DNA of 62,633 nt, from assembly GCA_000310025.1 (NCBI GenBank), contig FN649735.1, forward strand, positions 1,987,980-2,050,612, in the 5' to 3' direction. The stretch comes from Ectocarpus siliculosus. Its lineage: Eukaryota; Sar; Phaeophyceae; Ectocarpales; Ectocarpaceae. Below, one piece after another: positions 1 through 62,633 of this stretch (position 1 is its first letter; each line of letters begins with the position of its first letter). The position numbers and the translations under genes are program-made. The notes beneath the pieces are model-generated. The model searched no databases. It had not been told where the DNA came from and worked only from the letters and a program-made list of their open reading frames with translations.

Positions 1-120
1 TTTTTTTTTCCCCCCCCCCCTCCCCTATCGGTTTTTTTTCCCCTACCTCTTTTTTTTTTTGCCCCCCCCCCCCCACCCCCCCCCCCCACCCCTCTTTCTC
101 TCGCTCTCTCTCTCCGCCAT
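1..120. other. Low-complexity, probably low-quality contig edge
   Basis: Long T and C homopolymer runs alternate here and no coherent coding frame reaches back beyond about position 167. The pattern resembles the unreliable end of a sequencing contig more than genomic low-complexity DNA. Short ORFs in it (proline-rich) should be ignored. Confidence 0.6.
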
Positions 121-166
121 GACATCCACCCCCAACACGTGCCGAAACAAAACACTCAAAAACAAG

Positions 167-3100
167 ACCCGCTGGGACTGGGCGTCGGGGAGTTCTACTC
201 CCGCCTTGTGGCAGGCATGCTCGACAAGGGGACGCCGCTCGGGGACGGGGGCGGCGCCTCCCCCCCCGGACCGGTGCCCACGTTCTCGACTCTGCAGCCG
301 TGGCTCGAGAAGATCAAGAACCCGGCTCTGGCTTGCACCACGGCGCAGAGGGTGGCGGCGAGCATGACGAGGTAACGGGGCCCCCCCTTTTTTTTAAGCC
401 GTCATGCTGTTTTTAACACATTTCATGGTGGTTTCGCTGACGGATGGTTGTTCTCGGAGTGAATCACTTGGTGTAAGTTTTGGATTTGATGAGGCAGAGA
501 CAAGTGTACCACTTCTCGTACAAATTGGAAACGTTTGCCCGATGTGTGTAGTTAGTTGCATAGTTTGTGTCAATTTTGGATCTTTGAATGGGGTAACTAT
601 TTTATTTACATGGTAGCGTACCGTAGTTGGTTGCGGCGAGAAGAACGAACGAGTGTGCGGCCTTCCTCCTGCGTGACTGACCGACTCCGGCTGATGCCTC
701 CAGATAATATACCGAAAAGTGTAAAAGCTGGCGTCCGAAGAACCTATTGGACGCCTCACACACACTCACATTGAGGACTCGTCGGCTTGGGTGTTGGCGA
801 GAGAAAGAGGGTTGCTGAACCCCTTTTTCACGATAATACTCGAAGGCATCCCCCGCCCATGAATCCTGCCGTGTGTGTGTCCCCCAGAACGTAGCTCGTC
901 GGTAGGCATGCATTCATGGATGGATATCTGCGAGCTAGGATGGCGGTGGCAGGAGGGAGGAAAATAGAAAAATAAAGAGCTGAAAAGTAGTGCAACCGTA
1001 TTAACTTCGTGCAAACCAAGCCTCAGTTCCAATCACGGAAGCTGAAGTTTGCTGTTCTTTTGTTCACGTGTTTCTTCTATAAACTCTCCAGTTTTTCGTT
1101 CAACGCATGGAAACTGTACCTTGGACCCCTGGTCCCGCACAAGACAGTAGGAGATAACGGAATAGAAGTACCATGTAGCAATTCGCCACAACTCTGTCAT
1201 CAAGTCTCGGCTGCCGTAGGCACCGCTGCAGGGTGGGGACCCTGTAATGTCGGTGGAAATGTCGAGTACCCGCCAAATTGCTGATGAACTTGCAGGCTGG
1301 TACCTCTGGTGCTACTATGTACCTATTCTGCGCTTTCATGTGCCTCTCCTGTCAACACAAAAATACGCCCATTGCTCTCTCTCATGTCCACACAACAAAC
1401 GTCCATCGGTTTCTCTCTCTTTTTGTTTTTTTCTCCCTTCGTTTGTAGGGACGAGGATCGTCTGGAAGCCCTGCAGGCAGCCATCGGACACGCCATCACG
1501 GCGGCCGGATCGCTCGACGACGAGGAGCAGGAGCAGGACGAGCAGCACCCCGAAAGCAGACCCCGGCCTTCGTTGACGCTGCTCCCTCTGCCGTCGCTAG
1601 CTGCAGAGAGCACCGCCGACAACAACAATCAGGACCCCGCGACCAAGGCGGGCGCCAGGGCCGAAGTCGAAGAGGAGATGGAGGAGGGAGGGGGAGAGGT
1701 GGAGGCCGAGGTCGTCGTAGACCGTCTCCAGCGGAGGGCGCTGCGGCTGGAGCACCTCATGACTGCCAAGGCTTGCGTCGGGGCCGACATGGCGGAGCGC
1801 CTGTCACCGTTCCTGCTGTCCGGGTGTGTTAGCAGTAGTAGTGCGCGCAACCGAAAAGGAAGAGTTTGTGTTTTCGTGTGTTTTGGTTAATGTCATGGAC
1901 CGCGCCGACGGGCTGGCCAATGGACAGACGTCTGTCTCAGTGCGCCGCCACAGTCTGGGACCCTTGCTCGAAGAACCGCCATTTGTTGAGAAGGGGTGTG
2001 TGTGTTTTTGTGTTTTTGGCGTCGACCGCTGTTACCGGCTGGCCGATGGCGAGACGTCCGTCTCAGCGCACGGCTGCAAACGGATAACTATGTTTAAGGT
2101 CATGAACTGGACTCCGCTAGCGGGAGAGGGGGGAGGGTCTATAGGCCATTTATTCTCTGGATTGACGGCAGAAACGTGTGTGCGTGCGTTGTTTGCTGTT
2201 GTAGTCTCGTGTGCAAGTATATCGCAGGTCACGCGCGGACGACCCCTTCACACAAAGAGTGTTCGTTTGCGTTTTTTTTGCGCGCGCGTTTTGTTTGTCA
2301 TGCTTGCGGCTCATTTTCGTGCGTGTGTGCTCGGCGTTATTACATGCCCCATTTTATGCGTGCGTTCTCTCACATCTCTGCTCTCCACGTGACCACTCTG
2401 AGCCGCGTCCTCTCTCCGTTGTCCCTCATCTTTTTTTAACCAACGACCCGTCGATCTTGATCCATCTTCCCTTCCCCTCAGTTTTTTTAAACCACTGAGC
2501 CGTCTCTCTATTATCTCCGTTAGCTGATCTCCGCTGTCTCTGATTTTTCGCTTGGCCTTCCAGCTCAACGGAACTCCTAGCGGAACTCCTCGTCGTGGCC
2601 GCAAAGGGCGCCGCCGACGCCGCTCTCGCTCTCCCCCCCACCTCCGGGGAAGGGCGTCATACCCATTCAGCGGCCACCGAGTGGATGGCCACGACGGCGA
2701 CGACGGGGGGGGGGGGGAGTTCCTCCATCTCTACGGCGGCGGAGGCGTTCGCAGAAGCAGGCGGCGGGGGAGGAAACATGTCAGACTTCCGCAGGCGGGC
2801 CACCGGCGCGCTCCAGGCGGCGAGGTCTGTGGCCGACCAGCGCGGCATGGACCCCCACGACGTCGAGACCATCATCTTCCGGCTGGCCAAGAACTGGATC
2901 TGCCAGCACAAGCTCGGCGGGGGGGCGGGTAGTACGAGCGGACATGGCGGGGCCCCCGCCGCCGTGGCGGGAGAGAGAGACGCCGGGATGTTTGTCGGCG
3001 CTGGGTTGGTCGGCGGCGGCGGCGGCGGCGGCGGCGGCGGGGAGTCCGTGTTCGTCAAGGGTGCTCGCGAGGTGAGGTTTTCATGTGGCGACGCAGGTTT

Positions 3101-6100
3101 GTGGGGGTGATGAAGGTGATCCCCGGCGGTGTTGGAGATGCAAGTAGGCGTGATCGGGTAGGTTTTATCCCCTTTTTTGCGACAGCGCAAGTTGAAGAAG
3201 CTGTTGTTTGGAAGTCCTTTTCTGACCGCATGGCTTCCAAAACCGAGCAAAGTGTAGTCTACATAACCGCGATGTATCCAATATAGTTGCCACTCTATGA
3301 CTCGGAGGACCCAATAGAATGTTGCGCTAGATGGAGACAAACACGACACGGCGAAATCTGCTGGGTGGAGCTCGTTGCTTGTCAGTGAATGCTAGTGATA
3401 GTGATTCTCGGTCAACATCGGCTAGGAGCAACGCGTATAGAACTTGCTGCTGGGAGCATGACTCTTGTCCGGAGGGCGTCGTGATACTTGATTGAGCAGC
3501 ATCATTGCATCGACTCTTGCCTTGCGATACTTGATTGAGCAACGCCATTGCAACAACTCGTGTCTTACGATACTTGATTGGCAACATCGTTGTATCGCTC
3601 TTGTCTCTTGACTTCGTACTGTTTTTCGCTGTTTCGGCCGAGCAACATCATCAGTACACCAACGCCTTGTCTGATAACTCTTGTTCGAGCAACACCACCG
3701 TCATATCACTCTTGTTCTCATGACTTACTACTGCTGTTTTTTTTCCGTCCTGGTTCCCGTTCGGTAGTATTTTTCGTGACTTCCCACCTCTGTTGGCTGT
3801 TTTTTTCCCTGATTCGTTCTCGTGTTTTCGTCCTCTCCTCCCCGCAGGAGAGAATGCTGGAGGATGCCACGCTGGCCCTGCGGGCGGCCTTCGTGCTGAC
3901 GGTAACCTTCTCGGACGATGCGGTGGACGGGGACACGAGCGTGTGCGACTCGATCGCCTTCATGGACCTCAAGTCGCGAATTTCGGTTCTGCTGTCCATT
4001 GCCAAGGACGGCCGCAGGGACGGCCGCTCAAACAGGTTAGTGGCCGCTTTCTTGTGTGTGTGTGTTTTTTTTTTTTAATTATTATTAGCATCGACCCCGC
4101 TAACCGGCTGACCAATGAAAAGACGTCAGTCTCAGTGCGGTTGAAAACACAAAAATCTTCTAAATGCCATTAACTGGGACCCCGTGAGGGGGCGGCATGG
4201 GGGAGACTTGTGTGTGTGTGTGTGTGTGTTTGTCTGTTGAGTTGAGGTTTCGATCAAGAATGGCGTATACCAGGATATTGGCCGCTTTCTGTTGCGTTTC
4301 GTGTCGGTTGAGATACGCTTGTGTTCAAGGAAGACGTTGGGCCGGTACGGATGTAGTTGCATGGTACTGGGCAGAGGCCGGAACGTTTTTTTACGTGAAG
4401 GCAAGAACAACTACGTTGGGGTTAAGCTTGGACCGGTGAACATGCCGTTGTGCCACCGATGATCTATTTTGATGTGGAGGGCCAAGCTTGATTACAGGGT
4501 GGCGCAAAACGCGCACAGAAATGGTGACATGTTGATCAGTAGTTATTTTTTTATTTCGATACACCAGCACTACAGACTTGGCATCCTCTATCCCGCTAAG
4601 CCCCATCGCGTGTTAACACGTTTGACTCCCTCCATCCGTCTAATCGCTCCGTCCCGGCATTCTAGGGATGCGAGGTCAATGTTTTAACGAGTACGGCATA
4701 CGTTTGCATTAGTACCCCCCCCCCCCCCCCCCCGTTGTGGGGGGGCGAGAAACCTCCCTCCCCGCAACGGGGGATGATCCCACCCCGTTGTGTTCAAATG
4801 GGCAAGCTTCCTCGAGGCAGTTACACATGTGCTTACAACTGTCTTTGGAAGTGAAAGCACCAGAAAATAAATTAAGTCATACGTAGCTGTCATCCGTACG
4901 CAAGGAAGTAAGCACAAGATGCCGAACACCCTTAGCAGGATGCAGCTCACCCTTCATGCGACTCGCCAAATACCTCACGGCGCTTCGCGCTTGGTGATGT
5001 GAGAGCCTGGTCCGGTGAGAACCCGGCGTGCTCCGTCCCGGCTTTGTAGGGATGCGAGGTCAATGGTCAAACGACTGCGGCATGCACGACTATGAGTACA
5101 CCCCCCCCCCCCCCCTCCCCCCTCCCGCTCCGTCTAACAATCGGTCATTACTACACACACACACACGCGCGCCGCCGCTTCTTCGCTGGCCGGTTGCGGT
5201 GCTTGGTAGGGTAACATGTTTTGCTCCCTCCCTCCGTCTAACCGTCTGTCGTTGCTGCACAAACACACGCCCCGCCGCTTCGCCACTGGCCTGTTTTTGT
5301 GTTTTGTAGGGTAAAGTTCCGAGCCAGGCTTCGCGCCCTGCTGGCGCTCTCCGCGCTGGCACCGCCCACCCTTGTCGCTGAGGTCATGGCGAGCGACAAG
5401 GAGAAGGAAGGGTGGGATGCCCAGGGGGAGGGGCTATCCTCGCTCTCAGACTTCCGCAGGTACTGCTGGTCGGTGTCTGTGTTTGTCCCTGTGTGATGTG
5501 TAATGTGTGATGTGTGGTGCGATACAAGGGTGTTGTTGTGTTTCTTGTGCTGTATTTGCCGTCCGACACAGAGGGAGGAAAATCCAAACATATAGGCAAC
5601 GATAGTAGTCATAGCCGTGTGCGTGCATGGAGAAAGAGAGAGCGAGAGACACACACACACGCAGAGGGTCTTGCTTTTTGTTGTGAGCTCACTAATCCGA
5701 ACGGACTACAATGTACCGTATGTTTGTTTTTGGGCTCCTCTTATTTACCGTTGGCTCAATCAACACCCTTGCTCGTATGCACGATGGCAAAAACGCAGGA
5801 ACGTTGGCTACATGTCGGAGCTGGAGGAGGCGAGGCTGCCGCACAAGCTTGAAGAAGTCGCTTCGTGCCCAGCGGAAGACATCGTAAGGGCCTTGAGGAG
5901 AGACCACAGGCAAGACACAGAGAGAGAGAGGAGAGGGTTGAGATGGTTGTGTTCATCACACCCATCGGACCTTCTATTCCGACAGTAGTTCATCTGAAAG
6001 AAGAAAGTAGAGTTCAGTTGATTTTCACGATCAGGTTTGGTGGTGTATCTCCGCGCGAACAACTCGAAACGATCTTTCTCGTGCAACGCAAGGCGGAGAA

Positions 6101-9100
6101 AACAACACCTGTGTAGGCAACCAAAATGATGTTCTCCTTCTTCCTGTGTAACCCCAGCTGGTGCATCAAACGTTGCCGAAAGTCGTGAACTGGCGACTAG
6201 AATGGAATGGACGAAGATAGAAAATGTGTTAACTCGGTTGTTCGGCTGCCGTGCCCTGAACCCTTGTCTAAGTCTCCCTCTCTTCTCGCTGTCCGTTGCG
6301 CCCCCTCCACCCCCTTTTACAACCCGCCCTCTCGGCTCATCGATCCCCCTACCGTGTGTACGTGTATTTCGGCCTTCTTCGGCAAACGAAACCATCCAAA
6401 AGCAGGGGAGAGCGCAGCCTGATCCCTCTCATGTGCGACATGCTCCTAGACGCACGGTCCGGGGACGTGGGGCTGTGGTCCCCTATCCTGGCCGACGCCT
6501 GCAGGCACGACGAACTCCGTCGAGTCCTCATCATGAGGGTGTTCCCGCGCGTCGTCCGATCCTCGGTGGCGGAGGCGTTCGCCAGGAGCGGGGCGACGCT
6601 GGCTGCTTCGTGGGAGGAGGTATGTACCCGTAGGTGACACAAGATGCCACCCCCCTCAGAGACCTCTAGAACTGCCATGTAGATCACGTCCCCCGACAAA
6701 ATCATCTCAAGACAGAGATCAACTTTTACTTTCGTTTCGCCTGCATACACCGCGAACGTCTCACACGCCACCTTTCCCTCCGTCCCCCCGCCGCCGCCGC
6801 CGCTATGCTCTCGTTCAACCTCATTCTTGTTGAAGGCCCTCCGGTCCCCGCTGGAAGAGCTCGTGGCTCGCCAAGAACGCCGCCGAAGGAAGGAGGCCGC
6901 CGCCGCTACCCGCGGGGCCCCCGGGGGTGCCACCGCCGCTGCCGCGTTCCCGGGGGCGTCGTCGACATCGTTCGGGGCGTCTCTGTTCGCCATGACCAGT
7001 GGTCGAAACGGCGGCGCCGGCGGTGGGGCGTTGGGTCGTGGGGGTAGTGGGGGTAGTGGGGTCACGGCGGGGCAGGCGCCGGCGCCGGCGCAGGCGGGTG
7101 GCGGGGGTGGAAATGGGGAGCGTCCCCACGAGGACGTGAATGCGGTCGTGGAACAGGTAGATAGACAGCCTATCTCTGTTTTTTTGTTTTGTTTTGGTGT
7201 CGTGACGAGGGGGGGTGAGGGTGAGAATTGGAGGAACTTGCTTGACCTCAGGAATGAAAGGTTAATACAGTTCGATTTTTTTTTTTCTTTCTGGTGTGTG
7301 GAGAGAGCAGTTCTTGGACGGCGAATAGTTACGACGATCACCAACACCGTGGAGGACGACAGCGGCAGTAGCAGCAGCAGTAGGTAATGCAATTTGCAAC
7401 CGGCTTACGATACAATTCTGCAGCAGCAGCAAGCATCGGCAGCAACAAACCGACTTTGCTGTTCGACCGACTTTGCGCTACAACCCCTTCCCTTGGAAAC
7501 TACTTGCAGGTGGTTCTGCTGCTTGGAGCGTGTCCCTTCCCGGAGCGGATGAACCTCAAGTGGTTCTACTCCACCTTGGCAGACCTCGGTCCCCGCTTCC
7601 ACGCCCAGGCCGTGCAGATAGCGCTGGGCGTACCGGGACCCGTGCCTCGCACCGCCGCCGTCTTAGATTTGCTAGAGCAGCCCGGCAACGGCGGCGGCGG
7701 CGGGGGCGGCGGCGGGGGCGGGGTGGCCTTGAACGTGGTTCTCGACGAGCTACGGCCGGTGGCGGCGGGCGGCGGGAGCGGTGTGTGGGGCGGCACGGCG
7801 AACCAGGTGGGTGGTGGTGTGCTGCCGTGGTGCTTGCTGCTGGACGATGTAGGGGGAGCGAGAAGGGCTGAAAAGACCGAAGGTAGAAACCGGACAGGGG
7901 CGGAAAAGCAGTGCACATGTTTTGCTGACATCCATGACCGTCATTTTTTTCTTCTGTCTTGCATCCACTCCCGTGTTCAAATTCTCAAGATCCCACTCTA
8001 ACGGCGGGATCTGTGGGGTCTCTCGTGGCTCAACACTCCCGGCGTCTTTGAGAGAATCGTCTCGTCTTCTTACCTGTCGTTTGTTGTGTTCTGCAGGTGA
8101 TCCTGGAAGCCATTTTCGTGTGGATCGACGAGCGCCGGGGGTGGGCCGAGCTTCGCGGGACAAGGTGGGCTTTGCCTCTCCTCTGCCGCTCGTGGGACTA
8201 ACCCATTCAAAGTTGATTTTTTTGGGTCGAGGAGGTTACATACACGCCAGCTGTCGGCACGTCGACTGAGTACGCGGAGCCGTGCAAATGTAAGATTCAT
8301 GCCGGTCGGTTGACGCGGATGTTTACAAGCGGTGCATTGCGCTGGGTTCCTGTTCCTTTGTACCGCAATTTTGCAAGGGGTCGCACCTTCCCTGGACTGA
8401 CTTTTTCTTTCAGCTCGATTACTCCACAACGAAGAGAGTGCGAAAGGTAAAGGTTACCAGTACACGTCTAAGGTGCACTCGCTCTCCGACGAGGCCATTC
8501 TAGAGCCCACCCTGTTGAGCAGTTGTACAGCAGTTGCACCCTCTTGGTTGTGGAGCAACCCAGTTACGGAAGTCAGTCTAGGCGCGTGTGTGACCACTCG
8601 CACAAAAACTGTGAAATCGTACTATAATAGTTGTCGTTGTCGTCGGCCGCGGTCTAGGCGTGTGTGTGACCACTCGCACAAAAACTGTGAAATCGTACTA
8701 TAATAGTTGTCGTTGTCGTCGGCCGCGGTCTAGACGTGTGTATGACCACTCGCACAAATACTGTGAAATCGCTAGTTGTCGTTGTCGTCGTTGTCCGAAG
8801 AATTCTAAGGCCCTTCAAATCGCCATCGCCCCCCCCCCCCTCGCCGCCGACCTGCTCCAATCGTCTGTCTCGCGTGCCAGGCACTTCGATGCCATGGTCA
8901 GCACGCTCGTGCGCGCCGGGCGCGCGCGCGGCATGGTGGCCGCTTCCCTCGCCGCCGGAAAACGCCAGGAGGCCTACGGCCTGTGCCAAATGCATTATGC
9001 CACTGCCGCCGCCGTCGTTGCTACCGGCTTCGAGCATGGCAGGCGTGGTGGGGCGGCCGCCGCCGCCGCCGCCGCCGCCGACACCGGCGGAGGCTCTAGG

Positions 9101-9154
9101 AACTCCCTCGAGAGGTTTGCCAAGGAGTTCGGCCTGAACTTGCCGCCGGTCTAG
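167..9154 (+). CDS. KNTC1: ROD/KNTC1-like kinetochore protein, 3' part (12 exons, 5' end missing)
   Basis: Exons: 167-371, 1449-1823, 2564-3071, 3848-4035, 5310-5459, 5799-5909, 6418-6619, 6836-7156, 7510-7806, 8097-8164, 8414-8446, 8881-9154 (TAG). Phases agree through all joins and give 909 residues plus stop. Residues ~1-425 are helical and acidic, with a Gly run in exon 3. From exon 5 (about residue 426) the pattern follows the C-terminal domain of ROD/KNTC1 as I remember it: a helix around FRARLRALLALSALAP, then RLPHKLEE, DIVRALRRDHSLIPL and GDVGLWSPIL in exons 5-7, VVLLLGACPFPERMNLKWF in exon 9, and a terminal RFAKEFGLNLPP. In animals ROD joins ZW10 and Zwilch (RZZ) at kinetochores to recruit Spindly/dynein and Mad1-Mad2. 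The related Sec39-type protein NBAS is the main alternative. Exon 6 ends at a GC donor. The gene starts left of the window. Confidence 0.68.
1893..2140 (+). repeat. Two copies of an intronic dispersed repeat
   Basis: Two related stretches (about 1893-1985 and 2021-2140) lie in the intron after exon 2 of the ROD-like gene. The core reads GGCTGGCCAATGGACAGACG and GGCTGGCCGATGGCGAGACG, followed by GTCTCAGYGC. Both are preceded by a TG/T-rich tract. A third copy occurs at 4088-4205 in another intron. I do not recognise the family. Confidence 0.6.
3018..3041 (+). repeat. (GGC)n run coding for poly-Gly in exon 3
   Basis: About eight GGC units lie in frame inside exon 3 of the ROD-like gene and encode a glycine run. 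Similar runs occur at 7687-7720 (Gly) and 9056-9080 (Ala). They lie between conserved helices, consistent with tolerated loop expansions. Confidence 0.75.
4088..4205 (+). repeat. Third copy of the intronic dispersed repeat
   Basis: It starts about 50 bases into the intron after exon 4. The core GGCTGACCAATGAAAAGACG matches the copies at 1893-2140, and the 3' part (TTAACTGGGACCCCGTGAGG) matches the second copy more loosely. A TG/T-rich tract again precedes it. A GT microsatellite follows at about 4209-4229. Confidence 0.6.
4650..5118 (+). repeat. Dispersed repeat, copy A, in a ROD-like gene intron
   Basis: About 380 bases (4735-5118) are closely similar to 30415-30796. Shared tracts include TACGCAAGGAAGTAAG, GATGCCGAACACCCTTAGCA and CACGGCGCTTCGCGCTTGGT. 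Copy A has a related segment at both ends: GGGATGCGAGGTCAATG occurs at about 4664 and again at about 5050, each time leading into a poly-C run. It looks like a short mobile or SINE-like element, but I see no RNA polymerase III boxes or coding capacity. Confidence 0.65.
5131..5315 (+). repeat. Tandem duplication of a 3' splice-site region
   Basis: About 5131-5212 and 5232-5315 are related: CCGTCTAAC, then a CA-rich stretch, GCCGCTTC..CTGGCC, and a final TAGGGTAA. The second copy supplies the acceptor (TTTTGTAG) of exon 5 at 5310. The first carries the same TAGGGTAA about 100 bases upstream, a possible cryptic acceptor. Confidence 0.55.
5910..5911 (+). other. GC donor of a GC-AG intron (ROD-like gene)
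   Basis: Exon 6 ends CCACAG and the intron starts GCAAGA. Phase forces this choice: the next exon (6418) needs one base to complete an AG-initial codon, which the GC site provides. The nearby GT at 5885 would leave phase 0 and break the frame. The join gives the conserved-looking sequence RALRRDHSLIPL. Confidence 0.7.
8575..8797 (+). repeat. 77-bp tandem repeat, about three copies, in the last ROD-like intron
   Basis: Units start at about 8575, 8652 and 8729 with GTCTAGGCG or GTCTAGACG, and contain TGACCACTCGCACAAA and AGTTGTCGTTGTCGTCG. The first two units are nearly identical and the third has a short deletion. The array ends about 85 bases before the last exon. Confidence 0.85.
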
Positions 9155-12100
9155 TCAGTATCGTGGATGCGTGATGTGTTACTGTTCTTGGCGAAAAGGG
9201 CGACGACCCAATTATAGGTGCAGCGGCCACAAGGCGTGGGCAGATGGGGGGGAAAGTAGTCGGTGGCAGGAGGCGGAAGGAATGGTCACTTCACGTGTCT
9301 TGGCAGTGTTTTTCTTGTAAGCATTTCGATTTTGGGGGGCGTGGAAGGTGAAGGGCGTGGCTTTCGTCTCTCCGCGGGGTGGTTGGGTTGGCTTGTACAG
9401 GTACCTTTCACGACGAGGTCCCAGATGAGACGGATGCTGGGCGTTCATCTTCTCAAGGTGTGTGAGTGTGTGTGTGTTCTTTTTCGTTTTTTCGGCCGAA
9501 GCGACACATGCTATTGCGCTTCAAGATATTTGTAAGTGTCTCTCGTTGGGGATTGATAAGTTTTGTATCCACCGAAGTGCACTCTCTTGGTTCTGAGCGC
9601 GCGAAAAGAAGTGGTACTGGACTGAGGACACCACAGTTTTGGTGGTCCATGGGTCGAGGTGCGCAGTTGTGGTTGCCGTATCGCCCTTGGAGGGGGTTAC
9701 GTTTTATCCCAACTGAGGCGCATAGTAGGGGCAGGGGTCGTGATGGTTTAGCGGGGGAGGGGTTGGGTTGAAGCTGTTGAGCGTTTGTTTCGAGGATTGT
9801 AGCTCGGAACATTCAGACCGGTCGACATTCACACCTGTAGAATCCCTGCAGTATTTCTGTTAGTTTTTCGTATCCTAATGTCCAATGCCTGTTCCGTATT
9901 TAAGTGGTGATGGAGTTGTAGGTGTTTCGACAACACCAGCACCACTCACGATGTGCTACAACTACTGTACGCGTAGCACCTGCATCTTTACCTGATTCTT
10001 CCGGCGGCGGCGACGAGGGCGGCAGCGACCGAGGGCTAGATTTGGTCATTGACAAACGCCCGTTGTACGTCTTGGCTTGTTCACGTTGATTACCGACGGA
10101 GCGACATCACTTCCGCCAGTAATGCGCCGCCTTGACACCTACACTAAGCAGTCCTGACGTACATACAATTATTCATGGTTAAATGAAGAGTGGATTGGCG
10201 GTGGTCGTAAGCACTCAAGAGGAAACGATATAAGTGCTGGGCTGCGTAGATTTTAAGTTGTTGCGTGGACATTTCACCTGTAGCATACCTCCCTCCTTAT
10301 CGTGTCCACCATCCCGTTCACAGCAAGTATAAGTATGTGCTGCAGCCGTCGCTTGCATGTTCTTCTGTACAGCCTGGTCTATATGTATGGTCTGTCCTAC
10401 AGAAGAACTACGGTAGCTTCGAGGCTAAAAGGACAGACGAACCTTGGCTGCGGTGCATTGTAATAATTTATGTGACGCAAGGAGGGTGTTCAGTAAAGGC
10501 TGCTCACGAACGAGAGCGCTCTCCACTATTTACTATGCATACTGTTGGTGAATAAATGATATCACGCCCCAAACATGCTTGAATCTTCGGATCCTAAAAG
10601 CATCACGACTGGTTTGATTCGGTTCCGCTCTGGAGATAGAGAGCTAAACGCTTCCAACCTCTTTACAAAACACCGCGACGAGGCCGATTCCTTTTATAGC
10701 CCGACTTCTCCTTCCCATGACAATGCCTTCGCGTGCTCGTTGTGCTGTCGACCTTTGCTTTCATGATGCAACTTCGCCGTTCGGAAGGCGTTTTCGGGCG
10801 GGGGTCAGATGGTTGAGGGCCCCCCCAAAAATGTTGGAGGCGTGTTCGCAGACGACAGTCTCGGGTCACCTCCTGTCATATTCCTCGACCTAGCCACCCG
10901 CTTCGCCACCCGATGGCTCGAATGGACCAGTCTACAGCACGGCACGACACGGGGGGCTGGATGGTCGTTGTCTCTTCAAGCGTTTGATCTGTGCAAGGGG
11001 GGTATGGGTGTTTGACAGGCTGGGGCTGTCACGGCGCCCCGGTAAGTGCGCGGCGACTGATCCTGCTGCTGCTGCTGTGGCGGCGTCGCCGTGTGTGCAC
11101 ACACACCCTAATAATGCTGTAGACTCTGCAGCAGTAGTCTACGGGTAAATACATGATAGGGGGGTGTTTGAGAGTGTAATCGGCTGATCATGCTGAATCA
11201 TTTGGCTGGCGACTGCGTTCGATAGACCAGTCGATGGAGTGTTGTTTCCCCTCTCTCCTGTTTTGTGCAACGAATATCTATTTAGTCTATGTGCGGTGGA
11301 GCACATCGGGAGAGTAGACGACAGACAAGCCGAGGCGGGGAGCGGTGCAACTATCAGACACTCACGTCTAATTCATCAATCGGAGTGTTTACATACAATA
11401 GTTTACACCACAGCACTTGCCCCAGGGGAACACGAGAGAACGGCTATAGGTGCGAGTGTCCAGCAAAACCATCCTGTCTGTGATGTGTCATCCTAGATTT
11501 ACACAGCAGAAGCAGCAGTACATGAGAGGCTGTTTGGGCACACACACACCGGCAACAACTACTGCTGTGGCGGAGATCTTTTTAGGAAGAACAAGCAGAG
11601 AGGAGCCAGGGAAGGAACCTACAACAGGACGATCGTAAATAAGAACCGGGGTGGTGTGTATGATGGTATTCGGTTCCTCTGCCGAGTATATAGGGAAGAG
11701 GAGCCCTGCGAGCCGAGGGAAATCTGTTGGCTGTGCTGGCTGCTGCTGCTGCTGCTGCTGCTGTTGTTGTCTGTGGAGTGTGCTGGGCCCTCATTCGCAC
11801 TCAATCGAGCCTACAGCAGCAGTACGTATGTAGCTCCCACACGCGCCCCCACCCTTTCTTTTTTTGGTAAGACCTCGCTCTTTCCTCCCTCCTCTGTATG
11901 CCTGGATGAAAAGAAGAGCAAGCGGGCTTCCTTGCAACATCACGCATCACACCTACCCACTAGTCTAATCAGTCAGCACAATAAGCTGCAACAGGAGGAG
12001 AACAAAAGTGGACGGCAGTCAAAGAAGACATGAAGATACTGTAGGCATATGTGTTGTGGTGGCCAACCCGCCGTTGGGTAGCTGGCACAATCACGTATCA

Positions 12101-15100
12101 TACCTAGATTGCCAGTAAGTCTACAAAGAGTCTACTAGAGTACAATGTATGCAGCAGTCGTACGGTAGATCTACTACTAAAAAAAAAAAAGATTGGTTCC
12201 ACACCCGCTCGATGAAATGCGGCGCAAAGAGAAATCCTGCTGCGAAAAGTAACGCCTGGCCGCTCCCGCGGACCAGGCGAGAGTGGTGTGTACGCTCTCA
12301 CATTTCTCCCCCGGTGGTCAAATCCACAAGTGGCCAAGACAGAGGCAGACCCGAGAACCCCGGCCCTGCTTGGTCGAGGTATCCTTGCGTCCACTCCTCA
12401 TGCTTGATGATCCTTGCTGTGCACACGGTGGTGTGGTGAAAGCGCGGCTTTGTTGCTCTGTCCTTGCATGCTCTTCTTTCTAGATCGGCGGGTGAGAAAG
12501 AACGACGAAGGCGGTGCAGGCTTTGAGTCTGAAATGCAGGAGGTGAGCGTGTGATGGCGTGGTGGGCATTTGGCCTGGTCCTGTATGCTGATGGTGGCTG
12601 GGATGTGCTGTGCTTGCAGCGGATTCAGCCTTGCTGGGGCACATGCCATATTGCTTCACGACTACTGTGCCGAGTTTCACCGCTTTTTATTTTACTTTCC
12701 ACAAATATATTATGTACTGCTGCTGTAGAACGGATCAGGTCCCTACAGATCTAGCTAGCTCGTTTGATGGTATGCCCCTGGTGATTGGTAGGGCATAGAT
12801 GATCTGTGTGCCCCTGAGAGGGAGGACATGGTTGATCCGTCTATGTTGGCTCCATGGTAACCTCTACGACACGTGTAGGTGATCGTTGTATGTTTGGCTG
12901 GGGGAATCTATAGGACATGTAATCTGTGTATCTTTGCTCCATGGTGACCGGTAGCTCATGATCTAGTCTGTTGTGTTCTACTCTTGATGTCGATGAGAAA
13001 ACAAGTGTGACATTGCACTGGTCTTCACCCGCATGCTACGAATCTCATTTATCCTTATTCTTGTACTCTTATCCACTAAGACTGAGACTACGTATGTCTG
13101 CCGCCGACACAATTATGCACCATATGGGACCATGCAAAAGGAGACATAGTGGCACGACAAACGTCATCAAATCAAGTGTGGTTGTCCTTCCACACCGCGA
13201 AACATGTTTGAGGTGAACTTAACTGGTGATCGGTGTATATTTGCCCGCGGTGAGCTGAAGTACATGGGCGGTGGATGTGTTTGCCCAAGGTGAGCTGTGA
13301 GGCATAGACTAAAGGCGATCGGCGTAAAACACATTTGTCCGAGTTGATCGGTGGATGTTGGTGCTCATGTGTGTTTGCTCCAGAATGATCTGTAGGCCAT
13401 AGGCGAAGCTAGCCCATTATCTATTCTACATTATGTGCGGAGACTTCTGTCCCCACAACAAAATAACTTCTTGGTAGCTTTAGCTACCTAGCACCGCAGC
13501 TGTGTACGTCTTGGAACAAGAGCGAAGGCACTGCTACACGCCTGTCTAGACACACAGAGAGAAACAGAAGCAGAGATTGCTGCTGTAGATCTCCGTAAGT
13601 TCACCATCAGGCAGGGCGTGTTTTTGTTTGCTGGATGTACCGGTGTTCTTTTTTTTTTTCAAACGGATAGTTACATCGCAACACCAATGATTGCGGGGTG
13701 CACTGCCGAGGGCACATTTTGCGTACCAACACCGGTTGGTAAATTACAACCTTTGACAAGAGAGAGAGATTGTGAGGTTGTGACATCACACGCGCTGTCT
13801 CTCCCTCCGTTTTCGTACATGTATTGACGAGAGAATACTGTACCTCCGTATGTGTGTGGCGCAAACCAAAATCGACGATGACCTTCCGGCTGTCGAAACC
13901 CCAACGTAACTGATGTTTCAGCAGATTGCAACATGGAGCAGCGACATGATTCACTCACTGTCACCGACCAGAACTGTCCAAGGCAGTTAGCTGGTCGCAT
14001 GAGCATCCGCTTCAGACTCGCAATTCGGAGATTGTATCTCTGATGGTGAGTGCAGCAGATGGTGTGTGCATCATTGAAATAATAATGGTTTGGAACTAAC
14101 CACTGCTGCAACCTCCAGCAGCGTACAGCCTCAACAGCAGACCTGCACCTGCCAACAGGCATGGCGCTGCTCCTTTAGAGTTCTCTAATACTCAGAAATT
14201 TACCCACACTTCTTTGCAGACCAGCGATTTAGGTAAACGTGAGTTTTAAATGTCAGGGTTATTGGGAAAAAAACACCCACCAAAACGACCAGAGGAAAAC
14301 GCCCTTAGCGACCGGAGAAAATCAATCTCCGACCCAAACCGACCGGAGGCTGAATTTAGACGCGGCTGCGAACTTTTGCTGCAACGCCCCCAGTTCTTCA
14401 CTCCCGGCGTCTCTCCCATGCACACACCACGCAGCATCAGACACCCAACCAAGCAAGGCAGACTTGTCGGGCATTGTGCTCTGTCTGATGGTGCCTGCTG
14501 ATGCTGGTGCTGGTGCTGGTGCTGGTGCCTTGTTTTGTGTGGGTTTGAGCTCTCGTGCTCTTTCTTGAAGCACCTGTCTTTGCCAATCTCCCCTGAGGTC
14601 TCTCGCCACGCGTCCCCTCTCGCTCGTCCCTTGTCTCCTCTCCAGAAGCTACCGCAGCAGTAGAGCAAACAAATGAAGTAGGGAAGGAGAGAGAGAGGCC
14701 ACGAGACAACAAACACCGCAGACAGCCTCTCCTCTACATATCCACATATTCCCTGTTATTGTTGGGTCCTCTGCCTCTCTCTCTTTGTTTGGCACGGCAC
14801 AACAACAATCAAGAAGCAAGCTGGTGGTTTCTTCCGTTGACTCCATCATCAGAAGTTGACTCGCGTTGTTGAGTGGTAGAGGGGAAATTGCGAGATCAAA
14901 ATTTAAACCCATCCCCGATTTTGCCAGGTATTGCGGATACCCCGAGTTTTTAATATTTATCACATGGAGACCACAAGAGTTGGGTTAGCGCCGACTAGAC
15001 CAGCATGGACTCATACCCAAATCGGAGCTTTATATAGCATTTCAGGTGTGGACTCCGAAAACGGAAACACGCCTATTTTCAGCAACGCCACTTTGACTGT

Positions 15101-15540
15101 CACCCCTTTATCTTAGACTTGTGGAAATACGTGTTTTGGTTGAGAGGGGTTTGCAGAGGTACGCTGCGCGCATAATCTGGTGGAAACAAGTGCCAACCGC
15201 TGGTCTGCCCGGCAAAACAAATCCAAACTGGTCTGGGGTATTTCGTGTGCGAGTCCCCGGTGTTCTGTCGCATCGTTTGTAACATCGGTCAAAACCAAGG
15301 AAGGTTGTACTCGCGACCTTCAAAGCCGTCTTCTAAGCTAACACCCCTTCTTTCATCCTCTTCAAGGTAGAGTGACGAATTTTCATCGTCACAACCTAAC
15401 TTGAAAAGGAACAAACAACACAGAAGGCAAGGCTCAGGCTTTGTCCCAACCCTAACGAAGCAGGAAAATTCTCGCCAACCACCGGAGTACAGAAACAGAG
15501 TAGGACATGAACCCCCACCCCATAGAACCCTGAGGTGTGA
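9155..15540. other. Intergenic stretch with no recognisable gene
   Basis: Frames here are short and mutually contradictory, and none shows a domain or an exon-like pattern. Contents: presumed 3' UTR after 9154, a CTG run at about 11741-11763, the degenerate minisatellite at 12776-13430, an (A)11 run at about 12180, and a GGTGCT run at about 14503-14530. I see no tRNA or other RNA gene. Confidence 0.6.
12776..13430 (+). repeat. Degenerate, interrupted minisatellite
   Basis: A loose motif recurs about eight times. It combines GATCtGTGTat, TTTGCTCCAtGGTGA and GTAGGgCAT in the same order at ~60-70 base spacing, for example near 12785, 12850, 12920, 12940, 13230, 13275, 13340 and 13380. Units are badly eroded and about 240 bases near 12970-13210 lack the motif. 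I assign no function. Confidence 0.45.
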
Positions 15541-15561
15541 TAGTCTTGGGGGCACCACAGA

Positions 15562-16057
15562 CCTAAAGATAAGCCGCAAGAGCAGAAGGCTAGAAAGTAT
15601 AAGCTGGTCATCGTTTGGTACTCCACAGCAACCATCTATGCCTTGTCCTTGGTTTGGTCGTATGTGCAGTTTGCACCACCTGGCTGACAAACGATCGTGA
15701 CCGTGTCGATACGTGTCCATGGACGTTTTACGGTGTGCAAGGCAAGGTTGTTTGAGAGCGCCTTGTTGTGTGCTGCGGGCATGAGAGGGCAGAAACGTGT
15801 CTTCGCACCCGATCACATCTGGCCTCGAAGACTACAACGGGCAAGCTTCTTTCGTGCGTGGTTCACTTCTCAACGATTTCCTGTCGTAGTAGTGGCCGTG
15901 TTCAGCCACCCTCTGCCCCCGCTCTTGTTCCAATTTTTTGCGAGAAGGACGTACCTCTGCTCTCCCTGTCCTGTTCCTGCCAGGTGTGTACGACTGTCTC
16001 GACGAGACTGCCAGAAGACGTATCACCAGCGCGGACACCGATATCAGGCAAGGGCTA
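15562..16057 (+). repeat. Direct duplication, copy 1 (ends at the N gap)
   Basis: This 496-base stretch matches 16559-17054 at a constant offset of 997 bases with only a handful of substitutions (for example AAGATAAGCC versus AAGATACGCC). It ends exactly where the N run begins, so the duplication may partly reflect assembly rather than biology. Confidence 0.85.
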
Positions 16058-16157
16058 NNNNNNNNNNNNNNNNNNNNNNNNNNNNNNNNNNNNNNNNNNN
16101 NNNNNNNNNNNNNNNNNNNNNNNNNNNNNNNNNNNNNNNNNNNNNNNNNNNNNNNNN
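16058..16157. other. Assembly gap of 100 N
   Basis: Exactly 100 N, the usual placeholder for a gap of unknown size. ORFs crossing it are meaningless. Confidence 0.99.
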
Positions 16158-16400
16158 AAACACGATGACACCAACGACAGGGCCTGAAGGTTTCCCGAGT
16201 CTTCGTGGCGCAAGTACGTGTTCTCCAATACGATACGTCGTGTTGGGTGCGGAGGAAACGAAGAGATTGGAATTGCATGATCAGATCATAGGTGTTTTGT
16301 ACGTGTCTCACAAGCGTGGATGAATGAAGGCTGTTCGGACGTGGTTGCCCCGACCATGCTGCTGTGTCGACTGGCATGGAGGCAAGCGTTCATGTACAGG
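16158..16400 (+). repeat. Diverged dispersed repeat, copy 1
   Basis: Similar to 30972-31215: CGACAGGGCCTGAAGG, then CGTCGTGTTGGGTG, GCATGATCAGATCAT, a shared tract around CCCCGACCATGCTG, and GTGTCGACTGGCATG. Identity looks about 85%, with indels. No protein family is recognisable in either copy. Confidence 0.6.
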
Positions 16401-16558
16401 CAAAGGGTGGGAATGGCTTATGACACCATCGTGTCCGCGCAACATCGTTGCAAAGCTATACACACCAGCCATGCCAGACAAGAGTTGCGCCGTCCCTACA
16501 GGACATGAACCCCAGTCAAAGGAATGCTAACGTCGGCAGTCATTGGGGGTAGTACACG

Positions 16559-17054
16559 CCTAAAGATACGCCGCAAGAGCAGAAGGCTAGAAAGTACAAG
16601 CTGGTCATCGTTTGGTACTCCACAGCAACCATCTATGCCTTGTCCTTGGTTTGGTCGTATGTGCAGTTTGCACGACCTGGCTGACAAACGATCGTGACCG
16701 TGTCGATACGTGTCCATGGACGTTTTACGGTGTGCAAGGCAAGGTTGCTTGAGAGCGCCTTGTTGTGTGCTGCGGGCATGAGAGGGCAGAAACGTGTCTT
16801 CGCACCCGATCACACCTGGCCTCGAAGACTACAACGGGCAAGCTTCTTTCGTGCGTGGTTCACTTCTCAACGATTTCCTGTCGTAGTAGTGGCCGTGTTC
16901 AGCCACCCTTTGCCCCCGCTCTTGTTCCAATTTTTCACGAGAAGGACGTACCTCTGCTCTCCCTGTCCTGTTCCTGCCAGGTGTGTACGACTGTCTCGAC
17001 GAGACTGCCAGAAGACGTATCACCAGCGCGGACACCGATATCAGGCAAGGGCTA
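16559..17054 (+). repeat. Direct duplication, copy 2
   Basis: Second copy of the 496-base repeat at 15562. Copy 2 runs on into unique sequence (AGACTAAGCACATATCG). A 304-codon frame (16694-17608) passes through it, but no known domain is visible and the opposite strand is also open over much of it, so I do not call a gene. Confidence 0.85.
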
Positions 17055-17639
17055 GACTAAGCACATATCGATGGTTTGATCCAAGGCGTTTTTACCCGTT
17101 GTTGACAAGAGTTTTCGATTGGGGTGGGTGTTTATTTGGATGGTATTGTGTTGTGTGTACCAATTGGGCATTTGGGAGATTCAGGGGTCCGAGACTGCTA
17201 CTGCTGTACAACAGCTTCGTCCCGTCTGGAGGTATTCGGAGTGAGATATTGTGTTTTAGTTTTAGCAAAGACACGCGAGGATACCGCAGAGGCGTTTCGC
17301 TGCGCGGAACACGTGGTATGGGGGAATTCTTACTCCGTAAGCCACAGCAAATGTTCATGGAGGCACTTCCAATAATTGATATATATGAAAAAAGTGTTTG
17401 GTGCAAAGACCGAACAAAGTGGTGTATGTTGGAAGAATTCGGAACATCTGCCAGATCTACGAATGTGTTTGGATCCTTGTTGTACGGCGCTGGAGGCGTG
17501 TTGTTTCGGATGCCTGGGCTCGGTTTTGCTGGGGCCCCACAAAAGCGAATGGTTTCAAAAGCATTCTCATATTGTGTGCCCAACGTTAGAAATTGTTTGT
17601 TGGCTTGAAATCGTATTTTTTTATCATATCCGGCTCTGC

Positions 17640-20600
17640 GTGTAGTGCAAAGTATGCAGCAAGTTCGAACACCGACTCAGACAGGTACATTCCTTCTAAC
17701 ACAGTGAAATATGTCTTGCTGAGAGATCGGTGCCCACTTTCACCGTCCCGTGTTCCAAACACCATGGGGTATACAGCTACGTTTCTCTGGAACTGGACCC
17801 TGATATTCTGGAAATGTGGCCTGACCTGATGGGAAACTGAACCCATCCATGTAGGAATCACGATCCGCTTGTACTACCATCACCAAGAGACACCGAAAAC
17901 ACAAATCTTGCCGCCCCAACAAATGATGGCACCCGACATCCGAGACTTGCTCCATGGTTGAAAGCAGCATGGTTGCCACGCCATTGAAACAGAACATGTA
18001 CGCTGTATTCCAGAATGGAAATGGGTGGACATGGAGCGTGTCTCGGATGTCGGTTGCAATGGTTTGTGTGGAAGAGGAAAGTCTGCGTTTTTGTAGTCGT
18101 TTGGCGGTAGCGGAAAGTGATTCCTGTCGAGAAAACGGCTGACGGATGGGTTGCGTTTCCCGCGTGTCAGCGTACCTTTCCTACCAAGTTCCACAGCAAA
18201 GTAGTCGCGGAAGGGTATACCTCAGGGTTGTTGTGACAGGGCAGGGTGGAAGTGGGCGTCGACCGATCAGGTAGGCTCATTTGACGGTGCTCAAAAGCGT
18301 GTACCCGTCTGAGTCGTGTTTTTGACTCCTGTCTACCCGGTGGTGTGGCATACCGTTGATTTTTTCGATGTGGGATGGTCCGGCTTTTGCGTTGTCTAGT
18401 TGAAGCTGGGTTACCCTTTCCGGATGGGGTGTTCTCCAAGCTTCTGTCGGTTTGTCTGATGTTGGCGTGCCTCGTGGTTGTGAGAAAACGGACGATGCGA
18501 GAAACAGCTTTCTGCATAGGTGTTGTAGCAAGTGGTTGGTGGAGTTGTGTTTTTCGCCCGCTCAGCGCGAAACCTCTCCCTGGAAATTGAACTTGTCGAT
18601 TGATATCTGCACGGGTTGGGATGTAGTAGAGAGCGAATCATACGCTGGTTGCAACAATACGCCATTACATAGAGGGCTTCCGCACACTCGCGGCGAAATG
18701 TGGAAGACGCATCAGATCTCCGATCCCCCGAAGTAATCGACGACAACGTCGCATCTCAACAGAAACCAGCCAAGGCTAGTGTTTTCGGTCTGCTTACGAC
18801 GGCTCTGTCATGAATCCAAGGCGAACACTACGACGACTTTGTGTGTGTTGACATTGCGCTGTGACACTGTAAGGACTCGGCGTGAAGACCAGAAAACAAC
18901 TAGAGGTGAGGTTGGATGCACCATGTAGAGGTTTGCTATGTGGCGAGATGAGTGTGAACACGGTGGACTGATGTGCATCTGGTAGCCGTAAGGTGTGGGT
19001 TACGTACATGTGTACTATCAGCTTGTGACTAGCCTACACCGCTCACACGTCAAATATGGTACCATTTTTCTTGGCAGCAGCTACATGAGACTACTCTATG
19101 TTGGTTTGAGTCGCAGTGGGTTCAACGGCACAAACACTTTGTTGCGCTAAGGTGTTGGGAGACACTTTGAAAGTACCTGCTTGTACAGTGAGGTGCCATG
19201 GTCCATACTGTAGATCGATTGTAACAGATACGATCACCACGTACTCAAAACAAGCGAAATACATGTTCCATGCCGAACGATATCATTCGATTTATTCCAT
19301 CCCAAACGATATCATTCAATACATATAGAGTTCGATTGTTCGAAGACACAAGTGCGCATGCCGGATCAATAGGCAGGGGCAGCTATCAAGTCTTGTTGGG
19401 GCAGTGATCAGGCCAGTAGTTCGAGCAACTCGTAGTTACATGACAGGTTGCGACAAACCAGGCACTGCTCGGGTGTCGGGTTCGGGACATATCCTCGCTC
19501 CTATGGCGGTTGCACGTGATGCGGTATGTACGTCCATGCTCAAGACGCAAAGACCACAGGACAAACCCGAAATCAAATCGTGTCACTGCGTGGTGTTGTT
19601 GATTGTTTGGGGGAATGCCACAACAGGGTATAGGGTATACACCAAGGTCGAAGAGCGACTCAGACGTGTAAATTCCTTCGCACACCGTGAACGGAGGCTT
19701 GCTGATTGATCGATGTCCATTTTCACCATGCCTTGTGGAACATGATGGTATACGGCTACGTTTCTCTGGAACTGGACCCTGATATTCTGGAAATGTGGCC
19801 TGAGATTATGGGAAACTGAACCCACCCATGCAAGATCACATTCCGCTTGTACTGCCATCACCAAGAGACACCGAAAGCACCAATCGTACCGCCCCAACAA
19901 ATGATGGCACCCGGCATCCGAGACTTGCTCCATAGTTGAAAGCAGCATGATTGACACCCCAATTGAAACAGAACCTGTAGGCTGTATTCCAGAATGGAAA
20001 TCTTTAGGCATGGAGCGTGTCTCGGATGTCAGTTGCGACGGTTTGTGTGGAGGCCGAAGGTTTGTGTTTTGGTTGTCGTCTAGCGGTAGTGGAAAGTGGG
20101 GGGAAACGGACGACGGATGGGTTGCGTTTCCCGCAGGTCAGCGTATGTTTCCTACCAGTTCCGCAGCAAAGTAGCCGCCGAAGGGTATACCTCAGGGTTT
20201 TCGTGACAGGGCAGGGTGGAGGTGGGCGTCGACCAATCACGTAGGCTCATGTGACGGTGCTCAAACGCTCGTACCCGTCTGAGTCGCTCTTTTGACTAGG
20301 GTGCACCCCGTCGTGTCGTCGCATACCCTTGATAGTCTCGATGTCAGATGGTCCGACTTTTGAGTAGATGGAGCTGGGTTGCCTTTTCCGGATGGGGTGT
20401 CCTCCAAGCTTCGGGTGTCTTGTCGCAGGTCGGCGTATACAAATTGTAGTTGTGATTCAACTATTGCTTGGTGGAGTAGCGCTTTGCACCCGCTTGACGC
20501 GAATCCTCTCCTTGTTAAAGGAACCAATCAAGTGACGTCTGCACGGATTGGGTTTAGTAGAGGGTGACTCATATGCGAGTTGCAACAATACGCCATCGTA

Positions 20601-20853
20601 CCGGGGCTTTGCTAGACTGCACTCGCTGCGAAAATGCGTTTAAGACGTACATCAGATCTCCGATCCTCCTATTTGACGACAGCATCGCATCTCAGCAGAA
20701 GCCAGCAACAGCAAGTGTTTCGGGTCTGCTTACGAGGGCTGTGTCTTGTGCCTACAGGGACCTGCGGCGAAGTTGTGTGTGTTTGGGATTGCATTGTCAT
20801 GCTGTAAGAACTTGGCGTCATGATCATCTTGTAGGTGAGGTTGTATGCACCAT
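17640..20853 (+). repeat. Degenerate ~2-kb tandem repeat array, left part (two units)
   Basis: Ordered landmarks repeat at ~1.93-1.98 kb. CTGGACCCTGATATTCTGG is at about 17794, 19774 and again 29114. CGGATGGGGTGTTCTCC or a close variant is at 18419, 20388 and 29763. CATCAGATCTCCGATCC is near 18710, 20650 and 28090. Unit 1 starts partway (about 17640). Unit 2 starts near 19350 and is cut at 20853 by the mobile element, resuming at 27654. Short antisense frames recur in the copies but are interrupted, so this is either noncoding or long-decayed. Confidence 0.75.
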
Positions 20854-21116
20854 AGGAAGGTTTGTTCGTCGAAGCAGATAGAATAAACTGGTGTTTATTT
20901 TGTAACAGTCGAATTAGAATTTGGCTTCATTTTCTACCGGAAACCCAGGGTCACGGTGTTTGGAATTATTAGTCTATAGTTGGGGGTGTCATTCCGTGAT
21001 CGAGTCCACGCAGGGGCTGTAGCAAAGTCGGGTAACGTGTGACAGCTACAGAGCGCGTGAAGCAACGGAAGGACAGCAGCAGCCGCCTAACGCAGTAGCG
21101 GCGGCAGTTTAGAAAA
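20854..21116 (+). repeat. A1 split direct repeat
   Basis: Left terminal repeat starting AGGAAGGTTTGTTCGTCG and ending GGCAGTTTAGAAAA. It matches 27085-27347 with no difference I can see. A second copy lies in the 452-bp tandem duplication, starting at 21306. Confidence 0.85.
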
Positions 21117-21170
21117 GGGCGGGACGGGACACGGCGCAAGCATTGGGGAAGCGACCAGCACGCGACTCTC

Positions 21171-21180
21171 CATATAAAGG
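21171..21180 (+). promoter_or_regulatory. Candidate TATA box of the mobile element
   Basis: CATATAAAGG lies just downstream of A1 and is repeated at 21623-21632 by the tandem duplication. Transcription starting about 30 bases further on would precede the gag-like and YR frames. This is inferred from motif and position only. Confidence 0.4.
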
Positions 21181-21813
21181 TGTGTACTCGTGTCCAACAT
21201 CCATCGTGTCGGCCGTGTTCCTATTCGCGTCCCGCTACTCTTGTGACCTCACCGCTGCGTGCATTTAGCACGAGGGGGGAGGGTGCAGTAAGATATATGC
21301 ACCATAGGAAGGTTTGTTCGTCGAAGCAGATAGAATAAACTGGTGTTTATTTTGTAACAGTCGAATTAGAATTTGGCTTCATTTTCTACCGGAAACCCAG
21401 GGTCACGGTGTTTGGAATTATTAGTCTATAGTTGGGGGTGTCATTCCGTGATCGAGTCCACGCAGGGGCTGTAGCAAAGTCGGGTAACGTGTGACAGCTA
21501 CAGAGCGCGTGAAGCAACGGAAGGACAGCAGCAGCCGCCTAACGCAGTAGCGGCGGCAGTTTAGAAAAGGGCGGGACGGGACACGGCGCAAGCATTGGGG
21601 AAGCGACCAGCACGCGACTCTCCATATAAAGGTGTGTACTCGTGTCCAACATCCATCGTGTCGGCCGTGTTCCTATTCGCGTCCCGCTACTCTTGTGACC
21701 TCACCGCTGCGTGCATTTAGCACGAGGGGGGAGGGTGCAGTAAGATAAGCGGCGGCAAGCCACCGCAGTCTCGCTCGCCGCGCCGCTCAGATAGGTCCCT
21801 TCCCAAACATGGG

Positions 21814-21904
21814 ATGCGGTTCATCCCAACCGAGACGTACTCTCGCTGAAGAAAAAAAATGCGGTTCGTCCCAACCGAGACGTACTCTCGCTGAAGAAAA
21901 AAAA
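21814..21904 (+). repeat. 45-bp tandem repeat, two copies
   Basis: ATGCGGTTCATCCCAACCGA and a one-base variant start at 21814 and 21859. Each unit ends in GAAGAAAAAAA. The units are in frame with each other in a small ORF (21809-22048), whose coding status I cannot judge. Confidence 0.8.
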
Positions 21905-22723
21905 CTTCAACGGCAAAAAGAAAGAGCGGGGCCTGTTGTATGGTCGCACGCTGACTTGTCGCGGTTGATAGCAGCCATTGTACTGCACGGGGTGGAGGAA
22001 CCCTGCGGCATCGGACATAACCAATCGACCCGCGGCAGTAGGGCATGATGCTGTCACGAGTATGCACATGAGGCAGGTGCCTTGTTTTCTGTTTCCCCCG
22101 GCTTACTAGGGACTACTTGCCGGTACAATCTTGTCTGTGCCGCGCACAGAGGGGCATATAGCTGAAGGAATCGACGATAATATGCCCACTCACGTAAGCA
22201 ATCGTCTCCACGGATGGTATTGACAAGTCCCCACTGATGGTATCGACAAGTCCCATGGCATACAAAGCGGCCGCATACGTAATCGGAAAGTGCATTCAAC
22301 AGCATTCACGGGAACGGATAAAAGCAAAAACACATGCATGCGAGAGAAAGACTCAAAGAAAAAGACTGAAAAACAAAGTAGACGAGAAAAAAAAACGAGA
22401 CAGCGAACTACGTGCTGTATGCATAGGGAAAAAGAAGATGAGAAAAAAATAGGGGGGGGGGGTGAAAGTGACACGCGAGGTTCGAACTCGCGAGGAACGT
22501 CAGGTAGCGGTCCATGTGAGTGCATCACGGTCTCGAGGGGCATCACGTCAAATTTATTGCCGCTGTGACACAAACCTTCTCTAAGAATACGTCACGTCCA
22601 TCGACGATTAAGCGACCAAAAACGCCCGGACAGCAATTGATGCATGCCAAAAACTCGTCAACCTGCCGTAGGATTGTCTATGCGGAAGTGATCTCAATGA
22701 AAAAAAAAAACAAGGACACGCAC

Positions 22724-24300
22724 CAGCACGGGACGCGCCAATAGTGGAAGCACTCGTCCGTGCTGTTGGCGAGTGGAAGTTAACCGATCTCAACGCAACG
22801 AAACACGAAGTGATACATGTATCAGCACGGGATGCGCCAATGAGTGGAAGCACCCGCGCTGTTGGCGAGTAGAGTTAACCAAATTCAACGCAGCGGTAGA
22901 AAAATACCACAAATCATGCATCAGTACGGGACGCGCCAATGAGTGGAAGCACCCGTGCTGCATATGTGATGTCAGCCTCAGCACGGGACGCGCCAATGAG
23001 TGGAAGCACTCGTGCTGTTGGTGAGTAGAGTTAACCGATCTCAAAAAGAAAGAACAAAACGCCGTACATGTATCAGCACGGGACGCGCCAATGAGTGGAA
23101 GCACCCGCGCTGTTGGCGAGTAGAGTTAACCGAATTCAACGCAGCGGTAGGAAATACCACAAATCATGCATCAGTACGGGACGCGCCAATGAGTGGAAGC
23201 ACCCGTGCTGCATATGTGTTGTCAGCCTCAGCACGGGACGCGCCAACGAGTGGAAGCACTCGTGCTGTTGGCGAGTAGAGTTAACCGATCTCAAAAAGAA
23301 AGAACAAAACGCCGTACACGTATCAGCACGGGACGCGCCAATGAGTGGACGCACCCGTGCTGTTGGCGAGTAGAGTTAACCGAATTCAACGCATCGAAAA
23401 CGAAGTCATACACGTATCAGTACGGGACGCGCCAATGAGTGGAAGCACCCGTGCTGCATATGTGTTGTCAGTTTCAGCAAGGGACGCGCCAATGAGTGCT
23501 GTTGGCGAGTAGAGTTAACCGATCTCAAAAAGAAAGAACAAAACGCCGTACACGTATCAGCACGGGACGCGCCAATGAGTGGACGCACCCGTGCTGTTGG
23601 CGAGTAGAATTAACCGATCTCCACGCATCGAAAACGAAGTCGTACACGTATCAGTACGGGACGCGCCAATGAGTGGAAGCACCCGTGCTGCATATGTGTT
23701 GTCAGTTTCAGCAAGGGACGCGCCAATGAGTGCTGTTGGCGAGTAGAGTTAACCGATCTCAAAAAGAAAGAACAAAAACGCCGTACACGTATCAGTACGG
23801 GACGCGCCAATGAGTGGACGCACCCGTGCTGTTGGCGAGTAGAATTAACCGATCTCCACGCATCGAAAACGAAGTCATACACGTATCAGTACGGGACGCA
23901 CCAATGAGTGGAAGCACCCGTGCTCATATGTGTTGTCAGTTTCAGCAAGGGACGCGCCAATGAGTGGAAGCACCCGCGCTGCGTACAAGTATCAGTACGG
24001 GTCGCGCCAATGAGTGGAAGCACCCGTGCTCATATGTGTTGTCAGTTTCAGCAAGGGACGCGCCAATGAGTGGAAGCACCCGCGCTGCGTACAAGTATCA
24101 GTACGGGTCGCGCCAATGAGTGGAAGCACCCGTGCTGCATATGTGTTGTCAGTTTCAGCGAGGGACGCGCCAATGAGTGGAAGCACCCGCGCTGTTGGCA
24201 AGTGGAGTTCACCGTATCCAACGCATCGAAAAAAAAAAAAAAAACACGTATCAGCACGGGACGCGCCAATGAGTGGAAGCACCCGTGCCGATGGCGAACC
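22724..24300 (+). repeat. Array of ~21 hairpin-forming repeats inside the mobile element
   Basis: The core unit is CAGCACGGG, then a 21-base loop (ACGCGCCAATGAGTGG plus AAGCA), then CCCGTGCTG. The two arms are perfect 9-base inverted complements. Copies sit near 22735, 22834, 22934, 22988, 23086, 23186, 23240, 23335, 23428, 23486, 23568, 23666, 23717, 23806, 23898, 23957, 24003, 24060, 24108, 24166 and 24266. A higher-order period of ~232-252 bases holds about three hairpins with distinct linkers. In many units TTGGCG follows directly and can pair with CGCCAA in the loop, giving interleaved stems. Repetitive frames on both strands are by-products of the repeat. Confidence 0.85.
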
Positions 24301-24607
24301 GGGGTTCACCGAATCCAAGAAAATATATATATAAAAAAAAAAGAGAAACCATCGCTAGTGTTCCAAAGAGAGAAATATTCGGGATTGGTCGACGTCCGGT
24401 GACCGTAGCGTCAGCAGCAATAATCACTCCATTCAATCCACAGGCGTCGAGAACGAACTAACGCGAGCTCGCGATATAACAACGCGTCGTTCTGGGCCCG
24501 ACGAAAACCCACGTCAGATAGTTTCGCCCGAAGATAGGATTTGTAGACCATTCTAACTGCAGATCCAGGCGCGCGATCGACTACGCCCACGATGAAGAGG
24601 AAAAGAA

Positions 24608-25557
24608 GTGTTCCCGCAACGCCGCCCTGACGCTCGCCCGCCGCCTGCCGCCGGTCCGCTGCTTATACGACTCCAACCGCGACCAGATGCCGACACGGGC
24701 CTCCACGCGGAGCGGCAGGGCAGCGGCTGGGCAAGCAGGGCGAGGTCGGGCGGCGACACCTTCGACACCACGCACGAGGAGGTCTACCGCGCGATCGGTG
24801 GCGAGCTCGACGGCTCGCCCCTCGACGCGCAGCGGATCACGTACTCCCGCGAGGCGTCGAGCGGTATCCTCCTCGCGAGCGCCAGGGACAGGCACCCGCG
24901 GCGACCCCCCCGCTGATGAGACTGAGCTCGCTTCTCTCCGCGGGCTGGTGGACGGCCTGAGGGAGGAGCTGCAGCGGAAGCGCGATGAGGCTGCCGGCGA
25001 TCGCCAGCAGCTTCAAGCAACGATCGACGACCTGATCGCCACCCAAGCAGCAGGACCTGGCCTTCCGGGGGGGGGTGCAACTGGTGGGCACAACCGCCCC
25101 ACCATCGGCCTCTCGGGCCCCCGCTACACCCAGCGCCGAGGCGGCTAAGGCTACGGCAAAGGATAGAGCGCGGATGTGGGGGGACCTCCGCCGGGTAAAA
25201 GCGTGGCTCATCCTGGGGCGGCCTCCGGCAGTTTCAAAACTGTCGCAGATGGAGTGGCAATCCTTGCTTCGCAAAGGCGTCCTGGTGACAGAGAAAGTGG
25301 CGGCATTCGCTCGACACGCTCGTGGTTACTGCTTCGCCTTCAACTCGTCGTCCGGTTGCCATGATCGTAACTGCCCACACATCCACGCCCAGAACCCTTC
25401 CCACGCTAGGCGCGGAGCGTCCGAAACTCCGGCAACCGGCGCGCGCGGCGTTGGCCACGGCAACGGGGGAGGGCGCGGAGGAGAGGCGCGCGCCGCTGGC
25501 GAGGGCGGCGCGAGACCCAAGGCCGCTGGCTTCTTCACCCACGGGAAAGACAAATAG
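24608..25557 (+). CDS. Gag-like protein of the YR element, frame-disrupted
   Basis: Three overlapping frames carry one coherent protein: 24608-24916, then 24687-25148, then 25075-25557. The middle part has a coiled coil (ETELASLRGLVDGLREEL and on). After a run of eight G at about 25068-25075 the frame changes. The last part has a basic, tryptophan-containing region (RVKAWLILGRPP) and a CCCH finger of spacing Cx8Cx4Cx3H (residues CFAFNSSSGC and then CPHIH). It ends in a Gly/Arg-rich tail at 25557. In YR retroelements the first ORF is usually a gag-like nucleic-acid-binding protein. Frame changes may be mutation, sequencing error at the G run, or programmed frameshifting. Confidence 0.55.
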
Positions 25558-25597
25558 GGGTGCGGGCTCTCCCGCGTAGCGGGGGGGCCTACCTCGG

Positions 25598-26805
25598 ATG
25601 GCAGCGCACCTGCGGCTAAATCGAACGGCAGCACGCCGGTCTACACGAGGTTGGCTCCAGGGCTATCAGCAGGTTCAGGACCTGGGACAGGCAGGACGGG
25701 ACTTTGTTACCGACGTCTTGGCATGCAGCTCGTCGAGCACTCAGTTGCGTCTTCGTCTAGAAGGACTTACACGTCAGGCTTCAACTCTTGGTGCACGTTT
25801 CGCAGGCTGACGGAGAAGCCCCAAGTTCCTAGGGCAACGTGCCGGGGACCTTCATGTGTGGGAGTTGATAGACTTCGTAGCCTGGTGTTTCGAGTCTGAG
25901 GGTAATCTAGCGAGTACAGTATCCGGAAAACTCACGGATGTACAACATTTTCATAGGCTGGAAGCTTCTGTCGAGCTAGACTTGTCGTCGCCGATGTTGA
26001 AATGTGCGCTAAGGGGGATTGCGAGGAACCACGTGGCTGTGGGGACGGTACGCCGTGTGCGCCTGCCTGTGTCTTGGCGTATGCTGCTGGACGGGGAAAG
26101 CGCAAGCCAGAACTGGGGGGAAGGGGGCAGAGTGATGTGGCTGTGTCTGTGCTTGTCCTATCTCTTTATCACACGGTCTGATGAGGTGTTCGCGAATGAT
26201 GCGGGCAGGGTGCATGAGGCACACTGTCTTACGAGGGCGGACGTAGCATTGTTTGCTGGCGAGACGCAATTAGTCTTTAGTCACTATCGTAGAGCAGACC
26301 GTGTCGAAATGAGGTTTAGAGGGCACAAGGCCGATCAAGAGCAGAAAGGAACATACGGGTTCGTACGCGAGACGAAGTCACCGGACCGCAGTCAGGTGTG
26401 AGAGCACGCGGCGGCGCGGTGGCTCTTGTGGTGGAGCTGTTATCGTGTCATGCGACGTTGCCTGACTCCGCACCGTTGGCTTCGTACCGTAGTGGAAGAG
26501 CAGTGAGAGTAGTGAGGTATACTGCTGCCCTCCGTGCAGTCAGAGAAGTGGTAGCGAAGTCGAGGCGTAACCCCCAGGAGTACGCGTTGCACTCGTTGCG
26601 AATTGGAGGCGCGACGGCTCTTGCATCGGGCGGAGACATCGCAAAACGAGTGATTCAGAGAGAAGGGAAGTGGAGGTCGGATGCATACAAGCCGTACGCG
26701 CGAAACAATGTAGAGGATTCGCGGCGAGTGTCACGGAAACTTACAGACGGCAGTAGGATCGTATCGAGACAGCCGGGGGAGGGGACCGTCTGGGGGAACG
26801 GATAG
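25598..26805 (+). CDS. Tyrosine recombinase (YR) of the mobile element, frameshifted
   Basis: An N-terminal SAM-like part (VEHSVASSSRRTYTSGFNSW, about 25728-25790) is followed in another frame by WELIDFVAWCFESEG and the core-binding helices (25856-26401). The C-terminal catalytic part is in a third frame (26398-26805). Visible active-site residues: Arg in LSYLFITRSDE (about 26157-26189), the HxxR box HSLRIGGATALASGG (about 26590-26634), the Trp of EGKWRSDAY, and the presumed nucleophile Tyr of YKPYAR (about 26690-26703). This HxLRxGGAT style is typical of DIRS/Ngaro/PAT and Crypton recombinases. The protein would cut and rejoin element circles and target DNA via a 3'-phosphotyrosine link. At least two frame changes suggest this copy is inactive unless they are sequencing errors. 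Confidence 0.78.
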
Positions 26806-26846
26806 TTGACTTATTCGGTAGTCGTCCAGAAACTGACCTCGATGTG

Positions 26847-27084
26847 GGTGTTGTAGAATGGTGTGTACCATTTGAGGACTTGGTCAGTTTTGGGACTCCT
26901 GCGTTTGCAGTCGTAGTCCCCCGGCTAGTATTTGTGGGGAGAGAGATGGATTTGTAAGAGCTGACGCCGGCCTTTGCAGCTAACGCGGCCGGAGAGACGA
27001 TGAGCGTTTCGTGCGTCTCTCTCCCCAACACGTAGCCTAGAAACCGAAGAAATAATGAAGCAATTCGAAAGAAAACAAAATAAA
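26847..27084 (+). repeat. B1 split direct repeat
   Basis: Starts GGTGTTGTAGAATGGTGTG, about 40 bases after the YR stop, and ends ACAAAATAAA directly against A2. It matches 27416-27653 over its whole 238 bases. Confidence 0.85.
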
Positions 27085-27347
27085 AGGAAGGTTTGTTCGT
27101 CGAAGCAGATAGAATAAACTGGTGTTTATTTTGTAACAGTCGAATTAGAATTTGGCTTCATTTTCTACCGGAAACCCAGGGTCACGGTGTTTGGAATTAT
27201 TAGTCTATAGTTGGGGGTGTCATTCCGTGATCGAGTCCACGCAGGGGCTGTAGCAAAGTCGGGTAACGTGTGACAGCTACAGAGCGCGTGAAGCAACGGA
27301 AGGACAGCAGCAGCCGCCTAACGCAGTAGCGGCGGCAGTTTAGAAAA
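27085..27347 (+). repeat. A2 split direct repeat
   Basis: Internal copy of A1 (263 bases), abutting B1. After AGTTTAGAAAA the sequence departs from the left end: TCCCGCCC here against GGGCGGGA after A1, short inverted complements of each other. The TATA region is therefore not repeated on the right. Confidence 0.85.
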
Positions 27348-27415
27348 TCCCGCCCTCCCATCCCTTTTCTTTCGAAGGTGGGGGCATAAGTTCGGGAAAA
27401 TTCGGTATCTAGTCA

Positions 27416-27653
27416 GGTGTTGTAGAATGGTGTGTACCATTTGAGGACTTGGTCAGTTTTGGGACTCCTGCGTTTGCAGTCGTAGTCCCCCGGCTAGTAT
27501 TTGTGGGGAGAGAGATGGATTTGTAAGAGCTGACGCCGGCCTTTGCAGCTAACGCGGCCGGAGAGACGATGAGCGTTTCGTGCGTCTCTCTCCCCAACAC
27601 GTAGCCTAGAAACCGAAGAAATAATGAAGCAATTCGAAAGAAAACAAAATAAA
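27416..27653 (+). repeat. B2 split direct repeat (right terminus)
   Basis: Right-terminal copy of B1 ending ACAAAATAAA. The next base, 27654 (GTAGAGGTTTGCTATG), belongs to the host repeat and continues what was interrupted at 20853. Confidence 0.85.
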
Positions 27654-30230
27654 GTAGAGGTTTGCTATGTGGCGAGATGGTTGTTGAAAAGCGGGCCGAT
27701 GCGCGTCTGGTAACCGTAGTGCATGAGGCTGTGACTGCCCTACACCATCACACGGCGAGGCGTATACCGTTTTTCGTGCAGCTACAGCGTAATGAGAGTA
27801 CCCTCTTGCTTTGATTCACCGTGCGTTAACCGCACACACACTTTGGTACGCCAAGCTGTTGGAAGTTATTCCCCCAGAAAACATTGTAGCTGCGTTCCAA
27901 CACATGCTTGGTGGGATTGGTTTCGCGCTCGCTCGCTTCGCCCGAAACCTCTCCCTGTTATCGAGTGATGTCTGCATGGGTTGGGGTATGGTAAATGTAG
28001 CAGAGGGTGGCTCATGCGCGAGTTGCAACAATACGCCATTATACCGGGAGTTTCTGGACTGCACTCGCGGCGAAATGCGCACGACGTACATCAGATCTCC
28101 GATCCCCCGAAGTATTCGACGACAACGTCGCATCTCAACAGAAACCAGCCACCCAATGGATTTGAGTCCGTTTTGGAGAGCTCCGTCTTGTCATTCCAGG
28201 GAACTAAAACCGAAGTTGTGTGTTTGGGGATTGCATTCTCATGCTGTAAGGACTCGGCGTCGAGACCGGAAACATCTAGTAGGTGAGTTGTATGCACCTT
28301 GTAGAGGCTTGCTGTACGGCGAGATGATGGGTATCAAAACACCGGACCGATGTGCGTTTGGTGACAATTGTCGGTGCACGTTGTATGTGAAGTGCAGTAC
28401 GCATCTGTGGCACCGCTACACCGCCCTCACGTCAAGGCGCACACCGTGTTGCGTGCAGTGACAAGTAGGGTAACGAGACTATGTATACACTCGCTTGCTT
28501 TGAGTCGCCGCGGGTTCAACCGTACTACCACACGCGGTTCGCCAAGGTGCTGGGACACGTCGACAGTGCCTGCTTGTACATACTTTAGATTGATTGAATA
28601 GATACGATCACCACGTACTCAAAGCAAGCGGACTACACGTTCCATCCCGAACGGTATCATTCGATGTATGTAGATATCGATTCTTTTAAGACAAGTGCAC
28701 ATGCCTGATCAATAGGCAGACTCAGCTACCAAGTCTTGTTGGGGCGAGGCGAGTATTTCAAGCAATTCGTCGTGACAGGACAGGTTGCGACAAGCCAGGC
28801 ACTGCTCGGGTGTCGGGTTCGGGACATATCCTCGCTCCTATGGCACTTGCATGGGATGTTGCACATACGTCCATGCTCAAGACGCGCAAAGACCACAGGA
28901 CAAACCCGAAATCAAATGTTGTCGTTGCGTGGTGTTGTTGATTGTTTGGGGAATGGCACAACAGGGTATAGGGTATATACCAAGGTCGAAGAGCGACTCA
29001 GACGGGTACATTCCTTCGAACACCGTGAAAGGAGTCTCGCTGATTGATCGATGCCTGCTTTCACCGTGCCGTTTTGCAAACACCATGAGGTGTACGGCTA
29101 CGTTTCTCTGGAACTGGACCCTGATATTCTGGAAATGTGGCCTGAGATGATGGGAAACTGAACCTATCCATCGCCGTTTCCTCGGCAGGAATAGCATTCC
29201 GGTGTCACCAACAGACAACAAAAACACCAATCTTACCGCCCCGACAAATGATGGCACCCGACATCCGAAAATTGGCCCGTGGTTGAAGCAGCATGGTTGA
29301 CACGCCAATTGAAACAGAACATGTAGGCTGCGGTCCGGAATGGAAATGGGCGGACACGGAGCGTGTCTCGGATGTCGGTTGGCACGGTTTGTCTGGAAGC
29401 GGAAGGTTTGTGTTTCGGGCGTCGTTTGGCGGTAGCGAGAAGTGATTCGTGCGGAGAATACTGTCGATGGATAGGTTGCGTTTCCCGCAGGTCAGCGTAC
29501 ATTTCCTACCAATCAGTGCGCACAGTTCTACAGCAAAATAGCCGCGGGGGGGTATATCTCAGAGTTTTCGTGACAAGGTAGGGTGGAGGTGGGCATCGAT
29601 CGATCAGGAAGGCTCATTTGACAGTGCTCCAAAGCATGTTCCCGGCTCACTCGCTCATCGAACTATTCAGGGTGTACCCCGGTGTGTCGCACATACCCCT
29701 GATTGTCTCGGTGTCGGATGTTCCGGCTTTTGCGTTGTCTAAATGGAGCTGGGTTGCCCTTTCCGGATGGGGTATCCTCCAAGCTTCGGTGGGCTTGCCG
29801 TAGGTCGGCGCGCCGTATAGTTCTGAGAGAAGTTGCGATGTCAGAAATATCTGCCTGCATAGATATTATAGCTGTGCCCCGGCAAGTGCTTGGTGGAGTT
29901 GTGTTTTTCGCCCGCTCAGCGCGAAACCTCTCTCTGATCGATTGATATCTGCATGGGTTGGAGTGTAGTGGAGAGTGAGTCATATGCGACTTGCAACAAT
30001 ACGCCATCATACCGGGGCTTTCTATGCTGCACTCGCGGCGTAATAAGCGTAGGGCGTATCACCAGTTCCCCCATGCCCCGAAGTATTCGACGACAATGTC
30101 GCGTCTCAACAGAAACCAGCCATAGCAAGTGTTTCGGGTCTGCTTAAGAGGGCTCTCTCTAATCTCCAAAGGGAACTACGACGAAAAGTTGCGCGTTTTG
30201 GGGTTGTGAAGTGAGCATGTTGCTGTAACA
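27654..30230 (+). repeat. Degenerate ~2-kb tandem repeat array, right part
   Basis: 27654-27880 completes the interrupted unit 2. A truncated unit follows (about 27880-28690, lacking the first half of the landmarks) and then a further unit (about 28700-30230) with the full order: TGATCAATAGGCAG, CACTGCTCGGGTGTCGGGTT, the conserved CTGGACCCTGATATTCTGG segment, ATGGAAATGGGCGGACA, TTCCGGATGGGG, and CGACGACAATGTCGCG. No complete gene is visible in any copy. Confidence 0.75.
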
Positions 30231-30414
30231 AATGTTTTTCGTAAGCCCTCATCACGTCGTGCTGTGCCTCTTCATGGACGGGATTGGGTTTTCGTCGCTT
30301 GGCAACGACGTTGTAAAACAAGCCAATTCACTTCGTGAACTCGGCAACCAGGATACCGTTCTTTTTTTACCTCTGTTTTTTTGTTGCGGTAACCATATTG
30401 GTGGTCGAGTAGAT

Positions 30415-30796
30415 CATGTTGTGCGGAGTCGAGAACCCTCACTCCGCGCAAAGGGGATGATCGCACCACGTTGTGTTAAAATGGTCAAGCACCCTCAAGG
30501 CAGTTACACAGCAGTGCCTATTGCTGTCTCCGGAAGTGAAAGCAGCAGGAAATAAAGTAAGTCATACGCAGCTGTCCTCCGTACGCAAGGAAGTAAGCGC
30601 AAGATGCCGAACACCCTTAGCAGGATGCAGCGCACCCTTCATGCAACTCGCCGAATACCTCACGGCGCTTCGCGCTTGGTGATGTGAGGGCCTGGTCCGG
30701 TGAGAGCCCGGCGTGCTCCGTCCCGGCTTTGTAGGGATGCGAGGTCAATGGTCTAACGACTACGGCATGGACGACTACGAGTACCCCCCCTCCCCC
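30415..30796 (+). repeat. Dispersed repeat, copy B
   Basis: Counterpart of 4735-5118. Long shared tracts include GATGCCGAACACCCTTAGCA and TCCGTCCCGGCTTTGTAGGG, and it again ends in GAGTACCCCCC, a C run. Copy A lies inside a gene intron and copy B between genes, so the family is mobile or was mobile. Confidence 0.7.
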
Positions 30797-30971
30797 CACC
30801 CGCTTTGCTAAATCCTTGCTCGCAGAGTACCTGCTGACCCTTGCACTTCCGGCCTCTCTGTCTGCGACTTGTCTCTTTTGTTGCTCTCCTCAAAGGCACC
30901 AGGCAGAAGCTATCATCAGCGATCAAGAGCGGCTTTTTGAGCGCCACACAACGCACCGTCCAGCCACGGAC

Positions 30972-31215
30972 AAACACAATGGCACAACGACAGGGCCTGA
31001 AGGTCCCGCAAGTCTTCGTTGCTCATGTAGAATGTTCTGTAATACGATGCGTCGTGTTGGGTGCTGAAGAGGCAAATAGATTGGAAACGCATGATCAGAT
31101 CATGGGTATTTTGTATGTGTCCCAGATGTGGGACTGGATGAATGAATGCCGTTCGGACGTTATGGCCCCGACCATGCTGGTGTGTCGACTGGCATGTTGG
31201 CAAGCGTTCGTGTTT
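30972..31215 (+). repeat. Diverged dispersed repeat, copy 2
   Basis: Matches 16158-16400 around AACGACAGGGCCTGAAGG, GATGCGTCGTGTTGGGTG and GCATGATCAGATCAT. A 183-codon frame (30841-31392) crosses it, but the other copy does not keep it and no domain is visible. Confidence 0.6.
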
Positions 31216-34200
31216 TTGGGCCGTCGAACAGTTGAACACGCGAGGTACCTGCTGGAAACGAACGGTAGATCGTCTTGGTTCTCCCTTTGGAGTACTGGCA
31301 TCCTGTCAGAGTCACAAGCACAAATATATCGGTGCCCACAAGAGAAAGTTGGTCATGTGTTCAAAGGGTGGGAATTGCGTACAGCAACATGACGGCTCGC
31401 AACGTAGTTGAAAACCATACACCCGCTAAGCAAGACAAGGGTCGTGCCGGCCGGCTTTCGCCGGACTCCGCCCAGCTTTCGGTTAACCGGCAGCCGTTCG
31501 GCCGTTAGCCCTTGGTTGGGGGTCATTCTTGTGGTAGTCCAGATGATGGGGTATCGCAACCGAACCATCCGTCGTACTACAAATGTCCAGAGAGTCCTGT
31601 ACTACTATCGATCACCCCGGCTGGTGCTATCACAGACAGTGTGTCCCACTCGGTTGAAGGAAGCGGCTGTTGCTTTTGATTTGAAAATTTGCAGGTTTGG
31701 GTGTCAGAGGTGGGAGTTGTGACGCCTTTGGTCAGCAAGCAGGGATCGGGCATATTGCAAGAGCAATTCAACCAGGAGCATTTCTGTGCAAGCGCTGCTT
31801 CTCTGTTCTCATGCCTCGAACATTTGCGATTATTCGATATTCTCACGACTCTTGCTTGACATGTCCGAATGTGTATTGCATCTTCTCTCCCTCCACCATT
31901 AGACGTTTGACGACAACAGAGGGGTAGGCGAACGTGTCACGATATGCTGAGGAAGCCGATGCCGGCAAGTGGCGGGAAACGGATAGCGAGTACCTGCACA
32001 AGACAGAGTTAGGACACCCGGCAATACCGGCAGAAGACAGCAAACCTCGGCAGTTGGCACGGTCGAGAATTCTCGTGTAGGGCCTTGGGTGTCGGTTTCT
32101 GACGTTGGCATATAGGAGATCGTTGCGGAGTGGTCCCAACCAAACGGCGGAACTCGATACCCGCTTGTCTTGTGATTTCCAGGCCTTGTAGGTTTGCCTG
32201 CATTGCTTACCGACAAACACGAGCAACTAAATATGTGTGCACAGTGATGAGGTTGGATATTGTGCTTTTGCCATCATCTGGTCACTGCGTGGATGGAGCA
32301 GCTGTGCTTGGTGTCAATGCCGAGCGTGCTTGGCGTAAGATTGAATCAGGAACACACACATTTGGCTTGAATTTCGTCTTGCCTAGCGACCAAACGGTTG
32401 ATCGTTTGGCTATTAGCAGTCTCTCGATAATATGTTTGACAGTTACCCGCGTTCATGGTCCTGCTCTGTCATTCTTTAAGCTCAACCGAAGCCATCAGCG
32501 ACCTGACTAATGGGCATCCGAGCAGGTGTCACCTGTACTTATCGTTGCTTCCATTGAATTGCTTTATTATTTTTCTTCGGTTTATAGGCCACACGTTGGG
32601 GAGTGCTATACCGCCTCCTCCTGCGTTGGACGGCCACTGCTATCCTTCCTCTTCACACACTCTGTAGCTTCCGCTCGTTACTCAACTTGCTACACCGCTG
32701 CGTGCTCTCAACAGAATAACAGGGAAGGGGGTTCGAATTTCTTCCCCTCGTGACCCCAGGTTTCCGCACAATTAATGAAAACACAATCCGAAACTGCTGT
32801 TACATCAATAACCAGCATTTTATAATGATGTATGTCTGTTGGACGAAAAACTTTCCTTGTTTTTTCAACACCAACTTGCATCAGCCACATGTCGCGAAGT
32901 TCGACGATCCTTTCTCGTTGTGTGATGTCGTTTATTGCTTGTGATTCCCATCCCGGCTCTCGATGAGCTGACGCCTAGTTGAGGAGAGCTGCACGTTCGA
33001 GCTGATATTGTTCGGGATTGACTTGGTTCGCGATGGCGCTCTCGTGCAACAAGTGAAGCGATCTCGTCACAGATGAAGACACGTCTGTATATTGAAGTGC
33101 ATACGCGAGTCTCGGCCATACGCTCGCTGTCGCGGGTTTTTTTTGCGCGGCTTGTTGGGCTGTCTTCCCAAAAGAGAAGGGCACCAGCACGCTTGTTTGC
33201 CATTTAGGGGCAAATACGCCCCCGAGCAGTGGAAATGGTCCATAACCGCACATGCATTAGGTAGCCTTTCTTGGAGGTGAGTCCTTACTTTAGCCAAGCG
33301 CTCACCCTCAACCGAGCGACCACGCTCTCTCCGCACCCGCTCCATCTCCGTTCGCTTCGATGTACGAAGAGCCACTGTGTGACGGACACAGGAGGGGGGC
33401 TTTCCCTCATATTCGGGCGCGCGAGCCAAGGTGCGCGCCGATCATTGTTTCCATGAATTGAATGTGTGTGTACGCCAACGTTTACCGTTGGTCGCCTTGA
33501 ACGACAAGCAGGAAAATATGTTGTTGATGGAATGGTGATCCGTTTTACCACGCTCTATTGAACTGTTGCAGCACCATTCCCGGCTACCTTCATCGTCAGG
33601 GCAGTCTCTTGTATTGCCACTCATCACATGTATCCAGCACCAAGACATGTAATGACACCAGGAGGAGCGGTGCAAACCTTCCAACCTTACACCTGTTCTT
33701 CTAACAGTCAACAGTCAACATTCAACAGACAACCCGCTGCTAAGCTCACTTCCTCCACGGGGTGAAGGCAGATTGCAACAATTTTCTGCGATACAGGTTC
33801 CATGTACACATTCCATCTCTTTCTGCCGATTCCATATTCCCGCCAACTACTGGGGAATGCACGCAAACAACAGAGTCCTTAGAAAAAAACAAATTTGACA
33901 ACAGGGTACTCCGACGAATGAAGCAGATCACAACATACAACACACCGACTAAGGACGACAAGGGACCACATGATAAAAAAACATCATCACGTCCACATCA
34001 CGACAGCAAAGGCTCAAAACGACGAGAATAAACCACACGCACACCTTCATATACGTATGTATGCATATGCAAGCAAGTACAAGGGAACACAGCGCGCCCA
34101 TATCGAGCGTGGTGATCAACCACGTGTATATATGTATGTACATCATTCCGACTACGAACAGACCGATGTAACGATATCCTACGTTTCCCACACAACGCTA

Positions 34201-34403
34201 ACACCTCTGTTCACCAAAATCACTAAATCAGTCGATGGCGCCCGCTTCCCACAAGACGTCAGAACAAAAACGAAGCGAACGAGGCGACAGAAATAAATAT
34301 TTCCAGCATTCTGAGCAATCACCCCTTACAAACACCTGTAGTGCTTCTTGTACCCGCGGCACAAAGCTCGCCCTACGGCAATAAATACTGGCTATTTCCT
34401 ACT

Positions 34404-34409
34404 TTTATT
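34404..34409 (-). promoter_or_regulatory. Possible poly(A) signal just after the VPS13 stop
   Basis: On the minus strand AATAAA falls about nine bases after the TAG at 34418-34420. It is unusually close to the stop for a poly(A) signal, so it may be chance in an A/T-rich 3' UTR. Confidence 0.25.
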
Positions 34410-34417
34410 TAGCTAAA

Positions 34418-36293
34418 CTATGCCGGTGCCTCCGAAATCGGGCTGAGACCGAACGATATCGGTCGTCGCAGCGCAGCGCCCCCGCTGCTGCCGCTTCCTC
34501 CGGGGCGGCTTCCGTCCCCCCCCCGTGTCGCACTGCCGCCATCTGGCGCTTCGCCTTTGGTTTCATCTTCTCTGCCGCCGTTCATTCCTACCCCCTGTTC
34601 TTCACTTTCCTCCCCTCGACGGCCACCACTATTCTTCCGTGAATCGCGTGGGGGGTGGTCGGACTCTCCTCCGGTCGCAGTTGATTCCGCCTTGCGGCTT
34701 GGACCCGTCCCAACCACTCCATCATCCTCGCTGGGCGTCGGCGAGTGTTGCCCAGAGGCATGAGCAGCACCCAGCGTTGTAGGCGACGAGGGTTTCGGCT
34801 GTGTACCATCAGCAAAGGGTCGTGGTTCTTCCTCCTCATCGAATGAATCGTTCCCGCACACCGGCAGTTCGGACGCCCGGACACCCCCTTGTATAAAATG
34901 CTCGCCGCCACTTTCGCTGACCTCGCTGGTCCCGCCATCAGAAGCCTCGGGCAGGGCAACCTGTCCTTCAGCCGGTGGCGGCGATGGCTGAGGAGAGCGA
35001 GGCGCAACCATTGTGGGGGCTGGCGGCGCCTGCGAACTAGACCCAGAGGCAGCAGCAACCTTTGCTGCTGTTTCCTCGAGCTCCAACTGGCGCAAACGCC
35101 TCCGCACCTGCCGCAGCTCTGCGGTCGTGTCCTTCACCGCCCCCATAAGCTCGCCTGCCGAGTCGTCTGGTAGCACGTTCGAAGAGTGCCTTGATCCGGG
35201 GGCTACTACGACGCCCGAAGCCGTGCCCCCTTCACTGCTGCGGGTGGCAGGGTCGTGACTTCCGCCACCTTGTCCGATCGCCACGCGGCCCCATCGCTGG
35301 AGGATGTCGCCGCCGCCGCCCATGCCTTTGTCCCCGGTGCTTGCCTCGAGCAGCTTCGACAGCAGGTCCTCGATCTTTTCCATCCGAAGAGACAAATCCG
35401 TCAGCACGGTGCTAGTCGTCGAAACGCTGCTCATCTGGTCTATCTCGGACGCCGTCAAAGGCCCCGCTCCCCCGGCACCCGCGGCACCTTGTCCCAGGTG
35501 ATGAAGTTGAGAGGAAGCCGCGGGTGCTTGTCCCCCCTGTGTACTGGGCGTGGGAACATCACCACCCCGGACCGGTGTGCCAGTACCGGCCGGGGAAGGT
35601 GCCGGACGGTCGGGGTAAGAGGGATCTGAGGTAGACTTGCGGCTGCCGCTGCCCGGCCCGGTCCAAGGCCGCCAGCCACTGCCACCCGCTGTGGCAGCGC
35701 TGCCCTCGCTAGTGCGGGGCTCCTGAGGCTCATGGCGTGGCGATCCGAACAGGCTTCCCCGCCTAGGGCTTCTCAAACGCCGCACCCCTCCCGCTTCCGA
35801 GCGCGCCCGTTCCCCAGCGGGACTGTTGGTGCCGCTTCCCTGGTCTGCCTTGAGCGAGGCCGTCGTGAGCCCTGCCACTAGCCGACCGCCAAGCTTGCTC
35901 AACACCCCAGTGGAGTTTGCAGGGCGCTTCGACTTCAACCCCGCCGGGCCACCGTCCGGATCTCTGCTTGCGTCGGTGCCACCACCTCTACCAGGCACTC
36001 CGCCAGCACCTCCATCCCGACCTTGCGAAGGCCCGGGTGTAGAGGATGCCATAGAGACGGTCAGACCTGACGCGGCTGAGATCGCCGCCACGCTTGAATC
36101 TGCGCCCACTCCTGCCCCAGCAGCAACGGTGCCGCGCCTCCTCACGCGCTCGATACGGTCCGTTCCCGTCCGTTTCAGCTCGGCCACAAACCGCGCGAAC
36201 TCGACCCCGTCGATTTTTCCCTGGCGGAAGCGGTCTTTGACCTCGAGAGACTTGGCAGAGTCGTCCAGCATCGGCTCCGATTCGACAGCCACT
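34418..36293 (-). other. VPS13: VPS13 last exon: SHOCT-like start and long disordered tail
   Basis: The exon adds about 625 residues after the PH-like domain. It opens with KDRFRQGKIDGVEFARFVAE, a helix-GKI-helix pattern resembling the short SHOCT fold, then becomes Ser/Gly/Pro-rich. Two short coiled coils are visible (around SLRMEKIEDLLSKLLE and RQVRRRLRQLELEE). It ends FGLSPISEAPA and a TAG stop. Tails of this size are unusual for VPS13. The frame stays open through 1.88 kb without an intron, and phase 2 from exon 36 is completed correctly (AG|A). Confidence 0.75.
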
Positions 36294-39200
36294 CTGCGGT
36301 GAGCGCCATAATATGTCGACAAGGCACACGCCGCACAAAGTTTTGGCAAATGTTGGCACACGGTGCAGATGATCGAAATTAGTAGGGAAGGAGACAAAGC
36401 GTACCGGCACAAAGCATTGCATAGAATTGACTCCACTGGGAACGTCTGCCTTGGGTTGTCACTCATCCGAAAATCTCGCGTCGGCTAGGCCGCTAGAAAC
36501 CAAACCTCCAACCCAATTCGCTCAAATCAAACAAGAGGGGGGAAACACTGCACTGTACTTCACTACGCTTGCACCCACCTGAGCAAATGGTTCGGTGCTT
36601 CCAGGGCCGCTACTCGCGCCGTTATCAGCCACGCGGACCCAGGGTCAGTCTCGGGACTAAACGGTCCAGGCGCCCAAACGACAGCGTCCATCTCGAAAGC
36701 GTTGGGCACGGGCCGCAGCTTATCCGCCGGGGTGAAGCTTTCCTGAGGCATGAGCAGCCACAACGGCATCCACAGGTCTCTCTGGAGGAGCCCGTCTCCC
36801 CTTGCAGCAGCATCCGTTCTTGGCACGAGCGCGTCTGTAGCTCCTCCTCCGCCACTCCGCCTGCCTTCGGCCATTCGCGGAGATGTAAACCTCGAGGGCG
36901 CCGCCCACCCCCGCACCGCGATGTTGCGAGCGGCCGCGTAGGCCATGGAGTATAACTGTTCCCGCGGGTCCTCGCCGAACTCCCACCCGTTGATGGACAC
37001 AACACCCGGGCCGCTGCTGCCACCGCCACCACCACCACCACTGCCGCTGGCAACGCGCCTGCCGACGTCTCTCGCCGGGCCTCCTGTGGCCGATCCAGCC
37101 GGCTGGAGGAAGTGGGAGCGTACGACAGCTTTGGAGCCCCTCACGTTGACTCCACCCGGAGACAGCAGCACGCGGCCGAACTGGTTGGTCAAGCACGCCA
37201 CGACGTTGTAAGCGCGGATTAGCGCGGGGCGATCGCGGTACAGGCCCTCGACTCTGCGCGGATGCAGCCTCCCGGCACTCCCACCCCCATCGCCGCTCGT
37301 GCCGGCAGAAAGTGTAGGGTTAACTTCGGCCACACCCCGGCCCGGAGCGTGATGTCCTGAGCTCAAGTCCAACCCGTCGGCGTTACCCAACACCGCGGCT
37401 ATCCCCGCCATCCGTCCCCTGTGGAGGGTGCTGCGCAGGCCCATTCTCCCGTCCCGGCGGCGGCCGCCACCGCCGGCCGTAGCCCCGACGATGTACGTAA
37501 AGTCGAGCGTCGTGCCGCCCCCGTCCTCGTCCAGAATTGCGGGCAAACCGGTCAGGGACTCCAGCCGAACCTGCCACTCGAGTTCTAGACCCGTGATCGC
37601 CGAACCCCGGAGACCCCCGCCACCGCCGCCGCCGCCCCCGCCGCCCCCGCCACTACCTCCCCCACCCCCGCCACTGACACCAGTTCCGCCGGTCATCCCC
37701 CTGCCGCCCATTCCGCTCCCGTTCCCGCCGCTACCACCACCACGACTCAGGTAGGCCCTCACGCAGAGCACGCGAAGGTTGCTGATCACGAGGATGATGG
37801 CCTGGCCCTCGCGCCTGTGGAGGAATTCCGTCGAGACCACAAAGTCGGGCTCGGGCATGTCGCGGCGAGATCGACGCCGCCCTTGCTCCTGTCGTGCAAC
37901 GCACGTAGGACGGAGAGCGGAAGGTAGGTTAGCGAACAGGGGTCGACCGATCCCTTCTACAGGATGTGTACGGTTCCAACACAAAAATAACGGGAGGAAA
38001 CCCACACAAGCCGTTCTAACCCAGAAAAGCACCTACAGCACAAGAATAGCACCTACAGCAGAAGCATACCTTCGGGGGCGGGGCCATGCCGCCACCGCCG
38101 CCGCCGAGCGCGCCAGCGTTCCTGCCCCCCTTCGCCCTCGTGGGAGAAAAGACTTCCTGAGGAGACCCCGGGTCGCTTACCGGAGAGCCCCAGCCCCCGC
38201 GAGGCGCGGGTTCCGTGATACCCAGGGGCTCTGAGGCCGTCGTGCCGCTGCCACCGCCACCCTCGGGGAACGGGAAGTACACGTCTTCCAGTCTTGTGCT
38301 TTCTAGCTGGGCCAGGCCTACGGCGGGTATCGATTCCGTCAGAGCTGATTTCCCTCCTCCTCCTCCTCCTCCTCCTCCTCCTCCTCCTCCTCCTCCTCCT
38401 CCTCCCCCTGTCGGAGTGGCCGCCGACAGGGGATTCGTGGGGACGATGGCCTCTCGAGAGTAGCTGTGTCGGTCCTGTCATGTTGCCGAAACCGGGAAGA
38501 AACGAAAACACAAGGATGACAAGGATGATGGACGTCGAGCAGGCGTGTTCAAGCGCTTTGGCTCTTACTGAGGCCGTGTCGGACGGCAACAACCTTCAGA
38601 ACCCCAGCGTGCCTTGTACCGCACACACACCCGGGTCCATGGTGAGAACAACGCTTGCGGCAAGGGCCGCATGTGTCACGGGACACGCATAAGATAAGCG
38701 CTAGGTTCCGTCCGCCCTGAATACCTGTATGACTCACGACATCAGATCATATCCCCCTACCTCGGAGTCACGCCGAACATCTGGAAAATAATTCGCGGGG
38801 CTTCGCAAACACACGTGCTTCATTTACAACACAGCGGATCGCTAGAACTCAACACACTACTTCACGTCCTTCCCCGTATGATCCCGCCAAGATCTTGTGC
38901 GGCGACCGCTGTGCGCAAAACGCATTCCGTAGCACCCACACACACCTTCCAGAGCGGGAACCGCGCCAGCAGCAAGGCGCCGCACGCCGTTTCCGCCGTG
39001 CGGGGCATCATGCGACCGTCCGGCCCGAACGGCTGCGGGAAACGCGCCCGCTGGGCCATGAGCGCGGCGTCGCCAGCGGCGAGACCCCCGGCCATCTCCC
39101 TCACCGCCTCCCCCGTGTGAGTCACGGCGTCGAGACAGCCGACCATGGGCTTGGTGGCGACGCCAGCCAGGCCCTGGAAAACCCCTGTCACGAACCCCCG

Positions 39201-42200
39201 AGCGCCGTCCTCCTAATAAGACACACGAAAAGCCGATATACGTGGGATTGCGAGGGCGGAGAAGGACGTATTTGTTTGAGGTGGTATCAACCAATCCTAT
39301 TAGACATACTCCAAAAGGTCGATGCACGCGGGGTTAGCGAGGACCGAGAAGGAGGTATATTTTCGGCCGCGGGGGTCAACCGGACGCAGATGTGTTGGTC
39401 GTAAATACGGCACCCGTGACAAGTGCACACGCTCCTCCTGCCTGCAACCCTGCGTCGAAAAGATCCGGGCCCCGCGAACTCACCAATGTTCAGCATAGAG
39501 ATGTTTTCATCACGAAGCGTCCGATTGAAAGTCACAACGCGGCACGCGACCCATAGAAAAAACAAGCAGGATCCCAAAGGGAGGCCATGCAGACGAGGCC
39601 GAGCGCGGGGCAAAGCTACGTGAAGAAACAGAAACGATAACACGTCGGCGGTCCGACCTGCTCAATATATTACCGGCGGCCCTCTTCCCTGGTACGAAGC
39701 ACAGACAAGGCACGTCACCTTCGCTCTCCGGTACGGCTCCACGGCAATCCCCGTCACCCCGTGGTAAACCCCGCCGCCAAGGTCTCTGACGGCGTGGACC
39801 AGCATTCGAGCCGCACCGGGGGGCCCGCCGCGGCCCCCCGTCCTGCGGTCGACCCCCCCCGCCCCGCCGGCCTCCCTTCGACGGTTGATGCGCCGCCGTT
39901 GGAACTCTTCGTCGAACGACAGCGCGGCGACGCCTCCGCCAACGGAACGCCTGTGGGCCGGGGATGGGATGAGTCAAGATAATCAGGCATGACCGTGGAG
40001 GAATCCCAGTAGATATTTGCACCCAAAAATTAAGACGGGATGGAACGCACGCAGTCGGTATCAGCCAGGAAACCATTGCACAAAGAGTACCGTGTGTTTC
40101 TAGAGCGGTCACCCCGTGGACGAAGACGAAGACATCCAAAGCCCCCGAGCCTTGACCCTTGTCCCTACATGACTCACGTGATCTTGGTGGTGAACCCTAG
40201 CACCCCGGACGTGGTGTTTCCGACTAGAGACATGGTCCCCTTCGCCACCCCCTTCCCGAACGCAGTGGGGCTCTTCATCAAGCCCTCCGCGGGCTCGTAG
40301 AAGAAGTCCTTCACCCCGGCACCCAGCTGCTCGCGTTAGACGGAAGGAGGAGAACACACACGCACACGAAGTTGGAAGTTGATACATACACCGCGAAGGA
40401 CGTGGCATGTGATTCGATGCTGCCAATGAGGTTAGGTGGATGGGGTGAAGCAGATACCTCGGTGGTGCTCAACGCCGGAGATGGGGTGCGGTCCATGTAG
40501 GTGGCACCATAGGGTATGAGGAAGGACCCAGGGGGAGGGGGCAGAAGGGTGACCGCAACGTCATGCAGTTCGGAATTCGAAAACAAGAATGGTCCTCCCG
40601 TTGACGGGATTGTTCTCCTGGTTCATCTACTTACACTCTCACTCTGAAACCACGTGCGCATGAGAGAGTAATTGTTTTCGACAGCTAGACTTGAGTTGAC
40701 GTGCGCATGAGAGAGTAAATGTTTTCGGCAACTAGGCTTGAGTTGACGTGATCATGAGAGAGTAAGTGTTCTCGACAGCTAGACTTGAGTTGACGTGCCT
40801 GACTTAGCACGCCCACAGGGTCGCCCAGGAAGTCGAAGCTCCCAACAATCTTGTACAGCTGCCTCAGGAGAGCACCGATGTAGTGGCTTTGGAGCGAGTT
40901 CGTGAGCTGAAAAAGTAAGCAAAAAACGACAAGTTAACGGAACGGGTTAGTGTCGGTTTAGTGTACGTGCGTGCGTCGGGGCGGACACGTCGGTGGGCGG
41001 AGGGGAAGAGGATGGGAGATGGGTCGAGTACGTACGAGGGGCAACCGGCCCTCAGAAGTGGTAAGGGTACGACGCTTTGCTCTTGAACTCAGCATACGCG
41101 GTGCAACACACAGGGTGGTGAATACTTGTCAGGGACAGAGGGGGGACTGGCCAAGCGAGAGAAAACCAACGGGGGAGGAGCTTGTAGTCTCGTAGTGTGT
41201 TCACGGGCACAAGACATTTATCAGGACAACTATTATCGCTGGACAGCTGGACACCTACGGTTGAACACAAACACCAGTCCTCCCACGCCTGCGACTCGCG
41301 ACATTCTGAGGGGACCATTCGGAACACGCCCGTTGTGCATCAATCTCTACCCATGGTATCACAATCCGGACACCGCGCCTTTTGTGAGCTGCGGGCTCTT
41401 TAGTTAACTTTTGCTTGTGCTCTTCCCGAGGTCGGCCGTCATGGCCGCATGACTCCTACACAAATATCCCCGGCAGAGGCGCGTCTGTGACACCCACCGG
41501 CACAGAGACCATGGCCGTGTGTTTGATCGAAATAAAAGCAGTGCAACGTATCGTCGCAAAGTGCACGGATAAATCACAAGGCGATGGCGGTTCCGCACAT
41601 CACATCACCACGGGAACAACGACAGGAACTAGATTTGCTCGTGGTCTCGCACACCTGGCGAGGCGTGTTCCAAAGGTGCGGGATCTTCATCCCGTTGAGC
41701 CGGACCGGCGACGTGCTGATGTCGTTAGTGAGGTTGATCACGAACTCCAACAAGAGTCGGGGGAAGCTCGCAGCCTTTATCGATGGCAGCAAGGACGGGC
41801 AAACGAGCAGGAACGTCAAGTCAGTTAGGCCGGCGTAGACATGGCTTGGCGGGTGTGAGTGAAAAAAAAACATTTTTACACACTACAAGGCACAGAACGA
41901 CCTTCGCTTTCATCCATGATTTGCGGCGCGTGTGTCCCTAATTTTCAGCAGCAAACAAGCAAGCATACAATCTTCGCTTCTGTCCATGATTTGCTGCGCC
42001 TGTGCCCCTACTTTTCGGCAACAAGCAAGCCAGCGTCTCCTCATTGCCTACAAAAACGGAAACCATACATAGTTGGACCCAACAGTTGTACTCGTGTCTA
42101 GATGCTCGCGGCGTGGAATGAAGCTGTTTCTCTACGGCAAAATGTTGCCTATTGTGACGCAACTCATGATATGTTTGTAGGTTGATCGTCATAGGACCAA

Positions 42201-45200
42201 TAGAGAAAGCGCGATCGAAGATCCGGGTGGTTGGAGCGTTTTTTTTTGCCGACGCAACCTCAACAAACCACAGACAACGACGACGTTTACGAGAACGACT
42301 ACCGCCAACAACCACAACCACTATTGATTCTACCTGGCCCGCCAGGCCGTGGCTGGGGGGAAGCGGTAAGTCTCAGTTCACTCGTAAATCGGAGGGAGAG
42401 GTTACAGCAACTACAGCCCGCAGCAGTGAATCTAAGCTGGTCGTACTGAAGCCGGTCGACACACAAGACTGACACAGGGGACTGATTGTGTTCCTCTCAT
42501 ACATGTCATCAGCGACGAATAGGGGGGGTTGCCTTGCAGCCGCCCTTGAAGGTAAAAAAACTTCGGCAAGCGCTTCGCTATTTCCCGACCCGATGGGTTG
42601 GCTCACCAGGCCGTGAGTGAGAGAAGGTGGCGGAGCTTTGGTCCTCCCGTCCACCCTGCCCTCGAGCAACTCCCACTCCATCTTCTCTTGCTCCCGCTGG
42701 TCCAGCAGCCGGAACAAGTGCTGAAAAGGGAATGACGCATCCATTCATCCATCCACCGCACGAGAGCAAAGCACAACAAGAACACCAGACGTCACGACGT
42801 TGTCAGCTCCTGTCACTGCGCAAAAGCGGCAAGGCCCACTTCGATGTGTTCAGAGAAAGGGCTCCACGAAAAAATCGAACGGCTCGAAGTTACAAGCGCG
42901 TGCCCAGCAGCACCCCTGGGCCACATGTGCAGCCAGTTCGTACCATCCAAAACAAAATAAGACGTCTGGAGTGCTCCGGGCCAAGACCGTCAGCCCGCCT
43001 TTCGGTGATTTCCGCAAGTTTCGAAACGCGAGCAGCAACAAATACGCAAGGCTAAAGAGAGTCGACAAAAAAGGAAAAGCCTGCCCACGTCACTTCTCTT
43101 TGATTCTCTACCTTGACATCCGCATTCTTGATGAAGCTGAAGTTGAGCTTGATGGGGAAGAGCTGCATGGCCGCGATGTACACGTGCAGCTCCTCGTCCA
43201 GCAGGAAGGCCCCCCTTCCCGCGCCACCCCCGCCCCCGCCCCGGCCCCCGCCTCCTCGCCGCGCGCTACCGCCTCCACCTCCTGCGCCGCTCGCACTCTC
43301 GACTGACCTCCGTCGCTTCGCGTCCTCCTCTCCCTGCCCTTGGCCGGAGGTATCCGCTCCTTGGAGACCACCTCTACTTGAGCCTTCGGTTTCAGGTTTT
43401 AGGATTGGAGGACGGCGGTCAGGACGGACCAGCTTTAGTTTGTTGTGAAAGAGCAACACAAATTGGCTTGGGCTAGGAAGAGGAATGGGACAGAGGAGAA
43501 ACGTCTGCGCCAGCAACAATTTAACACCAAGCGCGATTGCAAGTGCGCGATGGGCGTCTTGTCCTGACACAGAGTGTCCGAAATCTGAAGCGTGTCGAGA
43601 GGACACAAGCGTGTTCCACACATGCCAATTGTTGTCAGCCCGAAGCAAAACAATTCGACCCTACCCCTCCCCCCCTCCCTCCTTCCCACTTCCTCACCTC
43701 CTGCGATGCCCTCATCCATTCCGTCCAATCGCCGGCCGCTTCCTTGTCGCACCTGTGGCACTGGCACAGGAGCCGACGCCGCTGCCTGTAGGGCCAAGAG
43801 TCCGACGGCTTTGCGGTTGTACACGTCGTGCGATGCACGCTGGTAGTCCAACCGGTCCACCACGAACTGGTTTTGTGCAAAGCAAGGGTACGGGAGGGAG
43901 AGGGGGGGGGATTCGTGCGGGCTGGCCGCGGTGGACGAGTGTTCCGCATTTGGGGGAAACCTTAAGGCCATTCCATGGTGCGCGTGGTTCAACTGTTAAC
44001 CTTCTGACTCTCGATGCGGTCTGGAACTTGAGATAAGTGGCAAAAATAAACGCAATGGACAGGGAGGGAGATTCGCTACAGACAAATGACGCAAAGCAGA
44101 ACACAGCACCTCAACAAATACCGCTAGGAACAAACTTAAAGATTGTTTCCTTTTTCGTTCGCGGGCGTGCCAGAAGGATCCGAAACAGCGTCGATTTGCG
44201 AGAGCGCCACCCGCCCAGGCAAGGAACACCAATGGCACCACCAATCGCCATTCACCGTCCACGCCAGAAACGTGGAACAAATTCCCGCGGAAAAGGCGCC
44301 CATCTGCACCCACCTGTACGAGGTCAGTGAGGATCGCCTGCTCCAGTCTCACGTCCAGCTCCTGCAGCATTACCGCCACGTACTGCACGAATCGTGGCAT
44401 CGCCCAAGGTACGGATGAACAAGCGTGAGAGGCAACATATCGACGACAAGAACGAAAGTTGTTTTAGTGGACAAACGCGACCGGATTGCTTTCCGTGGGT
44501 AGAAACCCGTCGTGATTAATCGACGTAGCAGCGATTCCGGCGCGCCAACTGCTCGAAGAAAAAGTGTGGATGGCAGGCAGCTCGAATCCCGCGCTTCCGA
44601 CATTCTAGCTCCACGCAAGGAGAAGCATCACAAGACAGCAATTCTAGACCGCACATCACAAGACGTTTCTACAGTAGCGATTCCGAGTTTTCCGACTCCA
44701 GCCCCGCGCAAGCAACACGATACGAACGTGCTTGTACGGGGGAGACTCGAGGTCGCATCAGCGGGCACGAGCCGTCTGTATATCGAGAAACACCACCCCA
44801 CGAAAAAACAACATGCGCCACCACCATCCCATGCCTCCTCCCACGCCCCACCTCGAAGTGGTTGAGGTGGCTGTGGCTCTTGACGTTGTTCCGGATGAAG
44901 CTCATCTGAAGCGTGGCCTGCGGGTGTTTGACGATCGTCGGCGCCACCACCACGGGGGCCACGGGCTCCTGGGTCTGGTTGTCCAGTTGCACCCAGCCCA
45001 CGACACAGCTGCCCCTGGTCACTTCCTGCAAAAACGTGGCGAGCGAGGTGCCCCATTTCAGAGAAAGAAAGCACACGCAACACTGTGTTCTTTAGGCGTG
45101 GTATTCTCGACGATGTTCCGGCACGTTTACGACACAAACGCAGAAAAGTGCGGGGTAGGCAGGTGTGGATAGATGTGGAGTCATCGAACTAGGAAACTTA

Positions 45201-48200
45201 ACAACGAGCCGAAGACGCCGACGGGGTTCGTGCGGTCTCTCGCAGCGCAAGACATATTTTCATTGGACAACAGCAGTGAGAATTCGCTCTTTGGCACGAG
45301 ACATCAGGCGACCGCGCACGAGATGCAACATGCTGCCAACAAATGCATCAAAACTCGGGAGGTAAAATATCCGCACCTGTGATTCGGCGTACCGGCCGTC
45401 TACATCCCTGACGGAAAGGTGCAGCAGCTCCTTGGCACGCCTGGTGAGAGTACAGAACAACGCAACGTTGGACGACGGCGGGATAACCGCAACCACGATA
45501 GGGAGAGGGCGTCATTATCAGGGCAACGACATGAAATCACCCATACTGGGAAAGACATACTACACAAGAATTACAATGGTCGGTCTACACCACCTCGCCA
45601 AACTATTCTGAGATTTGAATCAGTGTGCACCATAAATTAACAACGAAGCCACGGTGCATGACTAGGGGAGGGCAGGACGGCTGGTCACCGGTTCGTTGTT
45701 GACGGACAAAAGCCGTGACGTTACAGACAGCGATGCTTCTGCACTACAAGAGAGAGTTACTTGTACGCGCCCAATTGAGGCTCGTGTTTCGCACCACAAA
45801 AATGTATGCAAAATAAAAGAAATATGCTACAATAGCAGGTGTAGGTTTTCGACTGCTATCGCCGATTGAAACAACGCAAAGACCGGCGGGCGCTTGACAG
45901 TATCGCTGCGGCCCCCGAACGAATTCATCAAAACTCCCAGCTTGCAATAACCTTACTGGCTATCTTAGGGGGTCAGGGGGGGGGGGGGCATAAGGATTTC
46001 CGGTAAGAAGGGTCTGATCTGCCCGCGGAAACACACGTACCCCAAGACTTGCAGCAGACCGTTGGCTCCGCGAGAAGAGTCTGTAACCGAAAGGCGGTGC
46101 TACATGTCGAAACCAACCAGCCTAACGCAACCAAGCGAACTCACTGATTGTCGACGAGGGACATGGACACTTCCCCGAGAAGAGCGCTAACGTACGACCG
46201 GCTGCGGCCCTGCGAAACTTGCAGCAGACCGTTGGCTCCGCGAGAAGAGTCTGTAACCGAAAGGCGGTGCTACATGTCGAAACCAACCAGCCTAACGCAA
46301 CCAAGCGAACTCACTGATTGTCGACGAGGGACATGGACACTTCCCCGAGAAGAGCGCTAACGTACGACCGGCTGCGGCCCTGCGACGACGCCGACCCGTG
46401 CCCGTCGCTGACGGACTCGCTCGAGCTGGGGCTCCATCGTGCGGCGAGCTAACATTAAACACATACGAAAGAGATTAACCCAAAAAAAATCAGGAGCTGG
46501 GTGAAGCAACGACATCAAACAACATCATCGCGGACGGCACGACGAGACAGGTCGAGCTACTACGTTCGTTGTCTTCACCCGCAACATGGTACACCCATGG
46601 CCACGTGATTTTCGGGGACAACAGAGCGTCTCAGAAAAAAAGGCGAAGGACACCTGTAAACAATCGGGCGCCCTCAATCTTCGGGACAACCACGCCTCAG
46701 GCGAAAAGACGAGGGACATCTCTATATATACAACTGGGTGCCTCGAACGCCGCGGCGGCACGACGGGTTGAACGGGATAGGGATATGTCAGCCACCAGTG
46801 GCGGCGGTCGGGTCCTTGCCATGCCAAGGGTGCGACGCTGGTACAAAAATCACAACTTTCATACACACCCGAACGATCGCGGTTACACTTTCCGAGCTTT
46901 AAGCCTGTGTAATTTCGCAGAAGACATTTCTAACGGAGAGAGAGTCGTACCGATAAAAAAGCAAAGGGCGAGAACAACTCTACCTGAATGATGGGGTTGT
47001 AGTGGGCGAAGTCGGTGGCCCTCCGCTGCTCCATCGCAGTCGCCCATGTCCCTCCGTCGCTCCCGCCGCCGCCACTGCCGCTACTGTCCTCAGGCCCTGC
47101 GCCGAACTGTTCGTCTTCCGTCTTGTGGGCCGGGGGGGAGAGGGGATACCAGCGCTGAGGTAGGAGAAGGACAGGGGGGGACGCGGAATCGAGGGGGGGA
47201 GGGGCGCGTATGGAGCGTCAGCATCTATCTCCCAGCGGTGAGATACGATGGGGAGAGAGTCGGAGTCAGTCGTTTACGTGTGGGACACGGTGATGAACGA
47301 TCTCGGAACAATGTTAGCGTGCCCCTCTGCTGGGTAAGGTGAAAAGCAGTCCTGCGAGCAAAAAAACAAAAAAGTACAAAAACGCGTTGAAGCGCTCCCT
47401 CTGTAGACCTACAGCTAGATGGTGTGGCGAACATTGCCACCGGGTGTTGGAGGGAAGGGTGCTGCAAATTACCTATAGACCTGTGGTGTTCTTGCAGACG
47501 CAGGCTTTCGCCGGTGATGGCGTCGGGCAAGAAACAATGACTCTTGCTGGTTGGCAGGACTTGTGTGTTCTGCCCTACTCCGAGTACATACTGTATCAGA
47601 TGAGGAGCTTGCCTTTCTCCATGAAGCACCAACAACATTTCTTTCCCCCTGGCCATCCTGTCTGCAGCAAGAAGCACGCATTCTTCGTTGGTCATGGGAC
47701 ACCATAGAACGACACTCGCCGGCCTGGTATGTTCACAGGTACTGACTGCTGCATCCTCTGCAGCGCGATACCATCCGTGCAATCGCAGCACGCGTCAAAT
47801 GCTGTTAAAGCACGCCCCTTCGTAGCCAAAAAAACTTCAGTCTCACCAAATCGCATACACAGTGTGGGGACCACACAACAGTCACTTCAAAAATAGAGAT
47901 GCTGCTGCAACCGCGGATCTTGAGAGGGGTCGCAAACTGACTATATACCCTTTGAATGCACAATTCTCGCCTGGTACTCCGATCTCGCCCTGAATGAGCA
48001 GCAGTCGATCAGCCCACCAAGCTGCAGGTCAAGGCGGCCGATCTCAACGTCCGAGCGCAAGTCCGTCACGCCCATCACGCCCACCTCGGCGAAAACGCTC
48101 AAGCTGGCGAACGGGCGTGGGGGGCACGGGTTGGGTCAGGTTACATTGGCTAAAGGGTTGGTTCAGCAAAGGTTACCCCGGAGTGCGTAGAGGAGTTTCA

Positions 48201-49289
48201 TTCCATGCTTGCTTGGTAGAATGCCCTTGTTATTGTTTGCTCAACACGCCCGTCGTCGGACCGACATAGTCAAAACACCCGAGGCCCACAAAGAGGAACG
48301 CATGCCTGGGCAGGAGAAGAAAGAGATTTCGTGTGCGCGTGGGTTGCGATGCCAAGTCGAAGACTACTTTCGACAAAAACACATCAGCGACAAAAAAGTA
48401 ACAAAAAAACATTTGCCAAGCCGTTCTGAATACACGTTCACCCAAAGGCAGTACATACCTTACAGCAACCAAGAGCCAAACAGCTGCTAGTAGACCCGCA
48501 CAAAAGATCACTCAAACCTAAACTATGACACAACGTACCTGAGGGTGCCAGAAGCCTCCAAAGCCTCCACCTTGAACTCGCACACGGGCTGGTTGCGGTC
48601 CCAGGTAGGGGCGGCCGCGACGTTGGCCTTGGTGCTCTTCCACACGAAATCTCCCCGCTGCAGATGTGTCTGCACGACCACGTACACTCGCCGCTGTGTA
48701 TCGGCGAGATGCAGCGCCTGGTACATGCGTAGCACACGGTGCGGTGGCCCGTGGCGCGACATGGTTGACCGAGGTTACCATCGAGACCGAGGCCGATGGA
48801 AATCAAGGCCGGTTCAAGGGGAGGGGGGGGGGGGGCAAACGAGGTAAATCGCAAATAAGCGTACCATAAATATCAACGTCGAGGATGATCGATGGTAGAT
48901 ACTATTAATAACGGCTGGCGTCGTTTCCTTGGCGAATTGGGATAGACGGTGACCACTGTTATATCACATCAACTCGGAAGAGTCGAGCGTCTCTACAAAA
49001 GTTTTGAAAGTGACGTTGGTACCGGGGCGAGGGGTCAATTCTCGCCGACGCACAAAACTTGTCAACTCCCAGGCGCACCAGCGGCTGCTCGGTGTCTCGA
49101 TTCAAGTTATGCTTGTGCTTTTTGACGCCACGCCTACAAGCACAACAGTCATGTTAAATGCCTGTGAGACTTCCTAGTCGAAGACGCAAAAACCAGCAAC
49201 GGTCAGCACGCGCTTGTCGGACTGGTTGCGAGCCTGCTTGTCGTGGAAAACAATACTTAAGCACGAATCAACGTTCTTGCACCACCACC

Positions 49290-49321
<32 letters not shown>

Positions 49322-52300
49322 AAAGCAAATACCCCGCTGCTACGGATGGCCAATACACAGCGGGCTCACAAAACGCCTCCGTCAGGAGGGACGAGCACGT
49401 GCCCATTGTCTACGCATGTTTTCGATATCATTTTCCTTGCCTGGAGGGGCTGTATCCGGAGAACACCGCCATCTCGCATGACTCGCTGGTGGCTCAGGTC
49501 CATCTCACACACCACGGCCTCCCTAGTGTGCCGCAGGAGGTCCTTCAGGCTCGGCCGTTGGAGGAGGGGCAGCATGGACGCCTTGCGGACAAATAATGAA
49601 CCATGCCAACGCAGGAGAACATAAATAAAGAGTGGGACAGAGACAACGAGCAGAAACGGCTCCGGGAGACAGATCTACCAACAAAACCGGGCAAAAAGTG
49701 GCTCAAGAAATAGAAGCAAAGAAATGCATGGCCGACACCGGATTTCGCAAATCCATCGGTGTTTGTTTACGGGTTTACTGCTGTCAATCCCCGTCTGCAC
49801 GTCGTCAGGCACACACCTGCTGCTTGTACTTCCACAGGGGATCCCTCTGTCGCGCCAGCTCCGCCTCCGCAGCCGCCGCAGCAGCAGCCGCGGCAGCCTT
49901 GAACTCTGCAGCTACCGCCCCCGCATCTGCCGCCGTCTCGATCTCTCCTGCCCCGATGCCCGACCACGTCTCCCTGGGATCAGCAGCGCCGTAGCTAGCT
50001 ACATCGGTCACCATTTCCTGTTGATGGTGCGTCATGTCGGCTGTAGCGGAACGGGTTGCCCTGGTAGCGCCGCCGCCGCCACCGCTGTTGGCCCGCGAGA
50101 CCGTTGACGCTAACCTGGGTATGGTACGGGTGGGTCTGCCCGCTGCTGCTATTCCTGCCGATGCTGCTCTGCTGCGGCCGCCGCCGCCCCCGCCGCCGTT
50201 CCCCTCGGTGGCGCTATCTCTGCCAAGCCTTTGGTCAAAGAGAGTCGTAGCGTCTTCGACGGTGTTGTCCTCACCGGCGCCGCCGCCGGGTGCGCATGGG
50301 GAAGCGAAATTCCTTGCCGTGGTGGCGTTGACGCCAACCTCGGCGTTACCTGCCGCCGCGATAAGGTCTACCGCGCTGTTGTTGAAGGTGCGTGACCCTC
50401 TCAGCGCGTTGGCGCGCACCTGGGGGGATAAAAATCACCGGAGGCGGCGGAGGGGGCATTTGGTGTGGAATATGAGCTGCATGGAGAAGAAGGCAATATC
50501 TTCTAGGAATCACGGTGTCTTGAAGATGAAACACACCGAAAACAAAATTGAAATTTCTTGAGGGCCTCCTGCACCCGTTTCGTGCTAGAACAACATCCAA
50601 GTTCGCCATTTTGCATTGGGGTTAGCCGTGGCCCAGCTCTCGCAGCGGCAAAAATAACGCCGCGACCGACGCAAGCACTCCTCTGCTCAGGGCGGAAAAG
50701 AGTAATACTGGGTGCATCCATACACCATAACTGCCGAACTCCCAAGTCCTTTTCAAATGTCAAAGATGCACAGGGTTCGGCGTGAATACCGTACGTGAAG
50801 CTACCCTCATCCACGCGGCGGGAAAGACGGCCAGCACACGACACGTGCACCTACATGATCCTCGCGCACGACTAAGAGGCAGACAGACAGACAGACAACG
50901 TGCCTGAAGGTTTGCTTGCGCCTGCCGTTGCCGGAAGCTAAGCTTCCTCGTCAACCGTTTCAAGCCCCTGGTCTGCGAGGATGTGGATCCCTCCGGCCCA
51001 GCGCTGGGAGCCGGAGATCCGCCCGCGCCGCGATCGTGTTGCAGGTCCTGCTTGAAATCGACGACTCCTCCGTCGGTGCTGTTCGGAAGCGGGGACGGCG
51101 ACTGCGAGTTGCTGCCTGATGAAACAGAGCGGACACGCGGGCACACGGGCACACCCGTTGGAGTGGGCTATATTGTTTACTTTTAAGACGAAATTAAAAT
51201 TCAGAACACACGAACATTGTCCGAAACGTCAAATAGTTCGTGCAAAATCTTTAGTCCGTCGTCGAAGAACTTGGAAGGTACCTTACCTTGGGTTGAGTTG
51301 CCGATCCAACTCAGAATTGGTTTATCATCGGTTCCAAGCTGCGGGAAAACACAACCATCACCGCAACGACGCGCAAGCATTGCCAGGCAGGGAACAGCAT
51401 AACCCCTATTCGTTCAGCACCCATCGATCGCCAGTAACCCTCCTTACAACAAGATCAAGAGAGGAACAGAAACACGGCCAACATCAGTTTCTCTCCAACG
51501 GCTGTCCAATCACCGGTTGGCCGAGCATAGATATGCAATACAATGTAGACCCGACCGAACTATACCTTCTTCAACCGTCAAAGCGCCCACTGCTGCCGCC
51601 GCCGCGCTGGCCGGCACCGCGCCCCTCAGGGTCCACGCCGACAGCCGCCTGCCGCCCATACTGATGGACGACCGCATGCGCCTGGGACTCAAGGACGCCA
51701 GCGACAGCAGAGAACTTTCCGCCTGGCCGCCACCATTGGTGTCCCCACCACCCGCACGCAGCCCCTCGGCGTTGATGCTAAACCCTGGCCCCCCTCCCCC
51801 GCTGGACGGTGAGCTCAAGCGCGCGACGATCCTGCTGCCGTAGCCATGTGCGCTCGGGCTCGCCAGCGTCAGGGAGTTCGCGCGGACGAGCTGACCGCCG
51901 GGCGTGGTGATGGTGGCGCCACCCCCTCTCAGCGGCGACTTGAAGGGCGGCGTCTTGCGGTGGTCCCCGTGGGCGCTGCCTGTGCCGTCTTTGCTGTCGG
52001 AGCCGATGCCCTTGAAGCCCATCTTCTCGAGGTGCCTCTTGAGCCGGGCAATCTTTGAGTTCTCCTTCCGTCCGCGCACCTATATGTGTACCACAAGCGA
52101 CGTAGCCGCAACGATTGGGTCATAGGGTACGAAAAGGAGAGAGGGCGGGTCAGGTACGTCAGTCTGGGGAGTTGCCGTCACTATTGATATGCAACAGCAG
52201 AGGCGAGGTAACTGGCATCAACACTCCAAAGAGCTTGTCACGCCTCACATAACCTAGCCCGGAGGCGTCGACAACCAAACGACACGTGATATTTTCAACA

Positions 52301-52650
52301 CTCTTTGCCCAGAAGAAAGCTGAATTACCGTCATGCCGAGCTGAGTTTTTCTGTCTTTCGCCTCCTCCTTCTTGAGCCTCTCGATGAGCAACCTTATCCG
52401 CTGCAGTCTAGCTTCCACGGTGCCCAGGAACAACTGTTGGTTTTAATGGTGCAATTCACGAAACACGACAGCCGGAGGTCCAACGCGGAGACGCCAAGGA
52501 AATAAAAAAATGGGGAGGAGCAACCGCGTTGCAATACGTTCTTAAGGTTAATCTCAAACCGACACGGAGACTTGAACCGGCCACCAACACGGATCAAACT
52601 ACCGGCAGGAACACATGCCAACGCAACCAGCTAGGCTCGTGGCCACAGCA

Positions 52651-52685
<35 letters not shown>

Positions 52686-53274
52686 GGCGGCGGAAATCAT
52701 CAACCAGCAACAGCATCACGCCCGCCTCTTCTTGAAACCCGTCTGATGAGAGAATAATATCACACACACGCAGAGCTACAAGACCGGCTTGCCCCCCCGC
52801 GAAAAGGGGGTGTATCCATACATACACAGTCGGTTTCTTGTAGCCCCACCCAAACACCACCCACCCGCCTCACCCACCTCTAGACCTCGAATCTGAGTGT
52901 GCAATAGCGCATCCAGGGAGAAGACCCATTGGACGCGAAGCTTGACGGAGCCAGCGATCTTGTCCCCGGCGGCGAGGTGCATGAGACGGGAGCTCCGGCG
53001 ATTGAGGGGGAACCAACCCACGTGCTCCCTCTCGTCCTGTCTCGTTTCGCGTCGTCAGTTTGGGGGAACACAATGTCAGTTTCATGTATTTTCGGTCACG
53101 TCACTGCTGTTCGCGGGTGGCACCTCTTGCAAACTTGACGCACAGCAGCAGCAGCGAAGGGTTCAGCCACCAACAGAAAAAAAATCAATACTCGGACCTC
53201 TCAACACGACCTTGAGTCAGTAGTTAGCACGGCTGGCCAAACAGTCGAAACACTTTCGTGTTGAGACGATAGCA

Positions 53275-53332
<58 letters not shown>

Positions 53333-56300
53333 AGCGGTCAGTCACGAACAGAAAAAAAAAAAGAAAAGGCCGTTCAATACTGAGCACTGCTGTATACACA
53401 CCCGAAATGGATGGTTCAAATTTGGACGACAGCAGTAGCAGCAGCGGGAACCACGACCAAAAACATGAGAAAAACGTCCGGCCTCGTCTGCCTCACACCT
53501 GAAGCAGAGACAACGGCACGTCCGCTTGCCCGAGGAAGTCATTCGGCCGAACCAGGTTCCGAGACAGAACCAGCACCCGTACGCCGTGGCCGCGCTTGCG
53601 CTGCACGGCCGCCGGGGGCACCTACAGTCAAGAGATGGGAGTTTGGACGACGGAATCGAGATTTTATGGGCTTCTTCAAATCAACGTGGGTGGCATCCAA
53701 AACAATTCCCATCGTCTTCGCGATTGCGGAACACGGGATATCCCAACCTCGCGCACCAGCAGTGCGTCCAAAGCTTTTTCCAGTCAACCACATCCTGACT
53801 CTTCGTGCCCCAATGACAAAGAGCACAACAGCTCTTCAAAGACTGTACGGCCACACCAGCGGCGAGTGAATGGCAGGTGACTAGCATTACTAACAAATTC
53901 ACAGGTAACGCTCAACTGTTGGTCTCGCATCACAAAAATAATAAAAGATCAAGGCGGGCGTTGCGTGGGAGGCAAGCAAGCGCTACACGCTTCACGCATT
54001 CCGTTGTGAAACGTCGTGTTCCAGAACAAAAACAACAGGCACGCACATAGCTGCCTATGTACGTACCTTGAATATGAAGCGCTGCCCGGACCACGTCGGG
54101 TTCAGCGTCTTCTCGCAGAAGTAAGTCTCCCCGCGCTGTCCGCGAAATCGGTCGTCAGCGGACTTGGATCCCCCGGTGGAGTCGGGGATTTTGAGGTAGC
54201 ACACGCAGTAGGGGTCCGAGTAGCCCTGGAGTCCCGTGGGGCGAAGGCTTGTCGCAGCCAACACCTGGCACAACCACAAAAAATATAACGTCATGAACTC
54301 ATTGCCAAAACTATCCTGCACTCTTTTCTACTGCTGTGGATATAGATTACATGTTTTTGTTTTCGTGAAAAAAATAATAATAATACGAACACGTCACGGC
54401 ATGACGTGCAAAACAAATGGGCGGGATGGTATCAGGCGGGGAAGAGTTCAAGATTCAGAGCGGATACTACGAAACGCAGCAAGCAGCAGGTCGAACGGGG
54501 TAGGGTCGAAATCCAGCCTGAAGCACCAAATATCAACGACATTTCACACGGACGAATACGGAATTCTTTTCAAAGTCGATTGTTGATGGAAGGATGCCGA
54601 CTGCTACGGTAACGCCATCCTTCTACTGCCGCATAGACACTGACACTGACACCGACGCGTGAGTGCTCGACAACAAAAAAAATCACATGTCGGTATTCGA
54701 ACAAGTGTTGGGCTTCACCGAAGTAATCGGTGATCAAACAAGTGTTGGCTTCACACTTTGGGAAATGACTACAAGCAGGTGATTCGACTAAAACACAAAA
54801 CAAATTGCTCTGTGACACGCTGAGACTCACCTCGACGAAGACTTGGTGTGTCTCCGTGATGCCAACCCTCATCTCGTTCGCGAGCACACGCTCAGCGTCC
54901 AACACCTGCAGGACCTGAGCGCATACGCAGGCCGCACCACAGCAGAGACCAGGGTGTGCGGTTTACGGGTGTACCCGGTTCAAGGAACGGCACCGGTGAC
55001 CGTTCAGAGATTGGTCGACAAAAAAGAAGAACCCGACCCGACCCCACAAAAAAAAGCGGCAATATTCCTTACAACCGCAACAAAAACACAAAAACACCCC
55101 TCCTACGCCAAGTCAAATACACCTCTCCGGTCCACTAACGTAGTCAGGGCTCTAACTTGAACGGAGGTCGGCCAGTGGCACTCTTGAAAGTATTCCCAAC
55201 TAGCTCTTCGTTCTCCGGGCGATCATCTCGTTACAAACCACCCGACAATAGCGACAAGGTGGAATCAACGGTGCATCATTGAGGTCAACTCAACACACCA
55301 AACATATTAACCCCTTTGGGTCTAGCTCTTTCTTTTTTCGGCACAAGAAAAAAGAGAACAGAAAGTGCGGGAGAGAGAGAGAGACAAAAATACAGCAGAA
55401 AGAGAGAGTGTACTCCTTGTAGACGAACAGCTATCTCCACCCACAGGCCATGAGGGCAGCCCGCGACAGGACGGTGGGCACAGAGAGGGTCATACAAGGG
55501 TTGATGCGTGGTCGCGGTGCGGCAGTTAGGGCAGGCTAGGCTTGTAGACCTCGAAACGATCAGTGGTCAAGCCTCCTAAACTACTCTATTTTCAGTATAT
55601 TTAAATGATCAGTGAAAAGGATCAGTAAAAATGATCAGTGAGAGGGCTTGTAGACCCTAGCTGGTTCTTGTACTTCTGTACTTCTCTGTCCCCTCCCCAA
55701 TGTGGGCCCTGCCGGCTCTCTACAGCTCCTGTGATTTTCCCAAAGTTCCCACAAGCACGCAGGCACACACAAGCACACATCTACCTTTACATCAGTGGCT
55801 CTCTAGGTTCGGGCGAGGGTATGTGTGGGGCTATGATGATAGTGTATGTGTTACGCTGTGTAGGTATAGCTGCTGACACGATGACTGCAGGATCTTGGGA
55901 GTGTACGATTTTCAAAATTGGAGGATATGCAGCATACCACGATATTCTGGCCTGGTTGGCACTATGTAACGTCTTTTCATTGGTCACCAGGTAGCGCGGT
56001 CGATGCGAATAAGAAAGGCACACCTACCTATGAACTTTCCAACACCTGGCGTGGAGGGATACAGGGCGGCAACTCCATGGCATGCCACAACACCAGCATT
56101 TGCAAATGATCAATCAATGATCTGTCAGGACGCCTGTAGACCCAGAAGGGTTAACAGTCGAACATACACACGTCTACACCGATTCCCTTTGCCGATCTCC
56201 GTTGTCCGGCACGTCACCTGCGTCGAAAATTGACTGTTAGGGGACTCTTCGTCTGGCTGTTAACTTTATCGAGTCTATGGATCATTTTATTCCTCCTTGT

Positions 56301-59300
56301 TATTCATATTTATGTATCCTATATTGTCGTTAGGCTGCGGAGGGTGTCCGTGTCAGTGGAACCCGTACAGATGCTCCAAAGGCACTGAGCAGAGATCGGA
56401 ACGGTTTGTCAAGTGTCAAGACACAACAACAACAACAACAAAACGTACGGTTGGCAAAGCAACAGTGCTTGGTAAGACAAACACGACGTCCACCGGAACA
56501 CAACCAAAGCAGCAATGACTAGACCCACCAACAGGCTCGCTCAAAAGGCACGAACAAACTTGCACGCTACGCGCACCTTTGGCTCGTCCATGCCCAGACT
56601 CCTCTCGAGCTCGCGCAGCTGCTTCATGCTCATCGGCTCCGTCTCATCAACCGCAACGGCATCCGCCGGCGTTACCACCCCAGGACCCACCGGTGACAGC
56701 GCCAGCGGGTCTCCGCCTTGTCTCCGCCGCGAGGGAAGAGACCTAGAGCCCGCTCTCGGAGTATCGGCCTTTGACGACAACGACGCCGGCCTTCCGTTCT
56801 CCGTAGTGGTGTTGTTGTTCGGCGTTGCCACAGGGCTTGCGGAGTTGCTCCACGCGCTGACGGCGGCGGCGGCGGGAGTGAAGTCGCGCCTCAAAGCGGA
56901 GGGGCCCGTCCACGTCAGTGACACCGCCTCGGGAGAGAGCTGACTGGATCGGCCCTCCAGCGCCGCTAGCGCGCGGAAGTGCGTGCGCCGGCTCCTCTCA
57001 ATGGCGTCTTGTTGGCTCACAAACGCAGTTAGATACCTTTAGAACCCACGAACAATTTCCGTTGTGTTGAGAGACAAAGAGAGGGGGGAGGGGGGCGAAT
57101 CAGGGCAGCCGATAGACACAACACGTACCCAAAGGAGACCAAGGAAAAAAACGAGTTCGAAAGAGTCGTGCGTTAAGGCAAAAGAGATATCTTTCACAAG
57201 AAGTGGTACCACTAAATAGGCGCATTTCAAAAACAAAGGGGCGGGGAAGAAAATAAATTCCTTTTGATCACTCGCGTCTACATACACACCCAAGCATGGC
57301 TTCTGTATCGTCCAACGGCCCCCGCTCTCTCCCACTCACCTCAGGTATTTGTCTAGCACGAGCCGGCCCTGCCACTCCTGTCTCACCAGAGACGCCTCCT
57401 TCGCCCCGAACGTCGAGATGGTCCGGCGGATGTCCTTGTGGCTCGAGATCAGCAGCACCCTCGTCCGGCCCTCCGCGCTCACGCGCGCGTGGACGTGCTT
57501 GGCGCCCGACACGCTGCCGCCCCTCCCCAAGTCCGCCGAGGAGGACCTCTCGCCTCTCCCCGCCCCACCACCGACGCTGCCGTCGCTGCTGCTACGGTGG
57601 CGAGCCTGCCCGCCTTGCCCGCCACCGCCCCCCCCTCCCATGCGGGCGCTATCGCTATGGTCCCATTCCCACTCGGGGAGCGGCAGCTTTTCCTCGGTAC
57701 CGATTTCGTCCAACCTGCGTGTCGATTACGCACGTTGGTAGCGCAATTGCAACGGTGGGAACGGTGGGTGTGATCGCCGTGTGTTAGTGGTGTGTATCTC
57801 TCACTCGTGTTACCCGGATGATTGGGGGCAGGTAGGTGAGTGCGTGGGCGGGTCGATGCAATGGATCGGCAAAACTGCGGGGATATCGAACGTGCTTCAT
57901 ATGTACTCAACGGCTTGCCTCAGTGGCGCAAGGCAGGCGGGGGTGCAGCACGAACACAAACAACCAACAGAGTGCCCCCCAAACAACACGACACGTTCTC
58001 GACTCTCTGCACCCAACCACCCCCGCCAGCGGCGCAATTTCGTCACGAACCTCAAACCTATTCTCTCTGCTAACGCACTTTCAAACACACGGTTTTAATG
58101 AATGGAGAAGATTACCAGATTGGTACATACAGCAACGAGCAGCGGGTCCGACCTCATACGTCGCACATGTATACCGGTGTGGGTGCGTGTTTATTGGTTG
58201 TTTGTTTCGTGTGCACGACAATAATACGGGGCAAATACCTGATGAGCTTGATCGGCCCCGACAGCGTCCCCGCCTCCTCGGAGGAAACCCTCCCCACGCC
58301 CCAGGCCTGGAGGTGCGCCGCTGCCACGGCTGGAGCACTGCCGCCGTCCCCGCGGTTCAGGTCTCCGCCGCGCAGGAAGTCCGGCCCCACCCTAACGAGC
58401 AACCGGGGAGGAAGAAGCGGCTCTTCCCAGACGTAGCTGGTTTCAGGAAGGGGTAGGGGGGGTGCGGAATGGGGAAGGGGCAGGAGGGGGGTGTCTTAAC
58501 TGTATGCTCAAGACTGTGCGGCGACACGACCAATGGGCGGCAGATTGCGTCCCAAGTACAAAGCAGGGCGCCATTTTCGTACCACAAACTATCAAGGATA
58601 TGTTGAAGCAGATGATAGGTGAACGCGCCACGGTTGTTGTTACTCTCGGTTGCAGCTCAAGCCGGCTACTATAATAGAGAGGGCACCTCCCCCGTAAAAA
58701 ACGCAGGAGGGACAAACGCAGGTGACGATAGCCTATTATATTAGTTAAGCACCTCTGTGAGGCTGTGTTTTAAACGAGAGCATTCCAAAACCGATATATT
58801 ATAATACTGGATTGACGACAAGTGTTGAAACAATATTGACAAAGAGCCCCGTACCTGGACACGGGCGTCAACTAGACCCGGGCCACTTACCCTTGCTTCT
58901 CCCCCGGCCCCACCGACTGCCACGGGCACCAATCGGCCCCCCTCTGCCTGAAGTACACTCGGTGGCTTGGATCGACGTTTTCCACCACGTACGGCACCTG
59001 TAAATGGTCACAAAAAACATGGCAGCGTTGGACTCAAACCCCGTAAAGGCCAAGAAACAACGGTTAACTTTTTTTTTTCTTTCAATATTGTGGTCCGAAC
59101 AGGCAAACCGACAGCTAGAAGTGAAACAGGACAGCAAATCTTCGACCGTGCGGAGCACGAACCGGCCAGCCAGGGCAACCAAGGGTGACCTAGCTCCCCT
59201 AGTGTGAGGGTGTACGCCGCCCAAGTGTCCAACGCACCTGGGACGGGTCTAGCTGCCGAACAACGACCACGATAGAGGCGGCAAGGGGGCGCAGCTCCAC

Positions 59301-62061
59301 GCGCAGCATCATCTCCTGGGGCTCCGCCTGTGTATGCATGCATGTGTTGATTGCAGACCAAGGAAATCGAGAAAACGAACACCCCGAACCACGAACGCCA
59401 AAGAACGTCGAGTGCGGAGAAGCTCGTCAGTAGCAGCGGGTGGAACGGATGGTGGGAGCAACTCGAAGACGCCCCGAGTTACGAAGTACGAATGGCTTGC
59501 TGCTGGGCGTTGACGTATCCCTTCATCAAGATACATGAATGCCTGAAAAAAATGGACTGTGGACAAGGCTGATGAAATTGACAACCAGCAAGCAACACGA
59601 ACAAACATCCGTAACGCCCCAAGCCGACACCTACACGCCGAATTCTACCAAAAACCAACCATGGCATCGCCTACAAGTGCAAACAACGCCTTTGGTTACA
59701 CTAATGATGACGTGAGCGAGAACAAAAGAGAAACACAAAAAAGCACAGCAACACGAGAAAAGACACATGTCTAAACTCACATGACCAAGATCATCTTGAC
59801 CATCTCCGTCCATTCCGCCACCGCCGCCGCCCCCCCCGGCAACACTCCCGTTGCCGGCGTCGCCGTAGATGTCGTCCATGTCATCCTCGCCCCTGTCGGG
59901 GGCCCCGCCGCCAAGGCCGGCCTCCTCACGATCCGAGGCAGCGCCGTCGAAAAACACGCTGCCGCCAGACCTGATACCGTGCGCGCCGCCTCCGCCGCCG
60001 CGGCCACCGTCGGGATGGTGGTCTTTCGTGTCCGCCGCCATGGTGTCTCTCCACCTCCGTGGCAGCGGCTGCGGCTGCTCGGTTGTGGCCGGAAAAGGGG
60101 TATAGGGGAGAGAATCATCCTGCAACACGTTGTAACTCGCTGACGGACTACCCTGATTTGTGATGCTGAGGGGATGGTAGCAAGGACGAGTTGCTTTGTC
60201 ACTTTTTTGCGCGAGGTTTCAGAATACAGCGATTGTTCGTTTGCGGGGGTGAAGGTCAAAACCATCGCGCTCTGAGGAACGGCAATACACAACGAGGGTG
60301 AGGCCAATCGTAAGCACACAGGACAACCACAGAAACACACCCAACCACCAGATTTGTCAGGCACCGAGAACCACCACGCGTTGTTGTAAGCCCACCATGG
60401 TGGCTTCCCCTCCCATGTGCCTTCCGCACACTACACCTCTTGCTCACCAAGCCGATCCGGCTGCCGTCGAGAGGATGCGCCGAGCCTGCCCTGGAAGCTC
60501 CCGTCCCCATGCCTAGTCCTGCCGGGTGATTGGAGTCGCCGTCGTAGCCCCCCATGCTGTCATCCCAGTGGTAGGACGACGTCCCGCCGGGCGAAGTGAG
60601 GCCGAAACCGTTTCTTCCGCCCAGCTTCCTGCGAAGAGCCTGGAAAAAAATCGATCGCGGTAGTGAAAAAGAAGGCAGCGAATTGGAGTTACCAAGCGAG
60701 AAGAGAGGTAGTCACGCCGTGTCAATGGTCAGATGGGGATAGAACTTGACGGCTTTTGCAGCTCCCCGCGCGGCCTGACTAGAATATTTCATTTATTGAC
60801 TCCGCCGCAAACACAGGGAGTTGATGGCGCGTCGGCACGAAAAAATGACCATACTTGGAGTGAAAATGCGCCCGGTATGTCCTGTTCAGGGCAATCGGCT
60901 CGACAGAGCGCGTGCGTTTTCGTGCAATAACACACGTGGTCTGTTCTACTCGTTTGCTGCTTATGTCGTGTTGAATCCGCACGCCCAGAGAGTAGCCAGT
61001 GCCACTTTAAGTGTACTTGAGCAGCACCACGAATGTGCCTTCTTCTCCCTGTCGTTCATGACGCGACTTGGTCGAGAGCAGAACAAAGACTCCATCACAG
61101 ATCGAGCTTGTGGCCCCCCTCGTACCCTCGGATCGATGCCCAGGCGTATTCGACCAACCTTACTGTAGCCAGACAAGCCTAGCCGAGACAAGTCGACCTC
61201 GTGCGCTCGCCGCACCAACCTACAGGGTGTACAAGTATACTGCAACGCTTTGTGACCGCAACGGTGAAGCGTCCGCTCCCTCTCCCTTTTTACGGCCCGA
61301 AACCCGTTTGTGAGACACTGCTTGTCGAGTAGTCGAGAAACGCAACGCAACCGTGCGTTCAAAACACCGAGGCGCGCATAGATTCGCCACCAACACGACT
61401 TGACGGCGCTGTAACCAAAACCCACTTCCGTGTGCCAGGCTTTGAACCGACGACGACTAAATCCGCCGCGCGGTTGCGTACCTTCATGCGGAGCAGGCGG
61501 TAGCGCTCCTCCATGGTGCGGAAGCGAAGCACGATGCACGGGTCCTCGCGAAGGCTCTTCTTCATCCTGTGCATGATGCTGTTGAAGGGGACTCCTTGCA
61601 CGCTCACGTTGTTGATGGCGATCAGGGCATCGCCGACCTGAGAGGTATATTAAATACAGGCGGCGGGGAAGATGGACAAGAGAGAGAGAGAGAAGAGAGA
61701 GAGTCGCAACCAACGGCACAAAAAAAAACAAATCGGCAACTCTCATTTTGCGTTGTCGATCCGCAGCCTAAAACTCGTCCGAATTTGCAGGTCTCTGGAG
61801 CACATTCCAGAAAAGGAACCAGCCAATCGGGATGGGTTATGAACGATAGTTGAAGGTTACCAACAACAGAGGTCGGCATGCATAGAGGAAGGCATGGGTG
61901 TCTTCCCTCTCAGCTGGGCGGCACAACAACACAAATACGGCAGTATCACTTGTTCCCCTCACGTGAACGTCGGTGCTGGTGAAGGCGTAGCTGTCCTTCT
62001 TGATCTCCTTGATCACCGCCTGCTTCCGGTACCAGTCCGTCTCCAGCCAGATGCCCACATC
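34418..62061 (-). CDS. VPS13: VPS13-family intermembrane lipid-transfer protein, C-terminal part (37 exons)
   Basis: Exons in transcript order: 61963-62061, 61483-61638, 60448-60639, 59781-60119, 59238-59327, 58891-58997, 58239-58436, 57340-57714, 56577-57015, 54831-54905, 54067-54264, 53499-53621, 52878-53036, 52329-52433, 51576-52079, 51287-51338, 50904-51115, 49817-50419, 49441-49581, 48539-48717, 47978-48103, 46984-47121, 46366-46448, 45377-45440, 44852-45025, 44314-44382, 43753-43866, 43112-~43340, 42607-42720, 41655-41774, 40799-40906, 40178-40326, 39719-39950, 38946-39212, 38070-~38345, 36579-37888, 34418-36293. Phases agree except at 51576/51287, 47978/47121, 43340 and 38946/38345, where boundaries are provisional. 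The diagnostic C-terminal run is HYIGALLRQLYKIVGSFDFL, GVKDFFYEPAEGLMKSP and FVTGVFQGLAGVATKPM. VPS13 proteins are rod-like bridges moving phospholipids between membranes at contact sites. The N-terminal chorein and bridge core lie beyond the window. Confidence 0.9.
36579..37888 (-). other. VPS13: VPS13 PH-like domain exon
   Basis: FVVSTEFLHRREGQAIILVI and NLRVLCVRAYLS form the first strands of the PH-like domain that ends most VPS13 proteins. A ~40-residue Gly run (37617-37735) follows, then ITGLELEWQVRLESLTGLPA. Later helices (RPALIRAYNVVACLTNQFGR, LYSMAYAAARNIAVRG) follow. PH-like domains of VPS13 help choose the target membrane. Some of the exon is a family-specific insertion. Confidence 0.7.
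38348..38405 (+). repeat. (TCC)n run at a VPS13 intron-exon junction
   Basis: About 18 TCC units. On the coding strand it is GGA repeats lying between two possible acceptors (after position 38346 and after 38408), both leaving the same frame. The run may be intronic or may code for poly-Gly, depending on which acceptor is used. Confidence 0.8.
40654..40798 (-). repeat. 47-bp tandem repeat, three copies, abutting a VPS13 5' splice site
   Basis: On the minus strand units run GCACGTCAACTCAAG, TCTAGCTGTCGAAAACA, then CTCTCATG, starting exactly at the intron boundary of exon 40799-40906. The GCACGT donor sequence itself is repeated 94 bases downstream, so there is more than one candidate donor. 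Confidence 0.85.
40797..40798 (-). other. GC donor of a GC-AG intron (VPS13)
   Basis: The exon ends GTGCTAAGTCAG and the intron starts GCACGT. Exon 40178-40326 begins in phase 0 (LGAGVKDFFYEP), which only this boundary matches. The nearest GT donors give a wrong phase. Confidence 0.7.
41901..42036 (+). repeat. 70-bp tandem duplication in a VPS13 intron
   Basis: CCTTCGCTTTCATCCATGAT and TCTTCGCTTCTGTCCATGAT start at 41901 and 41971. Both continue with TTTGC.GCGC.TGTG.CCCTA and an AACAAGCAAGC-type end. Identity is roughly 85%. Confidence 0.75.
43112..45440 (-). other. VPS13: VPS13 APT1-like / beta-strand bridge segment
   Basis: Five exons give HLSVRDVDGRYAES, CVVGWVQLDNQTQEPVAPVV, YVAVMLQELDVRLEQAILTD, FVVDRLDYQRASHDVYNRKA and LHVYIAAMQLFPIKLNFSFI. 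The WxQxDNQ..PVV and LQPIKLNLSF patterns are VPS13 hallmarks shortly before the C-terminal helices. A Gly/Ala/Arg-rich insertion occupies the first half of exon 43112-43340, and its acceptor is uncertain. Confidence 0.82.
46047..46385 (+). repeat. Perfect 170-bp tandem duplication across a VPS13 exon end
   Basis: 46047-46216 and 46217-46385 look identical. Copy 2 contains the last ~20 coding bases and the GTACGT donor of exon 46366-46448. Copy 1 repeats those bases and the donor about 170 bases further into the intron. Either a recent duplication or an assembly duplicate. Confidence 0.88.
49288..49320 (+). repeat. (CAA)n microsatellite in a VPS13 intron
   Basis: About ten ACA units. It lies in the intron between exons 49441-49581 and 48539-48717. 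A shorter CAA run is at about 56425-56440. Confidence 0.9.
49439..49440 (-). other. GC donor of a GC-AG intron (VPS13)
   Basis: The exon ends CCCCTCCAG and the intron starts GCAAGG. The join gives the smooth C2-like strand IQPLQALHLADTQRR. An alternative GT 27 bases on is also in phase 0 and would add nine residues, so this site is less certain than the other GC donors. Confidence 0.5.
50902..50903 (-). other. GC donor of a GC-AG intron (VPS13)
   Basis: The exon ends AACCTTCAG and the intron starts GCACGT. The next exon (49817-50419) begins in phase 0 after a strong CCCCCCCAG acceptor. The nearest GT, four bases on, would break the frame. Confidence 0.6.
52645..52684 (+). repeat. (CAG)n microsatellite in a VPS13 intron
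   Basis: About 12 CAG units, which read as CTG on the coding strand. Lies between exons 52878-53036 and 52329-52433. Confidence 0.9.
52878..54905 (-). other. VPS13: VPS13 first C2 domain
   Basis: Four phase-0 exons (54831-54905, 54067-54264, 53499-53621, 52878-53036) give HQVFVEVLAATSLRPTG, GLQGYSDPYCVCYLKI, YFCEKTLNPTWSGQRFIFK, GVRVLVLSRNLVRPNDFLGQ and HVGWFPLN, the full strand order of a C2 domain. SDPY and NDFLG keep two typical turns. The first loop-1 aspartate and the loop-3 DxD are replaced (RPTG, SRN), so calcium binding is probably weak or absent. Plant VPS13 proteins also carry a C2 domain. Confidence 0.85.
53278..53331 (+). repeat. (CAG)n microsatellite, ~18 units, in a VPS13 intron
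   Basis: The longest trinucleotide run in the window, CTG on the coding strand. The GAAGCGGTCAG..ACGAACAGAAAA tract after it resembles the tract after a shorter CAG run at about 53140, so a small segment carrying the repeat seems to have been duplicated. Confidence 0.9.
54906..56576. other. Longest VPS13 intron (1.67 kb), no gene inside
   Basis: Contains a GA-rich run (about 55370-55385), short GATCAGTGAAAA-type repeats at 55605-55645 and a CAA run near 56428. I see no ORF with a domain and no RNA gene. Confidence 0.6.
57340..58997 (-). other. VPS13: VPS13 adaptor-binding (VAB/SHR-BD) type segment
   Basis: Exons 58891-58997, 58239-58436 and 57340-57714 give VPYVVENVDPSHRVYFRQRG, SVGPGEKQGYVWEEPLLPP and RTRVLLISSHKDIRRTIS. 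The YxxxN....xFRQ..., PG....Y.WEEP and TRVL..S patterns are those of VAB repeats, which recruit organelle adaptors. A Gly/Ser-rich insertion interrupts it at 57500-57680. The upstream part of the VAB propeller is not recognisable, so this may be its last repeats only. Confidence 0.75.
59238..60639 (-). other. VPS13: VPS13 low-complexity linker exons
   Basis: Three in-phase exons (60448-60639, 59781-60119, 59238-59327). The first two are Gly/Ser/Asp-rich and look disordered. The third gives EMMLRVELRPLAASIVVVVR, two predicted strands leading into the VAB-type segment. Confidence 0.7.
61483..62061 (-). other. VPS13: PDZ-like domain in the VPS13-family gene
   Basis: Two phase-0 exons join as GIWLETDWYRKQAVIKEI, then VGDALIAINNVSVQGVPF and DPCIVLRFRTMEERY. 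The order (GxWL strand, V.x.I strand, GD.L..INxxxV, then a helix and a final strand) fits a PDZ fold. PDZ domains bind C-terminal peptides. It could belong to a separate upstream gene, but splice sites and phase run straight into the VPS13 linker exons with no stop or intergenic space in between. Confidence 0.68.
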
Positions 62062-62161
62062 CTGTAGTCCCCGTCGGCCGATCAAGCAGCAGCAACAAGC
62101 AACACTCTGAATAACCACAAGGGTAGATTGATTTCTTACGCCAACGAAACTTGTGAATATG

Positions 62162-62633
62162 GTTCAGCCCCCCCCCCCCCCCCCAATAATATTTTTGCGT
62201 GGGTTAAAGGGTGCCAACTTTTAAAAAAAAAAAAACCCTGGCCTGTAAGGGACGGGATGGGCCCGGAAACAAGGGAAGGGAAGGGCCCCAGGAAGAAGCC
62301 ATTCCTACCAACCCAACGTAAAAAAACCAAACATAAAAACCAAAAATCCTGACGTTTCCGGGTGGGAAAATTTTTTCCGGCCTATAAGGAAAACAACCAA
62401 AACACAACCCGAAAAGCTCAAAAAGAATGAACCAACTCCTCTCTATTCCCCCCCGGGCTGGGAAACCCTTAAAAAAAAAAAAAAACAAACAAAAACAACC
62501 CCTGCGGGACATGAAACCCCCCCAAAGGGAATCCTCCTTTTCCCTTGGTTGGGTGTTGTCCACATGAAAACCCCGTATTGGGTAAAGGAAAAAACTCTAA
62601 GGAAGGGTCCTAAAGGGCTTAAAAAAGAAAGAA
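62162..62633. other. Low-quality contig edge
   Basis: C and A homopolymers of 12-15 bases and dense doubled letters, with no exon signal continuing the VPS13 gene. This looks like unreliable end-of-read sequence. Upstream VPS13 exons must lie on another contig. Confidence 0.65.

Follow-up and report, generated by a model that had tools for sequence, protein, structure and literature searches.

Recurrent loss of the reverse transcriptase block at GT-AG boundaries hints at RNA splicing in Ngaro-like retrotransposons of Ectocarpus siliculosus

For tyrosine recombinase (YR) retrotransposons, ideas on the expression of the third gene and on the origin of the DNA copies come largely from models. 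Absence of a methyltransferase separates the Ngaro group from DIRS1 and PAT; Cryptons are YR DNA transposons with neither reverse transcriptase (RT)-bearing relatives nor split repeats. TOC1 of Chlamydomonas lacks RT and has split repeats similar in order and length to those described below. The Ngaro elements of Cafeteria burkhardae, as presented in the sections of PMC8547959 considered here, carry A1-ORFs-B1A2B2 split direct repeats around gag, RT/RNase H (RH) and YR in that order; isolated AB repeats also occur, and copies without ORF1 behave as a variant type. Ectocarpus has a Ngaro-rich genome with DIRS/Ngaro and PAT-like families, and Table 1 in the considered part of PMC12477816 holds 15 Ngaro families. 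Beyond YR elements, the relevant portion of PMC5860796 describes SpIREs, which are spliced integrated retrotransposed L1s.

The element examined here lies in a window of 62,633 nucleotides, the whole stretch of Ectocarpus siliculosus DNA that was analysed. We place it as a non-autonomous offshoot of a Ngaro-like family of putative YR retrotransposons, one among about a hundred RT-less copies, and its features are these (a slash marks a boundary):

20854..27653, + strand: complete RT-less element, a lineage I copy, from A1 to B2; left flank GCACCAT/, right flank /GTAGAGG
20854..21116, + strand: A1, 263 bp, exact match to A2
20844..21747, + strand: exact 452-bp tandem duplication, holding A1 twice plus 10 bp of left flank
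22716..24341, + strand: minisatellite-like 5' non-coding region with repeat families D1, D2, D4, D5, D7 and D8
24522..25557, + strand: degraded gag-like region in two frames, with a CCCH-like stretch CFAFNSSSGCHDRNCPHIH and a TAG at 25555-25557
25321..25322, + strand: 511-bp gag deletion scar of lineage I relative to RT-bearing copies, not GT-AG
25448..25449, + strand: 83-bp gag deletion scar of lineage I relative to RT-bearing copies, not GT-AG
25557..25595, + strand: predicted hairpin directly after the gag TAG, a candidate readthrough signal
25669..25674, + strand: RT-loss scar GCAGGT, an exon-exon-like junction CAG/GT between 25672 and 25673
25673..26805, + strand: YR-like region, frameshifted, with presumed HxxR at 26590-26601 and Tyr at 26686-26688
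26847..27084, + strand: B1, 238 bp, exact match to B2
27085..27347, + strand: A2, 263 bp, abutting B1
27348..27415, + strand: linker, 68 bp, between A2 and B2
27416..27653, + strand: B2, 238 bp, exact match to B1
28287..28326, + strand: paralogous empty site TATGCACCTT GTAGAGGCTTG, located within a diverged copy of the flanking DNA

An initial annotation had claimed full-length repeat identity in an A1-body-B1A2B2 order, and the coordinates bear this out: A1 and A2 agree at 263/263 bases, B1 and B2 at 238/238, and zero bases separate B1 from A2 in the order A1-body-B1A2-linker-B2. These are Ngaro-type split direct repeats. A third A copy, at 21306-21568, stems from an exact duplication of 20844-21295 that occupies 21296-21747. 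The empty site points to insertion without target duplication, and a second case without target-site duplication is provided by an AB unit in L007, for which the undisturbed site lies in the window body at 22384. Units of 569 bp consisting of A, linker and B occur singly and in tandem.

From A1 to B2 no frame resembling an RT was observed, as the annotation had held. Its gap of about 40 bases between the gag stop and the YR frame is not exact: the gag-like frame contains the CCCH stretch, and the pol-leader/YR frame carries on directly after the TAG. A hairpin is predicted at the same position in RT-bearing L010 and in sister-family L033. Putative YR catalytic residues can be picked out by eye, in that HxxR...Y and an upstream Arg are what we take to be the hallmarks of a YR, but Pfam returned no YR match, and neither the YR nor the RT proteins produced a hit above threshold in Pfam, PHROG or PDB. 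An AlphaFold model of the YR from a six-row alignment reached a pLDDT of 30, and two scans of viral contigs found no relative. In the window copy the YR is broken by two one-base frameshifts.

The element is multicopy, with 122 B/A junctions in the 189-Mb genome, of which 100 were listed; in two DNA searches, scoring covered 40 out of 341 candidates and 40 out of 355. Because the A1...B1A2...B2 arrangement recurs at five more fully read places (L001-L005), an assembly artefact is unlikely, and with it the misassembly that the annotation had named as a possible source of the repeats. Of 20 stretches examined, 12 were junctions for which no A1 partner was listed, comprising six lineage I copies, three lineage II copies, one truncated copy without the scar (L024) and two element ends only (L020, L022).

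Comparison with full-length relatives, as the annotation had proposed, places a block of about 2.05 kb resembling RT/RNase H at the gag-YR boundary. Between A1 and B1A2B2 the order in these relatives is gag, TAG, pol leader, RT/RNase H and YR. At least eight such places match the 2,011-nt RT query at 95-100% identity, one of them over 45-2011 only; all 36 of 36 first-look candidates were scored and the counts are lower bounds. RVT_1 matches (E=0.02 and, in L032, 0.0085) are both sub-threshold for Pfam, and the YVDD and RNase-H-like motifs are presumably those of an RT. The pol ORF of L010 gave no methyltransferase domain match in a low-sensitivity search. The repeats of L010-L012 agree with those of the window at 258-260/263 positions for A (about 98-99%) and 232-235/239 aligned positions for B (97-98%), such that near-identical terminal repeats are common to RT-less and RT-bearing copies. 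At least eight relatives hold the block, which marks the window copy as a product of deletion, and the proposal that it relied on another element's RT gains from these near-identical repeats and from a scar at the RT position. The split repeats and RT-bearing relatives speak against Crypton membership.

Relative to L010, the window copy lacks 2,054 bp, beginning CAG/GTGTGG and finishing CTGGCAG/, in addition to two pieces of gag. RT-bearing copies thus read CAG/GTGTGG...CTGGCAG/GTTCAG and RT-less copies CAG/GTTCAG, an exact GT-AG excision flanked by CAG on both sides, with the donor in 7/8 RT-bearing copies (L028 being without that part) and the acceptor in 8/8. Excision at the parent's own GT-AG boundaries is what a SpIRE-like origin would leave. 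The annotation had considered a deletion scar unique to this copy; the RT-bearing relatives exist, but the scar is common to 79 lineage I matches and appears again in 20 of lineage II. Among these matches, 14 from lineage I, counting the window copy, and 13 from lineage II were read together with the neighbouring sequence. These 99 scar matches compare with at least eight full-RT-block copies in the window family. The two lineages differ in their gag deletions and have different RT-bearing sisters. When the gag deletions, two in lineage I and one in lineage II, were checked for GT-AG ends, none had them, and they were rejected as introns. L008 lost its RT through another, different deletion.

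The putative acceptor is the first AG after 46 AG-free nucleotides in 8/8 RT-bearing copies of the window family, and the AG-free run extends to 55 nt in L032 and 89 nt in L033. This is not so in L046, which among RT-bearing relatives stands nearest to a third lineage described below and has an additional AG 9 nt ahead of the used one; AG-free stretches are not rare in any case, with gaps of at least 45 nt making up 17/329 in L010. The pyrimidine tract at the acceptor is weak. At the joint, the leader and YR frames of L010 share one phase, as do, locally, those of L033, and the YR of L032 and L033 shows no Met ahead of the core; the long open frame of lineage II copies crosses the joint in a different phase from lineage I.

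Trees of 34 loci (14 lineage I, 13 lineage II and seven RT-bearing; L028, with its YR deleted, left out, and L035 kept despite a non-aligning 3' part; 33, 22 and 34 rows after collapsing identical ones) reject one shared RT loss, with AU p=1.3e-6 for the concatenated alignment and 1.4e-5 for the YR side. Rooting on the sister families unites the L010 group with lineage I (support 96) and RT-bearing L029 with lineage II (71, against 97-100 in other trees), so that RT-bearing copies are present in both clades and in the outgroup. A search run as a test then uncovered a third RT-less lineage, of two copies, in a related family about 69% identical in its RT-bearing members. Identity between lineage III and L010 is only about 65%, and the lineage has a separate RT-bearing sister: L044, at C19, pairs with L046 at support 100, and L045 retains only the start of the YR. 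Its junctions, at C19 and C30, join the homologous donor CTCAG/ to TTCAG/TGG, with the acceptor 6 nt upstream and again GT-AG.

A splice origin is supported by losses at homologous boundaries in three lineages that each have a separate RT-bearing sister, and we consider the RT loss to be probably the imprint of splicing. The best reading of these sequences is that the RT block is a spliceable intron, and that reverse transcription of spliced RNAs in trans gave rise to RT-less families on at least three occasions. A GT-AG intron spanning RT/RNase H would be excised from the RNA, joining pol leader in frame to YR; the spliced RNA would be copied by RT supplied in trans, and the cDNA would integrate via the YR, without target duplication. 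The spliced RNA could itself be reverse-transcribed and integrated, because both RNAs would carry the A/B signals.

The breakpoints do lie within microhomology, such that deletion in DNA or cDNA could yield the same product. The main rival, microhomology-mediated deletion or RT template switching between short direct repeats, is accordingly a possible though unlikely source of the scar: the missing segment is bordered by GCAGGT (6 bp) in lineages I and II and by TCAG (4 bp) in III, ordinary deletions demonstrably occur in gag and in L008, and repeated use of one repeat would be explained, on this account, by a hot spot. Yet L010 offers 167 direct repeats of at least 6 bp able to delete the RT, 57 of them longer than the one used, and none of the longer ones was used among the scars read. 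Only six repeats are GT-AG compatible, and one of these has a CAG/GT donor, which is the repeat actually used. Moreover, the third family has a different microhomology and still breaks at the homologous 5' point, and all three gag deletions of lineages I and II lack the GT-AG ends.

It appears improbable that lineages I and II go back to a single loss, passed from one to the other when co-packaged RNAs recombined or underwent gene conversion. Related retroelements do recombine, and the 220 bp on the left side of the scar, tested by themselves, give a non-significant AU result (p=0.079), so one loss is not rejected there; lineage II, however, tracks RT-bearing L029 until some 5 nt before the scar on that side (CAATCA, where I has CTATCA) and carries its own base (GGCATCCAG) some 50 nt to the right in 12/13 copies, the position not being visible in L035. 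Any transferred tract would therefore be very short, and lineage III is divergent, with a separate RT-bearing sister. We give almost no credence to an autonomous, Crypton-like element that never had RT and moves as DNA circles by its YR alone, the circle-only movement being an idea raised by the annotation. The YR core is open in 6/14 examined lineage I copies (scoring left out L036, L041 and L011, which have no start anchor), and solitary and tandem A-linker-B units would suit circles. Against this stand the RT-bearing copies in both clades and the outgroup, the frameshifted window YR, and stem changes that, although small in number, show no constraint in the RT-less lineages (I, 4 N and 3 S; II, 14 N and 4 S) compared with the L010-group stem (2 N, 8 S; multi-change codons, one on the RT-bearing stem and two on that of lineage II, were set aside). 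Purifying selection on the YR of RT-less lineages was not detectable by this comparison, and continued YR function in them is not supported.

If splicing did remove the RT block, the three separate losses hint that the elements use RNA splicing to express their integration enzyme. We infer from the shared boundaries that the same splice in RT-bearing copies may make the YR message, with unspliced RNA as genome and gag-pol message. Retroviruses use full-length RNA as both gag-pol message and genome, and a spliced env mRNA for the 3' gene. Somewhat favoured, on sequence grounds, is the full proposal that the RT/RNase-H gene is a retained intron: unspliced RNA would be genome and gag-UAG-pol message, spliced RNA the recombinase message in the manner of env, and reverse transcription and integration of the latter would have founded, at least three times, RT-less families that started out with a YR and now outnumber their parents. 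A precise GT-AG scar arising independently would then preserve in the genome, like a fossil, the trace of a spliced transcript and of an RNA intermediate alike, making the expression strategy directly testable. It would also show plainly how one RT-bearing element can give rise, again and again, to non-autonomous families more numerous than itself.

The comparison with env is an analogy only, as the 3' gene of the Ngaro-like family is the integration enzyme, and the likeness to TOC1 is one of repeat layout only, compared by description. Against the Ngaro elements of Cafeteria burkhardae, the Ectocarpus elements lose RT/RH instead of ORF1, with GT-AG ends and in three lineages, and the sections of PMC8547959 considered here do not describe such a loss; nor do those of PMC12477816 mention spliced DIRS derivatives. 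The closest parallel in mechanism would be the SpIRE, as described in the relevant portion of PMC5860796, where retroelement RNA is spliced at internal sites and then reinserted. In Ectocarpus, the element is a YR retrotransposon rather than an L1, the putative splice drops the RT and links leader to YR, and the short form outnumbers its parent.

Members of the window element's family that retain a reverse transcriptase/RNase-H-like block (RT) show what it lacks. Four RT-bearing loci, L009-L012, match L005, used as the RT-less reference, in the ends, 5' region, gag and tyrosine-recombinase-like region (YR). They carry, in addition, ~2.05 kb between gag and YR and ~590 bp in gag. The former segment holds a long frame with what we take to be YVDD- and RNase-H-like motifs; Pfam RVT_1 matched it only below cut-off (E=0.02 for L010; 0.0085 for L032 of a sister family). 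By DNA search, the RT segment recurs in at least 8 places at 95-100% identity, spanning at least 45-2011 of 2011 nt, followed by longer matches of 68-71% and then shorter ones (at least 37 matches overall). The initial annotation had proposed looking in relatives for an RT/RNase H block between gag and YR, and had entertained a deletion derivative as one of two origins. Such an RT/RNase-H-like block exists, at ~2.05 kb, and the window element lacks what relatives with near-identical terminal repeats carry. Because these relatives share its ends and carry the extra block, the window element is a deletion derivative of its family.

The perfect split direct repeats claimed for the window copy were borne out, at 263/263 (A) and 238/238 (B) identical bases.

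Terminal repeats of the window copy
20854-21116, + strand: A1, equal to A2 over 263/263 bases
26847-27084, + strand: B1, equal to B2 over 238/238 bases and adjoining A2 exactly
27085-27347, + strand: A2, from repeat comparison
between A2 and B2, + strand: 68-bp linker, from repeat comparison
27416-27653, + strand: B2, from repeat comparison

Against the window repeats, A of L010-L012 is identical at 258-260 of 263 positions and B at 232-235 of 239. The left end (20844-21747) contains 452 bp in tandem, head to tail with zero mismatches and including 10 bp of host flank. In another copy (G000 C22 939326 and 939703) A occurs twice, at a spacing of 377 bp, so left ends may be prone to tandem duplication. 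The segment 28287-28326 is a diverged duplicate of the element's flanking DNA and represents an empty site, indicating insertion without target duplication; none was visible by eye among 10 left flanks, mostly A/T-rich at their end, and 9 right flanks, apparently unrelated to one another. A host segment is present as two diverged direct repeats (20443-20820 and 27883-28261), 7.44 kb apart including the element, which sits in one of them. Elsewhere in the window, 15688-17608 holds two similar reading frames ~1 kb apart, the first broken by unread bases.

The family is young. A1 and A2 are identical in 7 of 7 copies compared (window, L001-L006). Pattern searches of the 189-Mb genome found 122 B/A junctions (at most 2 mismatches) and 99 A1-specific tags. 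Pairing these tags with 100 of the junctions gave 57 distances, 44 of them within 4.68-6.07 kb; five of 7.4-10.4 kb correspond to RT-bearing L009-L012 and to L008, which is not RT-bearing. A minisatellite occupies 22716-24341 in the 5' non-coding region of the window copy, and much of the copy-to-copy length variation seems to come from minisatellite length differences. Units of 569 bp with the order A-linker-B (L007 530-1098, L006 5499-6637) occur in tandem or solitary within another copy's body, there without target duplication, and in L015 a body unit lies immediately 3' of a B/A junction; these arrangements suggest recombination at that junction.

The scar of RT loss resembles an exon-exon junction. 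RT-bearing copies read ATCAGCAG/GTGTGG on the 5' side and GACTGGCAG/GTTCAG on the 3' side, and RT-less copies ATCAGCAG/GTTCAG. The 2,054 bp of L010 absent from RT-less copies start with GT and end with AG, and CAG precedes both joints. With this joint, YR is read in frame with the pol leader that lies downstream of the gag TAG, and L001 and L002 have the resulting 415-codon open frame. As a rough guide to chance rather than a formal probability, L010 holds 167 exact direct repeats of at least 6 bp between which a deletion would take out RT but spare YR, 40 of them within a narrower zone; 57 exceed the used one in length, 6 are GT-AG compatible (1 in the narrow zone) and one has a CAG/GT donor. 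The lineage-I gag gaps (511 and 83 bp), not being GT-AG, were ruled out as introns. In L008 (G000 C5:539800-549799), RT was lost otherwise, gag being fused to the RT end by another deletion, and ~7.6 kb of further DNA lies inside YR; this copy shows that ordinary deletions also happen in the family.

Scar matches number 79 for lineage I (93 minus 14 with CAATC) and 20 for lineage II (19 in one pattern search, one only in the other), matches not read with their surroundings being assigned by a single base, five positions to the left of the joint. By pattern search, the acceptor side occurs 10 times in scar-free form. Lineage II has one and the same joint in 13 of 13 copies read, and 11 carry a single gag deletion unlike those of lineage I, the other two being without anchor. 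Were RT lost only once, RT-less copies should be monophyletic; AU tests rejected this on the YR side (p=1.4e-5, 33 rows) and on the concatenation (p=1.3e-6, 34 rows), and did not on the short left side alone (p=0.079, 22 rows). RT-bearing L029, then L009, join lineage II in the AU-test trees, while a sister-family-rooted tree groups lineage I with RT-bearing L010 and L012 (96) and lineage II with L029 (71). Left of the joint, lineage II tracks L029 until ~5 bases away. RT loss is shown to have arisen more than once.

Because a splicing origin predicts that sister families might also bear a scar, these were searched. Their acceptor pattern occurs at 8 places, of which 6 are RT-bearing acceptors; the other two (C19, C30) read CTCAG/TGGCAG with leader sequence immediately upstream. 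The alignment of the C19 copy, L044, with RT-bearing L033 runs as far as the donor CAG and resumes at the acceptor, with a 4-bp overlap, and the C30 copy, L045, is 91% identical to L044 and retains only the start of YR. The acceptor of this lineage III lies six bases upstream of that of lineages I and II, where the sister family has TCGAC for TTCAG and offers no AG. In L032, L033 and 8 of 8 RT-bearing copies of the window family, a longer stretch devoid of AG immediately precedes the used AG; this does not hold for L046, which among RT-bearing copies is closest to L044. Donor CAG/GTGTGG is present in all 10 copies tabulated, three from sister families.

Of 14 lineage-I copies, 6 have an open YR core; in lineage II, the frame is open through the joint for at least 394 codons in 8 of 13, with a phase different from lineage I and an altered C-terminal end. 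Polarised changes revealed no constraint on the RT-less stems (I, 4 N/3 S; II, 14 N/4 S; small counts), so we read these copies as probably mobilised in trans. The RT-bearing L010-group stem has 2 N and 8 S, again small counts, and pairwise omega for L002 vs L010 is 0.16, with both branches mixed in.

Shared ends, exact excision, repeated origin and insertion without target duplication are demonstrated by comparison of copies. We propose that the element would be transcribed and its RNA spliced, removing the RT block, and that RT acting in trans would reverse-transcribe the product; a circle may then form via the B/A junction, as in the general model, with integration carried out by YR. YR of L032 and L033 has no Met upstream of the core, as would be expected if a spliced message served for its expression. 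The hairpin predicted 3' of the gag TAG (z -2.3 in the window, -2.9 in L010, -2.6 in sister-family L033) fits possible programmed stop readthrough. In the window copy (25555-25595) the gag frame closes with UAG GGG just ahead of this predicted hairpin. Past the gag stop, L009, L011 and L012 read on into pol without a change of frame, and L010 does not.

Among the literature titles and abstract openings listed, mostly of open-access papers, no mention was found of spliced RT loss in a YR retrotransposon. For human L1, re-insertion of spliced elements is already known (PMC5860796), and a survey of Ectocarpus lists 15 Ngaro families (PMC12477816). The Ngaro of Cafeteria, as described (PMC8547959), agrees with the window family in both arrangement and gene order.
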